Assembly (NCBI GenBank): GCA_001600175.1
Contig: BCJC01000004.1
Location: 1,302,001-1,366,000 of the forward strand
Source of the DNA: Erythrobasidium yunnanense
Lineage: Eukaryota > Basidiomycota > Cystobasidiomycetes > Erythrobasidiales > Erythrobasidiaceae
Reading direction: 5' to 3'
DNA: 64,000 nt
Under the pieces are notes generated by a model that saw nothing but the letters and a program-made list of their open reading frames with translations, did not search any database and was not told the origin of the DNA. Every line of letters starts with the position of its first letter. The first letter of the stretch is position 1. Made by a program: the position numbers and the translations under genes. This document shows, piece after piece, positions 1 through 64,000 of the stretch.

Positions 1-2
1 TG

Positions 3-1307
3 GACAAGAAGTGGTACTCCGCAATGGAAATGACTACTCATTACAAGCCGATGGCGATCACAGACACGGCTTCATGCCCGCTCATATTCAGAATCAACAC
101 CTCGTCAGAACAAATTCAGAGAAGGCTATGCCTTTCCGAGGCCGTAAATTGATACACCACCGCTCGCTCAACGGTAGATCCCGATATACCGACCCAAGAA
201 CGGCACAGACTGCGCCCAAACTTCCGTAAGTCCAAGCTTGCTTTACGAAAACGCAGCATATGAGCCTGTGCTGAGATTCTCAATACCAGTGCCCTCTTGA
301 CTACCTATCATCCGCTTGTCATCGAAGCTCACTTCTCCATCCTCTTGAACAATCTCTTGATGGGCGATTTCCGAGGTCTTCTCCGACAGCACTACCGCAT
401 CTCGCGCCTCATGGAGTACTTAGAAGGGTATCCAATCTTTGTTCCCGCCCGTTCTCTCAACCAATCTCAGTATGCAGAAGTGATGGAGCTTCTATCCTCT
501 TCATGGGCGAATGCACGAGAAAAAACATCTGGAATACCAGCACCCGATCTCTCGTCGTCAGAAGATGAATTACTGGCTCAAGGCCCACTGCCGAGCTTGC
601 ATCACCTCGTCGGGTACTTTACGGAACAACATGCTACGCGTCTTGAAGAGGCTGCTCTACAAGCCGAGAAAGACTATGCTGCATACACATCTGCAGCTAT
701 CAAAGCTAGAAGAGAAGCTGCCGCAGCTGCCGCCGCCAGTAGTGGGTCTAAGACATCTTCAAGGACGAAGTCGGAGCTGGAGAAGCGGATCTTAGAAGAA
801 GCAGAAAGAGAAGTAGAGGATATTCAAAGAGCTCATGAGAGCGCTTCTGCTGCTCAGCAACAGAAACTGCTAGAAGCGCCGACGTACAACACCGCAAGAG
901 CAGAAGTCGCACTAGCTTGGCTCAATGTAGCGATCTTACCGGATCTGATCGCTGAGGAAAAGGAAGAGATCGCACAGAGACAAGGTGCTGGTAACGGTGA
1001 AGATCATAAAGCTGGGTCATCGTCTGCTTCGGCTGCAGGCGGGCTCAAGACGGGCAGCAGTGCTTCGAAATCGAGATCGGAGAGCCCGTTGAACGGCAGC
1101 AGCGCTCTCTCGCCGGGAGTAGCTGGTATCAACCTGAATGGCGTATCAAGCGGTAAGGGCAAAGGGAAAGCAGCTGCATCGCCCAGCTTTGCGGATCCGA
1201 TCGCAAGAGTCAGCAGTAAAGGGAAGGGCAAAGGCCGGTCGATAGAGAATGATGATTCACCTCCGTCTGTTGGATCTAGCGTAGGCAGCAGCTTGTCTGC
1301 TTGGTAG
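3..1307 (+). CDS. Unrecognised protein, 3' part only, alanine/serine-rich tail
   Basis: The gene runs in from the left edge, so its start is missing. Best model: exons 3-143, 209-225 (17 nt) and 290-1307. Summed length is 1176 nt, or 391 residues plus stop, with GT..AG at both introns. The first ~130 visible residues look globular (segments such as SCPLIFRINTSSEQIQR and VIEAHFSILLNNLLMGDF). A helical, probably coiled-coil stretch rich in Ala, Glu and Lys follows. The last ~110 residues are Ser/Gly/Lys low complexity with repeated KGKGK blocks, probably disordered. No family was recognised. An alternative reads through 11-225 in another frame, but that codon use and residue mix look poorer. 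The C-terminal exon is secure; the joins upstream are inferred. Confidence 0.6.
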
Positions 1308-1506
1308 ACATTCTAGCGACTTCTTGTTATATTAGCCGACGCTCTTGTTGTATACTCGGATTAGCGGGCTTCGCAAGAAATGAAAGGAGGGCTATTCTTT
1401 GCGATGGTGTATCGCGGACTATATTACTGACTAGCACTGGCTGGGTATAAGATTGCTTGCGAAGAGAATGACGAATAGAAAAATCTAACCCGGATGAGGA
1501 CAAGAT

Positions 1507-1905
1507 CTACGCAAACCACCCTTTCTTCTCTGGTTGCTGTTGCTGCTGTGCTTGCGCTTGTAATGCCTGCCCTTGCTCCTGCATGCGAGCTCCTACTTTT
1601 TCGTTGCACTCCATGTACTTGAGGACTGTGGATACGCAGCTGCTTCAGAGGATGGTTATGGCATAAAAGAACGGTGTATACACACCACATCTGTCGGCGC
1701 AAGTGCTTTCTCCCTTGGTCAGAGCTCCCTCTAGATATCTTCTCTCTATGCATTTGGCGTGGCAGCTTTTGACGAGCTTGTTGAAGATGTCTGATACCAT
1801 TTCGATCTCTGTCGTTGCAGCTTCCAATCGCTCGTTGTTCATGCTGGGACCGCTGCCATACGCTGAGCCAGGCATAGGCTGAGGACGGCCAAAGATGGAG
1901 GTCAT
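1507..1905 (-). CDS. TIM10: Mitochondrial import inner membrane translocase subunit Tim10
   Basis: Small Tim chaperone of the mitochondrial intermembrane space. With Tim9 it carries hydrophobic carrier precursors to the TIM22 complex. Exons on the minus strand are 1905-1686 and 1625-1507 around a 60-nt intron; 339 nt in total gives 112 residues. The twin CX3C signature is present as CHAKC (residues 48-52) and CADRC (69-73), spaced as in Tim10. The flanking text (FNKLVKSCHAKC, LTKGESTCADRC, then VLKYMECNEKV across the splice) is typical of Tim10 rather than Tim9. The C-terminus is glutamine-rich. It is transcribed divergently from the gene at 2050, whose product also looks mitochondrial, with 144 bp between the start codons. 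Confidence 0.93.
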
Positions 1906-2049
1906 CTGGGCAGCACACCATCGTCGCTATCAGCGCAGCTTCATCGTCCATTCGTTCATCATCATTTACTTTGTAGAGGAATTGAAGCTTCTTTGAAAAG
2001 ACTTGTCGAAGTCGTCGTTTGACAAGAAAGCAATCCGTGCGATTTCAAG

Positions 2050-3408
2050 ATGCTCGCAACGTCGAGGAGAGTAGCAGCGAGCAGCGTCAGGCAGATAGCA
2101 GGAACAGCGAGCAGAGGTAGAATACATGACATTCATCAAGTAGCATTACTTGCTAGATCTGACGAGAAATCTACAGGATATGCGACCTCGAATGCTGTCG
2201 ATTTGGAGCTGGATTCACAGCATCAAGTGAAGAAACAAGATGATCAACCAGCTGCACGTAATGCTGCGATTCCTGCAGACCCGCCGCGACCCAGGCAGAG
2301 AGTCCAGCTGCGACAGCGAAACGAGCAGCAGCAGCAAGATCCACGCTTTCCCGATGGTCTCACTCCTGCACTGATGCGGCTGAGAGAACGAGGGAATGAT
2401 GCGGGTAGAGCGCAGACATCGCGCCCGCAGCAACCTCTGAGAGCCCAGCTTTCGCGACCTTCGAGCACTCCTTCTTCTGCTCAACGCATGGATTCATACA
2501 TCAACGAATCTGGATATCCACAACAGAGACCTGAACCACGATCAAACTCCCGCTCTGCTGCAGCCCATGCTCACGATAGACATGGAAGAGATCACTTGGC
2601 TCCGTATGAAGCGCCAGAGAATAGCGCAAGCAGTACAAGTACAGGCAGTGTTAGGACACCAGTATTGGAGAGAGACTCTGGTAGGGGACAGAGAGGGCAT
2701 AGGAGATTGATGCCTAGTGAAGAAGGAGAGAGATCGGGGTCGCATGTCATGCAGGTCGTGGGAGAGAACAGGCAGGGAGACAGACCACGGCAGAGCACGT
2801 CAAGATTCGGATCATCACGTCAGCCGCAAGAAGATGGATCGCGAGCGCCGTCTCGCTTTGCTGCTTCTGCGCGTCAAGGTGATGGAAGAAGATCGCCTTC
2901 CGCGTATGGCTCTCGTAGTCCCTCAGTTGGCGTCAGAGGGTCACCTCGGGGAGGCTCATCTAATCAGCGGCCTACACGGTCCTCCTCTGCGCCGACTTCA
3001 AGGCGACCTACAAGTCTAGCTCGTCGCGGCACCGCAGCCGCAAGTCCTCCTGAACCCATGAAGCCTAGCACACCTCCTCCATCCACGATGCTAGACGCAC
3101 AAGGCAACTATACCATGTCTCTGCCTTTCCACCACTCTCTGCCCCTAAATATCCAATCTTCCCTATCTGTAGCCTCAACTAAAGAAGTTAAGAAAGCTAC
3201 GTTGGTAGACTATGAGCGATATCTGTCGCCGATGGTTAGAGCATTGAGACTAGGGCAGAAGTCGAGCAGTGGTGGTAGCAGAGGCGGACTGCAGGCAAAC
3301 GAACGGAATGATTTCTTGCACAGAACGAGGTATGGCATGATGGGCAATTCTACGGTGCCTATTAGAGGGAAAGTCGAGGTCGTATCAAAGATAGAGTCAT
3401 CCGTGTAG
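2050..3408 (+). CDS. Unrecognised basic low-complexity protein, probably mitochondrial
   Basis: Single-exon reading frame of 452 residues. The N-terminus (MLATSRRVAASSVRQIAG) is rich in Arg, Ser and Ala without acidic residues, as in a mitochondrial presequence. Residues ~60-340 are Arg/Ser/Pro/Gln-rich and probably disordered. The last ~110 residues are more ordered and include LPFHHSLPLNIQSSLSVAS, VDYERYLSPMVRALRLGQ and FLHRTRYGMMGNS, which would be the part to search with. No family was recognised. Its start lies 144 bp from that of TIM10 on the other strand, which fits a shared promoter for two mitochondrial genes. Targeting is inferred from composition only. Confidence 0.7.
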   Translation: MLATSRRVAASSVRQIAGTASRGRIHDIHQVALLARSDEKSTGYATSNAVDLELDSQHQVKKQDDQPAARNAAIPADPPRPRQRVQLRQRNEQQQQDPRFPDGLTPALMRLRERGNDAGRAQTSRPQQPLRAQLSRPSSTPSSAQRMDSYINESGYPQQRPEPRSNSRSAAAHAHDRHGRDHLAPYEAPENSASSTSTGSVRTPVLERDSGRGQRGHRRLMPSEEGERSGSHVMQVVGENRQGDRPRQSTSRFGSSRQPQEDGSRAPSRFAASARQGDGRRSPSAYGSRSPSVGVRGSPRGGSSNQRPTRSSSAPTSRRPTSLARRGTAAASPPEPMKPSTPPPSTMLDAQGNYTMSLPFHHSLPLNIQSSLSVASTKEVKKATLVDYERYLSPMVRALRLGQKSSSGGSRGGLQANERNDFLHRTRYGMMGNSTVPIRGKVEVVSKIESSV

Positions 3409-3474
3409 ATAGATTCATCATAGCGAATACACTTTGCCTGTTCATGCTTCTTGCGCTGTGTTCCTTGACACAAC

Positions 3475-4599
3475 ATGTCGCTTGAAGATACATTCACGCG
3501 CTCGGTCGCCCATATCTCATCAAGTAGCGTTCAAGCGAGTAACGACGTCAAGCTCGAGGTGCATCTGGATCCATGACCTGCCAAGCTCGCCCACGATCCC
3601 GTGCTGACCTCCATCCTGTCACATCTCTATCTTGCTTGCTAATGGCAGCTCTATGGCTTCTACAAGATTGCGACTGTCTCGCCCACTCCCTCCTCTGCCC
3701 GCCCTGGGATGTTTGATTTCGCAGGACGTGCGAAATGGGATGCCTGGTCTCGACTCGGCAAGAGTCTCTCTTCCTCCCACCCTCCTGCCAACGTCGTTCC
3801 AGAAGCTCAGAGATCATACATTGGCATAGCGAAGACCAAGTTCGGCTTTAACGAGAACGAAGAGCGTGCGAACGCGATGCAGGAACAGACGACGAGCTCG
3901 ACAGAGAGTAAAGGAAAGCGGAGGATGAGGGATGAGGACATGACGGCGGACGAACTCCTCGATGAGCCGGATGAAAGCTATGCCGAACGCAATAAAGGAA
4001 GAGGGAATGCGAGAGTCGCCGTTTCCAAAATGCAGCTCGAGAATGGCACAAACGTGTCTGATGATGCAGCAGGGCGGCATGAAGATACAAAGTACGTCTC
4101 TGTATGTCTACACGGATATCAGGGAGGCTGAAAGGTTTGTCACAGACTCCACGACTTGGCGGCAGCTGGCAATACGAAAGCAATAGAAGATTTACGGCCT
4201 CTTCTTCCTGATCTTAATAAAGCAGATGAATATGTGCGTAGTAACAGAGGTGCGAGAGGGTACGCACAAGCTGAGTCTCACGTTGCGTTGGCACAGGGGT
4301 TCACGCCGTTACACCTTGCTGCAGATAGAGGTAGGGTCACTGCTGATCTTCTTTCCTAATTTGTGGTATCCTGGCTGATGCGATATCCGAACGATACAGG
4401 TCATCATGAAACAGTTTCTCGGCTCCTCAACCTTGGTGCCAATGCATCAGCGAAGGTAGGCTCATCGTACCAGACTCTTTGTTATCGTCATTGCTAACGT
4501 GTGCGAATGCAGGATGGAGAAGGCTTTACGGCCTTGGACAATGCAAGAATCGTAGACGATCAGAAGATGATTGCTATACTGGAGGAGGCACAGGTCTGA
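3475..4599 (+). CDS. Acyl-CoA-binding domain protein with ankyrin repeats (ACBD6-like)
   Basis: Binds long-chain acyl-CoA in the cytosol or nucleus; the family buffers acyl-CoA and supplies N-myristoylation and lipid enzymes. Exons are 3475-3558, 3649-4091, 4146-4330, 4400-4455 and 4513-4599, summing to 855 nt (284 residues). The ACBP fold is at residues ~5-90 with the ligand-contact motif NDVKLELYGFYKIAT and the helix-3/4 signature RPGMFDFAGRAKWDAW. An acidic linker follows. The C-terminal ankyrin repeats start at LHDLAAAGN and contain GFTPLHLAADRGHHETVSRL and DGEGFTALDNA. The order ACBP-linker-ankyrin matches human ACBD6 and its fungal orthologues. Frame changes at every junction are resolved by the GT..AG introns given, which supports the model. 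Confidence 0.92.
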
Positions 4600-4745
4600 T
4601 GCCGCAACGTTAGACGACACTGGCTTAAGACATGCTCTAGCTATATATACACCTTCGACAGCCTCCGAGGAAGCAGGACTAATGCAATGTTGTTGTACGA
4701 CTGCCAACCTATTACACGGACAATACTAAGGACAGCGTAGGACTG

Positions 4746-7592
4746 CTACGATCCTCTAATAAATGACTCATCCATCTTGATCTGCCATTCTCCAAGTGGT
4801 TTCTCCTTATAAGCTGGTCCTAAAGCTTCCACCCTTCTCCCGCCAACTTGCTCATACGATCGCCGAAGCATCGCCATCTCGTCATCATGAAGGTCTTCCA
4901 GCTCGTTCGTAGGGAACTCATCTAGACGTATCCGCTTCCGCACCCTCATGCCATTCACAATCTGTATCTCGGACGACACCAGCGGTTCAGGCGTTGCCGT
5001 CCTTGATGCCTGTCCTCGTTTACTTTCGAAGTAGCCATTGGCCGTCACGGCTTTTGCAGAGCCTGTCACACCAGGCGAAGGCATCGCTAGAAAAGCCGGA
5101 ATAGCTTCTTCTCTCCCAGGCTCGAGAATGCGCGTAGCTCTCTCTGTCCGGAACCTAGTATCGCTGTCTTGATTCTCTGTATCTGATAGATCAGAGCTGA
5201 CAGAAGACAGCTCGCCTTCCGAATCAAAGAGATCTTCGGCAACCTTTGCTGCTGTGGCAGTGAGGACAGCTTTCCGTTGCAAAGTTGTGTTTGCGCCATT
5301 GATGTTGGAGAGGTTGAGAGGTGGGGGACGGAATTGACGAGGTGGACGACGATTCTTGTCGGCCTGTCGTAGTCCTGGTACCGGTGTACTTTGCCGAGTC
5401 GAAGGTGCTCGAGACAAGCGCGCAGAGAGAGCGCCTGTGCGTCCTGTAGTACCAGGAGCACGCTCTATGAGTATCTTCGGTAATGAAGGAGGCTTGTCAA
5501 GCTTCTTCTGCACGGGTGCTTTCGTGATGATCGGAGGAGCAGATTGAGGTACCGTTATTCCCTTCGCTGACACGATGTCCGCTGGAAGAGCTGATATAGG
5601 CGAGAACTCTTGTTGTGTATCGATAGCCAATGCAGGCAGCTTGTGCCCGAAGGCGAAAGTCGTAAGAGCACCAGCTGGGATCGCGAAGCCTGGTGTCGCG
5701 GGGCTCCGCGGCGGTATAGGAGTAGTAGGCGAGTCTGCTTGCACAGCAGCATGAGCTGCTGCAGCTGTACGGAAGAACGAGTCTTTGATAGTTGGTGGGC
5801 CACGATAGTCCCAGTATTTGGCCCTCTCTTCTTTGGTCATTGGCGTATTACGCTTTCTCAATTGCATCGACCGGCCTATAGCACCATTGTCTGTATCTCC
5901 ATCGTCTGCTTCCGATTGTGTGCTCGCTCCAGGAGGTAAGTGGCCGTTGGGGAATAAGCCCAGATATGGGCCAAACCCATTACCGTACGTATATTCGTCC
6001 AAGAATTCCTTGGACGCATTCATCAACGCAAGAGCTTCCTTTGCACCATCATCATCCTCAGATTCATTCCCTCTCCGCCTCCTCCGTCTTTTATGGATTG
6101 GCGACCCGTCAGGACCCATCTGAGCTGAAGACGCCCCATCCGACTGTGGCTGCGCTGCATATGCAGTATTCACATTCGATAGAGGTACTGTACTGCTGGG
6201 ACGACCTGCATTGCGGGTTCTTCGGGTTGTCATGCTGGATGACGTAGAGGTGTTCGGGATAGCTGTGTGAGGGTGCCTCTCACCATTGACCGATAGCCCT
6301 TTATGCTCATACGCAGGCTTAATATCGTTACTAGGTCGAGGCGCGATGGCGACCCAGGTAGGCGGAGCAGAGGAGATAGCCGGCTTTTCGGAAACCGAGG
6401 GTGGGTTGCGGCGAAGAGGTTTGATTGTGATGCTGAGGTTGCTGGATGTCTTTGGAAGATTGTTGGTTCTGCCAGCTGACGATGAGGTTTTAGAGAGGGA
6501 AGTGGAATAAGCCGGAGGAAGGCTTGAGATTGCTGGTGAGGCCGACCGAGACTTTGGTGCACTCGAAGTCGATGGTTCCGCTGAGCGAGCTGCTGCTAGC
6601 TTGCGCTGAGCATTCGTGAGTGGCGCTGCTGAGGTACTGGGTTGAGCAGCTGGATTTCGAAGGTACTCGTCTGCAGAGATGCCAGGCGGGGTAGGCGGGA
6701 TCCCTGGTGATCAAGTCAAAAATTAGCGAGATTTCTTCAGCCACAGAAGCATACGGACTCGCCTTTGCCTCCAGTAGTCCACATGTGCGCTCCACTGCCC
6801 CATTCTATCGTATCGTTCTCCCGCCAGTGACCAAAGTACCTGCAAGCCGCATGGGTCCTGCTGGGCTCGAGAAGCTCTTCGTAGCGCCTGAGCGTATCCT
6901 CTGTCTGTTGTAGTTGCTTCTTCTTGAGTCTCTCCGTCTCCTTGAGCTTCTCGCTGCTGACTGGAACAGCTGTTTTGGGCACCCCTTTGAGCGGGCTCGC
7001 TGAGGCGTAGTATGCGACGGAGGCGAGTTCCGACTTGAGATGCTCGTACTGTGTACGTAGCTTATTCCTATCCTGTATCAAGCGGTCTCTCTCCTGCTTG
7101 CGTCCCCGTTTCTCGAGCGTTTCTCCAGCGAGATGCCTTCGAGCGTAATACTCGTCGCTGAAGTCCCGCTGATGCCCAGGCTCCGCTGTCGTCTTGACCC
7201 TTGGTAGCTCGCCATACGCTATAGGTCTGCTCTCGGGCACCTCTATCAAAGCTTGCAGGCCTATAGGGAGCTCTGGAGTTTCGAACAGCGTGACGAGTGG
7301 AGGAGGATCGGTAGTGAGCAGGAGGCCAGTAGTACGAGGAAGGAGAGCGTCTGTGAGATGACAGCTTCAGTCTTCCGGCGCCATAACACACAGAGACAGC
7401 CTTTCCCTCCTCCGACCTACCTTCATCGTCTGCTTCGTCTCCCGAATTGGCAGCATCTTTCACAGGGTTAGTAGAGCGTGTACTACGACGTTGCTGCTGG
7501 ACAGGCTGCTGCAACATCGCGTCGCCGTCGCCGTCGTTGACGCTTTCGTCTGCTCGTTGCTTTCCTTTGGATTTTGACGACAGCTCGTTCAT
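4746..7592 (-). CDS. Large nuclear protein with a PEHE/SAS4-like segment; possible histone acetyltransferase subunit
   Basis: Best model on the minus strand: exons 7592-7421, 7350-6769 and 6703-4746, 2712 nt or 903 residues. After a charged start (KSKGKQRADESVND) comes a segment with IEVPESRPIAYGELP, then RDFSDEYYARRHLAGE and a basic Glu/Arg helix. This order (VP.xR, D-x-S-D-E-x-Y-x-x-RH, charged helix) is what I know from the PEHE region of MSL1/KANSL1 and the fungal Sas4 subunit, which contact MYST acetyltransferases. The middle and C-terminus are Ser/Pro/Thr-rich, with a basic KRRRRRR patch, LRKRNTPMTKEERAKYWDYR and a final QIKMDESFIRGS. Family assignment is inference from motif shape. The second intron has no good GT donor in the right phase; a GC..AG intron at 6704-6768 solves the frame. 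Confidence 0.6.
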
Positions 7593-8264
7593 GATGGGCA
7601 GGATCTTGCGGGCAGGATGGCAGATGCAGACGTAGGATAGGCTCAGACGTCAAGTACGTCAAGTAGATGGGCCATCTTCCAGGCAGACTCAGTCAAGTCG
7701 AGCAATCGCGTTGGCTGCTGCGCGAAGAGCAGCAAGTCCCAGAAACATAGGCGGCAAATGACAGCAGATAACGACAAGGCGCCGTCGCACAAGTCATACC
7801 CAGCATACATTTTCGGTATAACATTCAATCAGTTTAACCCGTGCTGGTTTGGCTATCTCTGAGGATGCGAGTAGCGAGCGCAATGGCACAACTTTTCCAG
7901 AATCTGCGATGCACACTTGGAGGGACATGAGGACAATATTATACCTACATGTGCGCCTGTATGAGATACTTCAAGCTACAGGAAAGCGCAAAAAGCGCAA
8001 TCATCGCAACAGCCCGACCTGGCTAGGCGATACTTACGGTACGGTACACGCCAACGCTGATGATCTTTGCCATGTATGCTGACAGCTACTAACTTACTGA
8101 AGAACATTGGCATTATGATGCCTAGGAAGTGATGGCTGCTTGGCAATAGGAACATCTGCTATGATAAACTACTTCAATCTGATGACATCGGCACGATCAA
8201 AAGGCCGAAAAGGCACTTCGGTAACCGGATACTGTATCTCTTTCCTTTCCTTTCATATCACAAT
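7593..8264. other. Intergenic, divergent promoter region
   Basis: 672 bp between the start of the PEHE-like gene (minus) and the first secreted paralogue (plus). Short ORFs here show no recognisable protein and no intron logic. The only notable item is the block at 8181-8214, which is repeated upstream of the second paralogue. Confidence 0.6.
8181..8214 (+). promoter_or_regulatory. Upstream block shared with the second secreted paralogue (copy 1)
   Basis: The block contains GATCAAAAGGCCGAAAAG and lies 51 bp before the start codon at 8265. A near copy (CATCAAAAGACCGAGAAG) lies at 9770-9802, 80 bp before the start of the paralogue at 9883. The flanks agree too (GATGACATCGG against CATGACTTCGG). 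The surrounding non-coding DNA is not obviously alike, so this is either conserved promoter sequence or a remnant of the duplication. Confidence 0.5.
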
Positions 8265-9244
8265 ATGCTCAAGATACTCGCGTACGGCCTATTTACAACC
8301 TGGACGTTGTTGGCTCGCGCCGCACCCTTCCCTCAAGCAACCCTAAGTCCCGCCTCCGGTATGCTGCCTGTTCCAAAGATGTTCGAGCCGTTCTGATCAC
8401 CAACGCAGTCTCTTCTATAGATGGTTCCCCTGCCACTGTAACACCTACGCCAACATCAGCGCCGAGGACCGATCTCGTCACGTTCTCCGGTGTAGAGGTC
8501 ACAAGTCCTACGGAATGGAACCTCTTAGCTGGGAATGCAAGAGTCAACGGTGCAAACATTGCGCTGACTCGCTCCGATACAACGTTTTTGGCCCGTCTCA
8601 AGACTGATCCTGCACGACAAGCCGGTGGTCTAGGCGGAACGCCTACAACCGTAACAAATGCGGGTGAGTCGTCATTGTTCACGTAGCACGATACAGGCTG
8701 ACAATGTATCTGTAATGTCAGAGGGCTTTGACGTATCCCCTACCCACCTGGCTCTCGTCGCGGTTGATCCCAGTCTACCAGACGCGCTAGAATTGGGTTA
8801 CTCTTGTGACGTGCAAGGTACTCAGCTCAACTGCACTATTGTGAGGCGATCTATCCCCAAGGTGCAGGATGTCCAATATCCTGATGTACAGCTACTCGTT
8901 TTCTCCATTAGATCGGCTACTCTTCAAACACCACAGATATTATCGCCGTGTATTCTGCACTCTATGAAGTCGCACCCACCGAAGTCACTGCAGCCCCCGC
9001 TCCGACCGGTCAAGCCTTGAATGCTATCGTCAACAATGAGCAATTGGCCGACTTATTCGCATCTGCTTTCAGTCGCGTCGAGAGCGATGCTGCAACTGCG
9101 AGTGCTACGGCAGATTGGATATCCTACAGATCGGCTATCCAGTCCAGCTTGGCGCAAAGTGCATCGTCCTACTTTGAATCTCTGCGGACTGCAGAGACTG
9201 CCGCGAGCGCAAGCAGTACAGTCCAGCCGATGAGCGCGGCCTGA
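8265..9244 (+). CDS. Unrecognised secreted protein, tandem copy 1
   Basis: Exons 8265-8358, 8409-8663, 8722-8840 and 8912-9244 sum to 801 nt (266 residues). A signal peptide is clear: MLKILAYGLFTTWTLLARAA, cleaved near APFPQ. The mature protein begins Ser/Thr/Pro-rich, then has a globular part with VTFSGVEVTSP, LTRSDTTFLARL, VSPTHLALVAVDP and YSCDVQGTQLNCTI. The two cysteines there are the only ones in the mature chain and may form a disulfide. VYSALYEVAPTEV follows. The C-terminal ~90 residues are Ala/Ser-rich and helical. No GPI site or catalytic motif was recognised. Its neighbour at 9883 is a paralogue with the same intron positions and phases (1, 1, 0). Function unknown; a wall-associated or host-contact protein is possible but unsupported. 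Confidence 0.85.
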
Positions 9245-9882
9245 GCGAAGTCAACTGCTATCTCTACATTGTAGGATGTCAGTATACCGAAGCAAATGTC
9301 ATTATCTTCATACAAAGTAAGCGTAGGACCTACCCAGCCGTGTGTCAGTTTCAAGTAATATCGCCGTCTTAACCCTGTATCTGGAATCAGTGTATACAGC
9401 ATGCTTCGAATACTTACATCGTATTTAGCCGCTACTGCTCTGCCCTCTTTGGTATTTCATACAGTATCCGATCTTCGTTGCTTTCCTTTCGTCTCTTGTT
9501 TACTTGAGACCGCTCGATTACAACGGACTCCGACAACGCTTCCTTAATGCAGGGTGTGTGAAGCTGCCAAACGTTAAGTGTATGCGCCCATCGTCACACC
9601 TTGTGTGTGGCTTCGCTTACACAAACTGGCGGACTTTACTGCAAGGCCTGCTAAAGGATGTCATATGAAGTACAGGCCTTTTGGCATCCTTCACAAGAAA
9701 CCTTAGTCCTTTACATGCTGTCTGGACAGACAGGCTCTAAGGCTTGATATGGCAGGCACAGGCTCACCTCATGACTTCGGCATCATCAAAAGACCGAGAA
9801 GCTACCGATCCTTGCAGACCTTATTTAGATCTCGAGAAAACATCTTCTTTTCTTCTTCCTCTCACTTTCGGACCACACCAAC
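9245..9882. other. Intergenic spacer between the tandem secreted genes
   Basis: 638 bp holding the 3' region of copy 1 and the promoter of copy 2. The shared block at 9770-9802 is the only recognisable element. A pyrimidine-rich tract (9845-9866) precedes the start codon of copy 2, as is common before fungal start sites. Confidence 0.6.
9770..9802 (+). promoter_or_regulatory. Upstream block shared with the first secreted paralogue (copy 2)
   Basis: Contains CATCAAAAGACCGAGAAG; the partner is at 8181-8214. Same orientation and a similar distance to the start codon. Confidence 0.5.
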
Positions 9883-10858
9883 ATGTTGCGACTTCTCACG
9901 ATTACCGTCTTGGCGGGTGCCTGGTCAGCGAATGCTATCCCCTTCCCACAAGCAACATCTGGTCCCGCGTCTGGTCTGTTGCGCTTTCTCGCTGATAGGG
10001 TTGCCACATCTAAAGCTCAGGGCAGGCTCTTCAGAGACCCTCCTCACTTCCGGCACAGCTACGCCAACATCAGCCCCGAGCACCGATAACATCACCTTCA
10101 CGGGTGTCGAGGTCACAAACCCACCTTATCAGAGTCTTTTGGCTGCAAACACATTATTCGAGGGCTCCAACATTGCCATTGTCCGCTCCGATACCACCTT
10201 CCTTGCGCGAATCGGGACCTTCACAGGTTACAATGGTCCTGCTCCGACTGCACTACCGACTACTGTCACAAATGCTGGTGCGTTACTAATTCGCGAGTTC
10301 TACGCCCGCCTGACACTTCTACGCACGTGCAGAGGCGTTTGAAGTCTCTCCCACGCACCTTGAGATTGTCATGCTGGATCCGGCTTCACCTGATGCCCTT
10401 GTGGAGGGATATTCATGCGACGTACAGGATACCACGCTCAATTGCACGATTGTGAGGCGCTTGCCTTTCTGAGCGTCTTCTAGAAGGCTGATATCTGCTC
10501 CCTTGCTTTCAATGCCGGTGAATAGATTGACTATACTGCAAACACGACAGAAATCGCTACTGTCTACTCCGCCATCTATTCAGTCGTACCGACCGAGGTC
10601 ATGGCGCCTGTAGCCCCTTCCAGTCAAGTCTTGAACGCAGCAATCGACAACGATCAGCTGGCTACACTCTTTAGCTCGGCCTTCAGTCGCATCGAGAAAG
10701 ACGCTGCCACTGCAACACCTACCGTCGACTACGTATCAGTGATTGAGAGCCTACAATCTAGCTTGGAAGCGGCACAGTCATCGGTATTCGAGTCTCTTCG
10801 GACTGCAGCGCCGACACAAAGTGCAAGTAGCTCAGCTGCACCCACAGGTACTGCTTGA
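9883..10858 (+). CDS. Unrecognised secreted protein, tandem copy 2
   Basis: Exons 9883-9973, 10026-10277, 10333-10451 and 10526-10858 sum to 795 nt (264 residues). The signal peptide MLRLLTITVLAGAWSANA is followed by IPFPQ, as in copy 1. Shared segments are ITFTGVEVTNP, VRSDTTFLARI, VSPTHLEIVMLDP, YSCDVQDTTLNCTI, VYSAIYSVVPTEV and FSRIEKDAATA. Introns lie at the same three places in the same phases. Exon 3 (119 nt) and exon 4 (333 nt) are the same length in both copies, while exons 1 and 2 differ by three bases each. Several NxT/S sequons suggest N-glycosylation. The pair arose by tandem duplication and has since diverged strongly in the exon-2 linker. Function unknown. Confidence 0.85.
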
Positions 10859-11063
10859 GAGCTAGTCGAATACAATCGGTAGACACCCAGTAGCATGTCC
10901 GCAGCCTATAAACAGTGTGCGGAATTCGTCAAGACGTATAATCAACAAGTATAGCTATCCGTAAACCTAACCCAATACCATCTGTATACTCGTATCACTT
11001 TGTACATTCTGCTATCAATGCTACATCATTTTATATGATACTGCCTGGACCCATTTCACATAT

Positions 11064-12289
11064 TCACAGCGAGAACTGTATAATTCGCTCCCCTTCTGCT
11101 TGTCGCGGACTGTACGCAGGCACGAAGTCCTCACCTCCCGAATGAGGCGGGGGCGGAGCGACTATAGGCGCGAATAGCTCTACATGTACCACTGAGATAG
11201 ACTTCAGCATCTCTCTTGATCAAGACATATGAAATGAAGGCATACCTGGTCTCCAGCTAGTCCACCATCCACCCTCATGATTCCGAATCGTCCAGCGAGA
11301 CGAGCTTCGGATATTTCCATCTTCAGCTCGATCCCGCAGAGCAACAGCCATCTCCAGGTCGGCATGCGGCATGTCTCTGCGTAAGGATGCATAAATGCTG
11401 GCCAGCGCAGGGCTGACCGATGTCGGTGCTGGCGACCATTCTCGAGCTAAGATGCGAAGGGTGTGTAGGCATGTCCAGCGCTGTTCAGGTTATCAGTGTG
11501 AACATTCGAGCTGTCATTCAGTTGCTCACTCGGATCTAGCAAATCTCACGTCAGCTGTGAGAAGAAGCATTGTATGGACCGGCAACTTACTCTGGCGTGA
11601 TTCATCGTCATCGCGGCCATAAGGAAGAGGATGATCAGGGAAACTTCAGCAGCCTGCATGAGACCATGCTGTCTTCCTCTTGTCACAGCCAGGCCAGCGA
11701 CAAAGAGGGCCAGGACGATCAGACCGACTATTTCCAGCAGACATAGGAAGAATCGCGTCCGGACCAGACAGTCCGCGATGACCCATTTGTTTATATGCTT
11801 GATCCTCGCTGCGTACAGCTCTTTAATCTTCTCGCGTTCAATTTCCGTCAGCTCTACCAAAAGCTCTTCTGCCGGAAAGTCTGTCGAAAGCACTTCGGCC
11901 TGTCTTGTCAAGTATCGATAGTATCTAGTGAATATCCGTGTTCCTTTGCTGCCAGCTAGACATGGATGGTATTCCCATTCTAGTATGTGAGAAGCCGACC
12001 GCGAGCCGTGAAAGCGATGAGCAACGAGGGTAGCTCCGGATGAGATGGTTCTTGATAAGGGTAGTCTGTCTTCTGCAATACTCCTACGAGAGCGCTGCCG
12101 TGACTGAAGAAGCACAGGAAGTGGCAGTGCCGGCGGGGCGCCTCTTGCTCCTGCATGATTGCCAGAATTTCGTCGAGGTGATGAAGGAATAGGGATCGTG
12201 TCATTATCAGGAATGCCATGCCCTCTATAGTGTGACGAGCCCAGCTGCATGCTCAGCGAACGAGACCGCGCAGCAGCCATGGCCGGCAA
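11064..12289 (-). CDS. Unrecognised two-helix membrane protein
   Basis: Main exon 12289-11591 (233 codons), then a possible 6-nt exon 11534-11529 (Ile-Arg), an exon from 11480 to about 11255, and a last exon ending at the stop 11064-11066. The N-terminal ~80 residues are Arg/Ser-rich and disordered. An amphipathic part follows (RIFTRYYRYLTRQAEVL, then a long charged helix), then two hydrophobic helices (CLLEIVGLIVLALFVAGLAV and AAEVSLIILFLMAAMTM). A cytosolic tail contains RWTCLHTLRILAREWSP and a proline-rich AP(I/V)VAPPPP end. The plan of a helix, two membrane spans and a basic tail recalls Spo7/NEP1-R1 phosphatase regulators, but I cannot support that from conserved residues. Boundaries of the last two exons are approximate. 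Confidence 0.65.
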
Positions 12290-12480
12290 TTATCGCGAAG
12301 AGCAAGAGACAAGAAGCGCTCTTCAAAAAAGTGAAAATGGATACGATTGTTGCATCCTGCTAATAGATTGTAATGTGTAATTGCAATGTGGAAGCTTGAA
12401 ATAGGGCATTATAAAGTAGTCGTGATGATTCTGACCGGCAGCGTTCGTGAAAATAGGTAGAATAGCATAGATGTCCAGTC

Positions 12481-13541
12481 TTAAGCTCCTGGACAGAAGG
12501 TAACGGTATAGTCAACCTGCTGAGCTGAAGGGCAGGTCCACAGAGCGGTCTTTGAACTTTCGTCATAGGCATACGCTGAAACAGCAACGTTAGTAGAGGA
12601 GAGAAAGTCTAAATCAGATTCGAGACTCACCATAAGCATTGGGGCAGGCGTCCTTGAACAGAGCGTAATTGGGAACTCCGCTCGGAGGACATTTGTCAGG
12701 AGTTGAGAACTCGCCAGAACAGCATGACCTGCGAAAATCAAGTTCAGGTCCGGACAGACAAATTCATTCTGCGCGCTTCATCACGCTCAATGATGAGTAT
12801 CAAGCTTACTGTGAGTTGGCTGGATTAGGGGAGACTAAACAGTCGTGCTTGCAGCCTACGACTTGGCCAGTCAAGGGCGACTTGACCTGTAGCTCCGCAG
12901 GACAGTTGGCATTGACTGTATACTTTAGTCAGTAAGTTATCTCCCTTTGTGACATAGATTACGGTATTAGCGCACTGTCTCCCAGGCAGTCTGGCTTGAA
13001 GCAAGCCTCATCACCGGTGTTGTCGATCGACATGGGCAAATTGAAGCCGTCTACGAGTGACACGTCGTACCAGTCGAGATCTCCAGCATCCAAAGTAAAT
13101 TCGGCCAGAGACACGGGTGGAACTCCCGAATGAATACACTCGAGGCCACCATTACAGCCCCCGCTTGAGCACATCAAGGGCGGTGCTAAAATACTGAAGT
13201 CGGTGCATTCTGTTCGGGCCCAGACTCTGTGACACATACTTTAGCAAAGTCCACAGGCGCAAAGAAGCCAACTAACCTTCCGATCCAGCCGGTGGGTAGT
13301 GTAATGGTTCTCTCGTCACCTGGAGGTGCTTCCCAGCCAGTGGGTGCATTAGGTGGGTTGACAGCTGAGAAGAAGGCGGGCCATAAAGTCGTATCACAGT
13401 CTAGCGGGAAGAGTTAGCATGAACACGAGACTGTTGGTAGATGAGCTTACTATTGATTACTCTAAGCTGTCTATCAGCCAGAATAGAAGGCAGCAGAGTA
13501 GTTGCCGAGAACAGGGCGATGCGTGCGAAGTGTGCTTTCAT
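12481..13541 (-). CDS. Secreted thaumatin-like protein
   Basis: Spliced product of about 254 residues in six exons. It has a signal peptide (MKAHFARIALFSATTLLPSI, mature start near ADRQLRVINN) and exactly 16 cysteines, the number that forms eight disulfides in the thaumatin fold. Diagnostic text: INNCDTTLWPAFFS at the mature start, GWEAPPGDERTITLP, MCSSGGCNGGLEC, the acidic-cleft segment FTLDAGDLDWYDVSLVDGFN, CCSGEFSTPDKCPPS, and the ending YTVTFCPGA. Fungal thaumatin-like proteins act in the wall or outside the cell; some bind or hydrolyse beta-1,3-glucan. All introns are short GT..AG, and phases agree with the conserved sequence on either side. It sits between other secreted or membrane genes, upstream of the lipase. 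Confidence 0.93.
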
Positions 13542-13796
13542 TGTGATGGTGAGCTAGTCAGACTGGCTGAGTGCGAAGAGTAGGAAGAATGGGAAGGAAT
13601 GAAGACAAGAAGCGATAGATGAAGATCTGCTTTTTGTATTTCAGCTATTTGGTTGTAATCTCACGCAATTTATGCGCTGCCTTGACGACGGAACAATGAG
13701 GTGGGTTGTCAGGTCAATCTTAGCAACCCATAACGGAATGACGGGACACACTTGCTCATTATATTATTGTAGTCAGCATTTGAGCTTCTGAATATA

Positions 13797-14422
13797 CTAC
13801 ATTTTGGAGGAACGAGCGATATGTAGGGGTGAAGGCGTATCCTCAAAAGTGTCTAGCTGGGGATTTTCGACCATTTCTGCACGAAGGACAGCTATTTCTC
13901 GCTCGAGCTCTTCCAGGGCATCGTCATCAAGTCTGCCATCCGAATGTTCCGACTCCTTGTCTGGAACAGCGTCTGTGTAGCACAAACATGGATCAGATGA
14001 GGTCACAAACGTACGATAAAAAGCACAAGATTCACCTTCACCGTACACGTCTTTGATTCCCTGACGCAGCTTTCCAATTGTTTCGTCAACCTCGTCGAAG
14101 AAAGCGTCCATAGCACCATAATCCGACGTAAGAGCTTCAATTTCTGCAGCCTCCAACTTCTCATACCTTGCTTTAGCAAATGCAGTCTCAATGGCCGTCT
14201 TTTGAATAGTAGATTGTGTGTTGGTGTGAGTACTGCTTGCAGTAGCAGTACTAGTAGAAACCGATGATAGAGGTGACGCTTCGTGCGAAGGAGGAGGTGC
14301 AGGGTCACTGCTTAAGCTGATAGGATTGTGTTGAGCTCCGTCCTCGTTGTGCTCGACTGTAGCAGCAATATCAGCATCTTCTCATGAGGCCCGAGCTCGC
14401 GTCTGCACTTACTCGACTCCAT
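13797..14422 (-). CDS. Unrecognised small coiled-coil protein
   Basis: Three exons. The first is only MES plus one base (start 14422), giving about 167 residues. Residues 10-55 are Ser/Thr/Pro-rich. A helix then runs from IETAFAKARYEKLEAAEIE through YGAMDAFFDEVDETIGKLRQ. After the second intron comes an acidic coil (LDDDALEELEREIAVLRAEM). There is no signal peptide or membrane span. The second junction (GTGAAT..ACAG) is supported by phase and by the continuing acidic helical character. I do not recognise the family. Confidence 0.65.
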
Positions 14423-15039
14423 CGCGAAACGAAATCAGAGTACCAGAGTGAGGTAGGTGTATGGATGACAGAAGGATGGATGAGATTCTGCAGATGGGTA
14501 GCTCGCTGATGCGCCGCCTTCAGCTTGGACAACGAATCTTCGGAAGACGTCGATGTTGGACAAGAGCCAAGAGGGTGAACGACAAACATGCAAAAGAACC
14601 TATCGCTGTCGCGCCTCCGCCGAATTCGACGAGATTGCAGCATTCTCACATTGTGCACGAATCGGGCTCTGATCAAAATCCAGAAGACAGTCGAATCTGC
14701 ATGTCTGCTAATTTGCAGCGTATGTTGCTAAGGTCATGCTGTAGTAGATCCACAACCGCATCGATGTCCTGCTAACTCCCTACTAGAACTCATTCTCCAC
14801 AAAACCACTTCACGCGAAAAATTGTTGCTTCGGCAATGTGAGAGCCGGTCGTCAATTTAGGCTGAAGATAGAAGAAGCTTCTAGGAAATCCCGACGGCAC
14901 ATGTTCCAATGTGGATATGTACAAATGAAGACATACTGTCCGCGCTGCGGTTCACCTCTTTAAGACAGGCTCCTCCCGCGTCTCCCTTCTTTCCTCTCTT
15001 CCTCTTTCTCAGACTTGCCTTTCAATCCTCCTATCTACC
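14423..15039. other. Intergenic, divergent promoter region before the lipase
   Basis: 617 bp between the coiled-coil gene (minus) and the lipase (plus). Short ORFs on both strands have Arg-rich, non-family-like translations and are not called. A C/T-rich tract at about 14970-15035 immediately precedes the lipase start, typical of strongly expressed fungal promoters. Confidence 0.6.
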
Positions 15040-16314
15040 ATGCTCACTACATCCATTGTCGCAGGCTTGGCGCTCAGCACAGTCGCTAATGCCATTGTCC
15101 TACCTCGCGCTGTCAACGACACCTCTACTTCAAGCAACCTCACCGAGACTGCATACTACAATGGAAGAGGTTCCGATCCACAGTTCACCATCTCTCCTAT
15201 TCAACTCGACTCTGTCCTGTCTTGCGAAGGCGGTCTCCAGAATATTACCAACCCTATATTATTGGTACCCGGCAGTAAGTAAGAATCTGTACTTGCAGGA
15301 AAGAGCGCTAATCTCGCCATAACAGCATGGGCAAATGCGACCATGGCATATGAGCCAATGTGGAGGGGAGCTCTGACGAATCTCAGCTACGACGTGTGCT
15401 ACGTTGCGCCGCCTCCATATATGACAGAAGATATCCAAGATACCCTGGAATACATCGTCAACGCAATGTAAGTTTCTTCGCTGCTTAAATGGCTGAGGCC
15501 TGCGGGTTCCTCTCCTGACATCTTGATATCGTCAGTCATCGCATCTACGATGTTACAGGCAAGACTTTCCCATGCATGGGCCACTCGCAGGCAGGATTAG
15601 CTATTCAATCTGCTCTCACATACTACCCCTCAATCCGCAAAGAGCTCAGCCAATATATTGGACTCGCTAGCTCACTGCGTGGCACCACAGCGGTTCCAAT
15701 CGTTACTGCAGCCAATCGTACCACAACTCTGCTTGACCCTGCGGTATGGCAACAAGCTACCTATTCGGCTTGGGCGAATACTCTTCAACAGAAGGGAGGG
15801 AACTACAACTGGATACCAACCCAGACTCTCTTTTCCACAGCCGACATGACCGTCACTCCTCAGATCAACGCTTCACTCGCGGGAAGCCAGACCTTCATTG
15901 CTGGCAATATGAGCGGTGGCATATTGGTGCAGGCAGCTTGTCCCGATCAAGAAATCGCCCATAACCAGTTTTTAATTAGTGAAGTCGGCTATCAAGTCGT
16001 AAAAATGGCTCTGGCTTCTAGCAAGAGATACGTTACAATCTCCGAGGTGCAGCAAGCTGTCTCGAACGGCACAATCGACTGCAGCATTATCAATGTATGT
16101 ACACAGACCTCATACCTGGTGGAAGCTTGATACTGAGTCATGTCTGCTATTCATATAGGTGCCTTCAGCAAACATCGCAGCCTACAACACCTCAATCTCG
16201 CTGGTCAGTGGCTTTGCATCCGGTGCCCCTCGAGTCATTGCCCAAGTGCATGCAGAGCCCTTATTGCGACCATACGTTGCACAAACGCCAGACAACCCAG
16301 TCCACGATGCTTAG
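15040..16314 (+). CDS. Secreted lipase related to Candida antarctica lipase B
   Basis: Extracellular alpha/beta-hydrolase acting on esters. Exons 15040-15274, 15326-15467, 15536-16094 and 16159-16314 sum to 1092 nt (363 residues). The signal peptide is MLTTSIVAGLALSTVANA. Against CALB as I remember it: GSDPQFTISPIQLDSVLSCE matches the mature start, NPILLVPGT matches KPILLVPGT and keeps the oxyanion Thr, and YVAPPPYMTEDIQDTLEY matches the WISPPPFML region. The nucleophile is Ser143 in GHSQAG, where CALB has TWSQGG. Asp229 lies in LFSTADMTVTPQ and His268 in DQEIAHNQF; spacings of 86 and 39 residues are close to CALB's 82 and 37. The Gln after the Ser (oxyanion hole) is kept. Thus GxSxG is canonical here, unlike CALB. 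Probably active. Confidence 0.92.
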
Positions 16315-16928
16315 ATCTCTACGTACATAGGTGAAGCAGCTACGGTCTCATCCCACGCTGTCTAAATCGACGGAATCTCCGGGGAAGCGGCTGACACCGG
16401 GATGTCACGCAAAGTGTATCTAGATAAGGGTTTTATTATGGATAGCACAAGGCGCTAGCAAAAGGACACAACTATGTCGACCTTATTATGGATTGTCGAG
16501 CTCTCTTGCTTACCCATTCTTCCCTTGCATTCTTCGGGCGCATAGCATACTGCTAGCTTCACATACATTGTAGCATTACTTGACATTTTCTGGCGAACGC
16601 AGTCTCGCGAACTTGGCCAAGATCCGCATGACCTGGCGCTTCTGAATCTGAAAGAACAGTCGCAAACAGCACCAGAACCGAGCAGAGATAGCATTACATG
16701 TCATCAAGAGCTGTGTTATAGAGATCATTCAGCAGACAGGCGTTCTCCAAAGCCAGGAATCCGAAGACAAGAACGGATGATCGCGCAGTCAAATGTCAAG
16801 ATTCGACGGGTAGCGTCGTTCTGAGGCCTACAAACTACAGCTGAGTGGTAGTCTTACACCATGCCCCTCACCTTCGCTACCCGAAGAGGCAACCTGAACT
16901 GGTAAGCCAACGCCCGTAACTACGCAAT
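16315..16928. other. Intergenic region and possible first exon of CSF1
   Basis: About 600 bp between the lipase stop and the CSF1 reading frame. An ATG at 16861 opens MPLTFATRRGNLN and is followed by a donor-like GGTAAGCC. The only acceptor before the CSF1 frame gives the wrong phase and a 36-nt intron, so I did not join it. A minus-strand ORF at 16455-16694 has no family features. Confidence 0.5.
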
Positions 16929-19900
16929 GTGCGCCAGCTCATGCATTGGCCTAGGCTATGGCTTCTGGAAGTGATTGTCATCGTAGTGGTGGTCCTCTTC
17001 TACCTCTTCTACTTCAGCCGGACCTTCGCTTCTCTGATTTCTACGATCCTACGACCCATTCTTTGGCGAAAGTATCGGATATACCTCGAGATAGGCAGCA
17101 TACAGTTCTCTCCTCTCGGTGGACGACTCCTATTTCGAGATGTCGTCTACGTCGGCGAGAATGAAACTATCAAGATTACGATGGGTCACATAACATGGAG
17201 ATATTGGCTATGGAAGGTCAGGCAAGAAGAGGATTTAGTCAAAGAAGATGTCAAGACGCCTTGTCGCACATCAATTAGCGTCGAAGGCCTGGAGTGGTTC
17301 ATCTACAATAGGACCAGTGCATTTGATCTCCTGCTTGAGCGTTTGGGTCACAAAGAACAGCAGGGAAAGCGGGGCCCACATAGACAGGACAAGAAGGATT
17401 CCAATATGCATGCAACTGATGGAGGTAGCTCGTCGAACGACACAGGTTCGATCGGGGAAATACCGCAACCAAGCGAAGTTCGCACAGAGCAGGGTAGGCC
17501 GCAACCGCTCTGGAAACGAAACATAAGACTAATCACCTTCGTATCTCTTTGTCAGGCGGATGCGGCGAGATAGACTGGTATAGGGAGACATTTCCGATCG
17601 AGATCCAAGTGGTTCGAGGTGCATTGGTAATGGGTAACAGAAGTACTCCCTCGCTCCTAGTCGCAGGCTTTCGGTCAGCGAGTGGGACCTGCGGAGTCGT
17701 TGATTCTCGGTCGAAATACGACCTCTACAAGCAGATCTACCAATTCACGTTCGACAAACCGCGCATAGTCTTCCGCAAGAATCATGATTACGAAGCATCC
17801 CTCACAGAGTATGGCCAGCACCTAGAGCAGCGCAAGAAGGAAACATTGTTCGTACTTGTTCAATCAGCCTGGCGCACCCAAGCTAATTCTAGCACCTCTT
17901 TGGCTTCTGCAGCGGAATCGATCCTCGTCCAGACAGGCAGACTCTCGAGTTCACCTACTTTCAAGATTTCTTAAAGAGAATAGGCACATTTGCCGACCGG
18001 GTGTATAGTATGAGGCCTTACAAAGACCCAGTCAAAGAAGCATGGCATGGTTTAGCTCGCTACAGAGCAGCAGCTGGCGCACTGTACCTCGAGGATGACC
18101 CGCCCCATGCTGCACCATCGGAAATCCAATATGGCAAGGTTTCGACAATTTACGATAATGGCGAATCGATCAACTTGACATACTATGCAGACGTAGCAGG
18201 CTTCGTTCCTGATATCTCGGGCAACGATAAGCGGCGCGTATTGCCAGTCTTCGAGAAGCCAGACATCGGGAATGGAGATCTGGCGCCTGAGTGGGGTATA
18301 GACATATGCCTCAATGGCGGAACCCTCACTTACGGTCCCTGGTCTGATCGACAACGGTGAGCCAGCTCAACCATGGACGCTAAATGCCTTCTACTTACGT
18401 TTCGGTGTGCATTAGGGCCGACATCCAGAAGGCATTCTTCCCTCCAGCCTACTTCACAACACAGCCTACGCTACGACTGAAGCCGGGAGACCGGCGGTTA
18501 CATGCAGCGCTCAAGATATTCCTCGACTTCTCTCAGACCACCACATTTCGCCTGCCAACACGTGAAGCTTCCAAAGATTGGCGCTACGATGGTTTGGCCG
18601 ACAGCATGTCGTTCATCGACTTAGAACAGCGCCCATACGGCTGGCTAGACGTGAAGCTTGGCTCCGAGTCTTCAGTCAACTTCGTGATGCCTATGATCGC
18701 AGATGAGAATGGTTACGATACATTGCTCGAAGTACACTTGGACGACATACTCGTTTCATCTAGCGTCAATTATGAAAAGTTCTTTAAGGCCAAGTTATGT
18801 AGACTTACTTGTCAGCTGCCAGCTCCATTGGCCTGGGATAGTCTGCACACCTGGCTCATCAATGTTCACCTCGACAAGCCCGATCTCTTCCTCCTACGCG
18901 ATCATACCTATTTACTCGTCGACATAGTTCGAGACTGGACATCTGGACCACCAGCCGATTTCGAGCAATTCATGCCATTCATATACAAGCTAAACCTCAC
19001 CTTTACGGATCTTAATTTGTACTTATATCTGAACGAGTAAGCTGTTTGTCCGGCAAGCTGCATCTGTGCTGCAAAGGCTAACTGCCTCTTCACAGGCAAA
19101 ACATTGTTAATAATGCAGCGGCCAGCGACGACAACAGTAAGTCAGGTCTATTCTGAGGGACTTCTCCAATAGTGATAACATTGTCGCAATTCAGCCCTGC
19201 TGCTCATTACTGGCAAGCGAGTGCAGGCTGTCATCGACCTGCCCTTGACGGTGTACAAAGCCCCAGCCTCTACGCTATTTGTAAAGGTCGAGACGGATGA
19301 CGTCGAACTCTCAATGCTTCCGCCGGCCTCAAATACGCACGAAGGTTTCAAGACCTCCCGGACGAAAACTTTTGCCAAGCTGGACACCATGCACCTCGCT
19401 ATACAGCATACGGTCAACGCTGTAACCCATCCAGACAACGTTGAAACGCTCGATATTAGCATACAACTAGACGGAATCATGTTTCAATTGCTAGGCTGGG
19501 TCATCAAGTACATCATAAGTGTCAAGGAGAACTACTTCGGTGACCATTCCCACTTTGTAAGCTCAGTCCCGAACAACGACCTGCTATACTAAATCGACGC
19601 ACGTGCAGGTTACGCTAGAAGAGTTCCGCTACAAGCACAGTGTTCAGCGACCCGGGGACCCATTAGAGCAGAAGTACAGACCGGGAAAGGCATGGTGACA
19701 TTCATGACCTCTTTTGAAGTGTGTGTTGCTAATTCTGCCGGAACAGTCTGACGTCTTCGAGGTCACCTTGGATGTCTCTGCCACGCGATCCGTGGCGTTA
19801 CTGCCTCAAGAAATCTACGACTGCCAATCGGCTCTAGCCTTAGAGCTCCCAGAGTTCGGGGTACATCTGCGAAATCATGACTACTTTATGGGTACGGATA

Positions 19901-22900
19901 TATAAGCGGGCACAATCCAGCAGTACTGACAAATTGGATGCGCAGAACTCGGCGTCGATGTCGATCCTATCACTCTGGCTTTCGTTTCCGATTGTGAATC
20001 TATCATTCAGACCGGATCACTTGCGCCACATGATACGTCTACGCGCCCACTTATACTTGACGGCCTTTCCATCAATTCGCATCGACTTTTCGGTCCTCAG
20101 CCTAGAACCGCAGTCTATGTAGCGATATGGGAGTTTCACCTTGGCCCGCTCGTCGGGGATCTTTCCATCCCCCAAATAAGCGCTCTGCAGCGTGTTGCCC
20201 AAGCATTTGCAGTCAACTTCAAAGATAGCGACAACTCGCTTTCCGACGACTATGCCATCCCAACAGATCCGGACGTCACTATCCTTTCTGTCACTATGGA
20301 ATCACTAGAGGTCAACGTATGGAGCAAGAGTACTGTCGTGAATATCACTCTGCAGCAGGGTCTGTCATTAAAGCTCGATGATCATGCCGGAGATGGATGG
20401 TTGTCGCACATAGACATCGACGTACCGGACCTCGAGTTGAAAGGCTTGGTTCCAGTGGATGAGACAGAGCAGGAATACCTTGAGGTCGTAGCGTTATCGG
20501 CCGGTGCCGGTATAGGCCTGGGAAAGACTGCCCAAGATTGGGAGGCCAAGATGCACAAACAGCGGAAATTCCTGGCGGATCAAGATGCTTCTACGCAGAG
20601 GTGTGTTTTCCTGTACGACAAACAGGGAAGTGACCATAGTATGTCCACCTTCTCATCATCTACATCGAATACGACTCAGGCAAATTTCTCTACAGATTCC
20701 GTTTCGTTAACGTCCCTGCACCTTCCCAAACTTCATCCTGGCGAGATGCTTGGGACACAGCATATCGACCCGCCTCACACTACCGGTACCGCAGACCGCA
20801 CCTTCCAGCGCTTACATGGTCAGCACGATGTGTACGTGCCGCGAAGCCGGGTCGAAAGCTCCCGTAGTGCGTATCCATCCTCTATGGTATGGTAAAGGGC
20901 TAAAGCGTGTATTTGTGCAGGCCGCCGGACTATGAGCACGACTGCATCAGGCGAGAGTGTCATGGCAACATATAGCTCACTGCTACGAAGATTCTATCGC
21001 ATGGCTGACGACACTGCTTACATGGCGCTCGATGGTCCCTCCTTCAGCCCAGGGAAGCCCGTGAGTTCCGCAGGCTGTGATATGAATGTAAGACAAAAGG
21101 CTGAATCGTTTACGTCCACAGACAGAGAGCGGCAGCCTGCCCGTAGCAGGCACTCGAAACGCAAGCGGCAAGAATCGCATTAGATCAGACAGCAGCGCTT
21201 ATCGACCACAGTCGCATGGTGAAGTCCTCACCTGCATAGACATCAACTGCTACAAGCTCGTCAAAGGTGTATGTTCACCTTCCGCCGTGCGTATTGCTTC
21301 GGACATCATCGCGACGCTAGAGAAGGTACGAGCTATGCGCCTAGCCACTTTCATGCCTCTAATTCGTGCTCTTCTCAGAACGATAATCCTGAACACTGGC
21401 TCGACGCGGCTGAACTCGAATATAGAGGACGTGCAGGCGACACCGAGGCAGACAGTACTTTCACATCGATTCGCGTGACAAGCAGCTTGGAGGGCATCAA
21501 TTTGACCCTGATACAAGACATTCTACGTCCTGGCGACATTGACATGGCAGAACATCTGGAGAGCGCAACCCATCAAGATTCTGCAATCCTGTCAACTAGC
21601 TTGTTGACGTTGCGGAAGATTGATGCTTCCTTCTTGCAAGTTACGGCTTCTGCATCGCAATTCCGATTTGGTTCCAGTCGAGCACAGGCTGTCCAGCAGA
21701 AGATGTCCGTATCCACAGGAAAAGGTCGTCTTCAAGTCAGGCATGTATCAAGGGCGAACTCGAAAGTATCGCGACCACCTATCTCTGGTCTGCCGCCTGC
21801 CTTCCATGGGGCAGTGCTCGATGTCAGCATGCAAAGCATGACAGGGGACTTGTTCCTGTCCGAGGAACTATGCAAAGGCGCTATAGAATTTGGCAACAGC
21901 TCCCTGGATTTCGCCTCCTCCGCAGCCGAACTCGTCACGGGTACTGTCCATTCGTGGTTCATAGTATCCCGTCACATCGAAATAGCGGTCTTGAAAGCGC
22001 AGTACCGCATCTTACCACGATATCGGAGGCTCTTCACAGACATCCTAAGATATTCGCAAGATCAAGGCATAAGTACAGATCCCTTCTTCCTCAATAGGCC
22101 CACTATCATGCCAATCAGCACAAGAGCCGACTTGAGCTGGAAAGTTCTGGCTCATATCCGGCACAACCTTCGACAACTCCGTCCGGAAGCAATCTCGAAT
22201 TTGCGAAACGATCTCTTACGAAATGTCCATTCGGTATCCGAGCAAGATTTCCGCATTGTCGTGCCTCTTCTGCAGGAATGGCACAGCTGGGAGTTGGACC
22301 CTCAGACTATTCGCTCCTTAACCATCTTCGCGTACTTGTTCCCACGTCAGGCAAATACGTCAGCTGTGCGAAAGCAGCAAAAAGGTCCGATGATCAGTTG
22401 GGACACCTCCTTCCAATTCAGCATTACATCGGGTCTCTTCAAGGTTTTGCACTACGATAACGCACGCTGCAGCAATCAACTCCATCTGACTCCAAACGAG
22501 ATCTTTGCAGCCTATACTGGCCGTACTCTTGCAAAACGAGCAGGAGAAGGCAGGATTATCCTGCGACTCCAAATAGGAGCACTAGTAGCAGAGCTCGAGC
22601 CTAGCTTTGTACAGCTAGTGCGGCATGTCGGAAGAGTCAGGCGAACGTTCGAGGAGAAGCTGGCCCCTCTGATTCCCCGACCTCGCGTTACGGACTATCA
22701 AAGCACCCCTGTTGAGGTAGCTTCCACGGTGGACATTCGCTATGCCCCTCCAGCATCGCTGCCTATCGACATAACAATGTTCATGCTCGGCATCGATGTT
22801 TCAACCCGCGTTCGTGATGTAAGGGCTTCTCTAGCTCTTCAGAGCTTACACAGCAACCTTTCGACCAAGGCCCTTACTCAATCTGGCGAAACTACAATAG

Positions 22901-25900
22901 CGCTCGATGGGCAGGTATTTGTCGGCTGCGATGCCATTCGTTTCCTTTCCGCGACCGAGAAGACTTCGCAGCCCTTGTCAACAGCTCTATCTGGGAGCAC
23001 ACTCATATCAATCCAATTGCAAGATGTCCATTTGTGCTCTGCACTGACGGCAGATGCTAGTAAACAGCACATTCTGGCTGTCACGGGCGTTCTCGGTAGC
23101 AGTCGTGTGCGAGTGCCAAGAAGTGTGCTCAGAATGTCGCAATTGTGAGTCATGCACACTTTCTTCACCAGCAGCACTTGCTTACCTCACGCACAGTATC
23201 GATAATTGGAAGACGGACTCGCTTCCACAGTCAAAGATAGCGTTTGAGGAGCTGAGGCGGGATCTGGAAACCGCTCGCCCCACAGTAGTCGCTGCGCAGA
23301 CATCGACGAAGAGGCCTCTTGTAGAGCTTCCCGGCAGTATACGTATGAAGGCCAATCTCCTGATCCCGCTGGTGAATTTCCACATTCGTGCAGCCTCAAA
23401 ATTCTGGCTGGACTACACAATAAGCGACATACTACTGGAAGGCAATTCGTCGCTCATCAAGCAGCGCGACGTTATCATGTCCGCCGGTCTTCACGTAGGC
23501 ACCCAAACAATTGCCTTTGTAGCGGTCAACGAAGCTGCGAAGCAAGGGGAAAGTACGCCGTTCGAGGGTCAGACAATCAAGTTACCAGCCTTCAACGGGC
23601 GTGCAAAAGTAGCCAGACGCCATGTCGAGGTCATCGCTAGTCTAGAACGCATCGACATCACTCTCACGGCAGATACCTTGGACAATGTTTTGGCTGTACA
23701 GTCTCGTTTCGAACAAGACATCGACGAACTCCTCTTCGTTTTGGCCCAGCGTAAAGCTCGTAGAAACGATGCTCACGAGTCGGAAAAGAAGCCTATAGTG
23801 CAGACTCTTCCCTCGGATCTCACCTGGAACGCACAAATTGCGTTGCGGGGTCTCAACCTGGGTCTGAGGGGACCCTTAGCTACGCAATATATAGGTGCCG
23901 ACCTGGTCGAAGGATACGTTTCGCAGATGGATGCTAAAGCGCCCGGCAAAATTACCTGGGAGGCCAATGCGCTGAACCTTGGTGCTTCCCTTGCCAGGCG
24001 AAGGACAGGGCATTCCGACAAATCACATCGTGACTTCCGCCTGGCATATTTCCTTCTTGATGTGCAAGCTGGCAACGTTATAACGGAGGTCTACGAGTTG
24101 CCGCATCTGAGCGACAGTGTAGACACCACGCACTTGCATATTAGACTACCCAAGATTCATGCAGTGATGCAAACAGCTACCATAGAGACGCTCGACGAAC
24201 TGATAGAACACTGTCAGTTCAATCTCAGGAGATCGCGCATCAATCGCTGACTTTGCATCTGCAGTCTCCACCGAGATCAGCCGCCGAAAAGAGGCTAGAG
24301 CCAAGGAACTTCGCGCTATCAAAGCACGCGTCATACAAACTTTCGATATTCCCGAAAAGCCCTCTGCCCCCAATGTACTTCCCTGGATCGAACGCTGCGT
24401 GCTGTCTCTTCGGGTGGGCAATATTGGCATAGTCGTACCTCTGGCGGACCATGAAATCACAGTGCCGGAAGCCGACCTCCATTCTTATGAAAGAACTCAT
24501 CCCGCATTCATGGTATCGTCAACGTCTCTAATCTTTGCCACCTCGAAGGGTAAAGCAGGCTTTGCCAAGATGGCAGACCTCTCGGCTCAATTCGTCAAGC
24601 AATTCGATCAAACTCAGATCTCGCATTTCTCAGGCCTTCATCATCGCAGCCAGAATCGTCTAACATTCCCATCAGCCGAAATAACCATTTCGTCCGATAG
24701 GGTGGCTACGACCCGCAAGAAGGCATTCACAGTGCAAGCCCACATGTCCGGTGCAGAGTTGGATATTGACGCGGGCATTGTCAGAGCTGTCTTCTCGCTT
24801 GTTGATCTGTACGAGGCCGGATATCAGCGGCTCGGAAGGCATGCGCCAGACCCAGCTGTATTGAAAGCACAGCTCAAGGAAGGAGTCCAGACCAATATTG
24901 AAGCGCCAGAAGATTACACGTCATTCATCGAAACCACTACATTTGAGGCCGCTTTTGCGGTCGACTCAGGCATTATAAACATGCACAACACGCTCGATCC
25001 CGGCGATACAGCTTCAAGCGATGAAAAGCAAGGCAAAGCCCTCAAAGCGCATCATGACCTCGGCAGCACGCGGGGCAGAAAACGTACAACCGCAGACCGG
25101 AACCGCAACTACGACGGCTCAGCCTCCCTGCCGCCCGACAGTTTCGTCATTCCCAAATTCTCAATGTGGGCTGCAAAGCGCGAGGCCTCCAAGACTGGGG
25201 ATGACAACGCTATACATCTCGATGCAGTCATCCATCCGAGTAGAAATACCTTGTACCCCACTCTCCTTCCTTTCTTGTCTGATCTTTCAGACGCCATCAA
25301 AGACCGATTACAGCGCCAGAGTTCAGTGGTCACCCGACCGGGTACTCCAGCAGACCAGCGCGATGACGGAATTATCAGTGTCCAATCTAGAGTCAACACG
25401 GAGCTGGACATTGGCAATCCTATTTCAGCTTTGCGTAAGCTCCGGATAAGCTTTAGCTTGCGTATCGACAAGTCGCGCCTGGAAATCAGCTGCTTGCAAG
25501 CAGCTCAAGTGTCTGCAATATTGAATTGGCAAAGCGGGGGCCTGATAGTTACAGTGGAGCCGGGTAGTCGAAAGGCGCAAGTTGCTATTCGCGTGGACGA
25601 AGTGAACTTTGATCTCAAGCACACATAGTAAGTCGCGTACTTCAACGGCAGCCTCGCACAAATCGCTTACATTCATCTTCCAGCTCCCCAGAAAAGTGTT
25701 TGGGCGGCTCCGTTCAAGGTCTCATCCTGGCGGTATCGTTCGGACCGCAATCAGATTCGCACTCACATCTCTCAGTCAACTTCCGCGCATCGAGCATCGC
25801 TGGGGAAGTCAATTTTCGACAACTCCACGACTTCCTTTGCTTTAAAGCCGTGTGGCTGGATCGCCTTGAAAATCTCGTTCCGGTCCCTCATCAGACAGAG

Positions 25901-27510
25901 ACCGACTACGAGAGTGCTCTGGCCCCGCCGGCGAAGTCTCAATCAACGACTCTCATTACTACATTTATCGTGCACCTTGACGAACTGCGCTTTACGTGCA
26001 TTCTTGGCTCAAACATCGGTACAGTCGATTTGTCCGCTACTGCTCTGGTCGGCAGAGTACGCCTCGTACCTTTGGAGTCTCGGGCTCTCAGCGTGGACCT
26101 CAAGAAGTTCAGTGCAGTGTCCAAAGGACGTCTATCTGGTAGCTTTACTACCAACGGTTTGTACTTCGAGAACAGCTATCGTGATCCGAAAGGTCCTGTC
26201 GCGTCTCAGGCTAAGAATCTAGTCAAGCTCAGCGCTTGGGTAGGAGCAATGGATGCATTTCTCGAATTCGACTATCGACGCGTGCTCTTGGTCCGCTCCG
26301 ACCCTATCCAGATAGGCGCTACAGACGATTGGAAAGACGTCATGGAACAGCAAATCCTACACCTGAACTTCTGGCTGCGCTTTGGCGGACTCAGAGTCAT
26401 CCTTACAACTCAAACGGTACCTACACTAGTGCGGCTGGCTACAGATGTTGGCAAGCTTATTGAAGATCGCTCTATAAAAGCTAGGAATACTCTCTTCGGG
26501 CTCGAGACTTACCTGGCGACGCCTGCGCCGAGAGCAAAGCTACAATGGGCAGCTGCCAGTGCAGCCTGGAAACAGAAGCGGACTGTCCCTTCTATGATCC
26601 CCGAAGGCGTACGGGTCGCCAGTACGATCCATCTTGAAGCAGAACGACTTCGACTTGCGATCTTCCTACATCACTTTACGGATGCAGAAGCATTCAGAGG
26701 TGATGCAGGAGCCGTACGAGCGCATCTTGAGCGAGGCGTCGACGAGTCCAGCACCGTCGCTAGGGATCTAAATCTCCATCTAGGCTTCTTTACGATCCGC
26801 AAGTTACGGCCAAAGAAAGTCAGCCCCTTGCAAGAACGCGACTTCACACTGGAGGACTGGTTCGAGGTGCTAGGAGCGGCTTCGGAGCGGAACATCGTGC
26901 AGATACCTACTAGTGAAGCCAAGATGACCAGTACACAGAAAGAGCACAGCAACCAGCTCTACCATCGCTTCACTCTTGCGTTCACGGGACAGGTCGACAT
27001 ATCACTCAACTATGCTCTGCTTAAGCAATTAGGCGATCTACTCAATGCTTATCAAGAAGGCATGAAGCGTAATGAACAAAGAGGGCATAGCCGAACGGCT
27101 CCTCCGACGCCTAGTATCGAATCCAATGCAGTCACGCCTGCATTCACCAGCGGCGATGACCAAGATCAACCCAACAAGCAGATCGGCGCCGAGAAGGTGC
27201 CTGCTCCGCCTTCTATCGCGGTCATTCAGTCCTTAGAGTATATAGCTCTCGAGAATAACATACAACAACCGCAACTCCAGTTGCTTGGAGATGGCGAGTC
27301 CGAATCTACAATCTATTGTCACCCTGAAAGCAGGCTGATCCAATTCTCTCTACAGCTACTCCACCTATGGAATGGCTCGGTGTACAAAGAGGACACTTCC
27401 CAGGCTGGGTGCACGGGGGTGTCACGACCATACTGGAACAAATGCTCTTGGAACTCACGGCCGTGTACAAGAGGAGTCTGGCTCACGGCGCAGCCGTTCA
27501 GAACTGCTAG
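16929..27510 (+). CDS. CSF1: Csf1, bridge-like lipid transfer protein
   Basis: Giant membrane-anchored protein of the Csf1/tweek/KIAA1109 (BLTP1) family, which moves bulk lipid between ER and other membranes at contact sites. It is split by at least a dozen short introns. N-terminal anchor: LLEVIVIVVVVLFYLFYFSR. Next come the family's chorein-like start (IYLEIGSIQFSPLGGRLLFR, ETIKITMGHITWRYW) and the landmarks YGPWSDRQR, FPPAYFTTQPTLRLKPGDRR and FRLPTREASKDWRYDG. The main open blocks are 18001-18360, 18412-19040, 21271-23148, 23199-24200, 24399-25628 and 25700-27293. The end is GDATPPMEWLGVQRGHFPGW followed by LEQMLLELTAVYKRS and a stop at 27508-27510, as in other Csf1 proteins. The last intron (27294-27355) is GC..AG. 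The first residues are uncertain. Confidence 0.9.
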
Positions 27511-27966
27511 AACACTATTCTATCAGACTTTTCTCTCTCTCTCTCTCTTCCCGCCTGATCTCATCTGTATATTTTCTGTATTCCCTCCGTCATCGTAAAC
27601 CTAAGCATCCTAATTAGAGAAGTGCTCGATGCTCTGTACGAATAGTCACTGTGTTGTTGCTTAGTAGTACGCACCGTCTGAATTGGCATGCACTGAGAGA
27701 AGAAGTAGAAGATGGGATTGTCGCAGTGTGAAGGCAAAGAGTGCTTCGTGTTTCTTTCTAATCGTGAACATCGTTACGCTTATCGAAAGCTAATCCCTAC
27801 ACAGCATCTCTACTATGACACAGTTCTACAGGATCTTGTATCTAAGGTATCGTTACTAACGTGAGAGGGAGAAGAGAGAGAAGATATGCACAAGTGATGA
27901 TACAACGACTGCACTGAACGTAAATTATCACCGAAATTACTGCTTTACTGCTTTAGGAAAGGCTAG
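27511..27966. other. Convergent 3' intergenic region
   Basis: 456 bp between the stops of CSF1 (plus) and the VTT-domain gene (minus). It holds a (CT)8 run at 27533-27548 and otherwise nothing recognisable. Confidence 0.6.
27533..27548. repeat. (CT)8 dinucleotide microsatellite
   Basis: Eight perfect CT units in the 3' region of CSF1. Confidence 0.85.
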
Positions 27967-30161
27967 TTAGTACATTTTCGCCCATTCATCGAAAGCTGCC
28001 CCCTGCTTCTTGGAATTACTGACCGTGCTAGAGGTAGTTTCTATGCTCGCCGTCCTGCGTCCTCCAAACTTCCCCGGCGAAGGCGGGAAATGCGGTTGCG
28101 GGCTGAGAGGCGATATGGGCGAAGTGACAGTAATGAAATTACTGAAGTCGTCCCAGCTCGATTGTCGTCTCGAGTGTGTCCTGGAATTAGGATGAGAAGC
28201 AGAGGCGCGTAGACGTTCTTCGCGGAGATCTTCTTCGTCCGTATCCCCTGATTCGGGGTCGATCTCATGTTTTGACCTCCTCTTGTCGTTACTACTATTG
28301 TGCTTATGGAGGACTGCAGGATGCTGAGAAACATAGCCTGAATCCTCAGATGCGGCTGAAGAGGCCGTGTCGCTCATATATGCATTTGAAGCATTTGAAG
28401 CGGAAGAGTGTGTAGAAGCTGTAGAAGAGCTCGAAACGTTCGCAGATCGAGGAGAGGTGAAATCACGCCATGTCCACGACCAGCTCTTCTTGTGCCCTCC
28501 TCCTCCGGAAGTTATAGGTGAATCGAGGTCATAGACCGTCGTTCCGGAGGACGAAGACGTAGATGTTCGTGGTCCAGCCAGTACTTCCGACGCCGTAGAG
28601 TCCGTCCGATCTCTTCGTAGCAGGGGAATAAAAGGCGCATATGGGACTTGCGATTGTTGCTGCTCGAGCTTCTCCGCTTCTGCAGCCGTAAGGTCTTCCA
28701 TCGATATATCCGCCTCTCCCATCTTATTGCTATTTCCTCCTAGGAACGCCTGTATCTGTTTCTTGAATATAACGGGCGCAGCGCTGATCAAGCTTGCTAT
28801 CGCCAATTTGAGGCACAGACTCCACGTCCAGATAGCGTTTATGCTACTACTACTCGCGTCCGTCTCCACTAGGCTACCGAGCAAATCTCCCAATTGCGTC
28901 GTCACGAAGTTGTAGGGAAAAGAACCCAGTACGAGCGTGATGAAGTATGGCATGATAGGGACTTTGAGCACCCCACATGCGATATTGAGCAATGAATAGG
29001 GTAGTAGGGGGAAAAGACGCGCGAGGAGTAAGTAGCTGAAGAGGTCCGAAGAGGATCGGTTTAATAATGAGGAACGGGTGGAGTTGAGAGCCCGGGGAAA
29101 GAAGCGCTCTACGAGGGGAGAACAGATGCGAGCCATGTAGTATGCGAATACAGAGCCGACGCCTGTGAAGACACACGCGCAGAGCGTGGCTGCGTACTGT
29201 GATCAACATACCTTCATCAGTGCCAATCAAGCGATCGAGGAAGTGAGAAGCTTACTGTCCCGTACAAGCTCCCAAAGAGGATATTGACGAGTATGCTCCC
29301 TGGTACTGAGAAAGCCTGCTTGAAGACAAAGAGTGCCGACAAGACCGCGCTAACATGTAGACCTTGGCTCAAGCCTATCCTCGAATAATCCCGGAGTGCT
29401 ATGGTCTGTAGGCGGATCTCAGAGACGTTGTGTGGTAGTTTTAAGGGGATAGTCGATATTGCGAAATATATTGCTGTTAGGGAAATGACGAAGAGGACGA
29501 GGAGGAAGAGGAGCGGCGGGAGGAGCGTCGATAGTGTTTGTTGGCGATGCGACATAGAAGGTGCAGAGGAAGAGGAAAGAGTGGATGTAGATGTCGAGAT
29601 TGGTTTGGCTGCGAGCCCATTTCCAGCTTTATCCGTTAACGCCGCCGAGCTTGAACTTGAAGCTGACGAGGACGGTAAAAGCGTCAAATCGTCATCTTGA
29701 CCTGCGACTCTGATATACTCTTTACGTTCGTGTATGGGAGGTGTAGATGGGATAGATAGGGCCAGGTAGGATTGTTGCCTTGCCAGGCGTGGTAAATGCT
29801 GATGCTGATGACCGAGGCCTGAGCTGGGGTTGATGAAGCCAGGCTGGCCAGCTACAGCGATACCATTACTGTTGTTGTTGTATTTGTTGTATGCAGAACT
29901 ACTGCTCCCTTCCTGCTGCTGCTGCCCATCATAGCTCTCGCCGTTCTTTGTGATGTTTGCTGACAATCCTGCACTTGTAGTAGTATCGCTGTTGCTGTTG
30001 TTGGCACTGTTGAGTAGACTCCTGCTTCTCATCCTCGTCAAAGATGCGAATGGCCGCAAGCTGACGCCGCTGCTCGCTCGTTGACGTCCTTCATGCTGGA
30101 GCTGGAGCTGCAGCTGCTCGACCTCGCTTGGGTCCATCTCGAAACAAAGACGACTGTGCAC
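27967..30161 (-). CDS. VTT-domain (TMEM41/Tvp38/DedA-type) membrane protein
   Basis: Two exons, 30161-29256 and 29196-27967, 711 residues. A start at the internal ATG 30137 (MDPSEVEQLQ) is equally possible. The N-terminal ~220 residues are Ser/Gln/Asn-rich and disordered. A first span (LLPPLLFLLVLFVISLTAIYF) precedes the VTT domain: FKQAFSVPGSILVNILFGSL, CVFTGVGSVFAYYMAR, then LLARLFPLLPYSLLNIACGV and PYFITLVLGSFPYNFVTTQL. In TMEM41B and VMP1 this domain is an ER phospholipid scramblase needed for autophagosome and lipid-droplet formation. The Pro-Gly and F/L-P-x-x-P elements of the two re-entrant helices are present. The C-terminal ~230 residues are Ser-rich with a possible acidic/basic regulatory tail. 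Subfamily (TMEM41 or Tvp38) is not settled. Confidence 0.85.
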
Positions 30162-30342
30162 GTCGACTTCGCCGTTCTTGGCTGTTATCGAGGTCGTTGT
30201 ATGCTGTCTGCAACGTCCGGTTTATCTGATATCCTGCGAGTTGTCGCTGTTCTAAACACAGAATTCTCTCATCGAGATTGAGCGCATTACGAAAATACAC
30301 CAGACCAGGATCGCTACAATGACATGACATGACAGCATGCAC

Positions 30343-30388
30343 ACTGCTACTGCAACGTGTACTGCTACCTCCACTGCTACTGCTACTT
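30343..30388. repeat. Imperfect CTG/CTA hexamer tract
   Basis: Imperfect iterations of CTGCTA/CTACTG upstream of the VTT-domain gene and downstream of the dynactin gene. Non-coding on present evidence. Confidence 0.55.
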
Positions 30389-30441
30389 CAGGACGGGCAT
30401 TGATTGATGGAATAGAATGGAGATATCTTGAAAGTGCCGGA

Positions 30442-31064
30442 TCACCTCGATCTGGCCTGCGCCATGGCTTCAGCATACATCTGCCTCGTCTCTGCTTCCA
30501 TCAGTTCAGGGGATGATTCAGGTAGATCGTGGATGTGGACAGCGGGGGATCCAGCGAAGACGGCCATGGATGGGATCACCGTTCCAGCTGCGACCACGCT
30601 CTTGTCGAGGATATGTGCTCCATCCTTGATGACGCAGAACTTGCCGATGATGCAGTCATTCCCTATGCGACATCCATCTCCAATGCTAGCTGCTTCCACG
30701 ATTGAATGAGATCCGATAGAGACATGGGAGCCGATCTTCATGGGATAGTAGCTGAACACCCTGTAGATCCAGCGTCAGCCTGGATGCATCAACGCGTAGA
30801 AACACGGCTCCAGACATGCCCTCGATATGTTTTGTATGGCGGTCTGATGACTGCTCCCTTGCCCACTATGCTGTATCGTCCCATAGATATCACCACTGCG
30901 TTGTTGCCTGTATTCCCAGCTCTTCTGAGGTCACCTCGCATAAGTGACCCTTCATCGATGACTCCCTTGCCAGCCAGGACGATGCTGGATGATCCTGCTA
31001 CCACTGCTCGTCGTGATACAACGTTTCCATTGTCAGTAACAAGCCAGGACTCGCCAGCTACCAT
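30442..31064 (-). CDS. Dynactin subunit 5 (p25)
   Basis: Left-handed parallel beta-helix protein of the dynactin pointed-end complex; p25 links dynein-dynactin to endosome cargo. Exons 31064-30820 and 30760-30442 sum to 564 nt (187 residues). Landmarks: NGNVVSRRAVVAGSSSIVL, MRGDLRR, the hexapeptide pattern GRYSIVGKGAVIRPPYKTY, FSYYPMKIGSHVSIG, and then IGDGCRIGNDCIIGKFCVIK, which closely follows human DCTN5. The LPESSPELME tail also matches. The intron at 30761-30819 begins with GC, not GT; homology on both sides (RPPYKTYRG joined to VFSYYP) and the frame leave no GT alternative. Only 49 bp separate its start codon from that of the divergent helicase gene. Confidence 0.93.
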
Positions 31065-31113
31065 GTTGTTGGATCACCACCAAGGGTCATCTTCATCCCA
31101 ATTCCCATGCATC
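31065..31113. promoter_or_regulatory. Very short bidirectional promoter/5' region
   Basis: 49 bp between the start codons of dynactin p25 (minus) and the Hcs1-like helicase (plus). No TATA element is evident. Transcripts probably start inside or overlap the opposite gene, or the helicase start lies elsewhere in its open frame. Confidence 0.5.
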
Positions 31114-33918
<2,805 letters not shown>

Positions 33919-34182
33919 ATGCAAGTCGATCAGCGTAGGAAGACTAGCAAAGTGTATGTATACCCTCTCAGCTCGGTTCAGTTAGTGAAAGGCACAGTAG
34001 GGAGTGTAGATTGAGCATTGTTGTTTTGATTGCGCAGCGAGTACTTGTACAAGGCCGCCCTAACAACATCATTCTGATCCTTACGAGCCGCTACAAGGTC
34101 ACTAAGACTGATCAGAGACTAATTGGGTCGGCACTCTTCATCCAGATCTAAAGCCAGCGAATGTGGGCAGAGAGCCAGCTCT

Positions 34183-35655
34183 CTATACTTCCAGAGGCAA
34201 TTTCTTGTCCTCGGGGAATTTAGCATTATCTCGCTCAGCGAGAATAAGAGATTGTTTCTCCGACGCATCTGTAGCAAGCTGTACTGCGCCTTGCTCCTTC
34301 TTTTCCTCCTTGACCCAGTTCTCCTCATATCTCCAGAATGTCTTTCCTTCTCCCCTCACCTTCGCATATCCGCCCATGACAAGTACCAATACAGGCATAG
34401 TGACGAACATAGCTAGCATAGCGAAGATCTGGTCTTCTAGGAATGCATAGTCTGCGGACGCGAGGGCCGGGAAAACGTAGATCTGCATCGCCTTGTGTAG
34501 AAGGGGAGCGATGAAGAGATAGATGAATGATGTTATTGATAGACCGAGAGAATAGTAGGTCCTGGAGGATTTAGGTAGGATGGAGGTTGAGGAGGTAGAG
34601 AAGGCAATGACTAAGCCTGGACCGTGTGTGCGTCGACAGCCTTTGATGGGTGCCGATACGGTCTCCAAGCTGATCTGGGGAGAGGACGAAGAAAGCGTAG
34701 TGCTCGATTGGGAGTGGTCGAAGCGAAGGAGTAAGCTTAGATACTGTCCGACTGGTGCAGTGTAGAATGCAGGGACTAGGATACCGAAGAGCTGGTTGAC
34801 GAGAGGAGCTAGAGGTGAGGTAGGTGCGTCAACGGCAGCAGGGGCCGATGCGAAGAGATCGTTGAATGAGGTGCTCTTGTAGCCTGGCACGATGAGTACG
34901 ACAGTCAGGAAGATGACGATGGCCTGTGACACACGGTTAGCACTTGTTTTCACGTATACTTCTCTCCTTCGTTGCTCTCACCTCGTATGTCATGAAGAAG
35001 ATGGTCATATTCCTAACTCCAGTCTTCTTGGCCGTGCAGCGCGATGTGAGTGAAACGACGATAGCAGCGATGGACAGTAGTCGCATGGGAGTGTTCTCAG
35101 GCTGAGTCAGGGTGATGTAGCAGTTTGAGCCGGCAACAAGAACAAGTCCTGCGGTCGCTGCTTTGGCCCATCTCGTTGGCTTGTTCAAGCTGAAGGAGAG
35201 CTCTGGTAACGTCACAGAGTCAGTCTAATCCGTAGAGCAAGCATAAGAGGTGCCAACTCACGCCCAGACCTCCTTCTTGCGACTACCCATTTCGATCCCA
35301 GCAACTTGGACAGTGCCGTGAAATGGGCCGCAAAGAGGGTACTTCCTACAAGCGCTTGCAGTAGATATGCGATATGCTTTTCTGTACCCTGTGCGACTAT
35401 CCACAATTCTGCCATCAAGAAAGCGCATGCTAGAACGATTCCTGCAATCTTCTTTCTTCGTAGTCTGCGCTTGTCATCATGTTCTTCCTCTTCTGTGGCA
35501 GCAGGAGGTGCATCTGGCAGATTTTGGATGGTGTACCATGTCTTTAGGGAGGAAGTTGCGGCATAGGAGTGTGCGATGAGGATGGCCGAGGGGAGTAGGA
35601 GTGGGTACATGATGGCAGCGAGGGAGGGCATCATACTCTCAGAACTTAGCAGCAT
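34183..35655 (-). CDS. Signal-peptide-peptidase-like multi-pass membrane protein lacking catalytic aspartates
   Basis: Three exons (35655 to about 35263, about 35206 to 35000, about 34924 to 34183). About nine hydrophobic segments. Against signal peptide peptidase (HM13/SPP) as I know it, I see: SLLLRFD for ALLLRFD; RTYYSLGLSITSFIYL for the THTYF..S..YI helix; ALLHKAMQIYVFPA-like text for the HxxQPALLYLVPA helix; MPVLVLVMGGYAKV for FPVLVALAKGEV; and WRYEENW for SYEE. At the first active site the expected YD is YE (FMTYE at the exon-2 end, then AIVIF). At the second, GLGD falls on PAFY, and the PAL motif is not kept. If the alignment holds, this is a non-proteolytic presenilin-fold relative. 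The family call is inference. It lies divergent to the GMC gene. Confidence 0.5.
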
Positions 35656-35993
35656 GGTAGCAGTCAGTCGAGTTGGAGCAGAACCAAGAGAACTCGTCAG
35701 CTCTGTCCTCCTGCTGGGCTGTGTCCTCTGTGTGGTGGCGCGTCGTCATGGCTCAACAAGGAAAGGGGCATGACCGACGGCTTGATGATTGAGGAGGGAA
35801 TACAGTCAGGCACAACGCAAAGCAGCTCTTAGGGATTCAGGAACAAGCAGGGAAGCAGGGCCTCCAGAAAGAAGACGAGAGAAAGTCACGTGACTGATCG
35901 GGCATCTCGGGGGACGGCGAAGGAGAAGGGTCAGACGGAGGACAATCGACAGATCTACCCTTTATCTGATAAGATAGGGATTACATAATACTG
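35656..35993. promoter_or_regulatory. Divergent promoter with CACGTG and GATA elements
   Basis: 338 bp between the SPP-like gene (minus) and the GMC oxidoreductase (plus). It contains the E-box GTCACGTGAC near 35886-35895. It also contains a clustered GATA sequence, TATCTGATAAGATA, at 35963-35976, with sites on both strands only 18 bp before the GMC start codon. Regulation by bHLH or GATA factors is inferred from these motifs only. Confidence 0.4.
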
Positions 35994-37893
35994 ATGAGAT
36001 CCCTACTGCTGCTCCTGGCCTCCCTTGGTCTGTCCATCCATGCTGCACCATTACTGCAAGAACGACAGACCGCCAATACTGCGTACGACTACATCTTCGT
36101 AGGAGGAGGGACTTCAGGACTGGTAGCAGCATACAGACTCGCAGAGGCGAATCAATCTCTGGCCATACTGGTACTTGAGGCAGGCAGTATTCCATTCGAT
36201 ACTGTTCCCGCTGCCCGAGTGCCCGCTGCTGTAGCATCATTGCAGCGTACTTCTGCAGACTGGAACTTCACTGCGTGCGTCGACTTACTCCAGCTTAGAA
36301 GCGGTTTTCGGTCATGCCAAGCAAATGCGACAAAAACTGACATTCAAGTCGCAGGAGTACACCAGGCGCGAGCATACCATATACACAAGGAAGAGCACTG
36401 GGCGGAAGTAGTGCCATAGGATTCTTGGCCTACTCGAGGGGTAGGCAGCCTTGCGTCCACAGCATCAAGCCAAATACTGAGTTGTCGAATGTGATGATAC
36501 AGGACCCTCTGCATACTATGACACACTCGCACAATCACTCAACGACTCGAGCTGGTCTTGGGCGAGTATTTCACCTCTATTTGATCGAGCGACCGCCAGC
36601 AATACCAGCACCACACTCCCCATCTCTTCTCCCTCCTCTATCTCCTCCATCAACAACGATCTTCAAGCCTCTCTCAATGAAGCTTTCTCTTTATCCTCGT
36701 CAACTGAAGACAGCGGATCAGGCATAGGGACGACTTCACAGCAGCGATATACGATCAACCCGCAGACAGGTTGGCGGGAGACGTCCTGGACGAGTATAGG
36801 ACAAGTGGGATGGGGAGAGTTCTTCAATATGAACGTCCTTTCTCGGACGACGGCTCAGCGCTTGATACTCGCTTCTGATCCTTCTGGTGCCATGCGAGTC
36901 AATGCAGTCACTGCTGTCTCCGAACAGACTGGAGAACTCACGACATATACTGCAAATCGAAGAGTCATCCTATCAGCTGGCGTGGTGAACACACCGCGGA
37001 TGCTACTGCTCAGTGGTATCGGCTCGGCAAGCCAGCTTCAAGCAGCTGGAGTCACCTCAGCTATAGACCTACCAGGAGTAGGGCAAAACTTCCATGATCA
37101 ACCTACATTCTACACGACATACACCGTCTCTCCATCTTCCCAAACCAGTCAAGATCTCCTTCTAGCAGCCGATCCTTCGACACTCATAGGCGGGCAGACT
37201 TTCTCTCAAGATTCAGCTTATGCATCGCCCCACTTAGGCCCAAGTGGGTATATCAAGTCCTCCTCATCGCCTTCCGAAAACAATTGGCAAGATATCGAGA
37301 TTTCAAGCCCGCCTGCAAATCTGAGCAGGCTTCTTCCAAACAATACATATACTATCAGCCTTACGTTGACCAGTCCCTTCTCGCGAGGTAATGTATCTAT
37401 ATCTTCTTCGAACCCTGCGGACCCTCCGAGAATCAACACAGGCTTCCTAAGCGATGAAAGAGATCAGACACTTGCGCTGGACTACCTGAAGCAAATCAGA
37501 GGTACCCTAGTCAGTACGGGTGCTTTGGGGAATAGTCTGATTGGGGAAATTAGTCCGGGGCAAGGAGTACAAAGCGATGAAGAGTTGAATACCTGGATGG
37601 GACAGAATGTGCAAGCTGCATACAGGGGCTGCGGGACGGCTTCTATGGGCTCAAGGGAAGCAGGAGGGGTGCGTGCTTCTCTCTTCCCTTACTATGGTCG
37701 GAAGGAAAACTGACTGGCTTGATGACAGGTCGTTGATCCAAACTTCCAAGTCTACGGTACAACCAATCTGCATGTAGTCGATATGTCTGTCATACCTTCG
37801 TCACCTCCTACTGGAACAATGACTCTCGCTTATGCAATTGGCGAGAAAGGTGCCAAAGCTATCGGCACGCTGGACGGGCTGCCGATGGCTTGA
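35994..37893 (+). CDS. Secreted GMC-family FAD oxidoreductase with altered active site
   Basis: Flavoprotein of the glucose-methanol-choline family. Exons: 35994 to about 36275, about 36356-36441, about 36502 to 37670, and about 37729 to 37893. Signal peptide MRSLLLLLASLGLSIHAA. Dinucleotide motif DYIFVGGGTSGLVAAYRLAE with the distal Glu in ILVLEAGS. GMC signature 1 is GRALGGSSAIGFLAYSRG across the short second exon. Signature 2 is VVNTPRMLLLSGIG and LPGVGQNFHDQP. Near the C-terminus the usual HPVGT-x-x-M is YRGCGTASM, so the first catalytic His is Arg. The second catalytic His/Asn position in the last helix (PPTGTMTLAYAIGEKGA) appears to be Gly. The FAD site looks intact, but alcohol oxidation of the usual type is doubtful. 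Several NxS/T sequons agree with secretion. Confidence 0.87.
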
Positions 37894-38163
37894 GCAGAGA
37901 ATTACAGGAAGTATAGGTGTACACAAGCGCTGTGCGCTATGTAGTCAGAACACATTTTGGATATAGATTCTCCTTGATGCGATGTAGCTATAGTTCACCT
38001 CGGCTAGCTTGATCATCCTCGAAGGAGTGGCCTGAAACAGCGTAGTAATGATAAAACACAAAGCTTCTACATCAATGCTTGCCGACTAGCATCGCAGTAT
38101 CAGGCACAAACCAGTCTGACGCTTGTTGCTTCTACTCCAATCTCACCACAATTCTGGACCACA

Positions 38164-39914
38164 ATGGCCGCGGCAGCAGTGGAAGTACCTATGCCAGACA
38201 TGAATGGCGCCTCCTCCAGCTCAGCAGCGAGCAGCTTGATGAAGGACTGGCCGCGTGCGTCAAGTCTGACAAATGCTACTTGCTGAAGGCTGAATGGGCG
38301 ATACAGACCGCTATGCTCATACTGACAAGATCCTATCACGTCCTACACGCTTTGCCGAGGACTTTACGCCTGGTTCTCAGGTAGTTCTCGCGTCCTGCTC
38401 GGGCAAGATCAAGAATCTGACGGCTTTTTTTTCGATATATCAGACAAAGAGCTTCCTACGTACAACGGCGCGTGTTTTGGTGATAGGCGCTGGCGGACTA
38501 GGCTGTGAAATCCTGGCCAACCTCGCTTTACTCGGCTTCAAAGACATTCATGTCATCGATATGGATACGATAGACGTCTCCAATCTGAACAGGCAGTTCC
38601 TATTCCGGTGAGCTGCTCTTCTATCCCTCTATATCGCTTCATCAATGCTGATGCATTTCCATGACCGCCAGCGAGAAAGACGTAGGCAGACCGAAAGCGA
38701 CAGTAGCAGCAGAGTTCATCATGGCCCGCGTACCAGGCGTGACTGTCACACCTTACTTCGGCAAGATCCAAGACAAAGACGATGACTACTACATGCAATT
38801 CAACATTGTCATCTGTGGACTGGACAGCATAGAAGCGAGAAGATGGATGAATGCTACTCTCGTCAAGCTCGTTGATGAGGAGAATCCAGAGAGTCTGAAA
38901 CCGCTTATCGATGGAGGTACCGAAGGTGAATAAGTATGCTTGCAGAAGCCAGCTCGAACTGCCTGACCGCTTGTGCAGGCTTCAAGGGACAGTGCCGTGT
39001 TATCCTACCCACTATCACATCATGCTACGAATGCAGTCTCGACCTACATGCACCAAAGACCACCTATCCAATCTGCACAATAGCCAACACGCCTCGCCTG
39101 CCTGAACACTGCATAGAATGGGCGAGCGTGCTCGAATGGCCTCGCATCTTCAAGGACAAGAAGCTGGACAACGATGATCCTGAACATATTGGTTGGCTGT
39201 ATGATCAAGCTAGCAAGAGAGCGCAAGAGTATGGTATACAGGGCGTTACGTGGAGTCTAACTCAGGGAGTCGTCAAGAATATCGTATGTCATCGCTCAGG
39301 GAACCAATCGATACAATGCTCACGTACCATGTCGGCCCTATCAGATTCCAGCAATTGCTTCCACCAACGCTATCATCGCAGCGGCAAGCTGTAATGAAGC
39401 TTTTAAGATTGCTACATCTTCCGCATCCTATCTGAACAACTATATGTACGTCTCCAGCCAGCGCATCTTTCCTGATCATGATGCTGATTTGTCGCTCGTT
39501 CTGCTCAAGGCAATACACTGGCACAGTTGGAGTGTACACCAACACATTCGAATATCAGAAGAAGCCAGAATGTCCAGTCTGTGGAGGTGAAGTTACAGAA
39601 ATGACTGCTCCGGGTGACCAAACTTTAGAGGAGTTCATCGAAGGTCTGAAGCTGCGAGCAGACGTGTAAGCTTTTCTCTGCCTTGCGTTCGAGTCATACA
39701 GGCTCAAACAATGGGTCGCAGGCAACTACGTCGACCTTCTATCTCTATCGGCGGCGGCAAAGCCTTATATTGGGCTGCACCACCTCAGCTCGAAGCGAGT
39801 ACCCGACCTAATCTGTCGAAGATTCTCAAGGAACTCCTTACTGGCAAAGACGATCTGCTCGTCACAGACTCGTCGCTTCCTATCGAGCTGAACCTCAGAG
39901 TCACCTTGACATAA
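38164..39914 (+). CDS. UBA3: NEDD8-activating enzyme E1 catalytic subunit UBA3
   Basis: With ULA1/NAE1 it adenylates NEDD8/Rub1 and passes it to Ubc12 for cullin neddylation. At least seven exons. The first ends in LMKDWP; splicing to 38329 gives [20 protein letters not shown], like other UBA3 starts. The adenylation domain has [19 protein letters not shown] and [20 protein letters not shown], followed by [26 protein letters not shown] and KGQCRVILP. Zinc ligands are CYECS (first pair) and CPVCGG (second pair, in the exon near 39510-39668). The catalytic Cys is in [11 protein letters not shown]. The crossover/adenylation end is [20 protein letters not shown]. The C-terminal ubiquitin-fold domain keeps [14 protein letters not shown], which binds the E2. 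All signature residues are intact. Confidence 0.95.
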
Positions 39915-40088
39915 TTACTGGCGGGAAAGACAATCACCTAAAGTCAAGAAAGCATACCAAAGGAGTAGCCAAGCAACAGCAGTGTCGTTGTCTCAAGTAG
40001 TTCGTTGTGATCTGTATCCATAATCATGCCTGCGTAACAAATACTGCCTCACTGAAAATACGGTACATAGCATCACGAGATTCCCTCA

Positions 40089-42742
40089 TTACTCTGCTTT
40101 AGGTGGACCTAGCGCATCCATCAACGTATTTCCATTCAGCATTCCCGTAGTTACTACAATAAGCTTCCTTCCTGACATTCTTTGGCTTGTGAACCTTAGA
40201 GCAGCCAACTCTGTATATGTGCATCCCCCGACGAAACAGACCACAGTGACCGGCATCTGATCCGTATTTGATCTCGTATAGGGCGAGAGTGTTTGCTTGT
40301 CAGCAGATAGACCGTCCTGGATCTTCTGCTGTTCTTCGAAGACGACTCCTGGTAGGGTCCGTAGAACCTCATCGATGCCTCTCCACCCAGTCACTGTAGC
40401 GCCAGTCTTATCTCTGACTTGCGAACCAGAGGAAGATCCGACTCCTGCCATTCCAGCTACGAAAGCACCCGCAGCACTAGCTCCTGACGTGCTTCCCAAG
40501 CCTAAAGCATGCTGGACCAAACGCACAGAGATAGGTGCGTAGCCAGAATAGACATATGAGATATCTTCAGGCGCAGACTCGTCAACATCGTCAACCACTA
40601 AACGCAGTGGTTTTCGGGCAGTTGCCAAGGCTGATTTCGTAGATGAGGGAGATTTGCTAATGAGGCTGAGATCTGCCAGAGAGACGAGGAGTGGCAGGTA
40701 TTCATAGCCATATGTCTGCAAGATGTCGCGCTTCATCTCCTCCAGGACTTTCGGCTTGACTCCGCCTGTAATTAGAGAACAGAGGCACAGGAGACGGAGC
40801 ACCGCGTTGACACTGGCTTCTTGATTGATCAAGTCTCGAACAACGTTCTCTTGTATCGAGACATCAAGTCCAGCAACTAGATCTGCCGAAATCAAGCGGC
40901 TTTAGCAATTGATACGAAGATGCGGATCATTGATTGCGCTCACTTTGTTGTGCCTCCAGAGCTCTGTTGAAATCGTCTCCCTTCGTAGTCTGCAGGATCT
41001 GCTCACTAAGCGCAGTGTGCAGTCTCAAAGCCTGATGTTCCGCCTGCAACCCACCGAGGCGACCAACAAAGTCTCGAATTTGGCCAACGGTCTGTGCTTT
41101 ATGCCTTTCTTCATAGTCTGTATTGATCCTCTTGGCTATCTGATGCAAGAACTCGCCTATCACAGCGAAGTTCTTGTCCCTAATCTCGCCGAACAGAGGA
41201 TCTCCAGCAGGTTGCTGCTGTTGTGCAGCATTCTGTGCTGATATATTGGAAGAAGAGGAAGAGCTGGCATTGCCGAGCGTCGAAAGAAGATGCTTCTTCT
41301 TCTTCGGAGGACCGCTAGCTGCACCGAAATGAGGTGCGGTAGAAGATGATGGAGTGGGAGGGACTGGATTGGTGATAGCGGGATCCACTTCCACATAGCT
41401 GTTCTTTATGCCTATGACCTCATCTATCAGGCCTTCGTAGGTAAGTTGTGTACATAAAGGTGTGACCATATCGACTTGTCTGTCAAGGAGAATGAGCGAG
41501 TCTATCTGGCCGTAGGAAGAAAGACCACTGGATCTAGAAGATGAGGAAGACATGCCGGATGAGGACGGTGGGAGCTCTGAGCGCAGGCGGAACATGATGT
41601 CTACAAGACGCCTTGATGCGTCGCCTTTACCGATGATGCGCGGTATGAGGCCGAAAGCTCGTTGCAGAGTGATCAGCCCTCGAGCCGTCTCGTAGATGGC
41701 ATCGTAATTGCTGTCCTGAAGGCGGGGGAGAATAAGTCAGGCTTGCACAAGAAGATGAGTAGCGTGAGAGTGAGCTCACCAAGAATATGTCTCGATAGCC
41801 ACCGGCAGGTAGCTCCAAGCTCAGGACATCCCGTTCAATCGGAATAAGAGCCATTGGAAACTCGTGCAACTCGACAGAGCCCAGTACACCCAAGTCTTCG
41901 AGCGTAGAGGCGCAGATGGATGTCACACGAGGACCTAGCAGAATCGTATACGTTTGATTCAAGGCTGCGGGTGCAGACTTGATCTGATCTGACGGCAGAC
42001 CTTGTGTCAGCAAGCTGCTCTGATGCGTCGAAGAATGATGTCTAGGAAGAGCGAAGTAGGTGATAATAGTGAGAGAGATGTGCCATGTGCATAGAAAGAG
42101 CGCTGTATCGTGGAGAGTATAGCCTCTTCCTTTCGGAAGAAGCTAGGATCGTGCTCGGCAAAAAACGCCTGGCGTGTATGTAGTCTTCGGACGCTGACTG
42201 ACTCTAGTTACTTTGGAAGTGTTCTGTAGTAGAACTGAAGAGACTCGAGCTAATGTGGTCCGGGGTGGAAGGAATTGGTAGAATGAAGGACAAGGAGGGC
42301 AGGGTATAGGTCAAGGCGGCAGTCCCTTACCTGCGATGATTCGCATCAGACGTATCTCTGGTCTGCAGATATAGACTATATGCTTCTGAGCCTGCGACAG
42401 TGCGCCAGGCTCGAGCCAGAATATGCGGTCGACGCCATGGTCCTGCGCACCACGAGACAATCAGCATGCGATCCCGCATTAACATGCGAGTACTCACCCT
42501 CAATAGGCTCATCTCTGCGACAAGGCCCAGCGGCCCAGCGAGTCCAGCATCGAGGACGACGGTTTTTGGGCCAGAGATCTTTTCTGAAGCCGTCTCAGCT
42601 GGCAACCAACATCTGATGCACTGGAGCTCACCTTGTCGAGCGTATCTGTCAGCGAACGACGTGCAATCCCTGCAAACGCTGTGACGTCTGGGATCTGACT
42701 ATGACTGCCGCTGCTCGTCGTCGAAGCGCCGTCGCTGGCCAT
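40089..42742 (-). CDS. VPS33: Vps33, Sec1/Munc18 subunit of HOPS/CORVET
   Basis: SM-family protein that templates SNARE assembly for endosome-vacuole fusion. At least five exons from MASDGASTTSSG (start 42742; 42757 is possible) to the stop at 40089. Family text: KTVVLDAGLAGPLGLVAEMS; the HIVYICRPEIRLMR helix; FPMALIPIERDVLSLELP; YGQIDSLILLDRQVDMVTPL; CTQLTYEGLIDEVIGI; the cleft helices NFAVIGEFLHQIAKRI and QALRLHTALSEQIL; then NAVLRLLCLCSLITGG and LPLLVSLADLSL. Near the end are DISYVYSGYAPISVRLVQ and VVCFVGGCTYTELAALRF, which are diagnostic of Vps33 as opposed to Sly1 or Vps45. Low-complexity insertions (Ser/Gln, and LGSTSGASAAGAF) are extra loops. Convergent with UBA3, with 174 bp between the stops. 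Confidence 0.94.
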
Positions 42743-43294
42743 GGCTGACAAAAGCAATGAAGCTCAAGCTACAGAATCTGCGCAAGCTTTGTGGATGATT
42801 TGATGTCCATGCTGGGTCCTAGCTACGCGGCCATCGCCATATCGCCATGCAAGAGAGAGTCGTCCTGAAAGGAACAGAAAGCATCCCCTCTGCCAAGCTG
42901 ATGGTCACCTCTGTAATGCTATTACAATCCTTCCTAACGCTCGCATCGTCAAAGTGCCCTCCAACATATCCTCCTGGACGCAGACCTGCTGCAAAGAGGC
43001 CCCTCCTGCTCATTGCTCGAAGTCACATCGATGTGACAAAACGCTCGTCAATTCCCGTAAATGCGTCTGACAATACAATGGCTCCCCTTTCTGGCTGACC
43101 TCTACATGAGAATAGCTCTCACCTGATTGTCTGACATTTATACCGCCTTCCGTGTCTGATACAAAGCCGTCTATGGCCAGACAAAGCAGCCTGTTGGGCT
43201 ATAAGAGCGGTAAAAGCGCTCCTCCGCTCTCGACTTGCGCACAACAAGCTGGCGATCAATCACTGAAACCCTTATTCTTACATCTCGTCAAACC
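42743..43294. other. Divergent promoter region between VPS33 and the zinc-ribbon gene
   Basis: 552 bp. It contains the start of an alternative-frame ORF (from 43152) that runs through the zinc-ribbon gene. No other element was recognised. Confidence 0.5.
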
Positions 43295-43609
43295 ATGCCT
43301 GCTTTCAATAAAGTCAAAAATCCAAGCACAGGCAAGATCAAGCGAGACAGGAAGCAACCTATTGCGCCCCAGGCGCAGCCGTGCTACAGAGGACGCAGAT
43401 GCAGCGGTACCATGTACTATTTCATCCCTAATAGCGACCCAAACAAGCGAGACGAGCATTACTGGAAGTGCACCAAGTGTGGACGGAAGCCCGGCAAGTT
43501 CTACTTCTGCGGCAAGCAGCAGCATTTCTTTGTCAAAGAGTGGTACGAGGACACCATTGAGGTATGCACCACCTGCGACGCTACGCGAGATGTTTCAGGA
43601 GGGGAATGA
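43295..43609 (+). CDS. Unrecognised small zinc-ribbon-like protein
   Basis: Single exon, 104 residues, starting MPAFNKVKNPSTGKIKRDRK. Cysteines are paired as in a zinc ribbon: CYRGRRC near residue 30, CTKCG in HYWKCTKCGRKPGKFYFCG, and CTTCD near the end, with more Cys/His between (FYFCGKQQHFF). The basic start suggests nucleic-acid or ribosome contact. Codon third positions favour C and G strongly (AAG, TTC, TGC, GGC), as expected of a real and well-expressed gene. A second frame (43152-43718) is open across the whole gene; its codon use looks like a shadow. No family was recognised, although the CTKCG..FYFC core resembles GRF-type fingers only loosely. Confidence 0.7.
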   Translation: MPAFNKVKNPSTGKIKRDRKQPIAPQAQPCYRGRRCSGTMYYFIPNSDPNKRDEHYWKCTKCGRKPGKFYFCGKQQHFFVKEWYEDTIEVCTTCDATRDVSGGE

Positions 43610-43706
43610 GGCGCGCAAACGTTGTTGGCAGATCCGACACTCGGGATTGGTTGTCGCAGCTATTCTTTGCTTGTTGGGTAGCTTCATTATTATTACAACC
43701 CTAAAA

Positions 43707-44957
43707 TCATCCAGCTAACGCTTCTCGATTCGAACGATGGCTCTCGATCCTATGCATCAGGTCTTGCGCTTCTTGCGCATATAGCGCACTCCCAAAGCGT
43801 AGCTCCCATCTGACGTATCTCTGCTGATCCTGTGCATCTATAGTGACTGTAGGACAGCCATATGTCGAGCCTTTACTAGACTTTTCTGAAACTGATCCTA
43901 AAAGGTCTATCGCTGCCGCACTTGCTTGCGAGCTTCTCTGAGAGAGCCATATTGGGCTTTTTGTACCATCTTTGGCCTTCGACTGCTTTTGGCGACAAAT
44001 ACTGGATAGCTCGAGCTGAATGCCAGATAAAGGATAGCCCTGTGTACCAAGACACTTCAGCGCGCGATCAAGCTACACAAATCTGATACGCACGTCGACA
44101 CTGCTTGGCAAAGGTGGCTTCAAAGCTTCAGATCCACCTGCGGGATCGGGCTCATGAGGCGATCGGAACCAGCTGAAGCGTCGAGCGAAGCCTATTTTGT
44201 CTTGCGTAGCCGTCATCGCTGACTGAAATACTGGTGAGGTGCCCTCGCTTAGGACGTAAATCACTGTGCACTGATCGTCGTATCAGCAAACAAGGCAAAC
44301 TCAGGTTTGTACAGCACGCACTCCGGTAATCCAGACAGTACCTTGGGCACAGACACTACATGGTGCATCCTGAACCTTCTTACGAGCACCTTTTGATTGT
44401 TTCGACTCTGCTGGAATGCTCCAGCATTTCAGCGCAACTGGTCCAAACGTTCTAAAGTGGCCTTGCTTGAGCGAAGGCGGCTGATAGTCGACCCAATGCA
44501 GAGGAATAGACGGCTTGTCGTCGTCGTACGCGGTCCTGAGCTTGTTGAATGCTTTGTTCGTTTTGCGGGTGATCAAGACAGAAGAAGTGTATGATCCGGC
44601 GACAGACTGATTCTCAGACTCTTCCGAGATGGATAGAGGTGGTAGAGATGAAGCGAGTGATGAGGAAGGTGCTGATAAACCCAAATCTTCTTCACTTTTG
44701 GTGGGACTGGCCGGGAGCAGATTGATGGTAGGGACAGACGAGGCGCCTGGCCCATGATCAAGCGTTCCATCAGCTACTGCAGCGTTTGGCTCATCGCTTG
44801 CTTTTGCGATGCGAAAGCAGCCAGGTGGAGGAGGATCGTGGAAGGGGAAATTGAGCAGCTCCTGCGCCATGCCGGTCAGCAGAGCTTGCGATAAGCATTC
44901 ATCATTCGACACCTTACCATAGTCTTTGAAGTCAATAACCAGGATGGAGAAAGCCAT
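43707..44957 (-). CDS. Unrecognised protein with conserved ends
   Basis: Three exons, 44957 to about 44323, about 44272 to 44093, and about 44039 to 43707; stop at 43707-43709. The N-terminal segment (MAFSILVIDFKDYGKVSNDE, then ELLNFPFHDPPPPGCFRI) looks globular. The middle ~110 residues are Ser/Pro-rich. Then come IPLHWVDYQPPSLKQGHFR, TFGPVALKCWSIP and a Cys pair (CSVCAQG). Exon 2 continues CTVIYVLSEGTSPVFQSAM. Exon 3 encodes GYPLSGIQLELSSICRQ and ends in QRYVRWELRFGSALYAQEA, a stretch that could form a small beta-helix domain. The product is about 380 residues. No membrane span or signal was seen. Its 3' end nearly meets the zinc-ribbon gene (convergent, 97 bp). Confidence 0.65.
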
Positions 44958-45201
44958 CAGAGCGGGAGTGTCACAAAGATCAGCTCCGTCCTTGCAAAGG
45001 CTTGGTCGCTTTGGCCAAAGACACATGCAAACAAAGTAGGACGTTGAAGGCGAGGGCAAAGTATTGCAGCATGATCCGCGATCGTGGACGCCCATTTGAT
45101 ATGCGGATGGATGTGGTGGGTATGCGAGAGAGCTGCATCCGCATACAATTTTGGCATTAGGCTTGCTTGGTATATATAAATACAAGTAGAGTCCCGATAC
45201 A

Positions 45202-47215
45202 CTACGACGAGCTCTTCCATTTCAGCGTCCCATCATTCTGCTGCGTCGTCCTCCTCTTTATGACCTCCGTGACCTTTTCGCGCACCCCGATCTTTCCTGC
45301 CCATTCACCTGCAAACCACTTGTAGACTTCTTCATGCGTCATCGCGAACGATCCTGAGTCTTTGACATCACCCTTGATGACTCTGCCAATGAGCTGCTCA
45401 CTAGGCAACGCGTAGGCTGCATGAGGGTAAGAAGTGTATGCTGAGCTTCCTCTGGGCGGAGGAGGCAGCCGTGCATTCTTGTCGGAGTTTGCGTCCGAAA
45501 AGAAGGTATCTCGCATCTTCTGCTGGCTCAAATCAGACAGGGTATTGGGTGACCACGCTGCCCTCTCTGCTGCTTTGCCATCTTTTGGTGCACCTTTCTT
45601 GGCGACCAACACGTGTGTCACGCCTGTAACGAAGTCCGGCGCAAGATCCGGATTCTGCAGACAAGCAACATCAGCGAAGATCTGCCCGAGACACAGCTCG
45701 GCACGCTTACGCAGAAAATGCTCGCCAAATGCATATCCAGATCGAAAATCTCGTTTATGTTCATCTTGGCACCCTGCCTGATGCCTTCCAATGCTACTTT
45801 CACGCTTGTTGGGCTGCGCATCTCGATAGTCTCCCGCGTCTTCTTTGCCCAGTCAGCCAAGTCTGCATCCCCTTCTTCCACCTTCTTCAATGCGCTGACA
45901 ATCTCTTCTGCTCTGTTGAAGTTGAAGACACTGTCAAGGACTGCACGCTTCTTGCCGACGAGGTCATACTGCGAGATCTTGCCGGCATCTGCATCGCCTA
46001 CAAACTCCTCAATGCATGAGTTGATGAGTTGCATGCCTTCTTGAGATGTAGAGGGGTTATCTTCGGAAAATTGCAGATGCGCCAGCCTTTCTTCGAGGGC
46101 AGACAACCGATCAGAGGGGACGAAGTGGGTAGCCATACCAGCTTGGTAGACGCCATATCCACTGATGCGCTCGCTTGTGAGACCAAGATAGACGCCAAGC
46201 TGTCCGTCCAAGCGGGAAAGGAAGAAGTTTGCGCCTACATCAGGGAAGAGGCCGATGTTTGTCTACGACTAGTGTCAGTGTTGCAGCCTGACAGGGCTCT
46301 GAGACCTGCTCACTTCAGGCATCGCAATGACTGTTTTCTCTGTAGCTATGCGGAAGGGTGCATGCATCGAAAGGCCTACTCCTCCGCCCACTGAACATTT
46401 TGACGGTCAGTCCCGATTACCCTTTCGACCGGCGCTGTTTCACATACTCGTGATACCATCCATGAATGCAACGACTGGCTTCTTCATGTGTGCGATGAAG
46501 CGATCGCAGTCGTATTCTTGCTTAAAGAAGTCTGTTGCCTCGCTGCGTGTAGCTGGATCTTTCGCCGCCTTTGCCAGAGCTTGTCTAATGCATTAGAGGA
46601 TGCACACGCATGGCCAAAATGGGCTGACTCACCAACGACATCTCCGCCTGCGCAGAAAGCCCGACCTTCACCTTTCAGAAGTACGATACTACAGGTCTGC
46701 GAAGCTTCCCAGCCCTGCGTAGAATGCTCTGAGCTTCAGAGGATGACAGAAGAAGTGTCTTGGGCACCTCTAGCAGCGGTTTTATGGCAATGATCATGCT
46801 CTTGTTCAGGGAATTCAGAGCCTTTGGCCGGTTCAGCGTCAGAGTACGGAGTCCGAGATTGCTGCCAGACTTGATGAGGTCCTTGTGACGATGTAGATAT
46901 GGTATTGGCTCCATGCATTCGAGATTGTTTCGCTTGATCCGGCTGCCGGCTCACCTCTGTTCCAGCAGGACCTGCAGCTCCACTGCTGCTCGCATGTTTG
47001 CCAGCTGCTGCTTGCTGAGAAGATGTGCTGCTGGATGTCATATGCCTGCTCAGCTGCGCTACCCGCTGCGATGCTGTCTTTGATGATTCTGCGATTTTGC
47101 TGGATTTCGATGCGACCATGCTTCTCCCCGTCAACGTCTGCAAGCTGCGCAAGTCTGGTTGTCGTTGTCGTAAAGCTATACCTCGAGAACGAGGCAGCGC
47201 TCGCACACAATGCAT
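45202..47215 (-). CDS. EHD3: 3-hydroxyisobutyryl-CoA hydrolase, mitochondrial (HIBCH/Ehd3)
   Basis: Crotonase-fold thioesterase of valine breakdown, releasing 3-hydroxyisobutyrate in the matrix. At least six exons. The start [19 protein letters not shown] and the following Ser/Gln/Ala-rich stretch are a likely presequence plus linker. The catalytic fold begins with [19 protein letters not shown]. Splicing to [20 protein letters not shown] brings in the oxyanion motif CAGGDV. It continues [20 protein letters not shown] with the second oxyanion loop, then [19 protein letters not shown] with the catalytic Glu, [43 protein letters not shown], and the C-terminal end-domain to KWKSSS. The sequence follows HIBCH rather than enoyl-CoA hydratase (the NIGLFPDVG and FVTGV..LVAK landmarks). 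All key residues are present. Confidence 0.93.
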
Positions 47216-48233
47216 AGATTGGATGGATAGACGTCAAGCTGGACTTCTGGCCGGTCAGGGTGACTGCTCCATCAGTCATTACGAATCGAGAGCTGCAATG
47301 AAGTCTGCACCACTGAACGGATCGAGTCTTACCTCTCGTCCTAGTCTCCGGGCTTGATTAAAACATCGTATTAACCTCCAGAACGCTGATGCATCCACCA
47401 GTTTGTGGCATTGGAGCCCATGTCGCTCAGCTTCTGGAGGTGCATGGGTCTCCCTGGCATTAGGCCTCAAGCCTGCGATCTCTGCAGATAAGATTGAGCT
47501 GTCGTGCCCCAACACCACATGATTCAAGACCAGAAATCAGCAACTACGCTGCAGCTCAATTAAATCCACGCTAAATATAATATTGTGAATCCTGATCTAT
47601 GCGATGGTCAAGCTCCTGGTCTATCAGCCAACCTGTATTGACGGTAAATCCTGTTCTCCCAATTGCACGTTATCTGCAATATTACAGCTTCGGGCGGCGT
47701 GTTTGAGGGCTCTGAATGTTATGTAGATCTATAATGCAGACTTTGACGCGCTGCAGCCATTGTTCAGCGCGAGAAAGCTTCTTCAACAAACGCGTTCAAT
47801 CAGAGTCTTTCAACAGGAAACGCTTTACCGGGAGTAGTCGCAAAGGAATTTTGTACTGTCATATGTATGCACAATGCAGTTGATGAAATGTTTTGGGATT
47901 ACACTCAAGCTTCAGTGCTCTAAGTGCGAGCTGTCACGGGAAGAGGCCTGAGCGCGTTGGGCCTGGATTAGGCACAGGTGCAGGTGAAAAGTGTCCGGAC
48001 GCGCACGGGAAAGAGAGCAATTTGACGACCGCACGCGGGAGGGAAGTTGAAGATCTGGATTAAGTTGTAGTCTTCATCTTCTCTTCTTTCCTCCTACTTA
48101 TCTGTACATACGTCCGTCTCTTCGTTGAAGGTCGTCTCTGGCTGTCCCGCAACAGCAGCGACTTCTTCCCGGAAAAGCTTGCTCGACTTCTCTCTGCTTC
48201 GTCCGGCGAAAGCTACTGGTGTGGAGTGGAGTC
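47216..48233. other. Long divergent intergenic region
   Basis: 1018 bp between the HIBCH gene (minus) and the seven-helix gene (plus), the longest gene-free stretch here. AT-rich near 47575-47600. A minus-strand ORF at 47279-47527 has no family features. A C/T-rich run at about 48070-48100 lies 130-160 bp before the plus-strand start. No tRNA or repeat was seen. Confidence 0.6.
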
Positions 48234-50097
48234 ATGTCTTCCAACACTGTGATCCTGCCTCAGCTTCAGGCCCTGCTCGACCAAGCTCCCGAAGGATCAA
48301 ATCCCTATGCTTGGTGGGCAGAGACGCTCTATCGACGCGCATATCCCGGCCTAGCACCATGGTCTATTCCACTCTTTTGGATTGTCGCAATTCTCAGCTT
48401 CATGTAAGTGTCTTCCTCTGTCGCAAAGTCTGAGGCGTCTCGAAGGCTGACAGCTTTCCCGTGACTTTCGCAGCAATCTTCCCGTCACTATCTTCACTCT
48501 GGTTAGCAAAGCACGCTCAGAAGGTGGCACATCTTTGTACAAGCTTCGCGAACACCGATCTGGCGGCCGATACATCTGCTTGAACGCTACAAACACTTTC
48601 CTCATCGGACACGTGCTGAGCTGCAGTGTCTTTCTCACTTTCTCCATCCTACATCTGTATCGCTATGATCACCCCGGCCGCGGCTGGCAGGATCTGGTAC
48701 GTCCCCCAGCTTCATGAAATATGTTGTCTGAGCCTGACGTTTGAGGTTAGTGCTGGGCCGCCTTCATGTGGCTCTGCCCTTACCTCGAGCTGCTCTTCAC
48801 TTCGATCGGAGTTCTATATGCCATCCTGGTCGCGCCGTCGCCGCTAGCGTACGCTCAGCGTGCTCCCTCAGATGGAAAGCTGGTTCCTCACCAGCCTCCA
48901 CTTTCTACCGTTCCAGCATGGCTTCTCAATACCTTCATTTTTGCTGCGCCTGTTGCAGTCTCAATGGCCGTGCTTATACCCGGAATCCGTCTCATTCTGG
49001 CTATCAAGGACTCTGAACTCTTCGGCGTGGAGATGTTCAAGACCGTCGAGCTCTTCGCGTATGACTATGCCAAGAACGTTACTCCAAGTGTCGCAGAGCA
49101 GGGCGCCTTCCTTCAAAACCTCGCACTTGCGGTTGGCAAGAATCAGCTTGCAGCATCAAGGTGGAGCCCGCTTTTCGGAGTGTGGTAAGACTGTCTCTCT
49201 CTAGGCAGCTGAGGCATCAGCATCTGATATATTTGCTATGCAGGCTTGTCTTCGTTGCGGTCGCTTCCGTTCTGGCAAGCGTGGCTTGGTTTGCCGTTTC
49301 TCGAGTCACCAAGACCCGTCTCCGCCTAGCTCAGCAAATCCTGTCAGAAGGCAGTGGAAATGTTGAACTGGACGAGATGAGGAATCGGGAGAGGAAGCAG
49401 TCTGCCCAACCGCATCAGCTGTCAGCTGTCAAGCAGGCCAGATGGGAACATCATAGCTTCATGGTTCAGTTCGGAGCAGCCGCCATTCTTCTGCTCATCT
49501 GCGATGCTATGCTGTTTGTCGACACCGTTGTCGGATATAAGGTCCATATCAGACCAAACTTGGTGGCCCTCTGTCTTCTTGTTCCACCTGGCGCTTATCT
49601 TATTCAGTCAAGCATTTCCGTGGCTTTGATTCTCGTGAGTTCTGACGAAAGAGCAAATAACACGCATGAAGCTGACCTTCCTCACTCGTCAGGTCCGCTC
49701 CATCCGTGGACAGGCTGCAGCCAAAGTCAGCGCAACGAGCGGGTCCCCCAGAAGTGGACGTACGACTCACACGCGTACAGACTCCGAAAGTACCATCCAA
49801 GACAAGAAGAAGTCGCTCCTTCCCAGCTCTTTCAGCTCCAAGCCTATTTCGTCGGGTGCCATTTACGTCAATACTCTGCCCAAGCATGGCTACCCAGTAT
49901 CGCCATCCGTGGTTCATCAGATCCAGATCAACCAAGTCATCGAGACTGAAGCAGACGTAGCGAGCTTTGTGGATGCTGAGGCACCGGAACTGCATCGCAG
50001 CAGATCTGGCCTTCTGGAATCTGAGGGTCACTCGACGGAATACCAGGGAGAAGAAGGATGGAAAAGACCTGTCTCCGAGATGGGACAAGCCATGTAA
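48234..50097 (+). CDS. Seven-helix integral membrane protein, unrecognised
   Basis: Start MSSNTVILPQLQALLDQAP; six or more exons with blocks 48234-48403, about 48475-48697, about 48752-49186, about 49243-49634 and about 49694-50097. Seven hydrophobic segments are visible: IPLFWIVAILSFMNLPVTI; FLIGHVLSCSVFLTFSILHL; FMWLCPYLELLFTSIGVLYA; TFIFAAPVAVSMAVLIPGI; LVFVAVASVLASVAWFAV; FGAAAILLLICDAMLFVDTV; and LVALCLLVPPGAYLIQSSI. The N-terminus is short. A basic loop links helices 5 and 6 (KTRLRLAQQILSEG). The last ~120 residues form a Ser-rich, probably cytosolic tail. This is the plan of a receptor-like protein, but I see no DRY, NPxxY or known fungal GPCR-class motif, so receptor function is only a possibility. 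Confidence 0.7.
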
Positions 50098-50335
50098 GGG
50101 CTTCAAGAGATGTAAGGTGCTCTCGAAGCCCAAAGTTATGAAATCACGAGGGAGGGTTAGGGGGAATTGGTATTTGTTCGGGGATTGTGTATCGCCTCTT
50201 TCGACGGAACGAAAAGTGTTCACGGTCAGTCTTCTTGTAATTAGAAACCAAACGACAGTCTTGACGTATCACGAGAATGTATTACCCAAGATCATGCATC
50301 CAATTTAGTGTCCTTGACCTGTTCTGTTACAGCAT

Positions 50336-51988
50336 CTATCTGTCCGTTGCCATTGGCTGTAGAGGTTGTGGTGCGGCTGTCTCCTTCTTTGCCGGTGCAG
50401 CTGTGAGGATCTCGATGCCTGTTTCCGTCACGAGAAGTGTCTCTTCAAATTGTGCACTGCGTTTGCCATCGCGCGTGACGGCGGTCCACTTGATAGAGAA
50501 CATTAGCCCGATGACCTTCGTTAAAGATGCCAAACCTACATCGTCCGGCCAGTGCGTTTCCTGCGGAGTTCCCAAGCAGATCATGGGCTCTATCGTGAAT
50601 GTCTGCGTAGTGGAAGTACCATTGTCAGTTATATGCTATGGCTACATATAGAAGGCTTACATGGCCCGGTTTGAGAGAGTGCGGCGCTTTGTTCTTCGCA
50701 TAGTGCGGGATATTGGGTGCAGGATGGAAGAGGTTGTTGATGCCGTGCCCACAATATGTTCGGTTGACGGTGCATCCGTTTTCAGTAGCGACCTTTTCGA
50801 TGATATTACCGAAGTCGCGATACAGTGTGCCGGGTTTTGCTATCGCTATCGCTGCGTCCAGTGTTTCTCGGGCAGTTCGGATGAGTCGTCTGCCAGTATG
50901 AGCAGAGACAATGTGAGCTTGGTCCAAGACGGTGCTATGCATCACTTACGCTGAATCGTCGTCGATCTTGCCCACAGGATATGTTGCGTTCAAGTCGCTA
51001 TGGAAGCTGGAGAGATGCATTAGGTGATGAAACATGGGTAGTTATATAATCATGCTCACCCTCCAAAGTATAGCGAGATATCCAAATTGACGATATCGCC
51101 CTCTTCTAGCGGTCTGAGATCCGGCACTCCATGGCATATCACCTCGTTCACGCTTGTGCACAACGATTTTGGGAAGTTGCGATAGTTTAGAGGGGAAGGA
51201 TAGGCTTTGCGCTCGATGATGGCTTTGTGACAGATGGCATCGAGCTCGTCTGTCGTGATGCCTGGTCGGATGAAAGATGCTGTATGATCAAGGACTTCGC
51301 GTGCAAGCTGGTAATCAATGTCAGAGGACGTGTAGCATGAGGAGAGTAGGTGTGCATACTCTACATGAGCGCCTCATGCCTTCTTGTTCCCATCCTTCGA
51401 GCTCGCGAGGCTTTCGGTCCCCAAATCTGCTGTACCTAGGGTCGCCGGTTACTGCAGAAACTTCACTTAGCGTGCATATATATTTAAAGGCACAAAAGGA
51501 CCTACCGCTGTCTGCATAATTTGGCCTTGGGATCTCAGGCGGCACATGTCTTCTCTGAGATGGATCTCGAGGGTTCTGCATGATACACTCAGCTAGAGTA
51601 TTTGATGACATGCTTTACTTGTTCTATTCACGTATAGCTTATTCTTCTGATACCTTGCGCGCAAAGTACCGGTGTACACTCTCGCAGGGAAAGGGTCGTA
51701 TGCTGAATGGACACACTTCAGCGCATAATGGTAAAGCCGAGAGAGATTTCACATACTCTCTACTCCATTGACGATGACTGGCCCAGCCTGCTCCTGCTGC
51801 GCTTTGACGTGTATTTTCTTGTGTTCCGCCCAATTCCTCCTGAAGCAATCCTGACCGCAGAACTTGGATGTGATGATGCCTAGCTTGACGCAGTTGGGAC
51901 AGCTCAGGTTGCCAGCGGCATTCGTGCAGTCCAGGCCAGCGCACTTTTCAGCGTTGATTTCAGACGTCGTTGCTGGAGCTTCGTTCAT
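50336..51988 (-). CDS. MAP1: Methionine aminopeptidase 1 with N-terminal zinc finger
   Basis: Removes initiator Met from nascent cytosolic proteins; the zinc-finger region docks it to ribosomes. At least six exons. N-terminus: [20 protein letters not shown], then [18 protein letters not shown], a MYND-like double finger. A linker with [17 protein letters not shown] follows, then the pita-bread catalytic domain: [40 protein letters not shown], and [12 protein letters not shown]. Metal ligands are the two Asp in [11 protein letters not shown] and [12 protein letters not shown], the His in HPAPNIPHY (substrate His in YCGHGI), the Glu in the FTIEPMI-like exon end, and the last Glu in [15 protein letters not shown]. 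All five ligand positions appear kept. The C-terminus is an Ala/Pro/Gln tail. Start chosen at [16 protein letters not shown]. Confidence 0.93.
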
Positions 51989-52116
51989 GGTCGCAGCAGG
52001 ATATAGGCGTGTCTCGACAGCTCTCGAAAGTTAAGAAGAAGAAGGAATGCAGCAAGAGGTCAGAGTCGTCGGAATGAGCAAGCAAGACAGCCAAGAGTTG
52101 AGCAAAAGAGCGCCGA

Positions 52117-52458
52117 ATGCTGACGAGGGCTCGCTACACTACCCAGACCAAACAACTACTTCGAGACTTCCACCAGCAGACCATTCTGATATGCGCAACG
52201 AGCAGGCTCCTGAGTGAAGAAAGCTTCCCTGATACGCCAAACATGCTCGGACTGCCACGTGAAGAAGCGCCGTTCCACTGGGCACTTGGACCTCGCAAAT
52301 ACAAGAAGATGGGCGCACACATTCCGACAGGGCTGATCACAAGCTGTCCAAGCAAGAGAAGCGAAGGCAGCGCAATTGCGAGGCGTCGTAGCTTCTCAGC
52401 TTGTTTCAACCCGTCAGAGACGCACCTCAGCTTAGCATACCTCGGCGCCGTCAATTGA
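52117..52458 (+). CDS. Small hypothetical protein
   Basis: Open frame of 113 residues (MLTRARYTTQTKQLLRDFHQ, later SFPDTPNMLGLPREEAPFHW and LGPRKYKKMGAHIPTG). The Arg/Thr-rich N-terminus could be a mitochondrial presequence. It is placed divergently from MAP1, 128 bp away, and 87 bp before the next plus-strand gene. A minus-strand ORF of similar length overlaps it. Codon use mildly favours this strand. No family was recognised, so it may be spurious. Confidence 0.35.
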   Translation: MLTRARYTTQTKQLLRDFHQQTILICATSRLLSEESFPDTPNMLGLPREEAPFHWALGPRKYKKMGAHIPTGLITSCPSKRSEGSAIARRRSFSACFNPSETHLSLAYLGAVN

Positions 52459-52545
52459 CTATCTACCGCATGACATCTCCTTCAGCCTCGACAAGCCAGA
52501 TCTTTAGTGCCTAGAACGTCCGGCTCAACGCTTGACTAGTTAGCG

Positions 52546-53681
52546 ATGGCCGAATCTAACAGCCTCCCAACCTCCATCTTCATCCCTATCTTTGTTGTCT
52601 TGAGTACGTACATTATCTACTGAACAATACATTCGCTTACGTGTCCTTTTCTGCAGGCGTAGCCATCTTATTCGCTGGAACCGCTTTGTACTGCATTTCC
52701 CGCCGCAGCCCAAGATCGTGCACCTTCTTCCGCTTCCCATGTCTGTCTCCTCTCAGACGAAGTGGACGTGGCCGACTCTCGTCCAAACGACCTCCGCCTC
52801 TTTCCCCTGAAACGTTGAAAGAGCTTAAGTTCAGCATCCCGCGCAACCTCCCAACATCGCCAAACCCTCTCGCTACCAAGTTCGCACATGGTGCGCCTAC
52901 TTTTCACGTCGATACCGAAGCGCATAGGGGCTCGACCTTCCTGAAGACTCCGGCTTCGTCTAGACCAGTCTCTCGAGAGTCAAGACCAGCGACAGCTTCC
53001 AGTCACTTCAGTGAAGCATTCTTGAGGCCTGTAGGCTTTCTATCAGGCTTGTCACGCAGCACAACGCCAGTGTGGAATCGACGGTTGACGGATACTGAGA
53101 TGGGTCCAGGGAGGACAAGCAAAGACATACACGATCCAAGTTGGTCAGCACCTTCTGCATGGGATATCGCAGAATTACCTGCTGGCAGCCCACATACAGC
53201 TTCTGCACCTACTATGCCTATGCCGGCGTTCTTGGCGGCGGCTCCGGTGCCAATGGATGCAAGGACAATAGATCCATCCAACTTCCCTCTGCCCAAACTC
53301 GGACACTCGAGCAGCAAGTACCCCTCCCGGTGGTCGAACAGTCAAGACACGGAAGGAGGTACTACGACTCGTCGAGCAAGTACTGAACGAGGGCGATCCT
53401 CCATAGGCGGCGATTCTGTCTTCTGTACTTGCGATCTACTGGACGATATCCAAGAGGGTCGAGAGATGCGTATCCCGAGTCGTATGTCAATCGATTCAGA
53501 GTATCAAGGTCCACACAAAGAGTGTCGTGCTTGTTCAAGACACCTTGGTCAGTCAAGAAGTGGACAGACTAGCAGGGCACCGAGTGTATACGTCAGGAAA
53601 CCGAGAAGACCTCGTAGGTTTGGGAGCAAGAAGGTCGTCAAAGGTATGACTACGATTGAGGGGAGATTGTACCAGGGTTAG
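52546..53681 (+). CDS. Unrecognised single-pass membrane protein
   Basis: Two exons, 52546 to about 52603 and about 52658-53681. The first encodes MAESNSLPTSIFIPIFVVL. The join gives a single N-terminal hydrophobic span (IFIPIFVVLSVAILFAGTAL) followed by YCISRRSPRSC. The remaining ~330 residues are Ser/Pro/Arg-rich and probably cytosolic and disordered. Short ordered-looking islands contain Cys (SVFCTCDLLDDIQEG, HKECRACSRHLG). The protein ends PRRPRRFGSKKVVKGMTTIE. No family was recognised. The short cysteine pairs (CTC, CRAC) might bind metal, but this is speculation. Confidence 0.65.
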
Positions 53682-53898
53682 CATAGCCGATCTCTTCTAC
53701 TTGTCACTCATCCATTATCAGCTCTCTCGTAGTGGTTAATCGCTTCGTTATCTAATTGCATGACTGATTGCGCAAGGATGTCGCCATAGTCTTTCACGTG
53801 AAGAAGCGTTGAAGCCAGAATCATGACGATGCTGGTGATGTTCGCATGTTGGATGCTGATGCTTCCTTCTGGCGATTATCGCTGTTTGAAGCTTGAAG

Positions 53899-54880
53899 AT
53901 GAATCTTGTCGCTTCTCCTCAGCTCTACGGCACCTTCAACTCCGATGAACGAGGAAACAGCAGCAGCAACTCCAACAGAGTTACGATGAATGTCGCTGCA
54001 GATGACCAGGCCAATAACAGACCAGGCGCTACTCCAGCTGCAAGTAGCAGCCAAAGCAAAGATAAGGGAGGGTATAAACCCGAAAACAAGCGCGACACCG
54101 TCTGGAGCTGGTTCACGAGCCAGGATCTATACCTGAACAATGTAGGGAGTGTAGCGAGAGATCATCTGGCAGTAAGGCTGCATGCGTCCAGAACGAAGAG
54201 AGCATGAACTGACGCGAATCTTGGCAGAACGAGGTACTCGCTTGATCTGGACTGGCGATGAAGATCCACAAGCTGATGCTAATGTACTACTAACATAGCG
54301 AACCTTTCTGGCCTGGCTGCGCACCTCTCTGTCTCTGGCATCAATCGGTGTCGGTAAGCGAGCTAGCGATGACACGACATTTCGCATGGTCTAAGCGAGT
54401 ATTTTAGCCATCACACAACTCTTCCGACTCTCCTCCTCTGCATTCACACTCCCGGGCTCCTCTCCCTCTCCTGCCCTGCCAACATCCTCTTTCGCTTCCG
54501 ATCTCCCGATCTTCAGCCAGGCAGAGCTCCCAGAAATCGTCGCAGCTCTAGTTGCACAAGTGCAGCAGCAGAGTCTGGAGCTGGCCGCCCTTGGCACATC
54601 GTCAAATAGCGAGCGGCAGAGGTATCACAGGCTAGGAAAACCTATAGGAGGGACGTTCTTGATGATGGGCGTGGTGTTCTTGACGCTTGGTGAGCAGTGT
54701 AGTACGCGTTCGCCTTCTCCCACTGATTTTTGACCAGGCGCGTACCGATACCTGTCTGTGCAGCATCACCTAGCTTCCAAGAACTACTTTCCTCCAGCGC
54801 GAAGGTCCATCCTCCTTGCCTCAACATGTATCAGCGCGCTGCTCGTCGCTGCCTTTACGAGTATCCTCATCATCCAATAA
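53899..54880 (+). CDS. DUF202 membrane protein containing a 6-nt microexon
   Basis: Exons 53899-54171, 54228-54233, 54299-54353, 54408-54689 and 54738-54880 sum to 759 nt (252 residues). DUF202 is a three-helix membrane domain shared by bacterial YidH and the Vtc1 part of the fungal VTC complex. Visible: disordered start with KRDTVWSWFTSQDLYLNNVG, the diagnostic ANERTFLAWLRTSLSLAS at helix 1, a Ser/Pro/Gln loop of ~70 residues, GKPIGGTFLMMGVVFLTLG (helix 2) with AYRYLSVQHHL, and RRSILLASTCISALLVAAF (helix 3). The residues Asn-Glu of ANERTF come from the exon at 54228-54233 alone (AACGAG). Without it, the family's most conserved motif is broken. Each flanking intron has GT..AG and a branch-like sequence (CTGAC, CTAAC). 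Confidence 0.92.
54228..54233 (+). other. Six-nucleotide microexon (Asn-Glu)
   Basis: AACGAG, bounded by TTGGCAG before and GTACTC after. Both flanking introns (54172-54227, 56 nt; 54234-54298, 65 nt) are phase 0. Its two residues complete the DUF202 signature. Confidence 0.88.
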
Positions 54881-55121
54881 TTTGTCAAACCCGGCTTTCA
54901 GGTATTGACGGCAAGATCTTCGCACTCCCCGACAGTAGTCTATCAGTGAGAGTGTAAGTTCTAGTAGTAACGAAGCAGTCAAGGAGTGCAATGTTGTTGT
55001 GTTATTTGTAATACAGCCAAACGCGCCTTGACCGTCTCTCCCTTTCAGTCTCGTTTCTGCACTCTCGTTACTTGCACCTCGTTCTTCCGTTCATTCTCAC
55101 GTCGTTTCTTGTATCACCACC

Positions 55122-56367
55122 ATGGCTGCCCGTCCTCAATCTGGCGCATCATATTCCCGTCCTGTTTCATCATTTTATGGCGAAGGTCAACACCAACATG
55201 CTGGATCGGGAACTGGAGGATATGCTGCCAACAACCGCGATAGCTACATCACTCCTGGAGCGTACAGCAGCGTTGCCAGCTTGAACAACCTGGGAAATCG
55301 CTACTCGACGCTGGATCCTGATGAACAGCCTTTGGTGTCGCCTGATCGCCAGCAACACCAGCAGGCGCCAGACATCTATGGTGACTTCAACAATGTAGCA
55401 CCAAAGTACTCGAAGAGGTACAGCTCTGCCGATATCTACGCTCAATCTGGTTCCCCTACTTATGGCAAGAATACGCGCCGCAATAGCCTTCTGCACTATG
55501 AGGACAAGAACTTCAATGAAGATGGAACCAGCAAGCGCAACTCGGTAGCAGCTGGCGAACTTATGCTTACTCCTGAGTTGGGAAAAGATTGGACGGATGA
55601 AGAAGCTAGAAGGACGAAAGTAGTCAATGATAAACCCATCATTAGAGGCCCTAGGCTGTTTGAGAGCATGGCTGCAGGCTTCAAGAGATGGTTTGAGTGG
55701 AAGAGATTCATCTTCATTCTGACTGCTTTCATCGGGTGGTGAGCCTCGATTACATGGCACGATCGTATGCATCGTTACTAAGCCCTTCTCCCTACCAACA
55801 GCCTTGTAGCGGTCTGCTACTTCCTCGTACCGAGAGCGCCTGGCTTCCAGCTGGCAGCAGACCGTCCGCTCTCTTCGAACGATCGGACTCCTACCTTCAC
55901 ACGCATTCCTGCAGTCATGAAGTGGACAGCTCAGTTGAATGTCGCCATCGACGGTCGGGCTAATTGGATTCCTGTAGGTCGCGCTTGGCATCGGCCAACG
56001 AGCCCTCACTCACACCATGTGTCTGCAGTTCCACTTCACGTCCTTCGAAATGACATTGTATGACCTCGACACTGGCAAGAAGGTCGGCTCAGGCGGTCTG
56101 TCAGATCGCACAGCCTTCCCAGGTCGTGAGATCACTCCGACGACACTAGACATCAATTTCTACTATCGCGGCAACAACGCTTCCGATCTCACATGGACCA
56201 ATTTCTACAATGCATGTCAGCACAAGTACCAAGGTACTACGAGACCGAATCTCGGACTGGTCGTCCAGCTGCGAAGCAAAGTGAGAGGATCGATTGGCGA
56301 AAAGGGAGCAAGTACGACTATTCCTAGTATCGCTTGTCCTATCGAACTACCTGCCAACAACGCCTAG
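55122..56367 (+). CDS. Single-pass membrane protein with a LEA2-like extracytosolic domain
   Basis: Three exons, 55122 to about 55741, about 55802 to 55975, and about 56030 to 56367. The first ~190 residues are hydrophilic, Tyr/Ser/Asn-rich and likely cytosolic. One span follows: WKRFIFILTAFIGW joined to CLVAVCYFLVPRAPG. The extracytosolic part contains MKWTAQLNVAIDGRANWIPV, FHFTSFEMTLYDLDTGKKVG, GLSDRTAFPGREITPTTLDI and NFYYRGNNASDLTWTNFYNA. Alternating beta segments around F-x-x-T-L-Y-D resemble the LEA2/WHy-type domain of fungal vacuolar or plasma-membrane proteins (Tag1-like). The family call is inference from pattern. Several NxS/T sites lie after the span, which agrees with type II topology. 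Confidence 0.72.
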
Positions 56368-56827
56368 TCTATCAAGGGAGGTATAGCCGGGGACAATCTA
56401 GCATTCTCTTCGTTTCTTGGCTTTGTAATCTCATTAACCTCATTCCGCAAGCTCATCCACTATTCCTTCCTTCGCACATAGTCCTACGTAGCATCATGTA
56501 CAGTAGCCATCAAGTAATTCAGGGACACTGCTTATTTGTCGCAACAGACAATTTCTCCATCACTCCGGTAACATTCGTGGAATTGGGAGCTTGCTGTGTC
56601 CCTCCTTCCTGGCCTGCATACGCTAGCAGAGCCTTCTTCTGCAGTTGACAGAGCGCTGTTGGCCTGCGCATCGCTCTCAAGCCTTCGTCACCGTCTCAGT
56701 CTCGCAGTGAGGGCAAGAGGCGCATGGCCCTGCATAGCGTGATCGGCGCTTGTGCTTCACAGCACCGTCGTCCTTGAATAGCTCTTTGTGATGTTGTAAG
56801 GCCAAGGCTAAGGCTTCGAGTACGCCG
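56368..56827. other. Convergent 3' intergenic region
   Basis: 460 bp between the stops of the LEA2-like gene and GPI12. A minus-strand ORF (56677-56868) overlaps the 3' end of GPI12 in another frame and contains CASCPHC. It could be an alternative C-terminus but is not supported. Confidence 0.5.
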
Positions 56828-58157
56828 CTATGATCCACCTTTGGCCGCCTCTCGAACTTTGCCCACATCTACGATCCTCTCATGTATCCTGACTACTTTA
56901 TGTAGCTCATTAAACCACATATACCTGCTTGCGAGCATGTATAGTTTCCTAAACCAGACATTCTGGCTTTTGTGCTGTTTGAAGGCACCTCTGCTCTTAA
57001 GATATTGCCAAGGTGAGTTGACGAGTAAGCTAGAGTGGCTTGAGAATGGATGAAGATAGCCATTTCGCATTTGGTCTTTCGTGAAAACAGGGTGAGAGGG
57101 CAGGAAAGCGTGTTTCTGAGCGGCTATAGGATGAATGTCCGGATCCCAAGTGATCTTAGGAAGTGGATGAGAAGCTCGCCAGCGATGTGCTGCACGAAGG
57201 AAAGGATACGAAAAGACGGAGGTGTATTTGCCCAGGATGGAGCGAGATGTTCGCAGCGTGAAGACGGTAGGGAAGGATAGGTCGACGTTGGCTGCTTTCA
57301 CCATAGCTGCATTGATTGCGCGGTGGTTGCCATGCCCGGAAATGCCGTCTTCGTCGAACGTGATGATCTGGCTCGATATTTAGCTTGAAGTGCGCAGCTA
57401 GATTGATGTGGATCTCACCAGGTCTATATTCCACTTCTCAATGAATATGCGAGCCCAGTACTCGATGACGTTCTCTGCCCACCATACGCTCATGCTATCC
57501 GGTAGAGTGCTACCGAGCAAGTCCGTTAGCCTGCGCTCTAGCCGGTCATTGAGGCCGGACTTACTCTTGATCTAATGCTATACAATGCTCGCCCGTTATG
57601 CCTAGCATCAGGCAGGCTGCGCGCATCTCGATTGTGCGGGTCTTGCCCAAGCCTTCCGCGTTTCCTGCATCATACAGATGAGAGATGATCCACGCGTAGA
57701 AGCCGAAGATGAGCTCACCTGCAGACAGCGAGAGGACGTGTCCTATAGGTGTGATATCTGATCCATTCGGCGCGCGATGCTCCGATAGCAGGTTGTATAT
57801 GCTGGGCGCAAAGAACATGGATTCGTCGTCCGCTGTGCAAGGAATGGTTCAGCATGATGGTGCACAATGCAAGAGCATTTCACGCATACGGTGGGCAGTC
57901 AACCAAAGTATCCTCTCAGCTCTCAAGAGGTCAGGACTAATATAGGCCTGCGATACGCGATCGCCAAAGAGTATGAGCCATCCATAGAAGAAGAGCGGCA
58001 TTCCAAAGACAGCATATATGGCCAGGCGGATCCTGGAGATTGGCATGGATGAGGACCGGCGATTCCAGTTCTGGCTTCGTTGTCGCAGCCGGTCAGTATT
58101 GATGTAGAGCTTGCGAGATGGTCCATCATCATCGGATAGTCGTGTCCTCAAGGCCAT
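56828..58157 (-). CDS. GPI12: N-acetylglucosaminyl-phosphatidylinositol de-N-acetylase (PIG-L/Gpi12)
   Basis: ER membrane enzyme of the second step of GPI-anchor synthesis, removing acetate from GlcNAc-PI. At least five exons. The N-terminal anchor is LAIYAVFGMPLFFYGWLILF. The catalytic motif LTAHPDDESMFFAPSIYNLL is formed across intron 1 (the Pro codon is split). Next are HVLSLSAGNAEGLGKTRTIE, which spans an intron, and EMRAACLMLGI. The second metal/active-site motif is TFDEDGISGHGNHRAINAAM. The C-terminal half includes SYPFLRAAHRWRASHPLP, YLKSRGAFKQHKSQNVWFRK and SRYMWFNELHKV. Start MALRTRLSDDDG was chosen; MPISRIRLA is a shorter option. The catalytic Asp and His positions are intact. The start lies next to the divergent AARSD1-like gene, so the two share a promoter. 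Confidence 0.93.
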
Positions 58158-58292
58158 TTCGCCTGGGATCTACGCCGGTTGCTTCTGTTCCAAGCAGGCG
58201 TTTGTATGCAAAGAGCCTTTTCAAGACTTTCCAGGTTCGCACAGTGTCAGAATCATCAACACAACAGGATCATCTATCTGCGACTGTCCAGA

Positions 58293-59797
58293 ATGTCCAC
58301 TGTCGCTACCATCTCACTGTCCAAGCCGGTCGCAACGCCCTCGGATTATGCGAAGCTCTCGTTCCCTCTGCCAGACCATCGCTATGTCGGTCTACTCGCA
58401 TGTCAGCGAGATCCAAATCTGCGCGAACTCGAAACACTCGTAACGCGATGTGAGAAGAAGACCGAGCCATCAGTGTCCCGGTCAAATGGCAAAGAAAAGG
58501 GCAAGCAGAAAAAGGCAGCCAAAGAAGAGCATGAAGAGTTATGGGAAGTTGAGTTGTTAGACACTCCGCTGTTTCCAGAGGGTGCGTAATCGATAAAGCC
58601 GGATGTGAGCAGGTCACTGATTAAGTATGCTCTGAAGGTGGTGGACAAGCTTCAGATGAGGGTACCTTGCATCTCCTGGACGAAGCTGGCGGAGAGCCAA
58701 TCCAAGTCAAAGAAGTTATCCGGAGACATCTGGCTGCAGTGCACATGTGTACGAAGCCTCTGCCTGTTAATGCAAGAGTGCTTGCGAAAGTAGACTGGAC
58801 GAGGCGGCACGATCTATGCACCCAGCATACAGCCCAACATGTCCTTTCTGCCGTGCTGGAACATCATTTTAGGCTGCCTACTCTAGGATGGGCACTCTCT
58901 TCCTTCCCTAACCTTAGCTATGTCGAGCTGCCGAGGTGTCCGACCAAAGAAGAACTCGCGGAGACGGAACGAATCTGCAACGAGCTCATTGTAGAGGGCC
59001 GCCGAGTGCGAATCGAGATGGATCTTCTGGAAGATCACAACAGACCTGAGAACTTGCCTGATGACTATGTAGGCGGAGGTGTCGCACGCACAGTCATTAT
59101 CGAAGATCTCGATGTCAATCCTTGCTGCGGTACGCACTACCATAGCTTAGCGCCGCTGCAGGGCATCCATGTCAGCCAGAATACTGCACCAGTCAGAGGT
59201 GTCAATACTCGCGTGTTCTTTCTGGCTGGACCTCGAGTCTTCGCTCAGCTCTCCTCTTCCCTAACCTCGTTGCGCCTGGCCGGAGCGGAGCTGTCGTGTG
59301 CGAGCGAAGACATCGCGGCTCGAGCTAAGCTCCTGACAGATAGCAGCAGAGAGGCGAGCAGGAAAGAGAAGAGGATGCGCGAAGAGTTGGCAGACGGGGT
59401 AGCGATGAAGCTTGTCGCTCAACTCAAGCAAGAAATAGGCGAGGAGCCTATTGTGCTGGCTCACGTTCGCGAAGAAGACGCGACGAACGATGTCGACTTC
59501 CTTTCGTCCGTACAAGCGAAGATGAAGGAGCAGCTATCGCCCAACCAGCGATATGCCATCGCGTTAGGGCAAGTAGGAAACACATCGACAAGTCCAGATG
59601 GCTGCTTGATCGTCTTTGCAAGCGAAAACAGTATAGTCCAGAAGGTTGCGGAGGCAATTAAGAAGGGCGAATCAAAGTTGCTGAAGAGACTGAAAGGAGG
59701 CGGAAAGGGAAGATGGCAGGGAAAGATCATTGAGGGCAGGTTGAAGCTGTCAGATCAGGAGGAGCTTGAGCAGATCTTGAAGCAGGCGATCGCGTAG
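58293..59797 (+). CDS. Alanyl-tRNA editing protein (AlaX/AARSD1 type)
   Basis: Free-standing relative of the AlaRS editing domain that hydrolyses mischarged Ser-tRNA(Ala). Two exons: 58293-58586 and 58640-59797. MSTVATISLSKPVA opens a beta-barrel domain (YVGLLACQRDPNLREL) that ends LLDTPLFPEG. The intron splits the typical FPEGGGQ-x-x-D-x-G-T motif, seen here as FPEG joined to GGQASDEGTLHLL. Zinc ligands: HTAQHVLSAV (HxxxH) and CCGTHYHS (CxxxH). GLY-type linker text VKVDWTRRHDLCTQ is nearly canonical (here LAKVDWTRRHD). The C-terminal domain has CLIVFASENS and a Gly/Lys tail. In-frame ATGs at 58179 and 58206 would add an Arg-rich leader, possibly for mitochondrial targeting. All four zinc ligands are kept. 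Confidence 0.92.
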
Positions 59798-60047
59798 AAC
59801 GTAGTAGACTAGATAGATGCCGCGCATGCATATGATTCCTTACTTTCATTGTCACCCGTATGAACGCGATGCGCTAGACTGCTGGGACCAAAATGAAGGG
59901 TCTGACTGCACACCATTCTACCTGCTGCTCCATTACTGCATACTCTACTATTAAGTGCGACTAATGTAAATACTATTAGGCTACCTCTAATACTGTTACT
60001 AATGATGTCAAAATTTCGATGCTAACAAATGTCCATGTTGCCGGCTC

Positions 60048-61406
60048 TCAGACTGCGCTAGCTGCTTGTAGATCTCTGATCAACAAGCTAGCTTGCGTCT
60101 GTCGAGCAGCTATAATGACCAGGCTTCTCAGATACTTGCTCTGGAAGAGCTGCATCTCTTGCTTAGACAGTCTGCCCCGGGGCGCCGTGTCCTCAAGCCA
60201 AGATAGCGTCAAGGTTGTGGCAGCTGTGTCCTTTCTCGCTCCGTAGCCAATGATATTGATACTGAAGGCAGATCCTGTACAAGCACCAGGCTGTGTCCAA
60301 GCAGCTTTCAGAGCGCCCGATCCTTCCTGAAGCTCGATGAAGCCGGGATTGGAAACTTCGAAGGAGGAGCCATACGGAGTTGCTCCATCAGCTTTCTCGA
60401 GTAGGAACCTCTCGTAGGCTGTCTGTTGCTTTGGCTCGTTTGCTGACGGCTCAGGTAAGAAGTCCAGCAAGCCCCATTGCTCTCTAGCGATTGCGCGGGT
60501 ATTTGATGCTTTCAGAAATGTAGCGTAGTCTTTTGCGACTTGCCAAAAGTCGGTCTTTGCAGTCAACTTGTGGTGCCAATCTGTTCCGATCACGTAATTT
60601 CCGCCAGTGTATGGATGGCCTAGTTCAGCTTGACGATCGGACAAGGGTGTTGCGATCTTGAAGTTGGGATTTACTAGACTGTTCGCCTTGAATAAGGCTA
60701 CCATAGCAGCTGCTGAAAGGATGGCATGCAAGCTGAGGCGACCGTTCGCTTCCCCTGCGTGCCGTAATCTGCGAACCACGTCTTCAGGAAGAGAAATGAC
60801 CATGAACGCATTGCTCGTTTGGCGATGAGAGGTAACAGGCTTGGCCAGGTCCCTGCCTGCCAGTTCGTTCGGCCAAGCAGCAATGGGTAGCAGGGCCGCT
60901 GGGACAAGCCATTTGGGGCATAAAGGAAGTAGCAGCTCTTTGAAGATGACACTCGCGAGGTGAAGGTAGCCCGGCTTGACGTTGACAGTATCGTCGAGAG
61001 CTGCTGGTAGACGGCCCGCAGTTTTATCGACTGATTCGACTTTGCGCGTTGGTGACAGTAGCATTTGAGCGAAGCGTAGTCCACCCAGCCCATCGAGAAT
61101 AACGTGGTGGTATGTGATGGCGATGTAGCTCTCGCCATCCTGCGTTTCAGGCATTATGCGCGTGATCTGCCAGAGCCGGGCAGACTCGTAGGCGAACGAG
61201 GTGCGGGCAGATTTGAGCTCTTCTACAAAGAGCTGCTGCATCCGCTCTTCCCAGCTTGAGCCGGTGTCGAAAGTCGCCTTCCGCTCGCGGATCCTGTCTG
61301 CAGCGTAGGCTTCGGAACAAGGTACAGTCTTGAAGCTGGGCTTGCTGCTAGTATGATCAAGCACTGCTGCAGAGAAGATTGGGGATCGCTCTGCGATAGA
61401 CTGCAT
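60048..61406 (-). CDS. Alcohol acetyltransferase-like protein (HHxxxDG acyltransferase), 5' end unresolved
   Basis: CoA-dependent acyltransferase of the Atf/Sli1 class within the BAHD/condensation superfamily. The catalytic motif YHHVILDGLGGLRFAQ is intact. Downstream are LIVxLP-like FMVISLPEDVVRRL, the core helix SLHAILSAAAMVALF, the pocket segment IATPLSDRQAELGHPYTGGN, and a C-terminal TGSAFSINIIGYGARKDT. The frame is open upstream of the first ATG (61406) to about 61526 and encodes HDRFCVARDNIGHPPILVFL, which looks like the usual N-terminal strand of this family. So the true start is further 5', perhaps ATG 61608 (MLDSRPCRFTPSS), but the two frames do not join by a normal-sized intron that I can find. 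Substrate unknown. Confidence 0.8.
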   Translation of the reverse strand: MQSIAERSPIFSAAVLDHTSSKPSFKTVPCSEAYAADRIRERKATFDTGSSWEERMQQLFVEELKSARTSFAYESARLWQITRIMPETQDGESYIAITYHHVILDGLGGLRFAQMLLSPTRKVESVDKTAGRLPAALDDTVNVKPGYLHLASVIFKELLLPLCPKWLVPAALLPIAAWPNELAGRDLAKPVTSHRQTSNAFMVISLPEDVVRRLRHAGEANGRLSLHAILSAAAMVALFKANSLVNPNFKIATPLSDRQAELGHPYTGGNYVIGTDWHHKLTAKTDFWQVAKDYATFLKASNTRAIAREQWGLLDFLPEPSANEPKQQTAYERFLLEKADGATPYGSSFEVSNPGFIELQEGSGALKAAWTQPGACTGSAFSINIIGYGARKDTAATTLTLSWLEDTAPRGRLSKQEMQLFQSKYLRSLVIIAARQTQASLLIRDLQAASAV

Positions 61407-61834
61407 ACGGGATCTGAGCGTATCGACATCTGGCAGGGATTTCGGGGTTCCATAGGTGGAGAGGAAGACAAGGATTGGCGGGTGTCCTATGTTGTCTCTT
61501 GCGACACAGAAACGATCATGGCGTGTTACTGAGGTTCACAGACTGACCGGTGAGCTGGCGTAACGCAATAGAGCTTGGGGTAAACCTACAGGGCCGGCTA
61601 TCAAGCATGGTTACTGATTGATGTTGGTATAAGAGAATGTGAGGATCAGAAGCAAGGCAAGACAGGAGGCATGTTGGCAGAAGACAGCCTTTAATAGGTC
61701 AAGTCCAGCCGATGCATGCGAAAATCGCAATACTCTTAGTCATGCCGATAGGCGCGGTGATACATCGTTCCATCAAAATCTACCTTCACCGCAGAGCTAT
61801 CGACCCATTGCGCTTGTAAGGTCTTTGGCGGCTC

Positions 61835-63466
61835 TTACGACATGCCTTTGTAATGATACTCTTTGAGATCGTCCTGCTTGTCCACGTCCACTGCTACCAC
61901 TTGTGTACAGCTTATACCAATAGGATTGGGGGCCGTGTACTGCCTGACCGGCCTTTTGCCCAAGATCTCTGGCATGTTTCCTTCAACAGCCAGCGATCGC
62001 TGAAGGCAGATTGATTCATAGAGGAAACAGGCCGATAGAATCATCGCAAACAGAAGAAAATTCCAGGCCACGTACGCGATGCTCAGTTCGAAGTTTTGAG
62101 CTGGAGATATGGTTCGGTTCTTCTGGAAAAACCAAAATAGGCAGACTGGTTATGTATTAGCATTTAGTATAGAATAATCTTGTGAAGGAAGCGTACTAGC
62201 GAAGAAAGAGAGCTCCATCGTCAACAGGATGGCAAGTTGGCGAAGATCAGCTCGAAGGAGAGTGCGCAGTCTGTCTGCTCTTTGCGATTTGCTATATGAT
62301 TTGTCCTGTAGGACCATTTCGAAGCGTGGTGGAAAAGTGTTGTGGCTTCTAAATTGCTGAATGGAGCATTCGTGGGTAAGGATGGAGCGGGAACTTCGTT
62401 GAGGTCTAGAACTTCCATTTCGATTTGGGAATGATACTCGAAGCTCGAAGTCTCTAAAGACTTTGTCGTGTCTGGACTACTGTCAAGTTGTGAGATCTTC
62501 CGCTTGACGCTTCGCACAAGCCAGATACTCGGCAGAATGCCTGTCGCCAACAGAAGGACCATGATTAAATTGTAGATTCCGATGACGATCTTCCTGTAGT
62601 GCGTGAAGTCACTGTTGTGTGATCCTGCGAGCGTCGATTCTGTGTCAGATAGCTTTATTTAGCGTGATTATAGATATTTACCGAGAGATTGCAAAATGCT
62701 AGGTAGATTTGCCAATTGTGTCATGTCTCCAGAAGTGCTGACGACTTGTAACAGGTCAGATGCTGCATTGTAGTCCCGAGAGATGTCTCGCATCGCATCT
62801 CCATGCCTCAGGCCGAAGGGGACGAGAGCAGCCAGCATTGCTGTAGATACGAGCAACCAGCTGCCGTTGAACACCAAAGGCCCCTGGCGGATGCGCGATA
62901 AGGCTCTTCGGATTGGCGGGGACGATGCCAACACGGAGAGTGTGAGAAGCGTGTAAGAGAACACCAGCGTCATATGTACCAGAGCCTGCAGAGAGACCGT
63001 CAGACAAGAGAGAGGGGACAAAGATCTAGGCGTATACCCAGAATGCGCCGAAGAATCGAGTATCATGGCTCTTCCTGCGGAAGTTATGCCTGAAGACAAC
63101 GAGGAGAACGACTGGCAAGTTTTCAGTGTCGGAGAGCGGGCAGGCTGAGAGCATAGATTTACTTTGCATGATTGCTTCGAGACTCCAGAGAATAGGTATG
63201 CCGGTACGCCAATCAATACGTGTACAACTCCCATCCTTGACGATGAATTGTAGTCTTCCTCTGGCCGCTCGAATAGCCAGGCCAGTCAGGTTCGCCAGAA
63301 TGACCAGGGATAAGCACACTATGGCAGTATATAGTTGATACCAGAACGCAGTTGAAAAGAATGGGAAGATAGCTGAGTTCAAGTAGTTTTGGAGTGCAGC
63401 GGTAGGATCAGCATCGGGAGGCATCGACAGAGGCAGGCTGTTCAGGAAGGCAGCAAGCTCTGCCAT
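61835..63466 (-). CDS. Multi-helix (about seven) integral membrane protein, unrecognised
   Basis: Six or so exons from MAELAAFLNSLPLSMPPDAD to the stop at 61835. Hydrophobic segments: FWYQLYTAIVCLSLVILANL; a weak one after GIPILWSLEAIMQ; VVLLVVFRHNF with TRFFGAFW; ALVHMTLVFSYTLLTLSVLA; WLLVSTAMLAALVPFGL; IVIGIYNLIMVLLLATGILP; a probable one read in a second frame near 62200-62270 (RQLAILLTMELSFF); and AYVAWNFLLFAMILSACFL. The short N-terminus, a Ser-rich loop before the penultimate helix and a hydrophilic tail resemble the layout of the gene at 48234, but the sequences are not clearly homologous. Exon boundaries around 62170-62330 are not resolved. Receptor function would be speculation. Confidence 0.62.
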
Positions 63467-64000
63467 GTTGGACGATAGTTCACAGAGTCAACCCTTCTTG
63501 ATGCATCATTGCTCCCAAAGACGAACTTTCGAGACAAAGGATGCCTTCGCGCTCGGCCCCTGACCGCGAGCTTCTGAGCATGCAAGCAGAAAGCAGGCTT
63601 TGGTAGCAGTCGGGCAGCCAGTGGGGAAGGTGAGAAGCTTGGACAGGGTCTCTTTGGCATTTGACAGCTGTCTTGGAGTTCGCGGTTCTCAAACCTATAC
63701 TGATCGCAAAGATCGACTTGCAGAGACTCGATGCGCTGGAGGGCGCAGCAGGTCAAAGTAGACGGTGTAAGATGCCGTCTATATACGCCTTGTCGATGGC
63801 TAGCATATATAAATTGCAGAATTGGCAGGATATTGCAGAAAGAGACATACGATCTGGCTTGAAACGCCCAGGAATAACCTAGCAAGAAATGACAGTGACA
63901 CGAATCATCTTCTATACATCACTCCCTTCCGATCTCCCCAATCACACTGCAGTCATGTGGAAAGAGGCCGTCTCTTTGTCTTTGCCCTCGTGATCCATGT
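63467..64000. other. Right-edge region upstream of the last membrane-protein gene
   Basis: 534 bp, the promoter side of the gene at 61835-63466. Short ORFs on both strands have no family features. No recognisable element. Confidence 0.5.

What the first reader, a model, noticed from the sequence alone, without database searches (positions are those of the whole stretch)
8265..10858. Tandem pair of unrecognised secreted proteins with identical exon architecture
Seen: two adjacent same-strand genes, 266 and 264 residues, both with signal peptides. They share YSCDVQ-x-T-x-LNCTI, DTTFLAR, VSPTHL and VYSA-x-Y-x-V-x-PTEV. Intron positions and phases (1, 1, 0) are the same, and exons 3 and 4 are equal in length (119 and 333 nt). 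Only two mature cysteines are kept. I know no family with this signature. Strong divergence of the Ser/Thr/Pro linkers against a conserved core suggests a secreted protein under changing selection. This is the best candidate here for something undescribed.
Basis: partly seen in the sequence, partly recalled or inferred. Interest (0 to 1): 0.7.

Follow-up and report, generated by a model that had tools for sequence, protein, structure and literature searches.

The report
Duplicated fungal secreted protein genes
Two neighbouring fungal genes, an old duplicate pair under purifying selection, encode small proteins that look secreted and match no family in the libraries searched; proteins of this kind are common in fungi, so this is ordinary apart from a shared stretch in front of both genes that suggests common control.

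Summary
Genes A (8265-9244, 266 aa) and B (9883-10858, 264 aa) have the stated exons, phases 1, 1, 0, motifs and single cysteine pair. They are 57% identical. dN/dS is 0.16 with saturated dS: an old duplication of coding genes under purifying selection. The claimed divergence of Ser/Thr/Pro linkers fails: the linker is as conserved as the core (20 of 33 against 77 of 129 columns); a 16-residue loop is the freest part (2 of 16). No relative passed a threshold in Pfam or PDB sequences, and no third copy was found in the 20.9 Mb genome. No fungal protein collection was on hand, so orphan status is untested. A Kre9/KNH-like origin is not supported by Pfam; my profile comparison had no power. New here: a 31-bp stretch upstream of both genes (26 of 31 identical, 0 of 300 shuffle pairs as good); its 17-bp core occurs without mismatch only at these two genes. 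Most likely an ordinary, co-regulated pair of lineage-restricted secreted glycoproteins. Exon-wise fold models were uninformative.

The parts
8182..8212 (+). conserved upstream stretch of gene A (26 of 31 identical to that of gene B), ending 52 nt before the ATG
   Evidence: ungapped score 16, maximum of 300 dinucleotide-shuffle pairs 12; the 25-base form occurs with 0 mismatches only at A and B, plus two places with 3 mismatches
8265..8358 (+). gene A exon 1 (signal-peptide-like N-terminus)
8409..8663 (+). gene A exon 2 (Ser/Thr/Pro linker, first part of core, variable loop 95-110)
8722..8840 (+). gene A exon 3 (second part of core, both cysteines)
8912..9244 (+). gene A exon 4 (end of core, C-terminal part, stop)
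   Evidence: helices suggested only at low confidence
9771..9801 (+). conserved upstream stretch of gene B, ending 81 nt before the ATG
9883..9973 (+). gene B exon 1
10026..10277 (+). gene B exon 2
10333..10451 (+). gene B exon 3 (both cysteines)
10526..10858 (+). gene B exon 4

Best explanation
An old tandem duplication of a lineage-restricted small secreted glycoprotein, both copies kept by purifying selection and probably switched on together through a shared upstream site. Shown: exon anatomy, homology, purifying selection, no third copy found in the genome, conserved upstream stretch. Inferred: secretion by the classical pathway, N-glycosylation at two conserved sequons, one disulphide closing a ten-residue loop, a helical C-terminal part, restriction to a lineage, and a role as an extracellular or cell-wall-associated surface protein rather than an enzyme.
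For: Same exon and intron anatomy and dN/dS 0.16; hydrophobic N-termini (mean hydropathy of the first 18 residues 1.04 and 1.19) followed by A-x-A type cleavage sites (read by eye); computed pI about 4.1, two N-x-S/T sites at matching places and exactly two cysteines; no enzyme family above a cut-off; no third genomic copy found (the tool calls its counts lower bounds); 31-bp upstream stretch whose 17-bp core occurs with 0 mismatches only at the two genes. The start of the abstract of PMC7105643 (search listing only) says that most small secreted proteins of fungi are coded by orphan genes.
Against: No signal-peptide predictor, transcript or proteomic data. Codon adaptation to an hsp70 gene (A 0.386, B 0.415) is little above that of ten other open frames of the window (0.319-0.410; A exceeds 8 of 10, B 10 of 10) and far from the hsp70 itself (0.705, inflated as it is its own reference and its end runs past the exon), which gives no sign of a very abundant wall protein. 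Fold models of exons 4 and 2 have mean pLDDT 44.8 and 41.2, so structural inferences rest on sequence pattern only.
Confidence: 0.6

Rival explanations
1. Partner-directed effector pair: secreted proteins that act on another organism.
For: Small, secreted-looking, no known domain, tandem copies with one fast loop (residues 95-110, 2 of 16 identical, dN 1.43, dS 1.61).
Against: Whole-gene ratio 0.16; two cysteines only; no third copy found; of 20 neighbouring open frames scanned, five pass a Pfam cut-off and four of these belong to housekeeping-type genes (two pieces of Csf1, a VTT-domain gene, a SMUBP-2-type helicase), the fifth being a GMC oxidoreductase; the locus lies inside a 2.29 Mb contig. 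The nearest neighbours on both sides have no match above a cut-off, so the context argument is weak.
Confidence: 0.2
2. A strongly diverged Kre9/KNH-like cell-wall domain (PF10342) followed by a helical tail.
For: Resemblance recalled by eye only: a last strand of the type N-x-T-[DE]-I-x-x-V-Y-S-A-x-Y-x-V after a stretch that looks beta-rich.
Against: No Pfam match for either core at E up to 10, while two proteins of the same genome score 4.1e-7 and 5.3e-12 for PF10342. The profile comparison found nothing, but it is no evidence: the two true members did not find each other by it either.
Confidence: 0.12
3. Remnant or relative of a glycoside hydrolase of family GH46.
For: Weak Pfam match of A, residues 152-221, E 0.057.
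Against: 13.5 bits against a cut-off of 27; absent from B; it covers 70 of 210 profile positions. The scan in parts cuts through this stretch and so does not test it.
Confidence: 0.01

Closest known systems
Small secreted proteins (SSPs) of fungi without known domain
   Same: Under 300 residues, hydrophobic N-terminus, no Pfam domain; these traits as given in the abstract of PMC7105643 (search listing)
   Different: No difference in kind was shown; particular to this pair are the shared four-exon anatomy, only two cysteines and the conserved upstream stretch
Kre9/KNH-like N-terminal domain proteins (PF10342)
   Same: Secreted-looking, Ser/Thr-rich; the same genome has members
   Different: No Pfam match of either core; an extra C-terminal part

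Membership tests
Small secreted protein (general class) | shorter than 300 residues | tested here: met
   266 and 264 aa
Small secreted protein (general class) | signal peptide | tested here: inconclusive
   hydropathy and A-x-A site by eye; no predictor run
Small secreted protein (general class) | no known domain (usual, not obligatory) | tested here: met
   Pfam; PDB sequences; no match above a cut-off
Kre9/KNH-like (PF10342) | match to the domain profile | tested here: not met
   with a member of the same genome as positive control in that call and a second; the hhalign test lacked power
Kre9/KNH-like (PF10342) | Ig-like beta sandwich | not testable with these tools
GH46 | profile match above the curated cut-off | tested here: not met
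   13.5 bits against 27 in A, none in B
Partner-directed effector | induction in or action on a partner organism | not testable with these tools
   no expression data

The most novel reading that the evidence does not exclude
The pair founds an undescribed secreted protein family of this fungal lineage with its own fold (a core closed by one ten-residue disulphide loop plus a helical C-terminal part) and a dedicated upstream control site used by these two genes alone.
Probability: 0.3. Interest if true: 0.35.

Novelty: new member of a known kind. Interest (0 to 1): 0.2.

Why it matters
If the family is truly undescribed it adds one more lineage-restricted secreted protein to a class said to make up 40-60% of fungal secretomes (abstract of PMC7105643, search listing). 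The more testable point is the 31-bp stretch kept in front of two copies whose synonymous sites are saturated: it predicts common regulation and gives a handle on when the proteins are used.

Tried and rejected
Kre9/KNH-like origin (recalled resemblance): Pfam gives no match for the two cores though two proteins of this genome pass the cut-off. A profile comparison with these two found nothing above 0.2% probability, but a control made on checking showed that they do not find each other either (0.1%), while A and B do (100%); so one search counts for nothing, and I raised this rival from 0.08 to 0.12. In the genome search with PF10342 both stood below the cut-off (20.3 and 20.1 bits against 24.6) because introns cut them.

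GH46 rejected as below cut-off and in A only. Internal duplication of the core: nothing found (0.2% probability), by the same insensitive method. Third genomic match at C6 (E 0.58): its frame runs antisense to a longer open frame and B does not find it; treated as chance. The 25-base upstream form has two more places with 3 mismatches: L017 lies within the body of what I read by eye as a transporter gene; L016 was not read. The one 1-mismatch place of the 17-base core (L027) has, among nine open frames of 90 or more residues, none that I recognised by eye as secreted. The 250-nt 3' flanks share nothing beyond chance (72 of 100 shuffle pairs reach the score).

Relatives elsewhere: viral contigs (55 pattern places), prokaryote genomes and plasmids, none confirmed; fungal orthologues would not be expected there. 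In one search one of the two patterns spans intron 3, so that scan rested on the other. ncbifam, phrogs and padloc were not searched. Exon folds were too poor for a fold search, and none was run.

Organism: the only 5.8S match is a fragment beside an hsp70 gene; small-subunit searches gave no answer. A basidiomycete yeast near Cystobasidium is a guess from the recalled look of the 5.8S stretch and from size and G+C: 20.9 Mb and 0.49-0.54 per 2 kb of the window, against 20.99 Mb and 48.8% for C. onofrii (PMC10422843, passages) and 21.5 Mb and 50.1% for C. tubakii (PMC9584199, whole text). The verdict does not depend on it. Passages of PMC12866564 and PMC8355462, and two listings, gave nothing on these genes.

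Full report
Observation. The two gene models stand. Gene A uses exons 8265-8358, 8409-8663, 8722-8840 and 8912-9244 and gives 266 residues; gene B uses 9883-9973, 10026-10277, 10333-10451 and 10526-10858 and gives 264. All six introns are GT..AG, 50-74 nt long, with phases 1, 1, 0 in both genes; exons 3 and 4 are 119 and 333 nt in both. The quoted motifs and the single pair of cysteines are there. The proteins are 57% identical. No transcript was available to prove the junctions; intron 1 of A has a second possible acceptor.

Selection. Counting by Nei and Gojobori over 263 aligned codons gives dN 0.354, dS 2.21 and a ratio of 0.16; dS is saturated, so the duplication is old and the ratio rough. 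The stretch has the higher ratio (0.42 against 0.15) only because its dS is low (0.63); its dN (0.26) is below that of the core (0.32). What varies most is one loop (95-110, 2 of 16, ratio 0.89 on 16 codons), the signal peptide (6 of 21) and the tail (6 of 16). Introns keep 21 of 30, 29 of 55 and 32 of 67 ungapped columns in a gap-tolerant alignment.

Relatives. In the own genome (20.9 Mb, 10 contigs) three protein searches found no third copy (the tool states that its counts are lower bounds); the one extra weak match (E 0.58) is discounted. Pfam gives nothing for B and only a GH46 match below the cut-off for A; cores and tails scanned apart give nothing but a herpesvirus model at E 1.1 for the tail of A. 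PDB sequences give nothing below E 0.34. Viral contigs, prokaryote genomes and plasmids give nothing, as expected for a fungal gene. No fungal protein collection was available, so 'orphan' is not shown.

Upstream stretch. The 300 nt before the two start codons share one stretch, 8182-8212 and 9771-9801, identical at 26 of 31 positions without gaps; its score of 16 was reached in none of 300 dinucleotide-shuffle pairs (maximum 12), while the 3' flanks show nothing. In the whole genome the 25-base form occurs without mismatch only at these two places, with two more at 3 mismatches; the 17-base core occurs without mismatch only here, with one more at 1 mismatch; the backward-read control gave none in either search. 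Since synonymous sites are saturated, survival of this stretch points to selection, most simply a shared regulatory site. That last step is inferred.

Structure. Neither is usable. A resemblance to Kre9/KNH domains that I recalled was tested with Pfam: one member in this genome scores 4.1e-7 and another 5.3e-12, the two cores score nothing. A profile-profile comparison also found nothing, but the control shows that it would have missed true members, so a very diverged relative is not excluded.

Context. Of 57 open frames of 150 or more residues in the window, 20 were scanned with Pfam. Five pass a cut-off: two pieces of a Csf1 gene, a VTT-domain gene, a SMUBP-2-type helicase and a GMC oxidoreductase. 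The nearest neighbours on either side have no match above a cut-off (a PEHE match of 21.5 bits against 34 upstream). The locus lies at about 1.31 Mb of a 2.29 Mb contig. Codon adaptation to hsp70 is 0.386 and 0.415, against 0.319-0.410 for ten other frames. I saw no sign of an effector cluster, though most neighbours were not examined.

Verdict. A correct observation of an ordinary kind of thing: an old tandem pair of small secreted-looking proteins, probably co-regulated, with an extracellular or wall role inferred. Interest 0.2.

Noticed in passing
8182-8212 and 9771-9801: 31-bp stretch conserved upstream of both genes; its 17-base core is found without mismatch only at these two places in the genome.
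   Followed up: yes
L007:1501-1625 (G000:C1:4391638-4391762): The only 5.8S rRNA match found in the assembly is a partial one (model positions 40-154) upstream of an hsp70 gene; no other RNA family matched in the 9.9 kb around it.
   Followed up: partly
L007, about 290-1100, minus strand: Read by eye, a further secreted-looking Ser/Thr/Pro-rich protein seems to be encoded beside the 5.8S fragment.
   Followed up: no
16920-27595: Pieces of a long multi-exon Csf1 gene on the + strand: two open frames above the Csf1_N cut-off, three more with matches below the cut-off.
   Followed up: no
6740-7366, minus strand: PEHE-domain match below the cut-off (21.5 bits against 34).
   Followed up: no
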